From Phycisphaerae bacterium (GTDB lineage: Bacteria > Planctomycetota > Phycisphaerae > Sedimentisphaerales > Anaerobacaceae): 49,150 nucleotides of DNA. The stretch covers positions 1 to 49,150 of the forward strand of contig JAAYBV010000082.1 in the NCBI GenBank assembly GCA_012744475.1, given 5' to 3'. Shown in pieces: positions 1-49,150 of this stretch (position 1 is its first letter; the number at the start of each line of letters is the position of its first letter). Both the position numbers and the translations under genes were made by a program. The notes beneath the pieces are model-generated. The model made no database searches and was not told the origin of the DNA. It was given only the letters and a program-made list of their open reading frames with translations.

Positions 1-1330
1 CCGTCCCGTTCTCGGAGTAGTCAACGGTCACCCCTTTGATGCCGAAACCGAGAATCAGCTCGAACTGGCTGTTGGAATTCCAGACGAGCATCTCGTGGAG
101 CTTGTAGACGCGGTCGAACTCAAACTGTATCCATAGCGGCTCGGCACCCGGGAGGGCCAGCCACATGTCGCTGCTGACGGTCGAGTGCTGATCGGCGGCA
201 TCGAGCCCGGAGCCGTTGACCGTGTTCTGTGGTCCGGCGGTGGCGTCGGAAGTCCCGTTGCTGGTGGCGACGACGTTCGCAATCGGATAGGCGAACGGCT
301 CAGTGGTGAAGCTCCAGACCTCGCCCTTGAAGATCGTGTTGTCGGGGGCCGCGTTGACCTCGTCGACGCGCCAATAGTACGTCGTCCCGAAATCGAGCCT
401 GCCCGGTGGATCGTAGCTGGTCGCAGCCTGAGCCTGGCTGGCGAGCAGCCCCATTGGATTGCTGCGGCTGGCGGCGTTGACGTCGTCGAACGAGGCGCCG
501 AAATACACGTCGTGGGTCGCCGCGTACTCGCCTGCACCCCAGCTCAAAACCACGTCGCGCGGAATGTCGGTCGCTTCATTCTCGGGAACCGGATCGGATG
601 CCAGCTCCAGGCCCGGACCGCGCCCCGTCATGGCCAGTTGAATCTCCTCGAGCGTCAGCGCATGGTCGTATAGGCGGAAATCGTCGATCATGCCCTGATA
701 CCACCCTTCCGCCAGACTGGGCTTGGTGCCGATGGTGAACTTGGTGACGCCCTCCATGGTGTTCGTCATGCCGGTTCCGCTGTGCCAGAGTTCGCCGTTG
801 ATGTAGACCTGTTGGTCGCCTGTGTCGGCGTTCTTGAGGAAGGTCCAGAAGGTCCAGGTGCCCTCGTAGTCCGTCGCGCTGCCCGCCTTGTTGATGCGGT
901 TGTAGCTGGGTCCGCCGGTGTCGAAGTAGATCGTTCCGTCGCTCCAGGGCACGTGGGCGCTCATCCGCCGCGCCTCGTTGTTGGCCGGGTCGGAAAAGGC
1001 CCCGAAGATGAAGTTGGCCTGAGGTTGCAGGTCCGGATTGCCGTAAGCCCAGAACGACACGGTGGCCTGCCGCTCAATCGTGGACCACGATTCGGGGGGC
1101 ACATCCACATACGAGGTTCCCTCGAAATTCAGGGCGCCGCCGTAGTGCCCGGCGACCCAGAGGGGATTGGTGATGGTGCCGTGGTACCCCTTGCCGGAGC
1201 TGTCCTTGGCGACCTCGCCGGACCCATCGTCGAACTTCCACCAGCCCACCAGAGCGGCATCGGACACGCTCGCCAGGGCCAGCCCCACCAGGAGAACCAG
1301 GGGCATCAGTGCACGGAGTTTTCTGTACAT
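1..1330 (-). CDS. Secreted LamG-domain protein with C-terminal discoidin-like domain (3' end outside window)
   Basis: The frame runs from ATG at 1330 through the left window edge, about 443 codons, with AAGGAGG just upstream. The N-terminus (MYRKLRALMPLVLLVGLALA) is a signal peptide. A LamG/concanavalin-like sandwich follows at about residues 25-200, opening with LVGWWKFDDGSG and ending with GMIDDFRLYDHALT, the usual LamG terminus. Residues about 210-310 look like a fibronectin-like or Ig-like module (YYWRVDEVNAAP). The last visible part (IANVVATSNGT to VTVDYSENGT) resembles an F5/8 type C (discoidin) domain. Such proteins are extracytoplasmic and often bind glycans. The true substrate is unknown and the C-terminal end is not visible. 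Confidence 0.85.
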   Translation of the reverse strand, partial: MYRKLRALMPLVLLVGLALASVSDAALVGWWKFDDGSGEVAKDSSGKGYHGTITNPLWVAGHYGGALNFEGTSYVDVPPESWSTIERQATVSFWAYGNPDLQPQANFIFGAFSDPANNEARRMSAHVPWSDGTIYFDTGGPSYNRINKAGSATDYEGTWTFWTFLKNADTGDQQVYINGELWHSGTGMTNTMEGVTKFTIGTKPSLAEGWYQGMIDDFRLYDHALTLEEIQLAMTGRGPGLELASDPVPENEATDIPRDVVLSWGAGEYAATHDVYFGASFDDVNAASRSNPMGLLASQAQAATSYDPPGRLDFGTTYYWRVDEVNAAPDNTIFKGEVWSFTTEPFAYPIANVVATSNGTSDATAGPQNTVNGSGLDAADQHSTVSSDMWLALPGAEPLWIQFEFDRVYKLHEMLVWNSNSQFELILGFGIKGVTVDYSENGT

Positions 1331-1959
1331 GGCAATCCTCCTTCAAGTAGAACGAATAAACCACATCACATCTGCGCGTCGGCTACATGCCGCAACGGCG
1401 TTTCCCCCCAGATTGTCCCTGCGTGCGAATCGATGGAAACTTGCGCCTTCACCTCCTTCCCGTAGAGAACCCGCGCCCTGAAGAAAATGGGTGTACCAAA
1501 TCTGCGATGCGACGAGCTTCCGCACCCAACGCCCCGGCTCTGCTGTGCGTGCGGCAGAACACCATGCGTCAGGACCTCCAACCGAGAGGCAACGCGCCCA
1601 TGGCCTCAGGCTTGGCCGGGCACGTTCCGATAATATGTCCATCCGATCCCATATTCATAGCACACCCGGGCTGCGCGAACAAGCGGATTCTGCGCTCTGC
1701 CCGCCCTTTCTATCGGCTGCGGGCCCGTCGATCTTCAGGTGGGCCACCCCACAATTCGGGGACTGGTCCCGCTCCCACCCGGAGAATGTCCGGTCAGACT
1801 GGCTCGAGGGAAGGCGCGCAGCCATCATGGCTGAGGATTGCCCGGAATGGACTACGATCACTGAATCCCGCGCAAGAGGACCGTCCCATGGTATGCCCGG
1901 GCAGCAGGCTTCGACAGCGCTCTTCCTCCCCGCAAGGGTCTGATGTGGCCAGGTTCCCC
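1331..1959. other. Intergenic region, no gene recognised
   Basis: About 630 bases between the start of the LamG gene and the stop of the four-helix membrane protein. Several frames stay open on both strands, but none gives a recognisable protein, a signal peptide or a good ribosome binding site. I see no convincing terminator or RNA gene. The promoter of the LamG gene should lie in its left part. Confidence 0.4.
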
Positions 1960-2562
1960 CTACGGGCGGGACGGATCTCCGATCTTCTCGGCCAGGTCGG
2001 CGATACGATACTCGATCTCCAGCAGCTTCTCCTGGCTCTTGAACTGCCCCCGATAGAGCACGCCGAGGATCGCGCACAGACCGATCGTGTTGAAAAGGAA
2101 GAACCCGATGAGGGCCATCTGCGTGGCAAGCATAGCCCGGCTTTCCAGGCGCGAGATCGGCACTACGAACACGAACACGAGCGTAATGAGGTAGAAGAAG
2201 CCCATTGCCAGGCTCGTGACAGCGATCCAGGGCCGCTGCGCTCGCCGAACCACGCCGGATGCGGCCACCCACCCGGTCAGGAGGGTCCACGCCACGCACA
2301 CCAGGAACGCGAAGATCATGATCATGCGGTAGATGAAGGTCTGCTCCCAGTTACTCCCCCCGTCTCGGCCTGCAGGCCCTGCGAATGCGATAGCCGTGCA
2401 TGCGCCGACGAAGGCCAGGAAACCGAACCCGATCCTCTTGGCGACGGTCAACCTCGCGTCCAACATCCGCCGCACCTGCTCCCGCGGCAGCTCCCCTGGC
2501 GTCGAACTCAGCGTTTCCATATTCAGCAGCCTTTCTCGTAGTGTCTTGTCGGATCTATTCAT
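1960..2562 (-). CDS. Four-helix membrane protein coupled to ECF sigma factor
   Basis: A 200-residue protein with about 40 polar N-terminal residues, including an Arg/Glu-rich stretch around PREQVRRMLDARLTVAKR. Four hydrophobic segments follow at roughly residues 43-62, 78-104, 113-135 and 145-168, then a charged tail (LLEIEYRIADLAEKIG) that could form a coiled coil. Its ATG lies inside the last codons of the sigma gene (the ATGAATAG overlap), so the two are translationally coupled. I do not recognise the family. By position it may be the sigma factor's membrane-bound regulator. That is inferred from gene order only, with no anti-sigma motif seen. Confidence 0.75.
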   Translation of the reverse strand: MNRSDKTLRERLLNMETLSSTPGELPREQVRRMLDARLTVAKRIGFGFLAFVGACTAIAFAGPAGRDGGSNWEQTFIYRMIMIFAFLVCVAWTLLTGWVAASGVVRRAQRPWIAVTSLAMGFFYLITLVFVFVVPISRLESRAMLATQMALIGFFLFNTIGLCAILGVLYRGQFKSQEKLLEIEYRIADLAEKIGDPSRP

Positions 2563-3112
2563 GGCGCGATGCCTCCCGTTCGAGGACGGCCTTCAGGGCG
2601 CGTTTGCCGTTGTGCAGCCTCGATTTGACGGTCCCGACGGGGACTTCCAGCACGCCGGCGATCTCGTCGATGGACAAGTCCTGTAGGAAGAACAGCGTCA
2701 GCACCTCCCGATGGAGGAGCGAAAGCCGGGCCAGACCGTAGTGAATCTGCTCGGCGTCGTCGAACTCCAGTTGTGCATCCGGGGCATCGGCGGGTGCGGC
2801 CGCCTCACTTTCTCGCGAAGCCGCCTGCTCTCCATACCGGTCACGCAGATGCGTCAGCGCCGTCTTTCGGGCGATGCTGTAGAGCCAGGCGGGCAGCTTA
2901 CGCGGCTGGCGCAGCGATCCAAGTCCCTGCAACACGCTGACCCAGCTCTGCTGGAGGACCTGTCGGGCCTCGTCTTCATCGTCGATCAGCCGGCGGATGT
3001 AGTATAACAGCGGCCGCTCCCACGTCCGAACCAGTTCCTCCAGCGCCGTCCGCTGCCCCTGGCCGCACCGCAGGACCAGCAACTCGCAGTAGATCCCCTC
3101 TTTCTCGGTCAC
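2555..3112 (-). CDS. RNA polymerase sigma factor, ECF type
   Basis: A 185-residue ECF sigma factor. Region 2 includes RPLLYYIRRLI and DDEDEARQVLQQSWVSVLQG, followed by a WLYSIARKTALTHLRDR segment. Region 4 carries a helix-turn-helix (LSIDEIAGVLEVPVGTVKSR). It directs RNA polymerase to a dedicated promoter set. I chose GTG at 3112 because MTEKEGIYCELLVLRC matches the usual N-terminus. An in-frame TTG at 3148 would add 12 residues. A TATAAT hexamer lies upstream at 3198-3193, with no clear -35 box. The gene ends inside the start of the membrane protein gene, so both are made together. Regulon unknown. Confidence 0.88.
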   Translation of the reverse strand: MTEKEGIYCELLVLRCGQGQRTALEELVRTWERPLLYYIRRLIDDEDEARQVLQQSWVSVLQGLGSLRQPRKLPAWLYSIARKTALTHLRDRYGEQAASRESEAAAPADAPDAQLEFDDAEQIHYGLARLSLLHREVLTLFFLQDLSIDEIAGVLEVPVGTVKSRLHNGKRALKAVLEREASRHE

Positions 3113-3218
3113 ACCATTTCCGACCTTTCCTGCGGATCGGCACAGCAAGACATCTGCCGCACAAGAACTCCGCCGAATCCGTGTCCGTCGGCATTATAGT
3201 CGCGCCGGGGGCCGCAAA

Positions 3219-3241
3219 GGTTCACTTTTTGCGAGCGAACC
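3219..3241 (-). terminator. Possible hairpin 3' of dnaA
   Basis: On the minus strand GGTTCGCT pairs with AGTGAACC (one G-T pair) around a 7-base loop, 67 bases past the dnaA stop. Only a short TTT follows, so it is a weak terminator at best. It separates dnaA from the ECF sigma gene. Confidence 0.3.
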
Positions 3242-3307
3242 GTCCTTAGAATCGTTGATGAACAGCGCGAAGGAAGTGCTTCAGGCAAACGCGAGAGTTG
3301 AGCGGTC

Positions 3308-4630
3308 TCAGGCGACCTGCTGGCCCTGCGTGACGCGTTTGGTCAGCTCGCGCAGCAGCGCCTGCATGTTCGGATCGGACTGCTGCGCCTCGGCGATCTT
3401 GCCGCACGCGTGCATCACCGTGGTGTGGTCGCGTCCGCCGAGATGCCCGCCGATCTCTTCGAGACTGTGCCTCGTCAGGTTGCGGGCCAGGTACATGCAA
3501 ATCTGTCGCGGCACGGTGATGCTCTGGCTGCGCCGCTTGCTCTGGAGGTCGGCCAGGCGGACGTCGAAGTGCCGCGTCACCACGTCGATGATGTCGGTAA
3601 TGCTGATGTGTTTCGTGGCCAGCTTGATCTGCCCCTCCAGCGCCGTCTGGGCCAGTTGCAGGTCGACCGGCTCGCCGAGCGTCGTCGCCAGGGCGTAGAT
3701 CGTCGTCAGCGCGCCCTCCAGCTCGCGGATGTTGGCCTGGACCTGGCGCGCGATGTACTCGGCGATCTCGTCGCCGATCTCCAGGCCGCGCAGGTGCGCT
3801 TTCTTCTGCACGATGGCGATCCGCGTCTCATAGCTGGGCGGATCGATCCGCGCGACCAGACCCCAGTTGAACCGGCTGATCAGCCGCGCCTCGATCGACG
3901 GAATCTCGTTGGGCGGGCTGTCGGCGCTGAGGATGATCTGCTTGCCGCCGTTGTACAGCGCGTTGAACGTGTGGAAGAACTCCTCCTGGCTCTGCTCGCG
4001 CTCGCGCAGGAACTGGATGTCGTCGATCACCAGGGCGTCGACGGTCCGGAACTGACTGTGAAATCCCGTGATGTTGCCCTGCTCGATGGCGCGGATGAAC
4101 CGGTTGACGAAATCTTCGCAACTGAGCAACTGGATCACTGAGCCGGGAACGCGCCGGTGCACTTCGTGGCAGACCGCGTGCAGCAGATGGGTCTTGCCCA
4201 GTCCAGCGCTGCCGTAAAGGAACAGCGGGTTGTACGTCTGGCCCAGCGACTGGCCGACCGCGACGCAACTGGCGTGGGCCAGGCGGTTGCTCGGCCCGAC
4301 GACGAAGTTTTCGAAGGTGTAATCGGGGTGCAAAGCCGGACCGCCCCACTCGGGCTGCTCGGTCTCATCGGATCGCTCCGCGGCGCCGACGACGAAGTCC
4401 ACCGTCACCAGATGCCCGGTGATCTGCTGCGCTGCCCGCGTGAAGCTCGACCGGCAGCGCTCGTCGAGATAGCGAACGTTCGATTCGTCAGGGCAGCCGA
4501 TCTCGATGGAGCCGCCGTCGAAGTGCACCACGGTCAGGTCGTCAAACCACTTCCGTGCGTTGGCCGGGTCCAGCGCCCGGGCCCGCCCGACGATATCGGT
4601 GAAGATGTCCGCCACTTCATGCGCCGACAA
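3308..4630 (-). CDS. dnaA: Chromosomal replication initiator protein DnaA
   Basis: A 440-residue DnaA, the ATPase that opens the replication origin. Domain I is at about residues 1-80. A short linker leads to the AAA+ core with Walker A GSAGLGKTH at 140-148, Walker B VIDDIQF around 201-207, and the RLISRFNWGL segment around 249-258. Domain IV carries the DnaA signature GGRDHTTVMHA near 395-405. The start is TTG at 4630, supported by AGGAGG six bases upstream. No ATG fits this frame at that point. It is a compact DnaA, with the linker shorter than in enterobacteria. dnaN, recF and gyrB are not next to it: the neighbours are ftsY (divergent) and the ECF pair. Confidence 0.97.
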   Translation of the reverse strand: MSAHEVADIFTDIVGRARALDPANARKWFDDLTVVHFDGGSIEIGCPDESNVRYLDERCRSSFTRAAQQITGHLVTVDFVVGAAERSDETEQPEWGGPALHPDYTFENFVVGPSNRLAHASCVAVGQSLGQTYNPLFLYGSAGLGKTHLLHAVCHEVHRRVPGSVIQLLSCEDFVNRFIRAIEQGNITGFHSQFRTVDALVIDDIQFLREREQSQEEFFHTFNALYNGGKQIILSADSPPNEIPSIEARLISRFNWGLVARIDPPSYETRIAIVQKKAHLRGLEIGDEIAEYIARQVQANIRELEGALTTIYALATTLGEPVDLQLAQTALEGQIKLATKHISITDIIDVVTRHFDVRLADLQSKRRSQSITVPRQICMYLARNLTRHSLEEIGGHLGGRDHTTVMHACGKIAEAQQSDPNMQALLRELTKRVTQGQQVA

Positions 4631-4668
4631 CGCCAGCCTCCTGTGCCATCATGCCTGTCGAAGATACC

Positions 4669-4700
4669 GCGCGGCCGACATCCGTCGGACACGGCCGCGC
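4669..4700 (-). promoter_or_regulatory. Inverted repeat in dnaA leader
   Basis: Perfect 9-base arms GCGCGGCCG and CGGCCGCGC are separated by 14 bases, inside which TCCG/CGGA can also pair. It lies between the predicted dnaA promoter and its start codon, 38 bases before the TTG. It could be an mRNA hairpin or a dyad operator. No protein is assigned. Confidence 0.4.
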
Positions 4701-4827
4701 GCGGAACGCCCTGAACGTCACGGACAACCTCAAAACCATAGGCCACAGCATCCGGATTCGAGAAAAGGCTTCGCCCCCCTTGAACAAGCCCGGCCCTGCG
4801 ATATGTGGGACGCAAAACGAGAGTGCG

Positions 4828-4856
4828 ACTTTAGCCTGCGGCCCAGGGATTGTCAA
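4828..4856 (-). promoter_or_regulatory. Predicted housekeeping promoter of dnaA
   Basis: On the minus strand a consensus -35 TTGACA (4856-4851), a 17-base spacer and -10 TAAAGT (4833-4828) point at dnaA. The predicted mRNA start near 4821 gives a leader of about 190 bases that contains the inverted repeat at 4669-4700. I found no DnaA box (TTATCCACA-like) in 4631-5015, so the region is not an obvious origin. Confidence 0.5.
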
Positions 4857-5015
4857 AGAAAAAGCGGCCGGCGCGATACGGCGAAATGCCCGGCCCATCT
4901 TCCCGAATCGTCCCGCCAATTCCAGCGATTTGCCCGCCACAGGCTTGCATTTCCCCCAAATGACGATACCATCGGCGGAAAAAATACCCAGACTCTCATA
5001 CGATAGGAAGATACA

Positions 5016-5939
5016 ATGGGCCTATTCTCCAAGACCGCCGACTTCCTGAAGGAACGGCTGGGCAAAACCCGCACCATGATCGCCAGCTCGCTCTCGTCGG
5101 TGCTGAGCCTCGGGCGCAAGATCGACGACGAACTGCTCGACGAACTCGAAGAGACGCTCATCCGCGACGACATCGGCGTCGGCACCACCGAAAAGCTCAT
5201 CTCCGAGCTGCGCGAAGCGTATCGGGCCCGCAAGATCTCCAACTCGGAGGAGGTGATTCCGTTCCTCAAGGAGCACATCAAGAGCTACTGGCCGCAGCAG
5301 GACCGCCAACTGCACCTGGCCACCAGCGGGCCGACCGTGATCCTGGTGGCCGGCGTCAACGGCACCGGCAAGACCACCAGCATCGCCAAGCTGGGGTACA
5401 TCCTCCACCAGAGCGGCAAGAAGGTGATCGTCGCGGCCTGCGACACGTTCCGGGCGGCGGCGGTCGAGCAGTTGACCATCTGGGCCGAGCGGATCGGCGT
5501 ACAGATCGTCAAGCATCAGGCGGGCAGCGATCCGGCGGCCGTCGCCTTCGACGCCTGCGATGCGGCCATCGCCCGCGGCGCCGACATCCTGATCCTCGAC
5601 ACCGCCGGACGGCTGCACACCAAGAAAGACCTCATGGGGCAGCTCACCAAGATTCGCGACATCGTGACGCGCAAGATTCCGGGCGCGCCGCACGAGGTCC
5701 TGCTCGTCCTCGACGGCACCACCGGACAGAACGCCATCTCCCAGGCGCAACTGTTCACCGAGGCGATCCACGTGACCGGCATCTTCCTGGCCAAGCTCGA
5801 CGGCACCGCCCGCGGCGGCATCGTCATCGCCATCAAGGATCAGCTCGACATTCCCGTCAAGTTCGTCGGCCTGGGCGAAAAGCCCACCGACATCGCCGAA
5901 TTCGACCCGGCCACCTTCGTCGAAGCCCTTTTCGCCTGA
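5016..5939 (+). CDS. ftsY: Signal recognition particle receptor FtsY
   Basis: A 307-residue SRP GTPase that docks SRP-ribosome complexes at the membrane for co-translational insertion. A short N domain (1-95) has no long acidic A domain, only the basic N-terminal helix MGLFSKTADFLKERLGKTR. The NG domain shows G1 GVNGTGKTT (113-121), DTFRAAAVEQL (143-153), G3 DTAGR (195-199), and the AKLDGTARGG G4 region (259-268), then GLGEKPTDIAEFDP, typical of FtsY. Start ATG at 5016 is preceded by AGGAAG. It is divergent from dnaA and followed at once by an inverted-repeat element. Confidence 0.97.
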   Translation: MGLFSKTADFLKERLGKTRTMIASSLSSVLSLGRKIDDELLDELEETLIRDDIGVGTTEKLISELREAYRARKISNSEEVIPFLKEHIKSYWPQQDRQLHLATSGPTVILVAGVNGTGKTTSIAKLGYILHQSGKKVIVAACDTFRAAAVEQLTIWAERIGVQIVKHQAGSDPAAVAFDACDAAIARGADILILDTAGRLHTKKDLMGQLTKIRDIVTRKIPGAPHEVLLVLDGTTGQNAISQAQLFTEAIHVTGIFLAKLDGTARGGIVIAIKDQLDIPVKFVGLGEKPTDIAEFDPATFVEALFA

Positions 5940-5942
5940 CGA

Positions 5943-6065
5943 GTGTGGCAGCCTCAAACGCGTAGCGTTTGGGGATGGGGGAATTGGTCGTTGCATAGAT
6001 AGATCGCAGAAGCCGGGGGATGCGAGAAGCCATCCCCAAGTCCTGCGGACTTGAGGCTGCCACAC
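5943..6065. repeat. Palindromic REP/MITE-like element with internal hairpins
   Basis: Terminal 15-base perfect inverted repeats GTGTGGCAGCCTCAA (5943-5957) and its complement (6051-6065) enclose a second pair, TTGGGGATGG (5969-5978) and CCATCCCCAA (6030-6039). Each side also has its own small hairpin: AAACGC-GTA-GCGTTT (5956-5970) and AAGTCC-TGC-GGACTT (6039-6052). The whole 123 bases can fold as one branched structure. It sits between ftsY and the next gene and has no coding potential. It resembles REP-like elements mobilised in trans, but no transposase is adjacent. Confidence 0.7.
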
Positions 6066-6097
6066 ACGCGCTCCAGCAACCGAAAGGAGAAGAAGCG

Positions 6098-7423
6098 ATG
6101 AGCTGTCTTCGGGCACGGTGCTCTTTGGGTCTCTTGCTTTCCTGCGCGCTGCTGCTACTGGTGGCAAGTGGAATCGCCAAAGCGAAGGAAGAGGACGGCA
6201 AGCACTTCCAGCCGTTCGTGTGGCCATCGCAACCGCCGGCGGATTGTCCGTTCGGGGCGTCGAAGGACATCGTCGGCGTCGCGTTTCTGGGCGTGCACAG
6301 CGACTATCACGTCGCCGACACGTGGTATCCGAGCTGGGCCTCCGACGGCAATCTGTATTCGCCCTGGACGGACGGCTCCGTGCCGCGACTCGACGGCTCG
6401 CGTGAAGGCTCCAACAGCGGCTATGGCGGTCATCCCGCCAGTCTGACCACGACGGGCCAGGCGGTGCTGGAGGGAGATGACCCGCTGAACCTGAAGATCT
6501 ACAGCCTGGGCCTTTGCACAGCGACCGCCGCTCCGTATCAGGGCCGCTACCCCTGCGGCAGCCTCGTCTACAACGGCGTCTGGTATTACGGCACGTATTG
6601 TCTCGCCCCCGATGGCATCGTGCGATATGGCGATCAGGCGTTCAACTGGCCCTGGCTGGGGCCGTTCGTCGGCTTTCGCATCTCGAAGGACTTGGGCCGA
6701 ACCTGGACGGAGACGCCGCACACGCCGGACAAGCCCCTCTTCGGCGAGACCGGCATGTGGGGTTATCCCGTCAAGATCGGCTCGCCCCACTTCGTCGATT
6801 TCGGCAAAAACATGGAGCATTCGCCCGACGGCAAGGCCTACCTCGTCGCACATGGCGCCCCCGAGCCCGACCCCAAACCGCGGTTCGGCAACCTCAGTTG
6901 GATCAGCGGCGACCAGATCTATCTGCTGCGCGTCACGCCCAGCGTTGAGAATATCAACGATGTGTCGAAGTACGAGTTCTTCGCCGGTCACGATGCGAGC
7001 GGCGCGCCGATCTGGACCCGCGACTTCGGCAGGATCGAGCCGCTGATCGACTGGAACAACAACTGCGGCTGCGTCACCGTGACCTACAACGCTCCGCTCA
7101 AGCGCTATCTCATGTGCGTCACCGACGGCTGGCCCACCTGCGCGAAGATGAATTCGTACATCCTGGAGGCCGATGCGATCACAGGCCCGTGGCGGCTGGT
7201 GACCTACATGAAGGACTTCGGCGAGCAGGGCTACTTCCTGAACCTCCCGACGAAGTTCATCAGTGCCGACGGCCGCACCGCGTGGCTGTGCTACTCCGGC
7301 AACTTCGCCAAAGACTGGCGAGGCGAGGTCATGCAGGAAATCCCCCCCGGCAGCCACTACGGCCTCGTCCTCCAAAAAATCCGCCTCCTCGACCCTACGA
7401 TGCGTTCGGAGCACGCCAGGTAG
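6098..7423 (+). CDS. Secreted beta-propeller-like protein (sialidase/DUF4185-like), function unknown
   Basis: A 441-residue exported protein. The signal peptide is MSCLRARCSLGLLLSCALLL, cleaved after about residue 28. The start at 6098 has AAAGGAG eleven bases upstream; an in-frame ATG at 6020 lies inside the repeat and is unlikely. The mature part is rich in Trp/Tyr/Gly blades such as SKDLGRTWTE, which recalls an Asp-box, SPDGKAYLVAHG and SADGRTAWLCYSG. This pattern is typical of sialidase, GH43 or DUF4185 propellers. A role in extracellular polysaccharide binding or cleavage is inferred; no catalytic residues can be assigned. Several Cys residues (for example NNNCGCVTV) suggest disulfides. 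Confidence 0.75.
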   Translation: MSCLRARCSLGLLLSCALLLLVASGIAKAKEEDGKHFQPFVWPSQPPADCPFGASKDIVGVAFLGVHSDYHVADTWYPSWASDGNLYSPWTDGSVPRLDGSREGSNSGYGGHPASLTTTGQAVLEGDDPLNLKIYSLGLCTATAAPYQGRYPCGSLVYNGVWYYGTYCLAPDGIVRYGDQAFNWPWLGPFVGFRISKDLGRTWTETPHTPDKPLFGETGMWGYPVKIGSPHFVDFGKNMEHSPDGKAYLVAHGAPEPDPKPRFGNLSWISGDQIYLLRVTPSVENINDVSKYEFFAGHDASGAPIWTRDFGRIEPLIDWNNNCGCVTVTYNAPLKRYLMCVTDGWPTCAKMNSYILEADAITGPWRLVTYMKDFGEQGYFLNLPTKFISADGRTAWLCYSGNFAKDWRGEVMQEIPPGSHYGLVLQKIRLLDPTMRSEHAR

Positions 7424-7458
7424 GTACACCCTGGTACTCGCTCGGCGTGATTCGGTCG

Positions 7459-7487
7459 TTGTTCCGTTCGGATTCGGGTGGTATAAT
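7459..7487 (+). promoter_or_regulatory. Predicted promoter of the DUF433/DUF5615 pair
   Basis: TTGTTC (7459-7464), a 17-base spacer and a perfect TATAAT (7482-7487) lie 47 bases before the antitoxin start codon. The -35 box is weak, as is common for autoregulated toxin-antitoxin promoters. Confidence 0.45.
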
Positions 7488-7534
7488 GCAGCATAGATCA
7501 ATCGGAGATCAGCCCATTCGTTGCTGAGGCGTGT

Positions 7535-7762
7535 ATGGTCTTTCAACGTATCACCATCGATCCGGACAGGATGGCCGGCGTCCCCTGCATCCGAGGTCTT
7601 CGGATGCCCGTGGCTTCGGTGGTCGCCATGGTCGCCGAGGGCATGACCGAGGACGAGATCCTGACCGCGCATCCCAACCTGGAGCGAGAAGACATCCGCG
7701 AGGCCCTTCGCTACGCTGCCGAAGCCGTCAAGGAACGTGCTCTGCCATTGAAAAGCGCATGA
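7535..7762 (+). CDS. DUF433 family antitoxin
   Basis: A 75-residue protein of the DUF433 family, a winged-helix-like domain found as antitoxin to PIN-like toxins. Diagnostic residues are ITIDPDRMAGVPCIRGLRMP near the N-terminus and the EILTAHPNLEREDIREALRYA helix pair at the end. GAGG lies six bases before the ATG at 7535. Its stop overlaps the next start (ATGA at 7759-7762), the usual operon arrangement. It probably binds the toxin and the promoter at 7459-7487; this is inferred from the family. Confidence 0.88.
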   Translation: MVFQRITIDPDRMAGVPCIRGLRMPVASVVAMVAEGMTEDEILTAHPNLEREDIREALRYAAEAVKERALPLKSA

Positions 7763-8130
7763 GATTTCTTGTCGACGACCCGGTCTCGCCTCTGGTGGCC
7801 GATGGCCTCAGAAACGAAGGCCACGACGCCGTACACGTCCGCGATTATCGACTTCAGGCCGCCGATGATACGACCGTCTTCGAGCGAGCTTCCAACGAGA
7901 ATCGTATTGTCATTACGTCTGACACGGATTTCGGCTTCTTATTGGCTCGACGCCGGGTTCGCCAGCCCTCCGTTATCCTCTTTCATCATAGCTTCCCTCA
8001 TCGGCCGAGCGAACAGACGAAGATCCTCCTGCGGAATCTGCCCGAGTTGATCCCGGCGCTGGAACAGGGAAGCCTCGTCGTCCTCGAAGGCCGCCGCATC
8101 CGAATCCGCACCCTGCCCATCGTCGGCTGA
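7759..8130 (+). CDS. DUF5615 PIN-like toxin
   Basis: A 123-residue protein of the DUF5615 (Mut7-C/PIN-like RNase) family. It opens with MRFLVDDPVSPLVADGLRNE, where the first acidic residues match the family pattern of an early Asp pair. It continues with GHDAVHVRDY and the second acidic cluster IVITSDTDFGFLL. PIN-like toxins cleave RNA with metal ions held by these Asp residues. Here the first motif reads LVDD rather than the common L.D.N, so activity should not be assumed. It is translated with the DUF433 gene through a four-base overlap. Confidence 0.85.
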   Translation: MRFLVDDPVSPLVADGLRNEGHDAVHVRDYRLQAADDTTVFERASNENRIVITSDTDFGFLLARRRVRQPSVILFHHSFPHRPSEQTKILLRNLPELIPALEQGSLVVLEGRRIRIRTLPIVG

Positions 8131-8222
8131 CATCCCCGCCCGCACCGCTGCCTCCTTTCCGGCGACGGGGGTTTTCCACGATATCGCAGAGCGGGCTATC
8201 TGCGCAACACAGCCGTTGTCGG

Positions 8223-8393
8223 TTGGACCGGAGATGCTACAATACCAGTAAGTGGGACGGACGGGTCCGGCTCATTTTGCCGATCTTGAACGAGGACGCC
8301 ACGAGCATCGTTGACAAGGAGGCCGAACAGATGCGCGGACTGTGCCGGGAGCAGAGCATCTGGGGAGACCTTCGTGAAGTGAGAAGGGAATGA
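8223..8393 (+). other. Possible short open frame or gene remnant before the Cys-rich gene
   Basis: A frame open from at least 8163 ends with TGA at 8391-8393, next to the start of the Cys-rich protein gene. The C-terminal part (LILPILNEDATSIVDKEAEQ) looks protein-like. There is no ATG in frame and no clear ribosome binding site; TTG at 8223 is the only plausible start. It may be a degraded gene end. Confidence 0.2.
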
Positions 8394-8395
8394 CG

Positions 8396-8866
8396 ATGAG
8401 CAGGAAGTTGAAGAACCTGAAGAAGGCGGCTCGGCAGATGGCTGACGGTCAGCCGAGGTGTGGGTTGTGCGGCAAGACGGGGAAGCTGACCAGGACCGAA
8501 TGCTGCGGTCAATGGATCTGCGACGACGAGGGCGAGTACGTGCTGTTCAGCTACGACACGAACAGTTGTTCTCGGAATCACCGCCGCTACACACTGTGTG
8601 GCTACCACCACAACGAAGGCCATTCGGGCGACTGGCAAACCTGCGCCAAATGCCGTGCGGATTTCGAGCACGAACTGGAGATGTACGTCTACTACGGCAC
8701 AAACGAGTACAACTTCGAGAAGCTCAAGAACCCGCCCAAGTTCAAGCCCACCTGTTGCTCCAAGTGTGGCAGGAGAATCAACCTCGGCGAAGGCGGCTAT
8801 TCATCGGGAAGCGAGGGTTACCTTTGCGCGGCCTGCACCTGCGCCAAGTACCCCGAACTGGCATAG
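8396..8866 (+). CDS. Cys/His-rich zinc-binding protein, function unknown
   Basis: A 156-residue soluble protein with many metal-ligand pairs: CGLCGKTGKL (about residues 22-31), ECCGQWICDDE, CGYHHNEGH, TCAKCRADFEHE and CCSKCGRRI, ending with CAACTCAKYP. The spacing implies two or three zinc-binding sites. The basic N-terminus is MSRKLKNLKKAARQM. I chose ATG 8396 because AAGGGA lies six bases upstream; ATG 8390 would be too close. I do not recognise a named family. It could bind nucleic acid or act as an adaptor, but nothing in the sequence decides this. Confidence 0.75.
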   Translation: MSRKLKNLKKAARQMADGQPRCGLCGKTGKLTRTECCGQWICDDEGEYVLFSYDTNSCSRNHRRYTLCGYHHNEGHSGDWQTCAKCRADFEHELEMYVYYGTNEYNFEKLKNPPKFKPTCCSKCGRRINLGEGGYSSGSEGYLCAACTCAKYPELA

Positions 8867-8911
8867 GGCAGTCTGCTGACGAGAACGACAGAATTCACAG
8901 GGAGGTGTGCG

Positions 8912-9871
8912 ATGACCATCCTGCGATGGGTGCCGGAGAAGCTCGTCGTAGCGGGGCTGTACCTGAGCCTCCTTGGTGGCGCGATGCTGGCGCAGGAGCC
9001 GCCGGAGCCGAAGGCGGTGGCTCGGGTGCAGGTGGTGCCGCTGCCGTATGGGCAGGCGGCGTTCGAGCGGGAGGGGGTGGAGATGGCGCGGTATCATTTC
9101 AGGGCGGGGCTGGAGCGGCCGTTCCTGTATCCCATCGTCGGGCCTTCGGGGCGGAGTCTGACGCGGATGGGGCATCCGCACGACCCCCAATCGCACAGCC
9201 ATCATAACTCCGTCTGGGTCTCGCACGTCGATGTGGGGGGTGTGGATTTCTGGAGCGACAGGCGGCTGGGCGTCGTGCGGCACAAGCGCATCGTCGAGTA
9301 CGTCGACGAGGGCGAGACCTCCGCCATCGTCGCGGAGAACGAGTGGGTGGACAAGGATGCCAAAGTCCTGCTGAACGAGACCCGCCGGATCAGCGTAACG
9401 CTGCTGGAGGACAAGGAGTGGCTGCTCGTTCTCGATCTGACGCTGAACGCCGCCGGCCAGGCCGTGACGCTCGGCAAGACGCCTTTCGGCATGATCGGCG
9501 TGCGCATGGCCAAGACCATCGGCGTCAACGACGGAGGCGGACGCATCCGCAACTCTGAAGGCGGCGTCAACGAGAAGGAGATTCTCTGGAAGCAGGCCCG
9601 CTGGGTCGACTATTCCGGGGCCATCGCCGACGGCGGGCTCGAAGGTATCACGTTGTTCGACCATCCGGATAACCCGAACCACCCTTCCCACTTCCATGTC
9701 CGCGACGACGGTTGGATGGGCGCGTCGCTGACGTTCGATAGCCCGCGCGACATCGCTCCCGGCACCCCTCTGCACCTTCGCTACGGCCTGTACGTCCACC
9801 GCGAGATGAAGCCCCCCGCCGCCATCGAAACCCAATGGAAGCGTTTCGCGGCCCCACTCCGGGCCAAATAG
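8912..9871 (+). CDS. Secreted DUF6807 (PmoA-like) family protein
   Basis: A 319-residue protein with a signal peptide (hydrophobic stretch LVVAGLYLSLLGGAMLAQ) and GGGAGG-like Shine-Dalgarno (GGGAGGTGTGCG) before the ATG. The mature part matches the DUF6807 / so-called methane oxygenase PmoA family: RPFLYPIVGPSGRSLTRMGH, then DPQSHSHHNSVWVSH with a His cluster, VDFWSDRR, and the C-terminal HPDNPNHPSHFHVRDDG. It folds as a beta-rich, galactose-mutarotase-like domain. The family is abundant in planctomycetes next to sugar-degradation genes and is not a methane monooxygenase. The His clusters could bind metal or sugar. Confidence 0.85.
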   Translation: MTILRWVPEKLVVAGLYLSLLGGAMLAQEPPEPKAVARVQVVPLPYGQAAFEREGVEMARYHFRAGLERPFLYPIVGPSGRSLTRMGHPHDPQSHSHHNSVWVSHVDVGGVDFWSDRRLGVVRHKRIVEYVDEGETSAIVAENEWVDKDAKVLLNETRRISVTLLEDKEWLLVLDLTLNAAGQAVTLGKTPFGMIGVRMAKTIGVNDGGGRIRNSEGGVNEKEILWKQARWVDYSGAIADGGLEGITLFDHPDNPNHPSHFHVRDDGWMGASLTFDSPRDIAPGTPLHLRYGLYVHREMKPPAAIETQWKRFAAPLRAK

Positions 9872-9902
9872 CTTTCTCTTTGCGCGCTACGCCTCTCGAC
9901 TC

Positions 9903-10014
9903 TGTCATTCCGAGCGCAGTCGATCCCGATGTCCACCGGGATGGCTGCGAACCGGAAGCGCGTACCGCCTGTGGCCAGACCCCTCGGCTGCACTTCGTTC
10001 CGCTCGGGGTGACA
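9903..10014. repeat. Dispersed-type inverted repeat (TGTCATTCCGAGCG family)
   Basis: TGTCATTCCGAGCG at 9903-9916 is mirrored by CGCTCGGGGTGACA at 10001-10014 with two mismatches. Such TGTCATTCCGAGCG ends are widely seen as dispersed intergenic repeats in bacterial genomes. It lies between the DUF6807 and amidohydrolase genes and has no coding potential. Confidence 0.55.
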
Positions 10015-10081
10015 ATGCCGGGTGAGATGTCGCGGACGGAGGCAGGACAACATCTGCCGTGTCGGGACACGCAACAACGCG

Positions 10082-10087
10082 TATAAT
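10082..10087 (+). promoter_or_regulatory. Possible -10 box for amidohydrolase gene
   Basis: A perfect TATAAT lies 51 bases before the start codon. No acceptable -35 box is seen at 16-18 bases, so this is only a candidate. Confidence 0.25.
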
Positions 10088-10137
10088 GGCACGAGAAGTT
10101 TCTCGGGTGAACTGGATATCGACAGAAGGAGATTGCG

Positions 10138-11814
10138 ATGCGATCGTGTGTGTTCTTCGTTCTGGCTTTGGCGTGCGTTGCTCGCGCGCAGCGGCCGGCG
10201 GACCTGGTGATCCACAACGGCAAGATCGTCACCATCGACGATCAGCAGCCTCGCGCCGAGGCGGTGGCGATCGCGGGCGAGACGATCCTGTTCGCGGGCT
10301 CGAATGCCGATGTGCTGGCCTACATCGACGCGGCCCGGACGAAGGTGATCGACGCCCGCGGCCGGCTCGTCACGCCGGGCTTCAACGACGCCCACATCCA
10401 CTTCCTGCAGGGCGGCCGGGCCATGCTCGAAGTCGATCTGAACAACGCGAATACACTGGCCGAGGTGCAGGAGAAGGTCAAGGCCCGCGCGGCCGAACTG
10501 CCGGCCGGCACGCTGATCCGAGGACGGGGCTGGGACCACGAGCGATTTGCCGACAAGGCCTGGCCGACGAAGGAGGTTCTGGATGCGGTCGCGCCGAATC
10601 ATCCGGTGGCCCTGTCCCGCGTCGACGGCCACTCGATCTGGGTCAACAGCCTGCTGCTGCGCAAGGCGGGCATCACGCGCCGGACGCGCGATCCCTCCGG
10701 CGGGACGATCGTCCGTGATCCCGAGACGGGCGAACCGACGGGCATCCTCAAAGAAGCCGCCCAGGGCCTGCTCGACCTGGACGAGTACGAGCCGACCGAC
10801 GCCGAGCAGCGTGAGATGGACGAGCAAGGACTGGACAAGGCGCTGGCCGAGGCCCGCCGGACGGGCGTCACAAGCATCCAGCATCTCAACGGCGATTTCG
10901 AACTCTTCGAGCGGTTCCGCGACGAGGGCCGGCTGACGCTGCGTGTCACGGTCAACATGGAGCTGCCGTCCGGTAAACGACGGCTCGCCGAGTTGGACAA
11001 GCTGCGCGGCCGCTATCCGTCCGAGGGCAACTGGATTCGCTTCGGCTATCTCAAAGGTTTCATCGACGGCACGCTCGGCTCGGGCACCGCACTGATGTTC
11101 GAACCGTTCGCCGACAATCCGGAAACGTCCGGCCTGTCCCAGATGGCCTACAACGAATTAGAGCGTCGCGTCCTGGCCGCCGACCGCATGGGCTTCCAGA
11201 TCGGCGTCCACGCCATCGGCGCCAAGGGCAACCACTGGGTTCTGAACGCCTATGAGAAGGCCCGGCAGGTCAACGGGCGGCGGGACAGCCGCCACCGGAT
11301 CGAGCACGCGCAGATCCTGGCCGATGCGGACATCGGCCGCTTCGGACAGCTCGGCGTAATCGCTTCGATGCAGCCGACGCACTGCATCACGGACAAGCGA
11401 TTCGCCGAGAAGCGCATCGGCCGCGACCGCTGCCGCGGCGCTTATGCCTGGCGACGGCTGCTCGACGCGGACGCCCACATCGCCTTCGGCACGGACTGGC
11501 CCGTCGAGCCGGTCGATCCGCTGGAGGGCCTTTATGCGGCGGTCACCCGCAAGGACCGTGCGGGCGAGCCGGGCGAGGGCTGGTTCCCCGATCAGCGACT
11601 GACGATGGAAGAGGCGATCCGGCTCTACACGCTGGGCGCCGCCTATGCCGAGTTCACCGAGAACCGCAAGGGCATGATCCGCCCGGGCTATCTGGCCGAC
11701 CTGGTGATCTTCGACCGCGACCTGCTCACCGTCCCGCCCGAGCAGATCATGCAGGCCCAGGTCGACACCACCATCGTCGCCGGCCGGATCGTCTACCAGC
11801 GCCGATCACGGTAG
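10138..11814 (+). CDS. Secreted amidohydrolase, YtcJ-like (Amidohydro_3)
   Basis: A 558-residue metal-dependent amidohydrolase with a short signal peptide (MRSCVFFVLALACVARAQ) and AGAAGGAG upstream of the ATG. The family order is clear: DLVIHNGKIVTIDD, the beta-strand 1 metal motif GFNDAHIHF with H86 and H88, a glycine loop DGTLGSGTALMFEP, GVHAIG and RIEHAQ with further His ligands, and GTDWPVEP with the catalytic Asp. The C-terminal LADLVIFDRDLLTVP closes the composite beta sandwich. YtcJ-type enzymes hydrolyse N-acyl or cyclic amide compounds. The substrate is not predictable, and export to the periplasm is inferred. Confidence 0.9.
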   Translation: MRSCVFFVLALACVARAQRPADLVIHNGKIVTIDDQQPRAEAVAIAGETILFAGSNADVLAYIDAARTKVIDARGRLVTPGFNDAHIHFLQGGRAMLEVDLNNANTLAEVQEKVKARAAELPAGTLIRGRGWDHERFADKAWPTKEVLDAVAPNHPVALSRVDGHSIWVNSLLLRKAGITRRTRDPSGGTIVRDPETGEPTGILKEAAQGLLDLDEYEPTDAEQREMDEQGLDKALAEARRTGVTSIQHLNGDFELFERFRDEGRLTLRVTVNMELPSGKRRLAELDKLRGRYPSEGNWIRFGYLKGFIDGTLGSGTALMFEPFADNPETSGLSQMAYNELERRVLAADRMGFQIGVHAIGAKGNHWVLNAYEKARQVNGRRDSRHRIEHAQILADADIGRFGQLGVIASMQPTHCITDKRFAEKRIGRDRCRGAYAWRRLLDADAHIAFGTDWPVEPVDPLEGLYAAVTRKDRAGEPGEGWFPDQRLTMEEAIRLYTLGAAYAEFTENRKGMIRPGYLADLVIFDRDLLTVPPEQIMQAQVDTTIVAGRIVYQRRSR

Positions 11815-11884
11815 AGTTGTGGTCGAGCAGTTGTCCATCAGGCAACGGCTTGGCAACTGCACCTTGGTCCAGTAGAATACGGGC

Positions 11885-12424
11885 ATGACAGCCAAACAGT
11901 TCTTCGACTGGCAGACATCAGGCGGCACCAACGACGTGATGCGACTCGTCGACTGCCTCGAACGCGCTGACATCGCATGGTGCGCCATCGGCGGCGTAGC
12001 CGTGAACCATTGGGCGGCCGAGCCCGTGGTGACACAGGACGTCGACTTCGTCGTCACCACCGATGCCATTGAGCGGACGGTGTCGCTCCTCGAAGACGCG
12101 GGGTTCCGCTCGGAACGATTCGAGTGGTCCGTCAATTTCAAGGGGCAATCCCGCGTCAGCATCCAGCTTAGCACGGAGGAGTTCTATCGGGACTTTCCGA
12201 GCCGGGCCGTGCCGGCCGACGTGCACGGCATCCTGCTCCGCGTCGCCAGTCTCGACGATACGCTCCAAGGCAAGATCAGGGCCTGGAGCGACACCGAACG
12301 GCGGCAGAGCAAGCGGATCAAGGACCTCGGCGACATCGCCCGCCTCGTCGAAGCGCACCCGCATCTATGGGACACCTTGCCCGACGAGCTCAAACAGCAA
12401 CTCAAACGGCCCGAGAGAGAGTAA
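11885..12424 (+). CDS. Nucleotidyltransferase-fold protein (DUF6036/AbiEii-like)
   Basis: A 179-residue protein with a minimal nucleotidyltransferase core: IGGVAVNHW (the GG loop), then VTQDVDFVV giving the DxD metal pair, and a later SLDDTLQGKIRAWSD helix with Lys. Similar proteins act in toxin-antitoxin or abortive-infection pairs, but no partner gene is adjacent: the amidohydrolase is 70 bases upstream and pfp converges downstream. Start ATG 11885 gives the full family N-terminus. The Shine-Dalgarno is poor. It may be a solitary remnant of a two-gene system or a housekeeping enzyme. Confidence 0.7.
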   Translation: MTAKQFFDWQTSGGTNDVMRLVDCLERADIAWCAIGGVAVNHWAAEPVVTQDVDFVVTTDAIERTVSLLEDAGFRSERFEWSVNFKGQSRVSIQLSTEEFYRDFPSRAVPADVHGILLRVASLDDTLQGKIRAWSDTERRQSKRIKDLGDIARLVEAHPHLWDTLPDELKQQLKRPERE

Positions 12425-12460
12425 CCCCACACGACCGGCACATAGTTTCTGCCTTGCACG

Positions 12461-12502
12461 AAAAAGGCCCCGGCATGCGAGACGTGGGCATGCGCGGGGC
12501 CC
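12461..12502 (-). terminator. Rho-independent terminator of pfp
   Basis: On the minus strand GGGGC and GCATGC blocks pair with their complements (GGCCCCG...GCATGC against GCATGC...CGGGGCC), giving a long GC stem, followed directly by TTTTT at 12465-12461. It starts 25 bases past the pfp stop. On the plus strand the run of A is on the wrong side, so it serves pfp. Confidence 0.8.
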
Positions 12503-12526
12503 TGGACTACGTGTTGGTTGGTTTGC

Positions 12527-13735
12527 TTAGACCTTCGGATAGGTGCCGAGGTACTCGGTCTGGGGCAGTCCGCCGACCAGAGGCATGGCGTACCGGACGT
12601 AGGCGTCGGTGACGCCGTTGCCGTCGACGTTGATGAACGCGTCCGGCATCGATTTGGTCTTCTCGGCGACGTTCTTCAGCTCGGTGCGGAACAGCTCAAC
12701 CGCATAGGCGTCCCCATCGGTGCGTTTGATCGCGACGGAGCCGCTGTCGTACTTCATCGCGTACTTGACCGCCTGTCGGCCGCACTTGCGGGCCTCGTCG
12801 ACGTCGACTTTCGACTGCAATCCGGCGTAGCTCCGCTGGAGATACCCGAACGTGTCGGCGCGGACGCGTTTGATCTTGAGCTTGCCCTTGATCTGCCCGG
12901 CCAGGAAGTCGGCCAGCGCGCCGGTGCCCGAAAGCTGGATGTTGCCATGAGCGTCGCGCTCTTCGTTCTCGGCGAGCTTCTCGGTCCAGGTCTTGTGGTC
13001 GTGGTCGCACATGCCTTCGCTGACCGCGATCACGCAGCGATTGTACTTCCTATAGACGGCGTCCACATCGGCCAGGAACTTGTCCATCGAGACGGGGCGC
13101 TCGGGCACGTAGATCAGATGCGGCCCGTCGTCGTCGCGCTGCTTGCCCAGCGCCGCGGCGGCGGTCAGGAAGCCGGCGTGACGGCCCATGATGACGTCGA
13201 TCTTGACGCCGGGCAGCGCCCGGTTGTCCAAGTCGTCGCCCATGAGCGCGTGCGCAACAAACTTGCCGGCGGTGCCGTAGCCGGGGCAGTGATCGGTCAC
13301 GAGCAGGTCGTTGTCCACCGTCTTAGGCACGTGGAAGGCGCGGATGTTGTAGTTGGTCTCGTCGGCAACGGTGTTGAGGATGTGCGCGGTGTTGGCGGAG
13401 TCGTTGCCGCCGATATAGAAGAAATACCGCACGTTGCGCCTTTTGAAGACTTCGATGATCTTGCGGCAATACTCGGCGTCGGGCTTGTCCCGACTCGAGC
13501 CCAGCGCCGACGAGGGCGAGGCCGCCACCGTCTTGAGCGTCGCGTCGTCGAGCCGGCCGAGGTCGATGAACTGGTCCTTGACCATGCCGGCCACCGCGTG
13601 CACGGCCCCCAAGAGGGTCCCGATCTCGGGGTGCTTGCGAACCTCTTCGATAACGCCGACCAGCGAGGCGTTGATCACACCCGTCGGCCCGCCCGACTGT
13701 CCTACGACGGCATTGCCCTTCAGCTTATCTGCCAT
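12527..13735 (-). CDS. pfp: PPi-type 6-phosphofructokinase
   Basis: A 402-residue phosphofructokinase phosphorylating fructose 6-phosphate in glycolysis. The N-terminal loop GQSGGPTGVIN is at 12-22. Motif GGNDS (109-113) has Asp where ATP enzymes keep Gly, and PKTVDND (137-143) has the Lys that marks pyrophosphate-dependent enzymes. MGRHAGFLTAAAAL binds substrate. These residues point to PPi, making the step reversible, but the donor is inferred from motifs. The Asn of GGNDS replaces the usual metal-binding Asp, as in a subgroup of PPi enzymes. It is a single-gene unit with its own promoter and terminator. Confidence 0.92.
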   Translation of the reverse strand: MADKLKGNAVVGQSGGPTGVINASLVGVIEEVRKHPEIGTLLGAVHAVAGMVKDQFIDLGRLDDATLKTVAASPSSALGSSRDKPDAEYCRKIIEVFKRRNVRYFFYIGGNDSANTAHILNTVADETNYNIRAFHVPKTVDNDLLVTDHCPGYGTAGKFVAHALMGDDLDNRALPGVKIDVIMGRHAGFLTAAAALGKQRDDDGPHLIYVPERPVSMDKFLADVDAVYRKYNRCVIAVSEGMCDHDHKTWTEKLAENEERDAHGNIQLSGTGALADFLAGQIKGKLKIKRVRADTFGYLQRSYAGLQSKVDVDEARKCGRQAVKYAMKYDSGSVAIKRTDGDAYAVELFRTELKNVAEKTKSMPDAFINVDGNGVTDAYVRYAMPLVGGLPQTEYLGTYPKV

Positions 13736-13797
13736 TCCAATGGGTCTCCCATAGCGAATTCCAGCGTTCTGCCTGACACATGATACACGGACGGGCC

Positions 13798-13825
13798 ATT
13801 ATACCGGCAGATTCGGTGCTCTCAA
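13798..13825 (-). promoter_or_regulatory. Predicted promoter of pfp
   Basis: On the minus strand TTGAGA (13825-13820), a 16-base spacer and a perfect TATAAT (13803-13798) lie 62 bases before the pfp ATG. The leader would be about 55 bases. The rest of 13736-14130 (395 bases) shows no gene or other clear signal. Confidence 0.5.
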
Positions 13826-14130
13826 GAGCCGCCTGTAAAAATGGGGCCTTCGCCGTCTTCCCCCCCCAGCCGCATGACCACACCGTCGCAAAATGGCGAA
13901 CCGTGGCCCGGAAATTGCCTGCGCGCTCCCCTTTCCCGGCTGAATCCGCCAAGTCGGCGCGATCCCCTCCTTATCGGATCGGGTCGAGATTTCTTTCCAG
14001 CGGCAGACCCATCGCCTATACTTCCAGAAATGCCGTAGCGGCACAAAGAGTGGAGGGTGAGCGGCTCGATGCACCCACAGATTGTGGGCGTCGTGCTGGT
14101 CATGATCTACCGGCATGCAGGGAGATTGCT

Positions 14131-15927
14131 TTGGGATATCTGGACTATTCCATCATCGCCTTCTACCTCTTGTTTGCCCTCGGCATCGGCATCTACTTCT
14201 CCAGACGCGCCTCCAGGAGTTCGGAGGACTACTTCCTGGGGGGCCGGTCCTTTCCGTGGTGGATGATCGCCTTCTCGATGGCCGCGACGAGCTTCGCCTC
14301 GGACACCCCGCTGGTGGTCACGGAGATCACCCGCCGGGACGGGCTGCAACGCATCTGGTGGGTCTTCGTGGCGGTGCTCACCCTCATCGTGGGCATCTTC
14401 CTGTTCTCGCGTCTGTGGCGCCGCGCGGCCATCATCACCGACGCGGAGTTCTATGAGCTGCGGTATGAAGGCAAATCAGCGGCGTTCCTGCGTGGCTTCC
14501 GCGCGTTCTTCGCCGGCGTCGTGCAGAACCTCCTGACCATCAGTTGGGTCGTCTTTGCCATGAGCAGCATCATCATGGCGATGACGGATATCAATGAATG
14601 GCTGGCGATCGGCATCTGCACGTCGGTCGCCCTGGCCTACGCGACCTTCTCCGGCTTCTACGGCGTGGTCGCGACCGATTGCGTCCAGTTCTTCATCGCC
14701 ACGTTCAGCATGATCGCACTGGCCGTGATCGCGGTCATGAAGGTCGGCGGGATGGGCCACGTGCTTGAGACGATTCGCGCAACCGAAGGCTACGGCTCGC
14801 GAACGCTGGCGATCTTCCCCGAGTTCAGGAGTTTCGACGAGGATCTGGCCAAGCTGCTGGTGTACGTTCTCGTTTTGTGGTGGATGGACGCCAGCGGCTA
14901 CAACATGCAGCGGATGAGCGCGTGCCGGAACGAGCGGCATGCGGTCCTCGCGACGCTCTTCTATGCGATCTTCCAGTGCTGTCGACCGTGGATCTGGGTG
15001 CCGGTCGCGCTGGTGTCCATCGTGCTGTTCCCGACGCTGACGGCGCCCCACAACGACACGCACGCGTATCCGCTGGTCATGAACGAGTATCTCGGTCACG
15101 GACTCAAAGGACTGCTGGTGACGGCGTTTCTGGCCGCGTTCATGTCCACGATCGACACGCATCTGAACTGGGGCGCATCCTACATGATGACGGATGTCTA
15201 CCAGCGGTTCATTCGCAAGGATGCGACGCAGCGGCATTACATGATCGTCAGCAAGCTCGTCGTCGTGGCGATGATGGCGGCCGGCGTCGGCATTGCCCTG
15301 TATCTGGCGTGGCGGAATCTGACCGTGTCGGCGGTATGGGAATTCTGCGCCCTGATCACCGTCGGCAGCGGCATCGTCTGTGTGCTGCGCTGGTTCTGGT
15401 GGCGCATCAACGCGTATACGGAGATCACCGCGCTGGCGCTCGGACTGGTCCTCGGGCTTGTCAATCCGTTCATCCCGGGCTCGGTCACGTTGTGGGGACG
15501 TACGTTTGACGTCGGCCTGTTCGGGTACGCCTGGCCGACGATGCCGTTCGAGTTCAAGATCGCTTTGCTGACCGCCATCGTCGTGCCGATCAGCCTGGTC
15601 GTGACGTTCCTGACCCCGGCGGTGTCGAGGACGAAGCTCGACGCATTCTACCGGAAGGTCCGGCCGGGCGGCGCCTGGGGCATCTTGAGTCAGGAGACCC
15701 GCAACCTTCCCGGCAAGGCCCTGTCGGTGGCGACGATTCTCGATGTCGCCGGCGGCATTCTGCTCTGCTACGGCCTGTCCCTGGCCATCGGCTACGCGAT
15801 CCTGCTGGAGTTCGGCAAGGCCGGCGTCTGTCTGGGATTGGCGGCGCTCGGCGGATTTGTCGTGCGCCGATGGTACAGGAAGGAAGTCCAGGTGCTCGCC
15901 CGAAGTGGCACGTGGGCATCGGAGTGA
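14131..15927 (+). CDS. Sodium:solute symporter (SSS family)
   Basis: A 598-residue polytopic transporter with about 14 hydrophobic helices, moving a solute (usually a sugar or organic acid) into the cell with Na+. The family N-terminus reads YLDYSIIAFYLLFALGIGIY, then SSEDYFLGGRSFPWWMIAFS with the SSS signature, and ATSFASDTPL in helix 2. The start is probably TTG at 14131, with AGGGAG six bases upstream; the frame stays open far upstream (from 13780), but that part is polar and Arg-rich and does not look like protein. It is 146 bases before the esterase gene. The likely substrate is a plant or algal sugar, by context only. Confidence 0.9.
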   Translation: MGYLDYSIIAFYLLFALGIGIYFSRRASRSSEDYFLGGRSFPWWMIAFSMAATSFASDTPLVVTEITRRDGLQRIWWVFVAVLTLIVGIFLFSRLWRRAAIITDAEFYELRYEGKSAAFLRGFRAFFAGVVQNLLTISWVVFAMSSIIMAMTDINEWLAIGICTSVALAYATFSGFYGVVATDCVQFFIATFSMIALAVIAVMKVGGMGHVLETIRATEGYGSRTLAIFPEFRSFDEDLAKLLVYVLVLWWMDASGYNMQRMSACRNERHAVLATLFYAIFQCCRPWIWVPVALVSIVLFPTLTAPHNDTHAYPLVMNEYLGHGLKGLLVTAFLAAFMSTIDTHLNWGASYMMTDVYQRFIRKDATQRHYMIVSKLVVVAMMAAGVGIALYLAWRNLTVSAVWEFCALITVGSGIVCVLRWFWWRINAYTEITALALGLVLGLVNPFIPGSVTLWGRTFDVGLFGYAWPTMPFEFKIALLTAIVVPISLVVTFLTPAVSRTKLDAFYRKVRPGGAWGILSQETRNLPGKALSVATILDVAGGILLCYGLSLAIGYAILLEFGKAGVCLGLAALGGFVVRRWYRKEVQVLARSGTWASE

Positions 15928-16073
15928 GCGTTCGCGACCGGCGCCGCCACGAAACCTGCACAGAGCGGTTTGTCGCCTGCACAGTGTGTCCTTGACAATC
16001 GGCCGGTTGCGCCGTGTAGTGGGCAGATCAGGTGCAGGAAGTCTCAGATCAGGACAGGCTTTGGAGATGTGCG

Positions 16074-18176
16074 ATGAACGGCAAGGGAACAGAACGGCAG
16101 TCGGCGAGCGAAGCATGTTGGGCTTTTGTCGTGTGCGCAACCATTTTCTGGGTGTGGGCATCGACCGCGGGAGGTCACGAACTGGGGATTGAAACGCAGC
16201 CGCCACTGGACCAGTCGAACAACATCCGCGCGCACCTGATGCGCGTGGCCGAGGAGCTGACGCAGCGATCGCTCGGGGGCATCCGGACGCTGGACGACTG
16301 GGAGCGGGTCCGGCCGACTCGATACCAGCAGTTCATGGAGATGATGAGCCTGGTCGATGTGCCCGTGGAGGGGCCGAGACCGCCTTTGAACGTCAAGATC
16401 GTTGGGACGATTCGCCAGGCGGGCTATCGAATCGAGAAGCTTTACTACGAGTCTCTGCCGGGGCTCTACGTGCCCGCCAATTTGTACATCCCCGACAACA
16501 TCAAAGAACCCGTGCCGGCGGTGCTGTACGTGTGTGGCCATTCGCGCACGCAGAAGGTCAGCTATCAGCCGCACCCGCGCAAGTGGGCCCAGTTGGGCTT
16601 CGTCTGCCTGATTATCGAAACGATCCAGTGGGGCGAGGTGCTCGGCGATCACTGGGGCTGCTACTCCCGAGGCTGGTTTCACTGGTACAGCCTCGGCTAC
16701 TGCCCCGGCGGCGTGGAACTGTGGAACGCGATTCGCGGCCTGGACCTCCTCTGCGAGCGGCCCGAGGTCGACGCCGAGAAGCTCGGCGTCACCGGCATCT
16801 CCGGCGGCGGCACGCAAAGCTGGTACATCGCGGCCGCCGACCCGCGCGTCAAGGTGGTCGCGCCGGTCTGCGGGACCAGCACGGTCAACTCGCACATCCA
16901 TCAGCGCACCATCGACGGCCACTGTGACTGCATGATGCCGATCAACACATATCGTCAGGACTTCCACGATATCGGCGCGCTGATCGCGCCGCGGCCTCTG
17001 CTGATCGCTTCGGCCGATCGCGATGGGCTCAACTCCATCGAGGCCGTGCGCGACGTCCACGGCCGCCTGCACGAAATCTACAAGCTCTACGGCCGGCCGG
17101 ACAACCTCGTGCTGGTCGAAACGCCCGGCGGCCATTCCTACCACAATAGGTCCCGCACGCGGATCTTCTCTTTCTTCCTCAAGCACCTGATGGGCAAGGA
17201 CGTGCCGCCCGAAGAGGTCGGTGACGTCGACGCGTCCCAGTCCGCCATGCTCTCGGCCGAGGAACTGAAGGTCTACGTCGACGGCCCGCCGGCCGACGAT
17301 CGCACGACGACGATCCAGGAGACTTTCGTCAAGGCGGCCGGCCCGCCGCAGATAACGACGCGACAGCAGTTGGAGACGCATCGCGAAAAGGTGCTGAGTT
17401 TCCTGCGTGAGAAGACGTTCGGCGCCTTCCCCGAAGACCCTGTCCCGCTGGACATGCGATACGAATTCCGTGCGGCCGACGGCGCTGCGCACGGCCGGGA
17501 CACGTTCAGCTTCGTCTCGGAGCCAGACTACCGATTGAAGATCGACGTTCGCTGGCGGCACACGCCGCAGACTTCCAGCCCGATGGTGCTCGTGTTGCAC
17601 AGTCCCGACGAGGACCGCTGGGCCTCGGAAGGTCTCATCGGCGGCCTGAACGAAGGCTGGAACATAGCCTACTTCGAGGCCCGTGGCATCGGGGAGACGG
17701 GCTGGCCGGCCGACCTGCAGTGGCACGTGCGCCGCTCCGCCGCCTGGACCGGCCGCACGGTGGCGTCCATGCGCGTGTACGATGTGCTCCGCTGTCTGGA
17801 GGCCCTTCGAAAGATCGAGGCGGCAGGTCCCAAAGGGAGATTCGCCATCGCCGCCCGGGGCGAGATGTGCGCGGTGGCGCTGTACGCCGCCCTTCTCGAC
17901 GGCGAGGTCACGGCGGTCCTCCTGAAAGACCCGCCGGCGACGCAGAACGCGCCGAGCCGCACCGACGGCCGCGGCGAGGCCGTCGAGATGCTTAACTGCC
18001 TCCGCATCACCGACCTGCCCCAGGTGGCCGGCCTGCTGTTCCCGACAAACGTGGTCATGATCGGCTCGGCGCCCGATTCCTACGACTGGGCCCGGCAGGT
18101 CTACACCACCCTGAACGAACCGGCCCGCTTCCAGACCGTGCCCCAGCTCTCGCGGTGGCAGCCGACCGGACCCTGA
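16074..18176 (+). CDS. Secreted acetyl xylan esterase-like alpha/beta hydrolase, two domains
   Basis: A 700-residue exported protein with a signal peptide (hydrophobic AFVVCATIFWVWAS) starting at ATG 16074, with GGAG upstream. The first alpha/beta-hydrolase domain (about 110-370) has nucleophile Ser243 in GISGGG, Asp315 or Asp317 in SADRDG and His354 in GGHSY, fitting an AXE1/Abhydrolase_7-type carbohydrate esterase. The second half (about 410-700) repeats the hydrolase layout, but where the GxSxG elbow is expected it reads AARGE, so it probably is not catalytic. Substrates are likely acetylated polysaccharides. It may be transcribed with the symporter just upstream. Confidence 0.85.
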   Translation: MNGKGTERQSASEACWAFVVCATIFWVWASTAGGHELGIETQPPLDQSNNIRAHLMRVAEELTQRSLGGIRTLDDWERVRPTRYQQFMEMMSLVDVPVEGPRPPLNVKIVGTIRQAGYRIEKLYYESLPGLYVPANLYIPDNIKEPVPAVLYVCGHSRTQKVSYQPHPRKWAQLGFVCLIIETIQWGEVLGDHWGCYSRGWFHWYSLGYCPGGVELWNAIRGLDLLCERPEVDAEKLGVTGISGGGTQSWYIAAADPRVKVVAPVCGTSTVNSHIHQRTIDGHCDCMMPINTYRQDFHDIGALIAPRPLLIASADRDGLNSIEAVRDVHGRLHEIYKLYGRPDNLVLVETPGGHSYHNRSRTRIFSFFLKHLMGKDVPPEEVGDVDASQSAMLSAEELKVYVDGPPADDRTTTIQETFVKAAGPPQITTRQQLETHREKVLSFLREKTFGAFPEDPVPLDMRYEFRAADGAAHGRDTFSFVSEPDYRLKIDVRWRHTPQTSSPMVLVLHSPDEDRWASEGLIGGLNEGWNIAYFEARGIGETGWPADLQWHVRRSAAWTGRTVASMRVYDVLRCLEALRKIEAAGPKGRFAIAARGEMCAVALYAALLDGEVTAVLLKDPPATQNAPSRTDGRGEAVEMLNCLRITDLPQVAGLLFPTNVVMIGSAPDSYDWARQVYTTLNEPARFQTVPQLSRWQPTGP

Positions 18177-18241
18177 CGTCACCGTCTTCGAGACGTGGAT
18201 TCCCAGCGAGGGTCTCGCAGCCGGCGTCCGTCGGCCCGCAC

Positions 18242-20479
18242 TCACTGCTCGCAGGCAGTCCCTTCCCACCGCAGGCGAGGGTAATCGACCCCTTCGCAGA
18301 TCGTCCAGACGTCGTCGAAGTCCCAGCCGACAAAGCTGGTCTGCTGGCGCATCGCGGCGTCGGTCAGCGCGACGCCAAGCCCATTGTCAGGCCCGCCGCC
18401 ATCGGATTCGCCCAGGAAATAGGAACTCGATATGATTCCCTCCTTGTCCTCCGCGACAAGACCGCCGGCGGGCAGGACGCCGAGTACAGTCGCGGTTGCG
18501 TAGCAGTTCGCGATGGAACCACCGTTGGACTGAACCAATCCTCCGACGCGATTGCCTCTGATGTAGCCATCGGCATAGCAGTCCATGATGCTTCCGTGAT
18601 TGCGACCGACAAGACCACCGAACCGGGAGACCTCGCTGTTTGTGTAGGACGAGGCATGGCACTGGCTGACTATCCCGGTATTGTGACCGACGAGACCGGC
18701 GTAGTCGTACAGGGAACCGCGTGAGGCAACGAGTTGATAGACCAACGCGAGGCGAGCGAAACACCGGTGTACTTGCCCCCCTTCATTGACACCAATCAAA
18801 CCTGCGACATAGTAGGTCGAACGCCCTCCAAGGACTCTTGTTGTCACACTCGCCGTGCAGTCCGTCACCGTGCCACGGTTACATGCGGCCAAGGTACCGA
18901 TTCGTTGCTGCTCGTCCCCTGTGGTCTCGATGTGGATACCCTGTAGGTGAAGATCGACGACTTCGGCTTCAGGGTAGGTCATGCCGAGCAACCCTACATC
19001 CTGTCCTCCGGTGAGCGTTAGATTCGACACACTGTAGCCGGCACCGTCCAGATACCCCAAGAACACCGGAATGATCGAAGGTGAGAAGGATTCGCCTGCC
19101 AGATCGATATCGGCCTCTAGACGATAGCGTGCCTGCGGCTCGCAAGCGATTGCCATGAACTGCTGCGCAGTTTCCACAAGATACGGATCGTCAGCGGTGC
19201 CACCTCCTGCGCACGCAGACGCATCGATCGCCGTCACCAGCGGATAGCCGCCCTCTTCTGGCATCGTCCAGTGATCGAGCGTCCCATCGAGCGACGTTCC
19301 GCCAAAATCCCATCCCACAAAACTCTCCTGTCGCCTCATCTGAGCGTCGGTCAGCAAGATCGTGAAACCGTCATCAGGCGCCGGGCCAGCTTGTGAAGCG
19401 AGTGCATAGCAGTTTGAGATGGTACCGTGCCACTCGTTCTCGCCCACCAGCGCACCACCGCCATGTCCGGTGGCATAGCACTGGCTAATTGTCCCCGCGT
19501 TGCTTCCTACGAGTCCACCGGCGCCTGCTGCCCACACGTCTCCGGTCGCGCAGCAATAGGAAATCGTCCCGGAATTGGTGGCCACAAGCCCCCCAGCCCA
19601 GCCTTCGGACGATGTCACATCTCCGATGGAACGGCACCAGCGAATCGTACCGCTGTTGCTACCCACTAAGCCACCGCCGCCGTTGTTGCCGGTGACGCTA
19701 CATGCCGTGCCCGAGTACGCGATCGTCCCGGCGTTGCTTATCACCAAGCCGGCTGCGCGAGTACCAACGACAGTCCCGCCAACAGCACAACCGAGTATCG
19801 TCCCCGCGTTCTCCAATGTCAAACCGCCCGCACTGGCTCCCGGTGAACGATCCTGGTCCAGGCCCACGATATCTGCTGTGACGCGGCAACCGATGATGAT
19901 TCCTGTGTTCTTCTTCACAAGACCACCGACACTCCTACCTATGCTGGACTTAGGAGAGTCGTCAGATACGCTGCCCTCAGCGGAGCAGCCCATGATCAGA
20001 CCTCTGTTCTCACCGGCGAGCATCGCAGGGCCTCTGAGCATGGTCCCCTTGAGATACAGGTTGCAGACGACGGCATCGGCACCGATGAGTTCGAACAGAC
20101 TCGAACCGTAGCGATCCCGATAGTAGACAGTGCCATCACGTCTCGTCTCTTCAACGGCCATACGCCCACCGAGGTTCAGGATGCGATGCCCGCACCCGTC
20201 GAGACTCCCTGATGAAAGGGTTAGCCCGTTCTCCAGCAATTTACTATCGGGAAGGTTCGGGTCCAGGTCGATGTCGGCGACCAGGATGAAGTGCTTGCCT
20301 TGCAGGTTCGGGTCGGTGCCCAGGCTGAGCAATTGACCGGCGGTCGCGATCTGGTAAGGGTCGTCAGGTTCGCCTGTCCCGCCTGCGAATTCGGCCGCCC
20401 GGGCTGGAACGCAAAGGCTCGCCGCCAGGATGGTGACGCAAACGAAGCCCGCTCTGGACGGATGAACTGATGATGCCAT
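18242..20479 (-). CDS. Secreted GLUG-repeat protein with internal duplication
   Basis: A 745-residue exported protein. The ATG at 20479 follows GAGGGAAGCGAC; an upstream in-frame ATG at 20497 is less likely. The signal peptide ends near CVPARAAEF. Two similar halves each begin with a GG-TG-PDDPYQIAT-type segment followed by DIDLD (first half ends near residue 390, second starts near 410). Each half contains short GLUG-type repeats such as GGLVGSNSGTIRWC and GGLVGRNHGSIMDC, which form a right-handed beta-helix-like surface. Each half ends with a TDA-MR-Q-SFVGWDF block. It is probably a surface or adhesion protein. No anchor or catalytic motif is seen. Confidence 0.88.
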   Translation of the reverse strand: MASSVHPSRAGFVCVTILAASLCVPARAAEFAGGTGEPDDPYQIATAGQLLSLGTDPNLQGKHFILVADIDLDPNLPDSKLLENGLTLSSGSLDGCGHRILNLGGRMAVEETRRDGTVYYRDRYGSSLFELIGADAVVCNLYLKGTMLRGPAMLAGENRGLIMGCSAEGSVSDDSPKSSIGRSVGGLVKKNTGIIIGCRVTADIVGLDQDRSPGASAGGLTLENAGTILGCAVGGTVVGTRAAGLVISNAGTIAYSGTACSVTGNNGGGGLVGSNSGTIRWCRSIGDVTSSEGWAGGLVATNSGTISYCCATGDVWAAGAGGLVGSNAGTISQCYATGHGGGALVGENEWHGTISNCYALASQAGPAPDDGFTILLTDAQMRRQESFVGWDFGGTSLDGTLDHWTMPEEGGYPLVTAIDASACAGGGTADDPYLVETAQQFMAIACEPQARYRLEADIDLAGESFSPSIIPVFLGYLDGAGYSVSNLTLTGGQDVGLLGMTYPEAEVVDLHLQGIHIETTGDEQQRIGTLAACNRGTVTDCTASVTTRVLGGRSTYYVAGLIGVNEGGQVHRCFARLALVYQLVASRGSLYDYAGLVGHNTGIVSQCHASSYTNSEVSRFGGLVGRNHGSIMDCYADGYIRGNRVGGLVQSNGGSIANCYATATVLGVLPAGGLVAEDKEGIISSSYFLGESDGGGPDNGLGVALTDAAMRQQTSFVGWDFDDVWTICEGVDYPRLRWEGTACEQ

Positions 20480-20845
20480 GTCGCTTCCCTCGCACATTGT
20501 AGATGATCGTATGATGACCGATTACGCCGCGACGTCACGTCGTCTCAGAGATTGAGATGCACTTCGCAGCCGCCCTGTTCCGTGTCTCGACGAGATTTTC
20601 CTCCTGAAGCAGGACGGCCCCGAGATCGGCCATGACGTGGGTACCGTCTCTGCGATCCGCTGCCGTTCCTCGACAGTTGTCATTATATCACGGGAAGGCC
20701 TTCGACAGCAAGAGCCTTCGCTTTGCGAACCGGGGCCTTGTCTGTCGGGCAGCGGGTCGATATGATCAGGGCCAGTGACGTGCGGCGGGGTTTTGCGTAT
20801 CGGGATGTGACATTCGATGGGCTGTCTGAAAGGACGGAGAAGACG
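20480..20845. other. Intergenic region, no gene recognised
   Basis: The divergent start region between the GLUG gene and the propeller-phosphoesterase gene. Both promoters must lie here, but I see no convincing pair of boxes; TACAAT lies close before the GLUG start, without a good -35 box. No repeat or RNA gene is apparent. Confidence 0.4.
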
Positions 20846-22681
20846 ATGAAACACGCGCGGATTGGAATGGCAATCGCGATGGTCCTGTTGTGGGTCGGTG
20901 CGGCGGGAGCACAGCAGCCGGACCCGCCGGGACAGGCGGTGGGGACCGAGCCGGTCCACCAGGCGTATCTGTTCGCCCACATGATGCACCAGGACTACGG
21001 GCGGCTGTATTACTCGGTCAGCCTGGACGGCCTGCACTGGACCGCCCTGAACGACGGGCGGCGCGTCTGCGACGACTATCGCGGCCATCCGGACATCTGC
21101 AAGGGCCACGATGGGCGGTACTATCTCGTGGGCAATCGCAACGACTCGGCGCCCGACATCAACTTCTGGGTCTCCGACGACCTGATTCGCTGGGAACACT
21201 ACAGCAATGTGACGCCCGACCTGCCGCGCACGCCCGGCTACGCGCAGGCGCTGGCGCGCATCGGTGCGCCCAAGCTGTTCTACGACGCCGATTCGTCGCA
21301 GTATGTGCTGACCTGGCACACGCCGCACGAGCACGGCACGCCCGAGGACCCCGAACGCTACTGGGCCAGCCAGCGCACCTTGTACCTCACGTCGAAGGAC
21401 CTGCGGACCTTCTCCGATCCGCCGCGACGGCTCTTCGACTGGGACATGGCGACGATCGACGTGATCATCCGCAAGCAGACGGATCGCTACTACGCCATCG
21501 TCAAAGACGAGCGCTATCCCACGCTCGACTGGCCGACGGGCAAGACCATTCGCATCAGCTCGGCGCCGGCGCTGCTGGGCCCGTACAGCGAGCCATCGGC
21601 GCCGATCAGCCCGAACTTCCGCGAGGCCCCGATGCTGATCCCCTCGCCCGACGGCAAGGTGTGGTACCTCTACTACGAGCAGTATCCGGGCGTCTCGTAC
21701 GGCCTGTCGGTGGCCGCCGACCTGAACGGGCCGTGGCACCAGATCTCCGGATACACGTTCTTCAGCGATTGGGACAAGTACAGCCTGCCGCCCAAGGTCC
21801 GTCATGGCTGCATGATTGCCATCAGCCGGGCCGAGCATGACGCCCTGGTCGCCTGCCGGAGTTGGCCGGGCGCCGCCGAGGAACAGGCGCTGACGTTCTT
21901 CGGCTGGTCGGATCAGCACGTGCAGGTCGACGGCAACGCCGATCACCTGGTCCCGGCCATCGACGCGATGAACGCCCTGCCGGGCCGGGCCTGGCCCGAA
22001 TCGGTCGGCGGCCACGTCGCCAGGCCGGCGTTCGTGTTCGGACTGGGCGATCTCACCGAATGGCCCAGCCAGGCCGCCAGGGAAGCCTACGAGCAACGCG
22101 TCACCAGGCGGCTGAAGTTCCCCAGCTACGACGTCGCCGGCAACCACGACATCGGAGGCAATTCGCCCACGCGAACCGTGCTCGACTGGCTCGTCGCGCG
22201 TCACGGCGCGCTGCGGTACACGTTTGAGCAAGGCGGCGTGCTGTTCGTCGCGCTGTTCAGCGAGTACGACGAGAGTCTCAACAACCCGGCCCAGCCGATC
22301 TCCAAAGAGGCACTGACCTACCTTCGCGAGACGCTGGCGAACGTGCCCGAGGGCAAACCCGTCATCGTCGCGACGCATCTGTGCTTCGACGCGATCACCA
22401 ATCGCGATGAATTCGTCGACGCGTTCGGCGACGCCAACATCTTCTGCGTCCTCGGCGGCCACTACCACAAGGCCAACGTGCGCGAGTATCGGGACATACA
22501 TTTCGTGCAGTTGCCCAGCCCCGCCCCGAATGGCACGACCGAGGTTACGGTTCTCCGCATCACGCCGGACCGCCTCGTCGCGATCCCATACGACTACGCA
22601 AAGAATGAATGGGTCGCCGACAAGGACAAGACACTCGACAAGCCCATCCGCGGCCCGATCAAAGCGAAGACGCAACCATAA
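20846..22681 (+). CDS. Secreted GH43-like propeller fused to calcineurin-like phosphoesterase
   Basis: A 611-residue exported protein starting at ATG 20846 after GGACGGAG. The signal peptide is MKHARIGMAIAMVLLWVGAA. Residues about 30-340 form a GH43-like five-bladed propeller (LYYSVSLDGLHWTALND, INFWVSDDLIRWEHY, APMLIPSPDGKVWYLYYE). Residues about 350-611 are a calcineurin-like phosphoesterase with all five metal motifs: D356-x-H358 (SDQHV), GD402 (LGDLTE), GNHD at 432-435, H511 (VATHL) and GH539xH541 (GGHYHK). The two parts follow without a clear linker. The substrate is unknown: the propeller may bind or cut a glycan and the second domain remove a phosphate ester. It stands alone. Confidence 0.85.
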   Translation: MKHARIGMAIAMVLLWVGAAGAQQPDPPGQAVGTEPVHQAYLFAHMMHQDYGRLYYSVSLDGLHWTALNDGRRVCDDYRGHPDICKGHDGRYYLVGNRNDSAPDINFWVSDDLIRWEHYSNVTPDLPRTPGYAQALARIGAPKLFYDADSSQYVLTWHTPHEHGTPEDPERYWASQRTLYLTSKDLRTFSDPPRRLFDWDMATIDVIIRKQTDRYYAIVKDERYPTLDWPTGKTIRISSAPALLGPYSEPSAPISPNFREAPMLIPSPDGKVWYLYYEQYPGVSYGLSVAADLNGPWHQISGYTFFSDWDKYSLPPKVRHGCMIAISRAEHDALVACRSWPGAAEEQALTFFGWSDQHVQVDGNADHLVPAIDAMNALPGRAWPESVGGHVARPAFVFGLGDLTEWPSQAAREAYEQRVTRRLKFPSYDVAGNHDIGGNSPTRTVLDWLVARHGALRYTFEQGGVLFVALFSEYDESLNNPAQPISKEALTYLRETLANVPEGKPVIVATHLCFDAITNRDEFVDAFGDANIFCVLGGHYHKANVREYRDIHFVQLPSPAPNGTTEVTVLRITPDRLVAIPYDYAKNEWVADKDKTLDKPIRGPIKAKTQP

Positions 22682-22761
22682 GAGGACACCTCTCCGCCGC
22701 GCAACGAAGAGCCGGCGCGGCGCAGACGCCAAGGCGTTCCGCCCGACGATGTGCTGAGGTA

Positions 22762-23658
22762 TCAGGGCATCAGTGTGTGTCCTGGAAGAGGCTTACAATC
22801 TGCCTTCGACCATGCCACCTGCCGGGTGACCGTGGCGTAGACAATCCGATCGTTCCTGGCATATACGTGCAAGACCCTGTTGCGAATAATGTTGGCGTAG
22901 ACGGCCAGCGCATCGAAATCCAGCACCGGCGACCCACCGACATCCCATGGGCCAAATTCCCTTGCCGCTTCGCCATTCAACTGCCATGCGGGCATCCCAA
23001 ACCGTTCTTTGAACTCTGTCAGCGTCGCGGGACATGTCTTCTGTAGAAATCGCTGGATCGCAGGCGTCTTTGGTCGTTGGCGAACGTGAGGCAATTCCGG
23101 CCGCCACCCCGGCTCCAGCGACATGACAATCCCGGCCGCTTTGGCGCGCCGATACACATCCTTGAGCTCGGCCCTGATACCTGGCCCCAGGATGACGTTG
23201 CAGATAGACATAAGACCATCACAGATGATCCGCCCTTTCCAGGGCAGCAGGACCGCGTTGACAAAGACGGGCATGGGGCACGGCAACATATCGTCAAACT
23301 CCTGCGTCAGGCCCAGGACACCATAGGCCCGAGGCGGCTTATCCTCTGTCAGGAATACCGTGCACTTGGCGAGAGCCCGCTCGATGACGAAGTCGGTGTG
23401 CACGAAATGACGCCAAAGAAGAACGTTGGACAGATCGGTTTCACGAAAACCACCGGGGTTCTCTTCGACAAAGGCGTCGAGCAAGGCCATGTTGTCCAAG
23501 AGCCGATTGCGGGCCTCCGCTTTGGCCTCCCACTTGGCGGCTCGAAAGCTGGCGAAGTCAGCAATCCCGCTGATGCCGCCGAGACGGCCGGCCGCGAAAC
23601 CGATGAGATGCTGGTAGAGCGACAGGAACAACGAAGACTCTTCAACGGGCAACAGCAT
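22762..23658 (-). CDS. Conserved-looking hypothetical protein in addB-addA-avtA operon
   Basis: A 298-residue protein I do not recognise. It begins MLLPVEESSLFLSLYQHLIG, with AGGA seven bases before the ATG, 24 bases past the avtA stop. Visible features are a helical N-terminal half and a middle segment PMPVFVNAVLLPWKGRIICDG, which resembles the beta-strands of a small enzyme-like fold. It has no signal peptide or membrane helix, so it is probably cytoplasmic. It is the last gene of the minus-strand operon. It shares transcription with repair and amino-acid genes, but this does not assign a function. Confidence 0.7.
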   Translation of the reverse strand: MLLPVEESSLFLSLYQHLIGFAAGRLGGISGIADFASFRAAKWEAKAEARNRLLDNMALLDAFVEENPGGFRETDLSNVLLWRHFVHTDFVIERALAKCTVFLTEDKPPRAYGVLGLTQEFDDMLPCPMPVFVNAVLLPWKGRIICDGLMSICNVILGPGIRAELKDVYRRAKAAGIVMSLEPGWRPELPHVRQRPKTPAIQRFLQKTCPATLTEFKERFGMPAWQLNGEAAREFGPWDVGGSPVLDFDALAVYANIIRNRVLHVYARNDRIVYATVTRQVAWSKADCKPLPGHTLMP

Positions 23659-23682
23659 GACTATTCCTCGGACGCAGACAAG

Positions 23683-24942
23683 TCAACTCCTCGTTTCGTA
23701 GACGCGGCGGATTTCTTCGGCGATGAGGTCGAGGCCACGGGCGACGGCGCTCTCGTTCTGGGCGTAGCTGATGCGCAGGCACTCGTTCGCGTGGGACCAG
23801 GGTTCCGCCAGGCCGGGGAAGAAGTAGTGGCCCGACACGACGATCACATTGCGGGCCTTGAGCCGCTCGTAAAGCTCGTGGCAGGAGATCGGCAGGCCCG
23901 GCAGCCAGAGCCAGAGGAAGAACGCCCCTTCGGGGCGGTGCAGGCGGTAGTCGATCCCGTCGAGACCTCGGTGAAGCCGCTCGATGGCCCGGCGGGCCTT
24001 GCGCTCGTAGAACGGCGCGATCACCTCGCGGCCGAGCCGAAGGATCTCGCCCGAGCGGACCAGGTCGGTGACGATCGCCGTGCCCAGGCCGCCCGGCGCC
24101 AGGCTCATCACGGAGTTGACCCGCGCGACGGTCTCGACGATCTCCTCGGACGCGAGGATGATCCCCGTCCGCACGCCGGGAAGGCCCAGCTTCGAAAGGC
24201 TCATCAGCACGATCGTGTTGTCGTTCCACACCGGCTCGGCGTCGGTGAAGACGATATGCGGAAACGGCAATCCGTAGGCGTTGTCAACGATCAGCGGAAT
24301 GCCCCTGGCGCGGGCCAGCTCGTCGAGCCGGGCCAGTTCATCGCCGGTCAGCACATTGCCGCTCGGATTCGTCGGGCGCGAAACGCAGATGGCGCCGACG
24401 TCATCGCCGACGTCGAGCCGGTCGAAGTCGACGTGATACTTGAAGAAGTGCTCATCAAGCATCTCGATCCGTGGCCGGATCGCGACGAACGCGTCCGGCG
24501 TCAGCACCACGTCGCAATAGCCGATGTATTCGGGCGTCAGAGGGAACAGAATCTTCTTCGTCGTCCCATCGTCGTGCTCGCCCGCGAAGAGATTGAACAC
24601 GATGAACGACGCCAACTGGCTGCCGTTGGTCAGCGCGATGTTGCGCGGGCCGATTCGCCAGCCGAACTCCGAGCACAGCAGGCCCGCCAACGCCGCGATG
24701 AACTCGCGATCGCCTTCCGGCGGGCCATACTCGCCCACCGCCCGCTCGAACCGGGCGCCGTCCTGGAGCATCGCCATCGTGCTGCGGCGAAAGCAGCACT
24801 CGACCTCGGGGATATGTGCGGGATTGCCCCCGCCCAGCATGAGGACCTCGCCCTGCGGCGACAGCGCAGCGCCGAGATCGTCCATAAGCTGCCCGATGCC
24901 CGACCGGACCGCCATCCGCTGACCGAGCTTCGACAATCGCAT
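23683..24942 (-). CDS. avtA: Valine--pyruvate aminotransferase
   Basis: A 419-residue fold-type I PLP enzyme making valine and 2-oxo acids from alanine/pyruvate pairs. It matches AvtA along its whole length: SGIGQLMDDLGAA near the start, GGGNPAHIPE, NIALTNGSQ, FPLTPEYIGYCD, ICVSRPTNPSGNVLT, VDNAYGLPFP and the PLP-lysine motif SLSKLGLPG. Two adjacent ATGs occur (24945 and 24942); the second has the better spacing to GGAGG. The first overlaps the addA stop (ATGA). It is unusual to find avtA after addA, and it is probably co-transcribed. Confidence 0.9.
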   Translation of the reverse strand: MRLSKLGQRMAVRSGIGQLMDDLGAALSPQGEVLMLGGGNPAHIPEVECCFRRSTMAMLQDGARFERAVGEYGPPEGDREFIAALAGLLCSEFGWRIGPRNIALTNGSQLASFIVFNLFAGEHDDGTTKKILFPLTPEYIGYCDVVLTPDAFVAIRPRIEMLDEHFFKYHVDFDRLDVGDDVGAICVSRPTNPSGNVLTGDELARLDELARARGIPLIVDNAYGLPFPHIVFTDAEPVWNDNTIVLMSLSKLGLPGVRTGIILASEEIVETVARVNSVMSLAPGGLGTAIVTDLVRSGEILRLGREVIAPFYERKARRAIERLHRGLDGIDYRLHRPEGAFFLWLWLPGLPISCHELYERLKARNVIVVSGHYFFPGLAEPWSHANECLRISYAQNESAVARGLDLIAEEIRRVYETRS

Positions 24943-27900
24943 CATGCCTCCACCGCCACGGGCACTCTCGGCGCCAGGAAGTACAGCCATTTCTGCCGGA
25001 CGGGAGCCCCAAGGATGTCACGAGCCGCCCGGCCGTAGAGGTCCAATTGGCCGCGATACGCCTCGGCACGTGCGGCGATCTGCTCGCCCGCCACGCGGTC
25101 GCTCTTGAAGTCGATCACAATGAGGCCATCTCGGGTCTGTACCAGCATGTCGATGATCCCCTGCACCACGACAATCTCGTCGGCGCCGGCCGATCGGATC
25201 GCGCCGTCCGGCTCGCCGACGCGCAGGCCCCACGTGAAGGGCCATTCGCGATGGACGGTATTGTCCCGGCTCAGCACCAGCGTGCCAAGATCGCTTTCGA
25301 AGAAGGCCAGGATCGCATCGACGTCAACGCCGGCGGCAACCTCCGGCAAGATCGCCTCTTCTTCGACGAGCCGCCCGCACGTCCGCTCGACGGCCTGCCG
25401 CGTCACCGGCCCCGTCAGGTCGACGCTGGAGATCACCAGGTGCGTCGCCGCGCCGACCTGCCGGGCGGAGTCGGGCGGCGTTGAAGCCGTGTCGGATGCG
25501 ATCAGGGCCAGCGGCCGCCGGTCCAGCGCCCGCGAATAGTCCAGCCGGGTAAATTCGTCATCGCGGTGCGTCAACTCGGAGACCGACCGCTTGGCTGGCT
25601 CGCGCACCGCGGCGGCAAACGCGTACCGCCAATCCAGGCGCTCTTTCAGCTCCGCCAGCAACTGCCGGCTCGCCGCATCGGGACGGGCCTTCGCCTTCGG
25701 TGTCGCTCCGATCCCCCTCTTGCGGTCGCGAAGCTGCCGCACACGCTGCGTAAGCTGCCGCATCTCGTCGCCGCGATAGACGTACAGATCGAACAGGGCC
25801 TCGTTGTCCGTCGGCGGCGTCAGGTGCGTCCCGAAGGCCTCGTGCAAGGCCCGCCGATCGGCCAGGCCGTACAGCAGCCACTCCAGAGGACTCCTGGCGC
25901 GCTTGAGCAGCCACGCCGGAACCGCCGGATCGCTCAGCAGCAGGCCCTGCGTCAGGACCTTGCCGCAGTCCGTCCGCTTCTGCGAGGCCGTGACGATCAG
26001 TCGGTCCTTCGCTCTCGTCATCGCGACATAGAGAATGCGCATCTCTTCCGCCAGAGTCACGGCACGCCTCTTGGCGGCGATCACCTGATGCGCCAGCGAC
26101 GACAGCTTCGTGTTCGACCGCGCATCGATGATCCGCAGGCCCAGCGTGTGGTCGGTGTCCGCGACGAGGTCGGCCTGCGCATCCCGCTGGTTGAACTGGC
26201 TGTCCAGCTCCGCCAGGAAGACGACCGGAAACTCCAGCCCCTTGCTCTTATGAACGCTGAGGATGCGAACCGCGTTGCCGGCGCCGGCCGGCTCGGCGGG
26301 CGTCCAGTCCTGCCCGGCCTCCTGGAGCTTCTCGATGAACGCGACGAACCGCGTCAGCGACGGCACGCCCGCGCTGCTGGCGAACCCCTCGAACTGGATC
26401 GCCCGATCGTGCAGCTCGAGCAGATTGGCCTTGCGAGCCTGGCCGTTGGGCAGAGCGCAGACGAACGCGACGTACTGCGTCTCGCGATAGATGCGCCAGA
26501 GCAAATCGGCGAGCTGACCCCGCCGGGCGAGACGGCGCCATCGTTCGAGCGTCGCGAACGCTTCGCGCAGTTTCGCCGCCAGCTTCGCCTCGGTCCCGCT
26601 GTCACGGTATCGGATCGCTGCGGCATGGAAATCGACAGACGGCGACGAGTCGCGCGCGGCGATGCGGATCGTCGCCAGCTCGCTGTCGGTGAAGCCGAAG
26701 AGCGGACTGCGCAGCACGGCGGCCAGCTCGATGTCCCGCTGCGGATTGTCGAGCACCTTGAGCAGGCAGAGCACGTCGGCGATCTCGGTCGTCTCGAAGT
26801 AGCCGGCGGTGGCGTCGCAACTGACGGGGATGCCCGCCAGACGCAGAACCTCGACGTAGTCGTTGGCCTTCATCGCCAGCGAGCGCATCAGCACGACGAT
26901 GTCACGGTATTCGACGTCGCGGAAGCCGGCGGCGTCCTTGTCGAAGATTTGCATCGCGGGCCGGCCCGGCTCGGCGCCGACGATCTGCTGAATCCGCTGT
27001 GCGATCAGAGCGGCCTGCCGCTGTCGGGGACGCACGACTTCCGTGCTTTCCGCGTCAGCCTCCTGGTGGGTGTCTGCATCGTCGGCCTTCTCGTCGAGCA
27101 GGTGCAGCTCCACCAGCGGCGTTGGCGGTCCGGACGAGGAGGCCTGGGCCGCTGACTCGGGTCCGGGGCGCAGCCGTGCGGCCTCGTCGTAATCCATGTC
27201 CGCCAGCGCTTCGGTCATGATACGCCCGAAGACGTGGTTGACGAAATCCAGGATCCCCTTGGCCGAGCGGAAGTTGTAGTTGAGGTCGACGCGCAGCCCG
27301 CCCGCCGCATCCATCGTCTGCGACGAAGCCTGCAACCGTCGCAGGAAGATCGTCGGCTCGGCGCCGCGCCAGGCGTAGATGCTCTGCTTGACGTCACCGA
27401 CGACGAACACATTGTCGCCCGAGCTCAGCGCGTCGAGAATCCCCTGTTGCACCGGGTTGATGTCCTGATACTCGTCGACAAAGATGTACTTGTATCGCTC
27501 GCGCAGTCCCAGCGCCGTTTCGGAAGGTGCTGCGCCCTCGCCCGAATCGGCCGGACGCGTCAGCAGCCGCAGCGCGTAATGCTCCAGATCGGCGAAATCC
27601 AATCCGTTCAGCGCCTTCTTCCGCCGGGCGTACAGCGAATCGAACGTCCGCACCAGATCGATCAGGACGCGGCTCTGCGCGTTGGCGGACCGCCCCACCG
27701 CGTCCATGTAGTCGGGGTTGACGATCGCCAGATCGCTCAGCGACGCGAAATCACTTAGCGCCTTTGTGCGCAGCTCGTCCTTGATCAGCTTGCCGAGCGG
27801 CTCGGGAAACCCCTTCAGCGCGGGCGCTTTCGGCTTGACGAAGTTGCGAATCGCCTCGGCGCAGGCGTCCCAGTCGCCGGCTGCCAGCCGCTCGCGACAG

Positions 27901-28685
27901 GCCGCGACAGGCGCGATCACATCGGCCTCGAGCGCGGAGCCCCACTTGCCGCCCGGCTCTTCGCGTTCATACAAGCTCTTGGCCGCCCGCAGTCGCGACA
28001 GAATCGCGTCGAGCTCATCGGCGATGATCCGCTTCTGCGCCTGGCCCAGCTCGCTCGATTCCGGATCGGTCGCCTCTGCCAGCAGGCAGGCGCGTTCGCA
28101 CCAGGCGTCGCGCGACGCGACGGAGTCGAGAAACTCGTGCAGCCGGATCACGCTCGCCAGGAAGCCGCCGCTGTCGCGAACATCGCGCCGGCGCAGCAGA
28201 TTCTCCAGCGAAGCCACCAGATGCTCCTGTCGCCACGCCCACTCGATGGTCTCGTCGAGCACCTCGGCCTTGAGCAGCATCGCCTCGTCGGCGTCGATCA
28301 CGCGGAACGCCGGATCGAGCCCGACCTCGTGGAAATTCTCGGCGATCAGGCGTTTGCAGAACGCGTGGATCGTGCTGATGTCGGCGCCCTGGAGCAGCAC
28401 AAGCTGGCGGCCGAGCCGCCGGTCGTGCGTCTGCTCGTACGCTTCCTTGAGCCGCTTGCCGATCCGCGCGCGCATCTGCTCGGCGGCCGCATCGGTGAAG
28501 GTCAGCACGAGCATGTTCAGCACGTTCGGGCACCGCGCCGCATCAGAGACGAGATTGACGCAGCGACCCGACAGCACCGCCGTCTTGCCCGTGCCCGCCG
28601 ACGCGGTGACCAGCACGTTGACGCTGAGGGCCGCGATGGCCCGCTCCTGCTGCTCGGTCCACTGGATCTTCTTCTCGCCCGTCAT
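24942..28685 (-). CDS. addA: AddA-type ATP-dependent helicase/nuclease subunit
   Basis: A 1247-residue UvrD/Rep-family helicase with a C-terminal RecB-like nuclease, the AddA subunit of the AddAB complex that resects double-strand breaks. Motif I is TASAGTGKT (28-35), Walker B is in FVDEYQDINPVQ, GDVKQSIYAWRGAEP is the motif III region, and VLSVHKSKGLEFP-like text is present (ILSVHKSKGLEFP). The nuclease domain ends with GLIVIDFKSDRV, which carries the catalytic Asp and Lys. The start is ATG at 28685, overlapping the addB stop by four bases. It shares an operon with addB, avtA and the hypothetical gene. Confidence 0.93.
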   Translation of the reverse strand: MTGEKKIQWTEQQERAIAALSVNVLVTASAGTGKTAVLSGRCVNLVSDAARCPNVLNMLVLTFTDAAAEQMRARIGKRLKEAYEQTHDRRLGRQLVLLQGADISTIHAFCKRLIAENFHEVGLDPAFRVIDADEAMLLKAEVLDETIEWAWRQEHLVASLENLLRRRDVRDSGGFLASVIRLHEFLDSVASRDAWCERACLLAEATDPESSELGQAQKRIIADELDAILSRLRAAKSLYEREEPGGKWGSALEADVIAPVAACRERLAAGDWDACAEAIRNFVKPKAPALKGFPEPLGKLIKDELRTKALSDFASLSDLAIVNPDYMDAVGRSANAQSRVLIDLVRTFDSLYARRKKALNGLDFADLEHYALRLLTRPADSGEGAAPSETALGLRERYKYIFVDEYQDINPVQQGILDALSSGDNVFVVGDVKQSIYAWRGAEPTIFLRRLQASSQTMDAAGGLRVDLNYNFRSAKGILDFVNHVFGRIMTEALADMDYDEAARLRPGPESAAQASSSGPPTPLVELHLLDEKADDADTHQEADAESTEVVRPRQRQAALIAQRIQQIVGAEPGRPAMQIFDKDAAGFRDVEYRDIVVLMRSLAMKANDYVEVLRLAGIPVSCDATAGYFETTEIADVLCLLKVLDNPQRDIELAAVLRSPLFGFTDSELATIRIAARDSSPSVDFHAAAIRYRDSGTEAKLAAKLREAFATLERWRRLARRGQLADLLWRIYRETQYVAFVCALPNGQARKANLLELHDRAIQFEGFASSAGVPSLTRFVAFIEKLQEAGQDWTPAEPAGAGNAVRILSVHKSKGLEFPVVFLAELDSQFNQRDAQADLVADTDHTLGLRIIDARSNTKLSSLAHQVIAAKRRAVTLAEEMRILYVAMTRAKDRLIVTASQKRTDCGKVLTQGLLLSDPAVPAWLLKRARSPLEWLLYGLADRRALHEAFGTHLTPPTDNEALFDLYVYRGDEMRQLTQRVRQLRDRKRGIGATPKAKARPDAASRQLLAELKERLDWRYAFAAAVREPAKRSVSELTHRDDEFTRLDYSRALDRRPLALIASDTASTPPDSARQVGAATHLVISSVDLTGPVTRQAVERTCGRLVEEEAILPEVAAGVDVDAILAFFESDLGTLVLSRDNTVHREWPFTWGLRVGEPDGAIRSAGADEIVVVQGIIDMLVQTRDGLIVIDFKSDRVAGEQIAARAEAYRGQLDLYGRAARDILGAPVRQKWLYFLAPRVPVAVEA

Positions 28686-31600
28686 GATGTCACCGCTCCT
28701 CCCACCACATCGAGCTTGCCCTTGACATCCAGGAAGCGATAGTCGTTGATCTGCCAATCGAAGCGGCACAAGGCCCGATAGTCACAGTGCGTACAGGGTG
28801 ACTCGGTGCCGAGGCGATACGGATGGGCGTCGATGTACCCGGCGACGATGCCGGCCGCCAGCGCGATGATCTTGTCCCGCGTGAACGCCAACACGCGCTC
28901 GAAGTCGTCGGGCCGCAGCGACCCGCTCGTGGGGTAGTAGCCATATTGGCCATCCTTGCTCGTGACGGCGAAGTTGTAAAGCCGGCTCCAGTGGGAACTT
29001 GCGTCCGGATCAAGCGATGCGGCGTACTCGCCGTCGAACAGGCCCCGGGCCTGGCGGGCGGAGCGCTCGTCCCTCTGAGCCAGCTCTTCAATCGAGGCGG
29101 TATCGGGCGGCTGCTCGATCGGCATGCAGAAGGCTCCGGCGACGCGATCGACCTTCGCACCGGCAGCCAGCGACAGCGCCAGCAGGTACATCGGAAGCTG
29201 GATGTTCAGGCCGTGGTAGAACTGCGGCCAACTGAACGTCGCGCCGGTCTTCGTGCGTTTGTAGTCGAACACCAGGGCGATGCGCTGCCCATCGATCTGC
29301 GCGACGTCGAGCCGGTCGATCCTCCCGCTCAACGTCACCACCCCGCCGTCGGGCAGGGCCAGCTCGAACGCCCCGAGGTTCTGCTCGGCCGGGCCTTTGC
29401 AGCGCGTCTCGGGACCGAAGGCGACCTCGGACAGCAGGGGCCGGAACGCGCCGGCCCGCGCCATGCGGGCGATGTCGAGCACACATTCGCCCAGTACCTC
29501 GGCGGCGTTGGCGACGATGAATGCGTTGTGGTCGGAGCGGGCTTTGAACTTCGAAAGAAACGGATCGTGCGAGGCAAGCACCTCCACCTGCTCGCGCAGC
29601 AGCTCGCTCAGCCGGTCGTCGGCGACGGTCGCGAAGTTCTGCCCTTCGTCGGCCAGACGCTTGTGCAGGGCATCGAGCGCCGCGTGATAGAAGTTGCCCA
29701 GGTCGAGCGGTTCGAGCTTGAACTGACGCCGGGTCCGCAGTTCGAGGCCGTACCGCGCGAAGTGCTGGTAGGGACAGGCGGCGAAGGTCGCCAGCCGCGT
29801 CGCCGATACCTTCAGCTCCTTCCCGAAGAGATGCTCGGCCACCTTACGGTCCAGCGTGGCCTTGTTCTCGTAGCCAAGAGCCGCAAGGACGCAAGCCGCC
29901 GTGTGGCGGTGGTCCAGATCGGTACTCATCGCCGCCAACAGGCTTTCGAGCCGTTCGTCCGTTCGCTCCTGCCGTGCGAAGACGTCGCGGCCCAGTCGGG
30001 TGCATAGCCACTCGGCCAGCTCGGTCTCGGTGTGGATGTCCGACGCGTTCATGCCATCGCCAACCGACAGGGGCGAATCATCATTCGCCCCTACCGGGGC
30101 CAGGTCGTCGAACAGATCCGCCAGATCGTCCACGAACTGCGACCGCGTCACCGGACTGCCCTTTTCGTCGACGCTCGGGTAACTGATGCACAACAATTCA
30201 GACGGACGCGTGAAGGCGATGTAGGCCAGGTACTGCCGTTCCGCCAGCGTCTGCGTCGTGGTGGGCGCCAGATGAAAGCCGGCGGCCTCGGCCATGTCAC
30301 GATCCGCGTCGGTCAGCACTCCCGTCGAGGGCAACGGGATCGGAAACTGCTTCTGCGTGGCGCCCAGCAGGAACACCGCCCGCAGGTTGGGATGGCGGCT
30401 CCGCTCGATCGAGCCGACGAGTACCTGGTCCAGGCTCGGCGGGATGAAGGCCAGCGTCATCTGCGAGAACGCCAGGCTCAGAATCGCCAGGTAGTCTTCG
30501 GCGCTCATCGCGTCGCGGCCGAACACCTCGACCAGCTCGTCGAAGACGTCCACGAACCGCTCGAAAAACTGCCGGTGCTCGTCGGCGGTCGCCAGATCGC
30601 CGGCCTCGTGGGCCTCGTCGACCCAGGCCGCCACCGCCTGGCGGGCTTTCAGCCCATCGAGAAAGGCAAAGACCGCCCGCGTGAAGTCCGCTGCGCGTAG
30701 GGGCGAATCATCATTCGCCCCCGCCATCAGCGCACCACGCAGCTCGAGCAGCGGCCCGACCGCCGTCGTGCGAATCTTGTGGATCGCCGCCTCGTCGAAG
30801 CTCGCATCGTCGGGCCCCTGGAACTGCCAGGGATCCGCCTTGACCCAGTCCCGTCCGTCGACGCCGAACGCCAGGCAGTAGTTCTCGAGCACATCGACCT
30901 GCGCCGCCGGCACCGGCACAAGGTCGCTCTTGAGATACGCAAAGACGTCGGCGTGCCCGAAGCCGCCGATAACGGCCTGAAGGGCCGCGGTGACCAGCTC
31001 GACGACCGGATGGCGGTCGAGCGGCTTGCGCTGATCGATGAAATAGGGAATCTCGTGGTCGTCGAAGGCGGCCCGGATGTAGTGCTCGTAGCGGCCGAGG
31101 TCCGACGCCACCACCGCGATGTCACGATATCGAAGCCCGCGTTCCCGGACCAGCGAGCGGATCTGTCCGGCGACGAATTGCGTCTCGGTCCGCAGGTCCG
31201 GGGCCGACAGGAGCCGGATGTGCCCGTCCGCGCTGCTCCGGCCTGCGCCCAGGCGAAACAGGTTCTTCTCGACGTGCGCCAGCGGCGGACAGACGCGGAA
31301 CCGCCTGGCCTGGTCGAGAACGATCGGCTTGCCAAGCTCGATCTGGAAGGCCTTGAGCTGCTCGACAAGCTCACGGTACGTCCGCTCCGTCGCCTCGAAC
31401 AGCCCGTCCGACTCGCCCGCCGGCGACCCGAGGCCGGCCGGGTCCAGGCAGAGGGCGATCTCCGCCTGCTCGACCACGCGGAGCAATTCGATCAGAAGGG
31501 CCGTCTCCGCGCCGGTGAAACTGGCGAAACCGTCGACCCAGAGCCGAGCGCCCTTGAGGAAGTCGGCGTCGGCGATCCGCGCGCAGGCCTGGCGGACCTC

Positions 31601-32140
31601 GGCGTCGGGATCGACGAACCGCCCGCGAATCGCTTCGGTGTACTTGCCGAACACCAGCGCCAGATCGGCGAACTTCATCGCCGATAAGGGCGACGCATGC
31701 CCCGCCCCTGCCGTCCGAAGAGTCTCGAAGTCCTCGGGCGTCTTGTTGTAGCGGTGCAGTTCGCGAATCGTCTCGGCGATCCGGCGGGCGAAGCCCGGCA
31801 GAAGCGCCGAGGATCGGAAGACCTGCAACTGCTCGCGGCTGTCACGCAGGATCTTGTGGACGATCATCTGCCGGCCGATCGGCGAGACACTGGCGGTCGT
31901 GTTTCGCCCGGCCAGGAAGAATTGCAGGCGGTTGAACGACAGGACCCGCAGCCGATGGTAGCCAGCCGGGCCACTCGACAGGATCGCCCGCTCGGCCTCG
32001 TACGTCGCCTGCTCGGGCACCAGGAAGACCAGGGATTGAGTCGATCCCGAAGGAGACCGGGACAGCGCCTCGACAATCGCCTCGACGCAATGCGTCGTCT
32101 TGCCCGTACCGCTCCTGCCCAGAACAAATCGAACCGCCAT
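28682..32140 (-). CDS. addB: AddB-type helicase-nuclease subunit, with three in-frame palindromic inserts
   Basis: A 1152-residue AddB partner. It has the Walker A GRSGTGKTT near the N-terminus, a RecB-type nuclease core LVFDYKRTK, and the Fe-S cluster cysteines: one in TFAACPYQHF and three in PCTHCDYRALC. It joins AddA to degrade DNA ends. The ATG at 32140 gives the usual N-terminus MAVRFVLGRSGTGK; longer frames upstream are not protein-like. Three palindromic repeats lie inside the coding sequence and encode GANDDSPL, GANDDSPL and GAGHASPL, so they are tolerated as loops. The gene is the first of the operon, 618 bases past the M56 gene. Confidence 0.92.
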   Translation of the reverse strand: MAVRFVLGRSGTGKTTHCVEAIVEALSRSPSGSTQSLVFLVPEQATYEAERAILSSGPAGYHRLRVLSFNRLQFFLAGRNTTASVSPIGRQMIVHKILRDSREQLQVFRSSALLPGFARRIAETIRELHRYNKTPEDFETLRTAGAGHASPLSAMKFADLALVFGKYTEAIRGRFVDPDAEVRQACARIADADFLKGARLWVDGFASFTGAETALLIELLRVVEQAEIALCLDPAGLGSPAGESDGLFEATERTYRELVEQLKAFQIELGKPIVLDQARRFRVCPPLAHVEKNLFRLGAGRSSADGHIRLLSAPDLRTETQFVAGQIRSLVRERGLRYRDIAVVASDLGRYEHYIRAAFDDHEIPYFIDQRKPLDRHPVVELVTAALQAVIGGFGHADVFAYLKSDLVPVPAAQVDVLENYCLAFGVDGRDWVKADPWQFQGPDDASFDEAAIHKIRTTAVGPLLELRGALMAGANDDSPLRAADFTRAVFAFLDGLKARQAVAAWVDEAHEAGDLATADEHRQFFERFVDVFDELVEVFGRDAMSAEDYLAILSLAFSQMTLAFIPPSLDQVLVGSIERSRHPNLRAVFLLGATQKQFPIPLPSTGVLTDADRDMAEAAGFHLAPTTTQTLAERQYLAYIAFTRPSELLCISYPSVDEKGSPVTRSQFVDDLADLFDDLAPVGANDDSPLSVGDGMNASDIHTETELAEWLCTRLGRDVFARQERTDERLESLLAAMSTDLDHRHTAACVLAALGYENKATLDRKVAEHLFGKELKVSATRLATFAACPYQHFARYGLELRTRRQFKLEPLDLGNFYHAALDALHKRLADEGQNFATVADDRLSELLREQVEVLASHDPFLSKFKARSDHNAFIVANAAEVLGECVLDIARMARAGAFRPLLSEVAFGPETRCKGPAEQNLGAFELALPDGGVVTLSGRIDRLDVAQIDGQRIALVFDYKRTKTGATFSWPQFYHGLNIQLPMYLLALSLAAGAKVDRVAGAFCMPIEQPPDTASIEELAQRDERSARQARGLFDGEYAASLDPDASSHWSRLYNFAVTSKDGQYGYYPTSGSLRPDDFERVLAFTRDKIIALAAGIVAGYIDAHPYRLGTESPCTHCDYRALCRFDWQINDYRFLDVKGKLDVVGGAVTS
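30069..30092. repeat. Palindromic repeat inside addB, copy 1
   Basis: Perfect 10-base arms AGGGGCGAAT and ATTCGCCCCT with a CATC loop. On the coding strand it reads GANDDSPL in the addB frame, so the length is in phase and the gene remains open. Confidence 0.8.
30699..30721. repeat. Palindromic repeat inside addB, copy 2
   Basis: The same palindrome as at 30069, with 9-base arms GGGGCGAAT and ATTCGCCCC and the same CATC loop. It again encodes GANDDSPL in the same frame, about 630 bases away. Confidence 0.8.
31686..31709. repeat. Degenerate palindromic repeat inside addB, copy 3
   Basis: Related palindrome with arms AAGGGCG and CGCCCCT and a core GACGCATGC, encoding GAGHASPL in the addB frame. 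It is imperfect, which suggests an older insertion of a related family. Confidence 0.5.
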
Positions 32141-32758
32141 AGAATCCGTCCGTGAATAACGCCCACCTGAAGCGCCCCTTGTATCAGATTCCGGCCGGCT
32201 TTTCAACGCGTCGCCTGACGCGATTACCCGTTTTGACCCGCGGTGACGGTCTGGTTCGTAGTGACGCCGTGAGGCGTTACCATCACCGGACCAAGTATGC
32301 CCCTTCGGCAAGCTCAGGGCAGGCTCTTACGGGCACACTACAAACGGCTTCTCCCCCCGCCAGGAACCAAACAGTCGCGTCACCTTCTCCGGATGGCAAG
32401 CGAAAAGGACGCGGAGGCTCAACGCAATCTCATCGCACGCAAGGTCTCGCCAGAAACGCACCGCGCCCCGCGCGTCGGCCTGTGGCCCTGAACACATTGC
32501 CGGGATCAACGCCGATGCGATGGATTGCTTCTTCCGGATGGTGGCGGTCGGAGATGGCCGCAAGGGGCACGGCAGGCATTCCATATTTCCGGTTCACGAA
32601 GTTCCGTCCAGGCGCCGTGCCCCCGGCCATCATCCCGACCGACGCGCTACAAATAACCGCACGCGGCCTTCGCTGTCTATTGTGGGGACTACGTATTCTG
32701 TCGGCGGCAGGTCAAATGGCCGAATCGAAGGGGGAGGCTCCGGGGGCCGCGTCCCGGC
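32141..32758. other. Intergenic region with a dispersed-repeat fragment
   Basis: About 620 bases between addB and the M56 gene. GCTCAGGGCAGGCTCT at 32312-32327 matches, with one mismatch, 48688-48703 near the right end, a repeat often seen between genes. Open frames here are not protein-like. The addB promoter should be here but I cannot identify it. Confidence 0.4.
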
Positions 32759-33676
32759 TCAGGCGACGCGGATAAGGTCCAGGTCGGCGGCGGCCGGCAG
32801 CAGGGTCAGGCGCTGGACGTCCGCCAGCCGGCGGGCGTAGGAGCGGTCCCCGTCGCCGACGGTTTCGCGGACGGCCTCATCGGCCGCTTCATCCCGCAGC
32901 CGGCGGATGACCGCGCCGGCCACCCACAGGAACGGATTGTAGAAGTACACCACCTGCACGACATTCTGGATGAGGTTTACCCATAGATCGTGGCGTTTGA
33001 CGTGGGCCAGCTCATGGAACAGCACGTCGCGGAGGTGTCGCGAGCCCAGCGACGGCGCGAGGTTGCGCGGCACCACGATGACCGGATGAAGCAGTCCGCA
33101 GACCGCCGGCCGGGTGCCTTCGGCGGAAATCCGCAGATCCACTTTGCCGCGGACGCCCATGCGCTTGCGGCAGTAGAGAAGGATGTCGGTCATCAGGAAA
33201 TTGGCATCGGGCGAACGATCGACGCTGCGGCACGCCGCACACGCGCGACGAACCACCACCACGCTCATCACGACGACGCCACCGAGCCACAGCAGCAGGA
33301 GCCCCCCTTGCCAGGTGATGAAGAGTGGCGGCTTCCCTATCCCAACCGTGGTGGTCTGGGACTGTCCGGTGAGAGGCCGGGATAGGGAAGCACGCGCGTG
33401 TTCCGCTGCCTGGTGTGTGGTCGGGTCTGCGAAGGCAGCGTTGCCAGATGGCAAGAAGTGGGAAGGAGGACTAAGCGGAAGAAAAGGACTCAGTGCCAGG
33501 AACACCAGCACCGCCGTGACCAGCCCGCATCGCAGGGAGGCACGGGCTTTCTTTCGAAGCAGAAATTCGGCCAGCAGCGCTGCGCCGATCAGCAGCGCCG
33601 AAATCAGCAACATCGGCAAAGCGAACGCCACGAAGGCCTCGCCCATCGTATTCAGTTGTCCAAGCGTCCATTCCAT
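32759..33676 (-). CDS. M56 family (BlaR1-like) membrane metallopeptidase
   Basis: A 305-residue protein with hydrophobic segments at about 17-38, 48-66 and 123-143, then a cytoplasmic-facing domain with the zinc motif HELAH at 221-225 (VLFHELAHVKRHDLW), followed by a further hydrophobic helix (WVNLIQNVVQVVYFYNPFLWV) and the RDEAADE-type segment LRDEAADEAVRE. This is the BlaR1/MecR1 peptidase fold without a penicillin-binding sensor. Such peptidases usually cleave a BlaI repressor, but no BlaI gene is adjacent. Upstream lie the 1206-residue membrane protein and an ECF sigma factor, making these possible targets. GAGG lies seven bases before ATG 33676. Confidence 0.88.
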   Translation of the reverse strand: MEWTLGQLNTMGEAFVAFALPMLLISALLIGAALLAEFLLRKKARASLRCGLVTAVLVFLALSPFLPLSPPSHFLPSGNAAFADPTTHQAAEHARASLSRPLTGQSQTTTVGIGKPPLFITWQGGLLLLWLGGVVVMSVVVVRRACAACRSVDRSPDANFLMTDILLYCRKRMGVRGKVDLRISAEGTRPAVCGLLHPVIVVPRNLAPSLGSRHLRDVLFHELAHVKRHDLWVNLIQNVVQVVYFYNPFLWVAGAVIRRLRDEAADEAVRETVGDGDRSYARRLADVQRLTLLPAAADLDLIRVA

Positions 33677-33708
33677 ACGTTTTCCTCACCACTTAAGACG
33701 CCCGAATC

Positions 33709-33739
33709 GAGAATCTATTACAGCCAAAAACAGATTCTC
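33709..33739. promoter_or_regulatory. Inverted repeat upstream of M56 gene (possible operator)
   Basis: Perfect 8-base arms GAGAATCT and AGATTCTC separated by 15 bases, 32 bases before the start codon. The position fits a repressor site in the leader or promoter. The arms are not a terminator shape, because the loop is long and no T run follows. Confidence 0.4.
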
Positions 33740-33846
33740 TTGGAGCGTCCTGACGCAAAGACGGTGGAAACGGCTCTGCGCGGGGTTACAGCGAGGGTTG
33801 GGGGAACAAAGATTTTTTCGCCGTTCCGCGAGCCTGTTGCCGCCAC

Positions 33847-33873
33847 GTTACCGCTGTGTTACGGGTATGTTAC
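33847..33873. promoter_or_regulatory. Three GTTAC repeats with 11-base phasing
   Basis: GTTAC occurs at 33847, 33858 and 33869, exactly 11 bases apart, so on one face of the helix. It lies in the gap between the 1206-residue protein gene and the M56 gene and could be a response-regulator binding site. Confidence 0.35.
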
Positions 33874-33917
33874 GATCCCCGGCGCAGCCTGTCTCGCAGC
33901 GAGTCCCGAGGTCGGAA

Positions 33918-36900
33918 TCACTCTCTGGACATGGTGATCACCATCGGTTCGAGGATCTCCTGCGTCGTGCGAGCCTCTCTCGTCTTCAGTTCGACGTTGC
34001 GACGCACGGAACGGAAGCCCGGATAGTGCACGCAAAGCGTGTACGTCCCCGGCGCTGCGGTAAACGCGGTGGCGTCGTCGTTACTATAGACCGGCTCGAC
34101 CACGCGCTCGGCACGTTCGAGCCAGACGTCGGGCGTCGCCAGCGGCACTCCCTCATCTGTGACGATCAGCACATTGAGATAGCCATGCTCGTCGACCGGA
34201 TTCACCTCAATGCGAACGGTCTCGTGCCCCCCGGCCGCGAGCCGCACGCGCGCCAGCGCCGAATCCAGTCGCGAGTGCGACAAGCGATAGTCGCCCGCCG
34301 GCAGATGCCCGATCTCAAAGGCGCCGTCGGCGCCGGGCGTAACCGACATCTCGATCCGTCCATCGGCGCTCTCCAGCGTCAAGGGCCAGGGCTCCGAATC
34401 AGACCGGGACACCACCTGGCCCGAGATCCGCCCATCCCCCGACGGAATCGTCACCGCAATCCCGGCGTGCGATTGTCCCGGCGCAATCTCAAGCCGGTCG
34501 CGAATCGCAGGATACCCCTCCCGGCTGACCACGACGTCATACTGCCCCGCACTCAGCGCGTCGAAGACGAAAGGCTCCGAAGGCTCGCGACGGAATCGCA
34601 GTTGCCCCACCTGCCGACTCAGAGAACTCTCATATCGTTCACAAAGCGACACGTCCCAGCGGTCAACCGGAAGGGTCTCATCGGCGAAGAGCAACTCCAC
34701 CGTCGCCTCCGCCGCCACGGCTTCCAGGTCGCCCAGGTCCACATCCACGCCTCGTTGGAAATCGACGTTCGTCAGCGCGAACCACCGCTTCGCACCGCGA
34801 CCGCCCGGAACAGCCCAATAGAGTGCCCGCCGCCCCGTGGGCAGGCCGTAGAAGCTGAACTGCCCGAGCAAATCGCTGAGTGCATACGCCTCGAACCCCT
34901 GCGCCAGACCAGCCTGAACCATCACCAGCAGCTTTGTGTTCGCCACCGGCTCGCCCTTGCACATCAAGCGCCCCGTCGTCTTCCAGGGTCCTCCGATATC
35001 CAGACGCACCGTCTGCCCCGCGCGCGGCAATATGGACGTAAGCACAACGCCCAACTCCGTATCGGGATCGCCCCGAAAGACGTAACACAGCTCGGCGGGC
35101 AGGTGCTCGATGCGGTAGTATCCAAAGGCATCCGTCGTGACTTTGCCCAGCCGGGCCCGGTTCTGCGCCCAATAGGAGAAGCTCTTCTCATCCATGAAGT
35201 ACACATCCGCCTCAGGCAGAGGGCTCCCCTGCCAGTCGTACACAATCCCCTCGACCGCCCCGCCCTTCCTCAGGACGATCTGCGCCTCCGTCACCCCCTC
35301 CGCCGCCATCTCGATGCACCGCAATGTGCGCGCATGATCCGGATGCCGAAACACAAACCAGTGGTATGTGCTATCGGGCGGGACGTCCGCAACCACGAAA
35401 CGGCCACCGGCATGCGTCGTGGTGATCTCCTTATCCTCGGAGAGCTGGTCGGGGCTATGCCCATAGCGATAGCTGACTGTTGCCCCTTCGACCGGATGAC
35501 CGGCTTCATCGGCAACGATGCCGGAAAGGGCCAACGGCGCCGATAATCCGACAATCGTCACCGTGTTGGGATCGCCAGGCAGCTCAGCTATTCTGTCGCC
35601 ATATCCATCGGCCCTGATCGTGAGCTTCACAGCGTCCGAACTCCGCGTGATAATCTGGAAGGCTCCCTCCGGATCATCGACATTGCACCAGTCGAGTTCT
35701 CCCGCACGCCGGTGGCGGAAGCGTGTGATCGGCAGATGTGTCTGGGCGTCCACGACCTTTGCCTGGAAGCGCAACGCTCGAGGAATAGTGATTTCCAGCA
35801 CAATCCCCTCACTCGGAGCCTGGATGTTTGTGAATTCGTTCCGTTCTCCGGCGATGACAATTTCAATGGTGTACACACCCGAAACCAGATCGGTCAGCAC
35901 AAACTCGGTCTGACCAGCATCAAGATACGTGCTACCGGACCACCCGACCTCATTTCGTGCGTCAATCCGGAAGCCTTCCTCATACTCCCCTTCCGTGAAG
36001 GTAACGGTTCCCGATATGCTCACGTGGCTGTGCGGGGACTTCTTCGGTATTCGCAGATCGAGCAGCCCCGTCTCCGGGGGAAGACTGACATCTGTAGACC
36101 ATATTCGACGCGAGCCCCCTTCGACAGGAACATACACACTCAGTCGGTGGATACCGGGTACGATATGCGTGAGGATGAACGTCCCGTCTTCGGCTACTAA
36201 GTCATCACCCGCCCGGGAATGGGGACTGCGCCACCATTCAGGCTCGGCTTTGATCCGCCAACCGGCGGCAGGAAGGCCATCTGAGCAGGTTGCCGCACCG
36301 ATGATATCAATGCCCTTCTCCAGCACGAAGACAATCGGCTCAGCTTGCCCGGGCCGGGCCAGCGTGACAGTCCGGCCTGCGAGAGCATAGTCCGGGTGAG
36401 CAACAGTGACCATATACTCATCCGCCGGCAGACCACCAAGAGAAGCCATGCCAATGGCATCCGAGCGAATCGGGCGCTTCGGCCCTCGGCCGGTATCATC
36501 GGCGACATACGACGCGTAGACATTGGCGCCGCTGATGGGCTGACCAGCTTCGTTCAGCACCGTCGCAAGGATCTCCGCTCCCAGAGCCAAAGTGTAGTCC
36601 TTGATCACATGCTTTCCCTTGCGTAGATGAAGTGCTTCTCGGGGCCGCTCCCACACGGCCCTGCGGAAGTGGAACGTTTCCTGGGGTTGCTCCCACTCCG
36701 CTTGGGTGATGTGTTTCGGTGCAGTCAGAGTCAAGTTGTAGACACCGTCGTTGTCCACCGCCTCAAGGGCATATAGCCCCTTGCTGTCGGTGGCCACCTC
36801 GTAGACTCTGCCACCACCGCTTGGGGATAGGGAGACCAGGACACCGTCGAGTGGTTCGCCCGAGTCGATATCGGTGATGGTTCCGCTGAGGACCGGGGCC

Positions 36901-37538
36901 GTTGCGGCCTGCGGGATGATCTGTGAGACGGGAGCCTCGTTCGCATCAGGGACGTTGGGCTCGGTGTCCTGGATTCTGTCGGTGATCCGTTCTATGGCCT
37001 GAGCGAAGGGATTGTCGGCCGGATCGCCTTCCCACTGCTCCGCCAGCCGGGATAGAGCGGGAAGCGCCCGCGCATCGCCGATCTGTCCCAGCGACTCGGC
37101 CGCCAATCGTCGGCTGGCGGGCAGGCCCGTTTCGAGCATCGTCACCAGTCCGCCGATGTTCCGCGCCGCCGACATCGTCTCGATTTCGCTCCGCTCTCTC
37201 GCCAGCCGCTGCTCGGCCGTGACAACACCGCCTGTCGCGTTCGGCTCGGGCGTCGGCCTGGGTTGCCTTCTGCCTGTCTTCGTCGGCTCATCCGCAGAGG
37301 GGCTCAGCAGTACGAAGGCCACCAGGACCACGGCGGCAGCCACCGCCACTCCAGCGGCCACGCGCACGAGGCGGCCGGGCCCGCTTTGGTACCAACAGCC
37401 CGCCGCCACGTGCGTCCGGCCCGGCGTGGCCTGCTCCAGGGCCACAAAAGCCTCATCCAGAATCCGCCGGTCCAGCGTGATCGTGGTGGTCACGCGAAAC
37501 CGTTTCAACTCCACCTCGATGTGGTGTGTATGCGTCAT
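33918..37538 (-). CDS. Large one-helix receptor-like protein with carboxypeptidase-regulatory-like repeats
   Basis: A 1206-residue protein with a 55-residue cytoplasmic tail (MTHTHHIEVELKRFRVTTTI), one membrane helix at about 57-80 and a long exported part. A HEAT-like segment follows (around 120-170, SRRLAAESLGQIGDARALPAL). About eight beta-sandwich repeats of the carboxypeptidase regulatory type come next, with openings such as LSGTITDIDSGEPLDGVLV, LSGIVADEAGHPVEGATV and VEGIVYDWQGSPLPEADVY. The start overlaps the sigma gene stop (ATGA). The tail facing the sigma factor suggests an anti-sigma role; this is inferred from position and topology. It is unusually large for such a partner. Confidence 0.82.
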   Translation of the reverse strand: MTHTHHIEVELKRFRVTTTITLDRRILDEAFVALEQATPGRTHVAAGCWYQSGPGRLVRVAAGVAVAAAVVLVAFVLLSPSADEPTKTGRRQPRPTPEPNATGGVVTAEQRLARERSEIETMSAARNIGGLVTMLETGLPASRRLAAESLGQIGDARALPALSRLAEQWEGDPADNPFAQAIERITDRIQDTEPNVPDANEAPVSQIIPQAATAPVLSGTITDIDSGEPLDGVLVSLSPSGGGRVYEVATDSKGLYALEAVDNDGVYNLTLTAPKHITQAEWEQPQETFHFRRAVWERPREALHLRKGKHVIKDYTLALGAEILATVLNEAGQPISGANVYASYVADDTGRGPKRPIRSDAIGMASLGGLPADEYMVTVAHPDYALAGRTVTLARPGQAEPIVFVLEKGIDIIGAATCSDGLPAAGWRIKAEPEWWRSPHSRAGDDLVAEDGTFILTHIVPGIHRLSVYVPVEGGSRRIWSTDVSLPPETGLLDLRIPKKSPHSHVSISGTVTFTEGEYEEGFRIDARNEVGWSGSTYLDAGQTEFVLTDLVSGVYTIEIVIAGERNEFTNIQAPSEGIVLEITIPRALRFQAKVVDAQTHLPITRFRHRRAGELDWCNVDDPEGAFQIITRSSDAVKLTIRADGYGDRIAELPGDPNTVTIVGLSAPLALSGIVADEAGHPVEGATVSYRYGHSPDQLSEDKEITTTHAGGRFVVADVPPDSTYHWFVFRHPDHARTLRCIEMAAEGVTEAQIVLRKGGAVEGIVYDWQGSPLPEADVYFMDEKSFSYWAQNRARLGKVTTDAFGYYRIEHLPAELCYVFRGDPDTELGVVLTSILPRAGQTVRLDIGGPWKTTGRLMCKGEPVANTKLLVMVQAGLAQGFEAYALSDLLGQFSFYGLPTGRRALYWAVPGGRGAKRWFALTNVDFQRGVDVDLGDLEAVAAEATVELLFADETLPVDRWDVSLCERYESSLSRQVGQLRFRREPSEPFVFDALSAGQYDVVVSREGYPAIRDRLEIAPGQSHAGIAVTIPSGDGRISGQVVSRSDSEPWPLTLESADGRIEMSVTPGADGAFEIGHLPAGDYRLSHSRLDSALARVRLAAGGHETVRIEVNPVDEHGYLNVLIVTDEGVPLATPDVWLERAERVVEPVYSNDDATAFTAAPGTYTLCVHYPGFRSVRRNVELKTREARTTQEILEPMVITMSRE

Positions 37539-38074
37539 TCCAGCGACCCTCCGGGCAGCAGCGCCCGCAATTTCTCGATTCCGTAGCGATACCGCGCCTG
37601 GACCGTGGGCACCGATGTCTCCTGCAGGCGCGCGATCTCTTTGAACCGCAGCCCGGCGTTCAGACGAAGCGTGACGACCTCACGCTGCTCGACCGGCAGT
37701 TGCGCCAGTGCGGCGGTCAGGCGCTGCGTCTGTTCCGCGAGGACCGCCGCATCTTCCGGCGTCGTGCAAATCGGTTCAGACGGCACGTTCGCCTCTTCCC
37801 GTTCCGCCCGCGTCTTCCGCCGGCGGAACCGGTCGCGGACACGGTTGAGCACGCACGTCGTCAGGTACTGCCGAAGGCTCGTATGCAGCTTCAACTCGCC
37901 CGCGGCGCCGGCAAAAGAGACGAACACATCGTGCAGGATGTCTTCAGCGGTATTCATGTCGTGCACCAGAGAATAGGCGAGTGTCAACAGGCCGTCCTTG
38001 TGGGCCAGGTAGATCTCGCGCAGGGCCTCCGTATCCCCTTGCTTGAGTCGCCGAATGAGACGCCGTTCGCTCAA
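37535..38074 (-). CDS. RNA polymerase sigma factor, ECF type
   Basis: A 179-residue ECF sigma factor. The start is TTG at 38074, preceded by GAGGTGGAGA, so the protein begins MSERRLIRRLKQGDTEALRE, the normal ECF opening; ATG at 38116 would add 14 residues. Region 2 contains TAEDILHDVFVSFAG and the region 4 helix-turn-helix is LRFKEIARLQETSVPTVQAR. Its stop overlaps the start of the 1206-residue membrane protein. The pair resembles planctomycete sigma/membrane regulator units, a second such unit here beside 1960-3112. Confidence 0.87.
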   Translation of the reverse strand: MSERRLIRRLKQGDTEALREIYLAHKDGLLTLAYSLVHDMNTAEDILHDVFVSFAGAAGELKLHTSLRQYLTTCVLNRVRDRFRRRKTRAEREEANVPSEPICTTPEDAAVLAEQTQRLTAALAQLPVEQREVVTLRLNAGLRFKEIARLQETSVPTVQARYRYGIEKLRALLPGGSLE

Positions 38075-38297
38075 TCTCCACCTCAATCCAACTGGTCCGC
38101 AAAACGATCGGTTCATGAGATAGGACGCGGGACCTGACATTTTAATGTGCCAAACCCGCCGGAAGGTGGATTTTCCGACCCACGGCCAGAAACAGACGCG
38201 TGGGGGCTGGATATTCGTCCGCATCCGTGGTCAAATGGAGACTGTCAGAAAGAGCAACAGACCGGTTGACGCCGGCAGCTATGGACGGCAGGACACG

Positions 38298-38417
38298 ATG
38301 TTGGACGGACAAGTGGTAGACATGCTGAGCATGTTTCTGGTGGGGATGCATGAGGTGCTGGTCATCGTCATCGTCACGGCGGTGGTGGTGTGGTTGCGCG
38401 TCCGCCGGCGGCCGTAG
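38298..38417 (+). CDS. Possible 39-residue membrane protein
   Basis: Small open frame starting ATG 38298 with GGCAGGA upstream. The protein has one strong membrane helix (VLVIVIVTAVVVWLRVRRRP) followed by a basic tail, consistent with an inner-membrane single-span protein. It is divergent from the ECF sigma gene and converges on arfB. No homologue comes to mind. The helix and tail favour real expression, but the size is too small for certainty. Confidence 0.4.
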   Translation: MLDGQVVDMLSMFLVGMHEVLVIVIVTAVVVWLRVRRRP

Positions 38418-38420
38418 GTT

Positions 38421-38846
38421 TCACTCCTTCTCCCAATCCCTTCTGCTTCGCTGCTGCTTGAGCCGGCCGCGGTGCTTCTTGTCTTCGAGGCGGCGCTGCC
38501 GGGCGCCGGCGGGGACTCTCGTTTCTTTGCGGACCGGTTGCGGCGTCAGCGCCTCGGCCAGCAACCGGACGAATCGCTCGATCGCGGCCTGGCGGTTGGC
38601 CTGCTGTGTGCGGAACCGTTGCGAGACGACCCGGAGGATGCCTTGCTTGTCGATCCGCGTCGCCAGCGCGCTGCGGACCCGTCGCTTCTGCTCGTCGGAC
38701 AAGCCGGACGAACCGCCCACGTCGAACAGCAGCGTCATGCGCGTGTTGAGCTTGTTGACGTTCTGCCCGCCGGGGCCGCTGCTGCGCGAGGCCTTGAACA
38801 GAAGCTCGCTTTCGCTGATCTGCACGCCGCCGACGATGTCGAGCAT
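38421..38846 (-). CDS. arfB: Peptidyl-tRNA hydrolase ArfB (YaeJ), ribosome rescue
   Basis: A 141-residue release-factor-like protein that frees ribosomes stalled on mRNAs without a stop codon. The catalytic GGQ loop is GPGGQNVNK, with GGQ at 26-28, within SSGPGGQNVNKLNTRMTL. A basic C-terminal tail (HRGRLKQQRSRRDWEKE) enters the empty mRNA channel. The start is ATG 38846 with AAGGGA upstream; an in-frame ATG at 38891 precedes it. It is a single gene that runs towards the small membrane protein on the opposite strand. Confidence 0.93.
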   Translation of the reverse strand: MLDIVGGVQISESELLFKASRSSGPGGQNVNKLNTRMTLLFDVGGSSGLSDEQKRRVRSALATRIDKQGILRVVSQRFRTQQANRQAAIERFVRLLAEALTPQPVRKETRVPAGARQRRLEDKKHRGRLKQQRSRRDWEKE

Positions 38847-39633
38847 GATGGGATTCCCTTCGCCAGAAGGCCACGGTTTCGATCGACGCAACGACCCGCA
38901 TGGTAGAGAGTCTCGCGAGAATTGTGAAGTTTTTTTTGCGTCCGATATGCGTTGCCAGTTCCAGCAGGCGCCATGTTATCGGGTTTAAGCGGGGAAGACG
39001 AATCAGCATGGGACGAATGACGGCGCCGATCGGGGCGCAGTTCGGGACCTGTGGGAGCCGGCGGAAGATCGCGACGCTCCGACGGCGGTTTTCTCCCTTG
39101 AGTACGCCGCAGAGCCGCGCCCGGACCGCTGTCCAGAAAGCCTCAAGCCCGCACGATTCGCATGCCGATGGACACATGCAGACGATACGAATCGAACCGT
39201 GTCGAAGGCGCACGACCTTCTTTGACAACAGCAAGAGGTCTCCCAGACAACTATCCTTCAGGAGTGGAGTCCGCGCCCCTGCGCGAAGCGACAGGCAGGT
39301 ATTTCAAACACACCCATGACGATGTACGGGAATACTCTAGCGCTCGCCCGGCAGGGGCCCCTTTTTTTGTCTGACCTGTCAACGCTCTGGGAGACCTCTT
39401 CGTTTTGTCCACCATCCTCCCCTGCCCTCCTGTGCGTCGCCCTCGTCGTGTGGGTCGAGCCATTGGCGCGTCGACGTTCGCCCGCCACCGCCGGTAGAAT
39501 GAACCCCGAGGTCCCGCGCGCAGTATAGAACCAATGTCCCCGAGTTGCACCGACGCCGGCCGCCGGGTGGCTGAAACCGACCGTTGCGGTGACCCATGGG
39601 GAGAGAACGGAATCTGTTGTGAAGGAGACGACC
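38847..39633. other. Long intergenic region, no gene recognised
   Basis: About 790 bases. A CTCGCGAG palindrome followed later by eight T occurs near 38913-38938, and a run of seven T follows GGGGCCCC near 39353-39367; neither forms a convincing terminator. Open frames on both strands lack ribosome binding sites and protein-like composition. The promoters of arfB and of the SYLF lipoprotein gene are expected here. Confidence 0.4.
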
Positions 39634-40179
39634 ATGAAGACTTTTGTGCCAACCTGTGTTCTACTGGCGATCGCGGGCCTGCTCTTGAGCGGCTGCTCGA
39701 CCACGCCGAAATCCGCGGAGGATAGGGTGGCGCTGGACAGCAAGGTTCAGGCCGCCGTGACCGGCGCCAAGCAGGCGGACCCCGACCTGGCGAAGTTCTT
39801 CGACACCGCCGTGGGTTACGCGGTCTTTCCGACCGTGGGCAAGGGCGCCATCGGCGTCGGGGGCGCGTACGGCAAGGGCCAGTTGTACGAGAAGGGTCAG
39901 ATGGTCGGCTATTGCACGCTGACGCAGGCCAGCATCGGCCTGGCTCTGGGCGGGCAGGCCTATACCGAGATCATCTTCTTCGAGACCCAGACGGCGCTGG
40001 ACCGTTTCAAGACGGGCAACTTCGCCTTTGCCGCCCAAGCCTCGGCGGTGGCGCTGAAGTCGGGTGCGGCCGCCAACGCCAAGTACGAGGACGGCGTGGC
40101 GGTCTTCACGATGGCAGAAGCCGGCCTGATGTACGAGGCTTCCGTCGGCGGACAGAAGTTCAGCTACGAGCCGAAGTAG
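39634..40179 (+). CDS. SYLF/YSC84-domain lipoprotein
   Basis: A 181-residue lipoprotein with GAAGGAG before ATG 39634, signal peptide MKTFVPTCVLLAIAGLLLSG and lipobox LLSGC. The SYLF domain is recognisable: DTAVGYAVFPTVGKGAIGVG, then GKGQLYEKGQMVGYCTLTQA and IGLALGGQAYTEIIFFET. SYLF domains bind lipids; in bacteria they occur as small outer-membrane or inner-leaflet lipoproteins of unclear role. A strong terminator follows at 40199-40240. It is on the same strand as the RraA-like gene, but the terminator implies a separate transcript. Confidence 0.9.
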   Translation: MKTFVPTCVLLAIAGLLLSGCSTTPKSAEDRVALDSKVQAAVTGAKQADPDLAKFFDTAVGYAVFPTVGKGAIGVGGAYGKGQLYEKGQMVGYCTLTQASIGLALGGQAYTEIIFFETQTALDRFKTGNFAFAAQASAVALKSGAAANAKYEDGVAVFTMAEAGLMYEASVGGQKFSYEPK

Positions 40180-40198
40180 CAGCCTCCACGCCAACGAC

Positions 40199-40240
40199 GC
40201 TTCCTGGATCGCAATCGGGTCCAGGAAGCTCTTCTTGTTC
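40199..40240 (+). terminator. Rho-independent terminator after SYLF gene
   Basis: Perfect 10-base arms GCTTCCTGGA (40199-40208) and TCCAGGAAGC (40220-40229), then a T-rich tail TCTTCTTGTTC. It lies 20 bases past the stop. Confidence 0.75.
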
Positions 40241-40279
40241 TCCCATGGCGCCTATTCGCAGGCATGAAGGAGACCCATC

Positions 40280-41173
40280 ATGGCACAGCAGAATCCACGA
40301 GCGAAGGAAACGGTCATGCTGATCCTCATGATGATTGTGGTCGTGTCGGTGTGGGCCGCGATGGCGCTCGACTCCGAGAGGGCCATCGCCCAGCCGAACC
40401 GACCGACCGACATCGACGAGCTGCGCCGCGGCAGGAACTTCATCGAGACGAAGGTCTACAGCGAGCAGGAGGACCGCGAGCTTCTGAAGCGGTTCGAAGG
40501 GCTGCGCGTCGCAGACGTCTCCGACGGCATGGACAAGGTCGGCCTGGCGAACGTGGGTCTGATGTCTCCCGAAATCCACGCCGCCTGGAAGGACACGAAG
40601 CAGTATAAGCATCGCTTCATCGGAATCGCCGTGACCGCCCGCTACGTGCCCACCAACGATCCGCCCGCGCCGGCGATGGAGACCGAGGCGTTCGACCAGT
40701 GGGTGGGCAAGACCTACAGCGAGGTGACGCCCGAGCCGTTCGTCCCGCTGATCCGCGAGGGGACGGCGTTGGTGATCGACGACGCCGAGACCCGCGACGT
40801 CGGAAGCATCGGCTCGAACAACATCATGGGCTGGAAACTGCGGGGCTGCGTGGGCGTGGTCACCGATGCGACCGCCCGCGACACGGACGAGGTCGCCAGC
40901 GAGGAGATGCCGCTATACTTCCGCCATCCCGGCCGGGGCATCCGCCCGGGACGCAACGAGATCGAATCGGTCAACCGGCCCATCGAGTGCGGCGGCGTGC
41001 TGGTCCGGCCCGGCGACGTCATCGTCGCCGACGGTGACGGCGTCATCTGCGTGCCCCGCGAAAAGGCGAAAGAGGTCGCTGACTACGCCCGCGCCACAAT
41101 GGACGGCGACAAGGCCGGCCGCCGCAACCTCTACAAACAGCTCGGACTGCCCGAAGACGCCTCCATCCGCTGA
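40280..41173 (+). CDS. Membrane-anchored RraA-like protein (RraA/HMG aldolase family)
   Basis: A 297-residue protein. The ATG at 40280 follows AAGGAG. Residues 13-37 form a hydrophobic helix (MLILMMIVVVSVWAAMAL), followed by the RraA-like domain: LLKRFEGLRVADVSDGMDKVG, then GWKLRGCVGVVTDATARDTDE and RPGDVIVADGDGVICVPRE with the family Asp residues. RraA-fold proteins include RNase E regulators and 4-hydroxy-4-methyl-2-oxoglutarate aldolases. The GxxRD pattern of the aldolase reads VTDATARDTDE here. An export or anchor signal is unusual for this normally cytoplasmic fold. Confidence 0.82.
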   Translation: MAQQNPRAKETVMLILMMIVVVSVWAAMALDSERAIAQPNRPTDIDELRRGRNFIETKVYSEQEDRELLKRFEGLRVADVSDGMDKVGLANVGLMSPEIHAAWKDTKQYKHRFIGIAVTARYVPTNDPPAPAMETEAFDQWVGKTYSEVTPEPFVPLIREGTALVIDDAETRDVGSIGSNNIMGWKLRGCVGVVTDATARDTDEVASEEMPLYFRHPGRGIRPGRNEIESVNRPIECGGVLVRPGDVIVADGDGVICVPREKAKEVADYARATMDGDKAGRRNLYKQLGLPEDASIR

Positions 41174-41221
41174 CGGAGGCGCATCGCAATGACCGACCGG
41201 CTGTGCGGGCGCGTCAGGCCA

Positions 41222-41677
41222 TCACTGCCGGTGCAGGTTGAGCACCTTCGGATGCACGAGCTTGCGGTAGTCAGCCATGTCCAGACGGACCGCCTTGGTG
41301 TGGCTGCCGGCGCGGAAGACGATGTGATCATCCTTCTCCAGGGCCTTGTCCATGACGGTGTCGAGGTGGAAGAGATTGCCAAAAGGCGGCTCGGCCCCCA
41401 CCTCACAGTCGGGGAACAGGCGTGCGATGTCCTCCTCATCAGCCAGTTCCGCCGACTCGGCCCGGAGCTGCCCCTTGAGGGTCTCCAGGTCGATCTTGGC
41501 GTCGGCGGGCAGGACGCACATCAGGAACCGACCGTCGGCCTTGACGATCACCGGCTTGGCGACGAAGCGACCCGGCTCGTGCTCGATCTGGGCCAGCCGC
41601 TGCGCGCTGAAGACCGGCCGGTGCTCCAACACCTTGTACGGCACCCTCGACTCGTCGAGAAACTCGAAAATCCCCAT
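41222..41677 (-). CDS. YbaK/EbsC-type aminoacyl-tRNA deacylase
   Basis: A 151-residue protein of the YbaK/ProX deacylase family, which removes wrongly attached amino acids from tRNA. It starts MGIFEFLDESRVPYKVLEH at ATG 41677 with GGGAGG upstream. Typical text follows: VIVKADGRFLMCVLPADAKID, then PPFGNLFHLDTVMDK and a GSHTKAVRL end, where the family's GG-...-D/H pattern is close to the free-standing ProX group. It converges on the RraA-like gene with a 48-base gap. Which amino acid is edited cannot be read from the sequence. Confidence 0.88.
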   Translation of the reverse strand: MGIFEFLDESRVPYKVLEHRPVFSAQRLAQIEHEPGRFVAKPVIVKADGRFLMCVLPADAKIDLETLKGQLRAESAELADEEDIARLFPDCEVGAEPPFGNLFHLDTVMDKALEKDDHIVFRAGSHTKAVRLDMADYRKLVHPKVLNLHRQ

Positions 41678-41948
41678 CGGACACCTCCCTGCATCGTTCC
41701 TGCTGCTGATCCGCCGGAGGCTTCGGGTGCCTGCACCGAGCCCCCAGGCACACAAGGACTACAGGGTCTACGGACGCTCCGCCGCCCCGGTTTGCACAAA
41801 AGGATCCTGGTCCTGCCAAGGGCGTCGAGGTTGCTCCGTCGACCGCGCCGCAGCTAGCCCACACGCAGGTAGCTCCAAGCCCAACATACTGGCACGCGCA
41901 AGGCCCGTCGCCAGCCGCGACCCTTCGCCGAGAACGCCCTGCCGGCAA

Positions 41949-43967
41949 TCACCGGGGGCGGGAGCGAGAGCAGGCCGCCCTGGTCAGTTCCAGCCAGTTG
42001 AGGTTCCAGGGTCCTTGTGTGACCTCGACGCGAAGCCTGTGCCGGCCCTGCGCGAGACGCACGTCTCCCGCGATCGTCTTCCAGTTCTGCCAGCCCCCGG
42101 TGGACGGAACCGCAAAGGCCCAAAGCGGCTGACCATCGAGACACAGCCGGCCCAGCCCGCTGGAAAACCCGTCAGCAAGGGCCACGCGCAAGGCCACGTC
42201 ATAATCGCCTGCCTTCTCGACATCGACCAGGTAGTCAAGCCAGTCGCCGGCATCGAACCAGCCGGCGTTGAAGCCGGGTTCCTCGTCCAGCACGATCTGC
42301 GTCTTTATCCCGCGCATGTCGTCGTAATCTTCTGCCTCGATGCGCCCCGGCACGGCGCCGAACTCCAGATCGGCCTGCCGTCTGAACTCCAGCCAGTTGA
42401 GGTTCCATTGCCCAACGTCTATGTACAGACGCAACCTCTGTTCGCCCGCCTGAAGAGGAAGCGTTGCTTCAATCGTCTGCCAGTTCTGCCAGCCCCCGGT
42501 TCCGGGAACGGAGAAAGACCCCGCGACAGCGCCGTCGGCCTGTATCCGCCCCTGACCCGAAGGACCATCCGTCAGCCTGGCGATCCGCAGACGGACGGCG
42601 TACTCATCGTCCGCGGGCACAGCGACTTTGTAGTCCAGCCAATCGCCGCGATCCAGCCAGCCGACGTTGAAGCCCCCGCCATCGTCGTCCGCAATCTCCT
42701 TGTCCACACCCGACATCCGCTCATAGTCTTCCGCCTCGATCCTGCCGGGAATGGGATGGACGCTATCCACAACAAAGCTCTGGAACACGTCGGCGGCCCA
42801 TCGATAGTTTGCGTCTGCGTATTCCATCGTGGGAACCGCCGCATACCCCTCCGTGTAGCCGTTCCACGCACTGAACGTCACCCCCTGACAGGCCAGCTTG
42901 ACAACCAATTCGCTCTGGGCATGGCGGAAGGAGTCGGTATTGCCGAAGATGTGCGGCCCGGGAAAGACGAGGTGCGCGTCGTAGCCGGGCGAAATGTCCT
43001 GGATGAAAGGGATCCCCGTGTTGATCCATTTCGAGGCGAAGCTCTGCTTCCATTTCATGATGGCACCCTCATCGTTGACTCCAATGGAATGGCCCGAGAA
43101 ATAAGGCTGGATCGCGAGGATCGACGCCTGGCGAGCGAGCCAGGGCCCCGTCGTCTCGGCCGATGGCAGGAAGGATGCCCAGAGGTAGGTGTCGGGCGGC
43201 ATCACATCGATGGCGAAGCCGACGCGAACGCCCATGTCGTGGTGGATTCTGTCGGCGACGAGGTCGAACCCCTCGGCGAAACGCTGATCCGTCATGCCGT
43301 CCTGGTCGGACGCCACGCCGATGACACATACCAGATATCGCCTCCCGGCGGACCGATCGTATACCTGGGCCCACTTGTCCGTCCATCGTGGGTCTTCCGG
43401 ATGGGCAATATACCGATGAATCAGATCCTCGACGCGTGCGATGAACGCGGGCGCCGGATCACCCTCCCGGCCGGGAAAACACTCCTGGAATGAAAACCCC
43501 GGTGCATTCGCGGTAGCGGCACAGGCCTCCACGTAGGGCGCGATGAGAATGTCCTTGTCCAGCACTGCCTGAAAGAGCTCATCGTGAGAGTAGGTCGAGG
43601 TCTGCATGGGAGCCCAGTGGGCCCAGTTGTCCGTGCCGCGCGGTCCCCAGTAGGACATGTGGATCACATTGACGCCAGCTTCGACCATCGCATCGACAGC
43701 AAACGTCCGGTTCGCGTCGCTCTGCGACCAGCGCAGGTGGCGCGCATCGGATGGGTGGATGGTGTACAGTCCCGTGTTGGGGGAGGGGTTGTGTTCGTAG
43801 AATGGGACACCGTCGCGGCAGCTTCCCGTGAAGAAGAAGGCACTGCGGATCGGTTCGTTTTCGAATCCCGGATTCGCCAGGCGCCCCCAGATGGGTGGAT
43901 CGCCCCTTGCAATGACAGAGGCCACGAGAATGGCCAGCACGGCCACCCATACGACTACCCGACTCAT
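41949..43967 (-). CDS. Secreted DUF5010-like protein with two CBM6 domains
   Basis: A 672-residue exported protein. The ATG at 43967 follows TGAGGGAGGG, and the signal peptide is MSRVVVWVAVLAILVASVIA. The main domain (about 25-400) carries SYWGPRGTDNWAHWAPM and DILIAPYVEACA and resembles the DUF5010 glycosidase-like family, probably a TIM barrel. Two C-terminal carbohydrate-binding modules of CBM6 type follow, each starting PGRIEAEDY (about 410 and 540) and ending GGWQNW...WNLNWLE. They are near-duplicates. It probably binds or degrades polysaccharide outside the cell. The gene converges on the YbaK-like region; no partner gene is seen. Confidence 0.85.
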   Translation of the reverse strand: MSRVVVWVAVLAILVASVIARGDPPIWGRLANPGFENEPIRSAFFFTGSCRDGVPFYEHNPSPNTGLYTIHPSDARHLRWSQSDANRTFAVDAMVEAGVNVIHMSYWGPRGTDNWAHWAPMQTSTYSHDELFQAVLDKDILIAPYVEACAATANAPGFSFQECFPGREGDPAPAFIARVEDLIHRYIAHPEDPRWTDKWAQVYDRSAGRRYLVCVIGVASDQDGMTDQRFAEGFDLVADRIHHDMGVRVGFAIDVMPPDTYLWASFLPSAETTGPWLARQASILAIQPYFSGHSIGVNDEGAIMKWKQSFASKWINTGIPFIQDISPGYDAHLVFPGPHIFGNTDSFRHAQSELVVKLACQGVTFSAWNGYTEGYAAVPTMEYADANYRWAADVFQSFVVDSVHPIPGRIEAEDYERMSGVDKEIADDDGGGFNVGWLDRGDWLDYKVAVPADDEYAVRLRIARLTDGPSGQGRIQADGAVAGSFSVPGTGGWQNWQTIEATLPLQAGEQRLRLYIDVGQWNLNWLEFRRQADLEFGAVPGRIEAEDYDDMRGIKTQIVLDEEPGFNAGWFDAGDWLDYLVDVEKAGDYDVALRVALADGFSSGLGRLCLDGQPLWAFAVPSTGGWQNWKTIAGDVRLAQGRHRLRVEVTQGPWNLNWLELTRAACSRSRPR

Positions 43968-44145
43968 AGACCCTCCCTCAGCGGACCCCGGGCGGCGGTC
44001 CGGACGCTCGTTGGCCCACGGATCGAGGTGTATGCCCGCACCCGTGTGCCCGCGACAAAATGCCGCCAAAGGCAGTCTATCAGAAGACGCCCAGACCGTC
44101 AACAGAAGCCCGGCTCGTACGAGACAGGAGAGCCTGCCGGTACAA

Positions 44146-44382
44146 ATGGTCCGTCCACGAGGCGGGGGAAAGCAAGACCCTATACGCCGTCCGTGGCGGC
44201 AATATCGCGGCGTCAGCCCCCGCGGCGACAAGTGGATCGCGCTGGTCGGCTACAAGGGCGAGACGATCTACGTGGGCCTGTTCGACGACGAGGTCGAAGC
44301 CGCCAAAGCCCGCGACCGCAAGGCCTACGAACTCGCCGGCGAGTTCGCCTACCTCAACTTCCCCGATGAGATCCAACGATAG
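44146..44382 (+). CDS. Orphan AP2-domain protein (possible remnant of an HNH-AP2 nuclease)
   Basis: A 78-residue frame carrying an AP2-type DNA-binding domain: QYRGVSPRGDKWIALVGYKG, then YVGLFDDEVEAAKARDRKA and GEFAYLNFP, the standard end. In bacteria and phages AP2 domains normally follow an HNH nuclease in homing endonucleases, but no HNH part is in frame here. The start ATG 44146 is only a guess, with a poor Shine-Dalgarno. Its basic start MVRPRGGGKQDPIRR resembles the linker before AP2. It is probably a degraded mobile element or a small DNA-binding protein. Confidence 0.6.
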   Translation: MVRPRGGGKQDPIRRPWRQYRGVSPRGDKWIALVGYKGETIYVGLFDDEVEAAKARDRKAYELAGEFAYLNFPDEIQR

Positions 44383-44526
44383 GCCGGACGCCGGAGACCG
44401 CAGGCTGTAGACCCAGCCCCCTACCTCCGGGGCATTCCACAAACGCCTTACGAGTTGGGGCCCCCCTCAGGGTCTGCATGTCCCGGTCACCCGCTTGCGA
44501 AGGAGCTTGCCGTCGCGGTGGCAGAG

Positions 44527-46125
44527 TCAGTGATCCCCGGCCGGAAGGCGACGATCGCGGGCGCTGGAACCCAGGATCAACAAGGCCAGGGTCAGGGCGA
44601 TTCCTCCTTCAACCAGGGCCGCCAGCACCAGGTCGCCGACTCGGGCCCACACCAGAATCGAAAGAGCGGTAGCCGGAAGGAACCAGAGCAGCCAGAAGAT
44701 CAACTTGGACCATGGAAACGAGCGGAAGCGTTTTCGACCGGTCTTCTCGGAAGGCCGCCCTCCCACAAAATGCTGCTTCTCCCCGTGAAATTGCACACCA
44801 CAATGGGGGCACCGCGCCACTCGTCCCGGCAGAACGCCCCCACACTTGCCGCACTCATATCGCCTGGTGACCCAATTGGGTTCGCTCCGTTTGCGGACCT
44901 TCTCTGCGAACAGTGACTTCCTCAGCCAGGCCAGGACGGCCGGCCCGAATCTCATTGAGGTCAGAGCTATCACCAGTGTCCCCAAGGCCAGCCACACTCC
45001 CAGTGCAACGACGACCTCGATGGCGAGTGTGTCGGGAGGCCGTGAGGGCCGGGCCAGATGGCCAGACACCAGAGCGAGGGCCGGGATCATACCGACCAGG
45101 AGGTTTCGGGCAAGGATCGCCAGAACCAATCCCAAACCAAGACCGAGCACCAGGAGGTCGCGCCCCGGAAGCCCGTGAAATCCAAGAAGTCCCAGCCATT
45201 TCTCATGGGGACCGACCGCCGCCGCCGCTACGACCACGGCGCCACCGACACCCAGCAGCGATCCAAGTCGAGCGAAGGGGGCGGCCCCCTTTCCGCGTGC
45301 CCCGGACAGACCGCACACACGCAAGGTGCCCCAGGCGAAGGGTACGGTCAGGGCAAACGCTGCACACGCGGCTAACCACGGCAACACCGCGGACAGCGGA
45401 GGCCGGGAGGCCACGAAGGAGCGCAAGACGAGAGACAAAGACGCCAAGAAAGCCGGCATCTTGCACAGGCTGTCGAGCTGCTGGTCCATCAGGGGCATCA
45501 CGTAGCTTGGCAGGTACTCGTTCGAGACAAACGTCAGGAAAGATCCCTCCCCCGGATAGCAGGACACGATGTGGGCGCTCACAATGGCCGGCAGACCGAG
45601 CAAGATGAGTGACACGGTGCGCAGGAACCATCGCAGCGAGCTACGACTGAAGTCATAGCCGAACAACTTCCTGTCCACCTTGTCCAGCCAATCGGTGAGG
45701 GCGAGGCTGAGGGCGCCTATGAGCAACGAGGGCAGGTACGACCAGGCGCCGAGTCCCAGCAGTCGCGCCAACGACGCCAACACCGGAACGGTGACCATCG
45801 TCAGCAGGATACTCAGATCCCATCTATCGTTGTCCCGACAGGAGATCCAGAACATCGTACCCAGTCCCAGAACGTAAGGCCACGTAGTGAATCCAAGGAG
45901 CCGATGGGGGACAATGCACATGACCTGCGTCAGGAATAAGGTCGTGAAGAGCCGCCACGTGCTACTGCGGTCAGAACCCTGCTTCGCAGCGCGTACGGCC
46001 GCGACAATGTGCAGGGGAATCCAGAGCAGAAGACTGTAGCGATATCCCAAGAGCCAGGCCAGAGCGACGCCGACGATACCGTATGCCGTGCCGGCCAACC
46101 ATTCGACTATGCTCAATCTTCTCAT
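44527..46125 (-). CDS. Polytopic membrane protein with zinc ribbon
   Basis: A 532-residue protein with about ten membrane helices. Start ATG 46125 gives MRRLSIVEWLAGTAYGIVG; an in-frame ATG at 46170 adds 15 polar residues. After the first eight helices a cytoplasmic stretch contains a zinc ribbon, YECGKCGGVLPGRVARCPHC, and then two final helices. I do not recognise the family. The zinc ribbon inside a transporter-like membrane protein is unusual. No neighbours suggest a pathway. Confidence 0.75.
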   Translation of the reverse strand: MRRLSIVEWLAGTAYGIVGVALAWLLGYRYSLLLWIPLHIVAAVRAAKQGSDRSSTWRLFTTLFLTQVMCIVPHRLLGFTTWPYVLGLGTMFWISCRDNDRWDLSILLTMVTVPVLASLARLLGLGAWSYLPSLLIGALSLALTDWLDKVDRKLFGYDFSRSSLRWFLRTVSLILLGLPAIVSAHIVSCYPGEGSFLTFVSNEYLPSYVMPLMDQQLDSLCKMPAFLASLSLVLRSFVASRPPLSAVLPWLAACAAFALTVPFAWGTLRVCGLSGARGKGAAPFARLGSLLGVGGAVVVAAAAVGPHEKWLGLLGFHGLPGRDLLVLGLGLGLVLAILARNLLVGMIPALALVSGHLARPSRPPDTLAIEVVVALGVWLALGTLVIALTSMRFGPAVLAWLRKSLFAEKVRKRSEPNWVTRRYECGKCGGVLPGRVARCPHCGVQFHGEKQHFVGGRPSEKTGRKRFRSFPWSKLIFWLLWFLPATALSILVWARVGDLVLAALVEGGIALTLALLILGSSARDRRLPAGDH

Positions 46126-46354
46126 CTTCGACCGCCATGAGTTCCGACGGATACGAAACGCAATGCCCACGGACTACGCCGCTGCCGTTGGCAGGGTTGG
46201 TCCCATATCAAGTCCGGGCGATGTCACTTCCCGGGATTGCCGACATATCCTCAGGCATCGTCAAAGGACGGCCGGCAATTTCGGGATACCCCAATATTGC
46301 CCCGCGCACGTCTGATCGGCTTGATGGCTGGGCAGGATTAGTCTATTTGGAACG

Positions 46355-46421
46355 CTGGTATCGAAAATCACCCTCCGGCGGCCGAAACGGGGGTCATTTT
46401 CGCCGAAGCGGCGGATACCAG
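46355..46421. repeat. Hairpin-forming inverted repeat
   Basis: Outer arms CTGGTATC (46355-46362) and GATACCAG (46414-46421) enclose a second pair, CGAAAAT and ATTTTCG, and partly paired inner bases. It could be a small MITE or a structured RNA. Confidence 0.4.
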
Positions 46422-46800
46422 TGGTCTCAAAGCGACGCCTGACCGCAGACGCGAAATACGGTGCCCGCGGTCCGCCGAAGCACAGAAAGTCCTCCGCGCC
46501 GCAAGCTGAGGAAGATCTCACCGCACCGACAAGGCCGAGAGCTGCGGGTTATGGCCCCGAAAACACCCACGGCACCGCCCCCTTCGCACCCTTCACATCC
46601 TTCTCACGTGGGCTGGCTTCCGCCGAGCCAGGAAGCAGGGACCCGTACGCGACGACGAAGTCCAAGCCGCCGGGCCCTCCGAAATGAGCAAGCTGGCGCC
46701 CGAATACCCCCGTCTGTGTTCTCTTAATGATTATCGAAAGGGCTGACCCTGAATCCGTGTCTGAATCCGCAAAAAAAGAAACACTGAGACCATTTTTGTG

Positions 46801-46829
46801 TTGACTCTCGCGACTGTGCAATCTATGGT
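46801..46829 (+). promoter_or_regulatory. Possible promoter for PEP-CTERM pair
   Basis: TTGACT and TATGGT with 17-base spacing, about 230 bases before the first gene. The leader would be long; a TATAGT box closer to the gene has no matching -35. Confidence 0.3.
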
Positions 46830-47058
46830 GACAACAGTTGAGACCATCATGCGGTACCTCATGGTATAGTGCAGTGACATAACTTTTGGCTTTGGTGTGT
46901 TTGTCTGACGGGTGCGGTTCTGCGGGGGTGGACCGCGCATTCTAAGTACGACAGAAGGCATCGGAGGAGGGCAAAGCAGGCGTCTTTTCAGCAGCGCAAT
47001 TTGTGTGCGCCTTGCGCCACGGTTGGTTCAGAGGTTCTTTGTTGACGAGGAGATCGCG

Positions 47059-47790
47059 ATGAGAAGCTATTGTGTACTCACGGCATTCGCATTTGCATTC
47101 ATGTTCTCCATGGGAGCAGGTGCCGCTCCTACGGAGGTACACGGTGTGGACGGAGATTGGGACAATCCCGACGGATGGCCCGACGGTCTTGCAAGCCTCA
47201 ACTACTACTCGGGTGTCACTGTCGCGTACGGCAATGGTTCACAAGATCAAATCCGTTGGGGAGCCCGCACCGGAACACAGAGCGGACTCGGTTTCACGGG
47301 CGCGGCATCCCCCATGACCGTTGTGACAGGGGATCCATTCGCAATTGGACAGCTGGCACACTTCAACAACCCCATTGGCGCGTACACATCAATCACTTCG
47401 GTCGACCTGACCATAACATTGTCCCTTGCCGGCATTGGAGACGAGGGTTTCACGTTTGAATTGGGCATTGAAGAAACGCCAAATTCACCGGGGCCTCCCC
47501 GCAGCAATGATATCATCAGTTTCCCCAACTCGTACTCCCTGCATTCCTTCGACATGGATGGAACGCCCTACACCCTGCAGCTTCTGGGCTTCGGTAGCAG
47601 CGCGAGCAACATCCTTAGGACGTTCTCATCCCCGGAAGGCGGCACCCAAACCACATTGCTCTGGGGACAAATCACTGAACCTCAGGTCGTACCCGTTCCC
47701 GGCGCCCTACTGCTCGCCACCCTCGGCGTCGGCCTCGTCCGCTATCTCCAACGCCCCTTGGGAGATCGCCGCGACAGAAGCCATGAATGA
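47059..47790 (+). CDS. Secreted choice-of-anchor K / THxN-like protein with PEP-CTERM variant
   Basis: A 243-residue exported protein. GAGGAG precedes ATG 47059; signal peptide MRSYCVLTAFAFAFMFSMGA. The body matches a choice-of-anchor K / THxN pattern: QIRWGARTGTQSGLGFTG, then AIGQLAHFNNPIGAYTSITS and SVDLTITLSLAGIG. The C-terminus has PVPGALLLATLGVGLVRYLQ followed by Arg-rich residues, a PEP-CTERM-like tripartite signal with PGA in place of PEP. It is probably sorted to the surface by an exosortase-type system that lies outside the window. The next gene has the same tail. Confidence 0.82.
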   Translation: MRSYCVLTAFAFAFMFSMGAGAAPTEVHGVDGDWDNPDGWPDGLASLNYYSGVTVAYGNGSQDQIRWGARTGTQSGLGFTGAASPMTVVTGDPFAIGQLAHFNNPIGAYTSITSVDLTITLSLAGIGDEGFTFELGIEETPNSPGPPRSNDIISFPNSYSLHSFDMDGTPYTLQLLGFGSSASNILRTFSSPEGGTQTTLLWGQITEPQVVPVPGALLLATLGVGLVRYLQRPLGDRRDRSHE

Positions 47791-47850
47791 TGCAGACAGT
47801 CGTCGATATTGGTCTGTCTTTCACGAGTTCTCTCTTGATCGGAGGTTGCC

Positions 47851-48399
47851 ATGAGAAGATGCTGCATCTGTGCATTGTTGATGTTTGTCTTTGCCCCATA
47901 TGATGCAGACGCGGGATTGACGATAAACCTGCACGGCGTGAATAACGCGCAAAACAACCCTGTGATCGTGGCGTTCGAACCAGGAACATATCAGGTCGAC
48001 CCCATCGGGATCGCCGATGGTGGAATGTACGACGCGCTGAGCAGTCATAACGGCTATGCGGGAACGTGGCGACATCTGTATGCTATAGAGTCCGATCAGT
48101 TCCCACGGATCTATCAAGACACACACTATGAATTTGGCTATCTCGCCACTCCTGCGGATGCCCTGGAACACGCCATACCGTCGTCCTTTGCACTCAGTTC
48201 GCCTGGAAACGTGTTGTTCTACATAATGGACGGTCCCGAAGGATATCAATGGGCTTACGACAATAGAGGAGGCATCTCTCTACTCGTGACATCGGACGCA
48301 ATACCGCCTGTGAGCGCTATTCCCGCTCCTGGCGCTCTACTGCTCGGGGCCATCGGGGTGGGGCTCGTGGCACGACTGCGAGGCCGCCGAGCACTATGA
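47851..48399 (+). CDS. Secreted PEP-CTERM-variant protein, function unknown
   Basis: A 182-residue exported protein, ATG 47851 with CGGAGG upstream, 60 bases after the first PEP-CTERM gene. The signal peptide is MRRCCICALLMFVFAPYDAD. The body (INLHGVNNAQNNPVIVAF and the aromatic-rich middle) is unlike known families. The end PAPGALLLGAIGVGLVARLR with Arg-rich tail repeats the sorting motif of its neighbour. The two genes are probably co-transcribed and sorted by the same route. Confidence 0.8.
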   Translation: MRRCCICALLMFVFAPYDADAGLTINLHGVNNAQNNPVIVAFEPGTYQVDPIGIADGGMYDALSSHNGYAGTWRHLYAIESDQFPRIYQDTHYEFGYLATPADALEHAIPSSFALSSPGNVLFYIMDGPEGYQWAYDNRGGISLLVTSDAIPPVSAIPAPGALLLGAIGVGLVARLRGRRAL

Positions 48400-48733
48400 C
48401 TTCGAGATCTTCTCAGACTGAAGCCGGCTATCCGAGGGAGACAATAGAGACAGGCACGAATGGCGGTCCGTTAAGGAAATCAAAGAAAAAAGGTCTCCCG
48501 TGGCCGATAGTTGTATTGGCGACTACTACTATCGGTAAGGAGACCCAATGATGCGTAAAGATACTATCGGCCAGGCACCTCGAACGACTGCAAAGATTTC
48601 CGATTGAGCTATTGTCAAATGTTGTGGATGGACAAAGTTCGAGGTCCGTTGGGCCAAGGGGGTTTGGCGTTTCGTCCAGACGGCAATGCTCAGGGCAAGC
48701 TCTGAGCGCAGTCGAAGGAACGCCCTCGCCACG
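48400..48733. other. Region with overlapping hairpins, a short ORF start and a dispersed repeat
   Basis: Arms GGTCTCC (48492-48498) and GGAGACC (48539-48545) form one hairpin, within which GGCCGATAGT (48502-48511) can pair with ACTATCGG (48528-48535) or, more fully, with ACTATCGGCC (48563-48572). GGAGACCC also serves as a Shine-Dalgarno for ATG 48548, where a frame of 19 codons starts (MMRKDTIGQAPRTTAKISD). This resembles the left end of an IS or an attenuator. GCTCAGGGCAAGCTCT at 48688-48703 repeats a copy at 32312-32327. Confidence 0.45.
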
Positions 48734-48922
48734 TTAGAGCTGGTCGAGGAAGCGGAGGTCGTTTTCGAAGAGCCAGCGGATGTCGGTGATCTCGTACTTA
48801 CGCATGGCGAGCCGTTCGATGCCGAAGCCGAAGGCCCAGCCGGTGTGCTTCTCGCTGTCGATGCCGACGGCGTCGAAGACGTTGGGGTCGACGGAGCCAG
48901 CCCCGCCCATCTCGACCCAGTT
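48734..48922 (-). pseudogene. pheS: C-terminal fragment of phenylalanyl-tRNA synthetase alpha subunit
   Basis: The minus-strand frame encodes 62 residues ending with a TAA stop. It reads [20 protein letters not shown], then [16 protein letters not shown] and [15 protein letters not shown], matching the conserved C-terminal end of PheS (motif 3 region, [10 protein letters not shown]). The codon upstream of Asn at 48922 is TAG, so the frame is broken. The rest of pheS is not visible to the right within 228 bases, so it has probably been separated by an insertion or rearrangement, or this is a partial duplicate. Function of an intact copy elsewhere cannot be judged. Confidence 0.85.
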
Positions 48923-49070
48923 CTACGAAGAACAACGTACCGCACTACTTTAATCCCCCTCGCTGACCAGACATATGCTCAGAAGTAACGATTGACTAAC
49001 TCCCACAGCTTTGGCTCGCCCGATGATGACGTAGGATATCTTTCGCACATTGTACTGGGACGTGAATAGA

Positions 49071-49139
49071 GTCCTTTCTCTGGTCGATGGTGGATAGGTC
49101 AAAAAGAAACCACTCGCTCAGAGAAAGGACGTAACGATG
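49071..49139 (+). promoter_or_regulatory. Hairpin sequestering the ribosome binding site of an ORF leaving the window
   Basis: Perfect 12-base arms GTCCTTTCTCTG (49071-49082) and CAGAGAAAGGAC (49119-49130), with inner GTGG/CCAC and CGA/TCG pairs. The right arm contains AAAGGA, the Shine-Dalgarno for ATG 49137, whose frame (MQNST) continues past the end. This arrangement is common before transposase genes, where it stops read-through expression. Confidence 0.55.
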
Positions 49140-49150
49140 CAGAACAGTAC

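Follow-up and report, generated by a model that had tools for sequence, protein, structure and literature searches.

The closest described relatives of the sequences analyzed here are the GTAG-tagged REPs, a superfamily with intragenic members that was presented by Di Nocera et al. in 2013 (PMC3733652). REPs located inside genes, including recBCD, uvrABCD and those for DNA polymerases, were already published in that work, and the recB REPs of two Xanthomonas species occur at about the same site. As described there, these REPs are small palindromes with a GTAG foot that are present in many copies, mostly intergenic but in some cases contained wholly and in frame within open reading frames (ORFs), with repair genes among those hit and Planctomycetes among the hosts. 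All these features are shared by a palindromic repeat found in the addB gene of a Phycisphaerae bacterium, within a stretch of 49,150 nucleotides that was analyzed as a whole (GenBank JAAYBV010000082.1; hereafter, the window); the difference is that here the foot is found at both ends in most copies. The likeness to the 24 families of the 2013 study is drawn from their description, not from their consensus sequences, and AddA and AddB are not named in its main text.

The second relevant group is the double-foot REPs of TnpA_REP subclass 2.4, which equals group 4 of the REP-associated tyrosine transposases (RAYTs; PMC6006769). The marks of this subclass are REPs that flank the RAYT gene and REPs that lie in frame inside it, between the HuH and Y motifs. 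Double-foot REPs carry GT[AG]G at one end and the reverse complement at the other, and are scattered across phyla; the same holds for the repeat described here, with the consensus GTAG...CTAC (perfect in addB of the congener G004). The RAYT encoded in the same genome departs slightly from the subclass motifs NH[IFV]H and YIxNNP, having NHMH and YIEANP (PMC6006769).

An earlier note on this DNA likened the addB elements to the palindromic elements found inside genes of Rickettsia (RPEs). The comparison is apt in that RPEs, too, are in-frame palindromes, found in ORFs whose products are probably functional proteins (PMC3733652); the nearest kind, however, is the GTAG double-foot REPs with their subclass 2.4 RAYTs. 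RPE-4 and RPE-6 have been assigned to CGTC-tagged repeats, whereas the foot here is GTAG, and RPE-1 is longer than the element here (PMC3733652), this separation from RPEs being one of description, not of sequence. The addB elements work like RPEs but are not members of that group. A literature search for the DNA string of the palindrome returned two papers, both unrelated. In-gene REPs are already known, and the conclusion that the addB case is a further example rather than a new kind is well supported. What it offers is a case with relative dates: a single repair gene holds three REPs that apparently differ in age, one of them at a site that is empty in congeners and another at a shared site where one congener has a different element, and the genome also encodes a probable transposase. 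The explanation that we favor, with a probability of about 0.78, is that the three sequences are GTAG-tagged double-foot REPs, that is, non-autonomous mobile hairpins, which entered addB at different times and were moved by a RAYT.

Three palindromic elements in addB

The host gene of all three elements, addB (28682–32140, minus strand), is an open frame of 1152 codons plus a stop, with addA (24942–28769, minus strand; TIGR02785, 833 bits, cut-off 707.65) directly downstream. The Pfam domains ADDB_N, PDDEXK_1, and UvrD_C were detected over the cut-off in AddB, and its residues 1–1142 align with Bacillus AddB (3U44; E = 9.6e-124); the score against TIGR02773, 667 bits, is under the cut-off of 903.7. 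The open frame and the intact nuclease motif asserted in the earlier note are borne out by the 1152 open codons and the PD-(D/E)XK domain; the Fe-S cysteines were seen in the translation, by inspection only.

Two of the elements, at 30067–30094 and 30697–30724 (both minus strand), are copies of a 28-nt palindrome that belongs to the subfamily denoted here s1 (consensus GTAGGGGCGAATNATNATTCGCCCCTAC, core GAATNATNATTC). The string GGGGCGAATCATCATTCGCCCC is exact at 30070–30091 and 30700–30721, the wider spans including the feet, and these are the two matches to the s1 pattern in the window at three or fewer mismatches, against 0.07 expected. Each s1 copy in addB keeps the GTAG foot at one end: on the coding strand, the 30067 element has this foot intact and CTGT at the far end, and the 30697 element reads GCGG...CTAC, with one foot decayed. 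The third element, at 31684–31711 (minus strand), is a decayed copy from a sister subfamily, s2 (GTAGGGGCGAGGCATGCCTCGCCCCTAC, core GAGGCATGCCTC), from which it differs at 5 of 28 positions on the coding strand. None of 2000 codon-shuffled addB sequences came as close to s2, the best among them having 7 mismatches, and the best match to s2 elsewhere in the window, outside the three addB elements, has 11. No copies of either subfamily were seen in addA in this window scan. All three elements start in codon phase 0, and they encode V-GANDDSPL (addB codons 683–691), A-GANDDSPL (codons 473–481), and A-GAGHASPL (codons 144–152), respectively. Thus, the two near-identical palindromes with a degenerate relative, and the G-A-x-x-x-S-P-L peptide encoded by all three in one frame, stand as first noticed, with the amendment that the third copy, decayed as it is, represents s2 and has decayed counterparts in congeners.

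As single-stranded DNA, the 30067 and 30697 copies reach folding energies of −11.8 and −10.9 kcal/mol, with none of 200 shuffles as good, and their stems are perfect over 9–10 bp; at 28 nt, the element falls within the 20–40 nt palindrome range of GTAG-tagged REPs and is hairpin-forming in both s1 copies. The 31684 copy folds no better than shuffles (56 of 200 were as good). The perfect stems, along with the perfect copy that G004 carries at these codons although its addB gene is ~78% identical in DNA, could be taken to mean that the hairpins are selected in addB for a DNA or RNA function, for example, in stabilizing the mRNA, in attenuation ahead of addA, or as a binding site for a protein. 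We consider this very unlikely: the palindrome is decayed or replaced in G001, in G005 and in the third copy, the 30067 element is absent from three close congeners, the region 28600–32800 yields no Rfam family at the gathering score, and the same element is found in unrelated genes.

In the AddB alignment, the length varies around 30067 and 30697, and the sequence varies around 31684; toleration of the elements as surface loops is plausible. In the helix calls of an AlphaFold2 model of AddB alone, each of the three elements falls at a helix end or between helix ends, but in a low-confidence fold (mean pLDDT 36.8, pTM 0.28), and given these values, the model was set aside as a placement of the loops.

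A genome-wide family and its reading frame

The s1 palindrome is present in the genome in 51 exact copies and in 199 copies with three or fewer mismatches (exact ones included), compared with none for the reversed pattern used as a control in the same scan. Across 49 distinct s1 contexts, the consensus is GTAG...CTAC, with the foot nucleotides G, T, and A found in 88, 71, and 82 of the 98 arms, respectively, before an invariant G, and with no conservation outside the 28 nt. The two subfamilies differ in the inner 8 nt; s1 is the more numerous one, with 7 exact s2 cores in the genome. The chance of an AddB loop of the GAxxxSPL form merely happening to be palindromic, by coincidence or through conservation of the protein, is practically negligible. 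The residues of the nearest congeners are indeed similar at 30697 and 31684, and SPL appears at or near a site in single relatives (L027, L037); against this, GAxxxSPL is not found in the other aligned relatives, 0.07 matches are expected in the window, 51 exact copies are present in the genome, and for 30067 this reading is refuted by three congeners in which the site is cleanly empty. A possible excess of REPs in addB was also considered and rejected: by a rough estimate, ~0.03 (51 exact copies) to 0.12 (199 near copies) are expected per 3.46-kb gene, and an exact pair is not significant across all genes.

Among the 50 copies examined, 12 were called in genes and 38 were not. The calls come from a dicodon model, adopted in place of codon usage, which separated the frames poorly; in the dicodon test, 88% of held-out chunks in the true frame pass, as do 16% of false frames, so that the in-gene count is approximate and possibly an underestimate. 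The phase is 0 in 11 of the 12, the remaining one being L056 (phase 1), a weak call that was kept in the count. When 14 ORFs of this genome were compared to Pfam, seven, which hold eight copies, contained a domain over the cut-off; none was detected in L002, L003, L071 (two ORFs), L074, and L075, and L012 had one below the cut-off.

The spread of a REP-like repeat and its entry into coding sequence in frame, as originally proposed, agree with these counts (51 exact copies, 12 of 50 in genes). The shared frame, to which the earlier note drew attention, needs no explanation of its own. In an intact GTAG element, TAG falls in phase 1 and TNA TNA in phase 2; phase 0 alone is therefore open in every case, whichever strand is read, and the stop codons within the palindrome dictate the reading frame of in-gene copies. 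This frame spells V-G-A-N-x-x-S-P-L, which would be a turn-forming linker. In another organism (L142), the palindrome lies 72 codons before the end of a phase-2 ORF with a Pfam domain, and the phase rule may genuinely fail there.

Relative ages of the copies and fate of the target DNA

Comparison with congeners suggests that the three elements entered addB at different times. The 30067 site is empty in the three close congeners G004, G001, and G005, relative to which the gene is 33 nt longer here. At the codons of the 30697 element, the perfect copy of 28 nt in G004 corresponds to a decayed one in G001 and to a different, two-hairpin GTAG...CTAC element in G005. The 31684 element is common to G004 and G005, with the right half only in G001. 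The three had been treated as equal insertions, a view that does not survive the finding that 30697 is matched in congeners and that 31684, of another subfamily, is shared. Neither of the refuting conditions named in the earlier note holds for 30067, the newest copy: the three close congeners have an empty site and not the same residues there, and the genome has 51 exact copies.

Altogether, 8 of the 50 copies have a counterpart at the corresponding position of a congener. In the GFO/IDH gene, the site is empty in 6 of 6 orthologues of 75–81% identity, and G001, which has only a 53% relative, likewise lacks the element. In the epimerase gene, the site is empty in the three orthologues (60–61%) that the alignment covers; the rows L258, L260, and L261, not aligned over the site, were left out. 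L099 was judged by DNA comparison. For the AAA/M41 ORF L051, no clean orthologue was found.

Where relatives show the site, the elements do not have the look of plain insertions either. The 28 nt take the place of 13 nt in the GFO/IDH gene, of ~16 nt in the epimerase gene, and of ~28 nt at 30697 in addB, and the difference at 30067 is +33 nt; in this small set of compared sites, the element substitutes for target DNA, and the net length change comprises whole codons. Since 28 cannot be divided by 3, an extra loss or gain was needed for each in-frame copy. In these alignments, the junctions differ from those of precise IS200/IS605-type insertion, and the missing target DNA at the compared sites bears on the mode of REP integration.

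Spread of the repeats by a route that needs no transposase, whether as filler or template-switch patches in break repair or through ectopic gene conversion between hairpins, would explain both why target DNA is replaced and why G005 has a two-hairpin element at the 30697 codons. The extra loss or gain needed by in-frame copies and the several copy-bearing genomes without a strong RAYT match point the same way. However, loss of flanking DNA could postdate insertion, and RAYT genes that are both flanked by the repeats and contain them are present in the same genome (s2) and in G029 (s1); on balance, we hold such transposase-free spread to be rather unlikely.

RAYT genes and proposed mobilization of the repeat

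The RAYT gene of this genome (G000:C77:11629–12198) was found with the Spirochaetia RAYT of L180 as the query (44%, E = 9.5e-38). It is flanked by s2 elements at 11583 and 12203, with the feet outward, and contains an s2 element in frame at 11896 (GRARHASPL). The RAYT of G005 (contig C7) is likewise s2-flanked, with s2 in frame inside; that of G029 (contig C39), from a related genus, has s1 on both sides and two s1 elements in frame inside; and the L180 RAYT contains s1 in frame, six residues past NHVH. In all these genes, the in-frame REP is located between the HuH and Y motifs, which read NHVH and YIVNNP in L180, NHMH and YIEANP in the C77 RAYT, and NHVH and YIADNP in G029; L180 agrees with both subclass 2.4 motifs, G029 with the first only, and the C77 RAYT deviates from both. 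The C77 RAYT scores 65.7 against NCBIfam REP_Tyr_transpos (cut-off 80). From this arrangement, we infer mobilization by RAYT, with the C77 gene as the probable transposase for the elements in the same genome.

Two genomes without the palindrome, G003 and G036, also lack this RAYT. Weak RAYT matches only were obtained in G004 (29 s1 copies; E = 5.3e-5) and G001 (5 copies; 8.4e-7), and none in G002 (7 copies). Few of the public loci with the palindrome hold a similar RAYT (2 of 89 by tblastn, 3 of 80 by profile). No s1-flanked RAYT was found in the genome analyzed here, where the C77 RAYT is flanked by s2 and not by the commoner s1; beside it, there is only an s1-like stretch with 6 mismatches (C77:12248). 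Copies beside RAYTs are single-footed, and those elsewhere are mostly double-footed. The s2 flanks, the scarcity of strong RAYT matches, the single feet beside RAYTs, the junctions not resembling those of IS200/IS605, and the weak phase-1 call (L056) count against the favored explanation.

If the addB elements are indeed mobile REPs, a RAYT of the subclass 2.4 kind would bind the GTAG-footed hairpin in single-stranded DNA and move it, probably at the replication fork. Integration would be imprecise, with some of the target replaced or later lost. Most in-gene hits would be purged, and the few frame-keeping ones in a flexible linker would survive as neutral loops rich in Gly, Asn, Asp, Ser, and Pro. 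After entry, the palindrome would decay while the frame stays open, and no function of the peptide in AddB would be required. A bolder proposal, which we find quite improbable, is that the hairpin is a mobile peptide cassette, with the RAYT system repeatedly rewriting protein surface loops in frame, 30697 serving as an exchange site, and the identical 28-nt element in many phyla being a horizontally moving loop donor; the RAYT system could act in this manner because the always-open frame encodes a linker and the element replaces target DNA. With the relatively dated case of addB, a question raised by the 2013 work becomes testable with laboratory AddAB, namely, whether REPs inside recombination genes alter repair or are neutral.

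A genome search with PF01797 yielded one RAYT, flanked by a different palindrome (CATCGGCAAGCNNTGCTTGCCGATG), which gave the impression of a RAYT unconnected to the element; this was overturned by the C77 RAYT, the ORF of which scores 26 bits against the 23-bit cut-off although it was missed in that search. Across 31 RAYT loci from this genome and seven relatives (two of these loci being the same place), there is one s1-like copy, ~1.2 kb from its RAYT.

Two sister palindromes in addB and across the source genome

The addB gene (28682–32140, minus strand, 1152 codons), followed on that strand by addA (24942–28769), hosts three short palindromic sequences. Two of these, at 30067–30094 and 30697–30724 including the feet, are elements of the REP subfamily s1 and contain exact GGGGCGAATCATCATTCGCCCC at 30070–30091 and 30700–30721, the only matches with up to 3 mismatches in the window (0.07 expected). 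The third, at 31684–31711, fits the sister subfamily s2, GTAGGGGCGAGGCATGCCTCGCCCCTAC, with 5 mismatches in 28 positions, whereas codon-shuffled addB (n = 2000) never yielded fewer than 7; the next-best matches in the window outside the three elements have 10 mismatches to s1 and 11 to s2. Of the palindromes described in the earlier note, the two near-identical ones share this exact core, and the third, taken there for a degenerate relative, fits a sister subfamily rather than being a worn s1 copy. The ORF adjoining addB (32759–33676, minus strand) resembles BlaR1/M56 sensors, with a score below the family cut-off; another M56 ORF of the source genome, L069, holds an in-gene palindrome copy.

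A scan of the source genome (5.75 Mb, 118 contigs), the check proposed for the palindrome, did recover other copies: 51 exact matches to GGGGCGAATN{2,8}ATTCGCCCC and, for the fixed form with up to 3 mismatches, 199 matches including the exact ones, with 0 matches in both reversed-pattern controls. The s1 consensus, GTAGGGGCGAATNATNATTCGCCCCTAC, was derived from 50 places (49 distinct contexts, one being duplicated) and shows no conservation outside the 28 nt; of the 98 arms, 88 have the G of the foot, 71 the T, and 82 the A. The s2 subfamily is represented by 7 exact 22-nt cores, and a loose s2 pattern gave 19 and 22 matches vs 6 and 5 in the control.

Reading frame and junctions of the in-gene copies

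Using a dicodon model that passed 88% of 156 held-out chunks in the true frame vs 16% of false frames, we called 12 of the 50 examined copies (of the 51 exact) in genes. Eleven of these are in phase 0, and one, L056, is a weak call outside this phase. The remaining 38 had no in-gene call, the absence of which does not prove an intergenic location. Pfam domains over the cut-off were detected in 7 of 14 ORFs of the source genome, together holding 8 copies: an epimerase (L001), a lamin-tail/CotH protein (L004), an AAA/M41 fusion (L051), a GH38 enzyme (L053), a GFO/IDH oxidoreductase (L068), the M56 protein (L069), and addB, which accounts for two of the copies. Among 21 ORFs from other organisms, 11 have such a domain, and six of these have the palindrome in phase 0, either inside the domain or after it, namely, an amino-acid permease (L162), a Y-family polymerase (L168), a ResIII protein (L195), a secretion-tail protein (L133), a sigma factor (L177), and a RAYT (REP-associated tyrosine transposase, L180). 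In L148, L187, L199, and L203, the palindrome precedes the sole domain, so that the real gene may not include it. The L168 element (1231–1258, from a Candidatus Uhrbacteria record) directly follows, in frame, the C-terminal impB/mucB/samB domain of the polymerase, again a repair-type gene, like addB. In the related genome G002, the Pfam match of a serpin ORF (412.6 bits) spans the palindrome (L090:1501–1522), which is located at codon 301.

In phase 1, GTAG yields a TAG stop, and in phase 2, the core yields TNA TNA, a stop with most of the loop sequences seen. Only phase 0 is always free of stops, whichever strand of the palindrome is read, so that a surviving in-gene copy spells GANxxSPL. The shared frame of the in-gene copies follows from the palindrome sequence itself. 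A possible exception is L142 (2811–5168), a 786-codon ORF with F5/F8 domains, where the palindrome is in phase 2, 72 codons from the end.

A plain insertion of 28 nt, a length not divisible by 3, could not have kept the frame. In six orthologues of the GFO/IDH gene (75–81% identity), the site reads CAT CCC AAA GAG CTG C|TC GAC or nearly so; the source genome has CAT, the 28-nt element, and TT GAC, that is, 28 nt in place of 13, a net gain of 5 codons. The epimerase gene gained 4 codons compared to three orthologues, and addB at 30697 gained 0 compared to G029, G003, and G036. The frame was kept either by replacement of target DNA at integration or by later loss of flanking sequence.

REPs of this kind inside repair genes are already known, according to the main text of Di Nocera et al. 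2013 (PMC3733652): GTAG REPs lie wholly within ORFs in several species, many of them in replication and repair genes, recBCD included, occupy about the same site in recB of two Xanthomonas, and are proposed to lie in flexible linkers. That main text makes no mention of AddB, which was likewise absent from the listed matches of our literature searches on REP or RAYT. As far as these searches go, the new details are the gene, the dated series of its copies, and the pairing of the s1/s2 palindrome with a RAYT.

Age and probable inheritance of the copies

AddB of the source genome was aligned with that of 29 relatives (30 loci, a few partial, out of 59 genomes with a match), and codon-level comparison covered the source genome and six relatives, leaving out G002, where addB was found in two pieces. 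At 30067, the close congeners G004, G001, and G005 (~73% protein identity) lack the insert, the source genome having 11 additional codons; G003, G029, and G036 lack it as well (7 additional codons). At 30697, the corresponding codons of G004 hold a perfect 28-nt copy, and those of G001 a decayed one. At these codons, G005 (L019) has a different 50-nt stretch with two perfect 8-bp hairpins and unpaired GTAG and CTAC at the ends, the fold of which was equaled by 0 of 200 shuffles; this is a REP pair with the feet outward, apparently reflecting an element swap or an independent second entry. At 31684, 22 of the 28 s2 positions are kept in G004 and 21 in G005, and only the right half in G001. None of the three elements was found in addB DNA of G003, G029, and G036, nor was GAxxxSPL in the remaining aligned relatives where the sites were covered. 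Of the three elements, the one at 30067 is missing from these close congeners, and those at 30697 and 31684 have counterparts in congeners. The common sites are most simply explained by inheritance, although independent entry at the same codons may have occurred.

Of the 50 copies in the source genome, at least 8 have a congener copy at the same place (L002, L012, L049, L057, L066, L071, L076, and addB 30697), a lower bound from comparison with 58 of 60 congener copies, exact ones only, that gives no rate of loss.

Candidate transposase and phyletic spread

A PF01797 search of the source genome yielded one RAYT, associated with another palindrome. This REP/RAYT pair (L078, G000:C22:1496–2242) consists of a RAYT at 1650–2216 between CATCGGCAAGCNNTGCTTGCCGATG-like palindromes, which bear no relation to those in addB. 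A Y1 transposase ORF of locus L180 (Spirochaetia) contains an s1 palindrome in frame, six residues past NHVH, and its protein, used as the query, retrieved a second RAYT of the source genome (G000:C77:11629–12198, 44% identical). The latter is flanked by s2 elements (11583 and 12203) with the GTAG feet outward and contains one s2 in frame at 11896, reading GRARHASPL. A RAYT with a like arrangement is present in G005:C7, and one with an internal stop in G029:C39, with s1 pairs on both sides and two s1 in frame inside. These features correspond to published marks of subclass 2.4 (PMC6006769), namely, double-foot REPs and, between HuH and Y of the RAYT gene, in-frame REP copies. The origin considered there, in which a double-foot REP could arise from an inverted REP pair by central deletion, fits the single-footed copies beside the RAYTs and the addB pair of G005.

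A copy–RAYT link is favored by G003 and G036, where neither palindrome copies nor a C77-type RAYT were found. Copies accompanied by a weak RAYT match or none, as in G004, G001, and G002, speak against a tight link, as do the public loci, only 2 of 89 (tblastn) and 3 of 80 (profile) of which had a similar RAYT near the palindrome.

The exact core occurs in 7 of 392 genomes sampled from the phylum, the source genome included, and 5 of 7 close relatives carry exact copies (29, 15, 7, 5, and 4). At least 117 stretches in public genomes have the 28-nt form; the record names of the 80 matches listed include Desulfacinum, Bacteroidales, Chloroflexi, SAR202, Dehalococcoidia, Omnitrophota, Zixiibacteriota, Synergistaceae, Spirochaetia, Nitrospirae, Geomonas, and others. 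The distribution of the palindrome is patchy and crosses phyla. The exact 28-nt palindrome is also found in nine stretches from eight viral contigs (L320–L328), a possible route between phyla.
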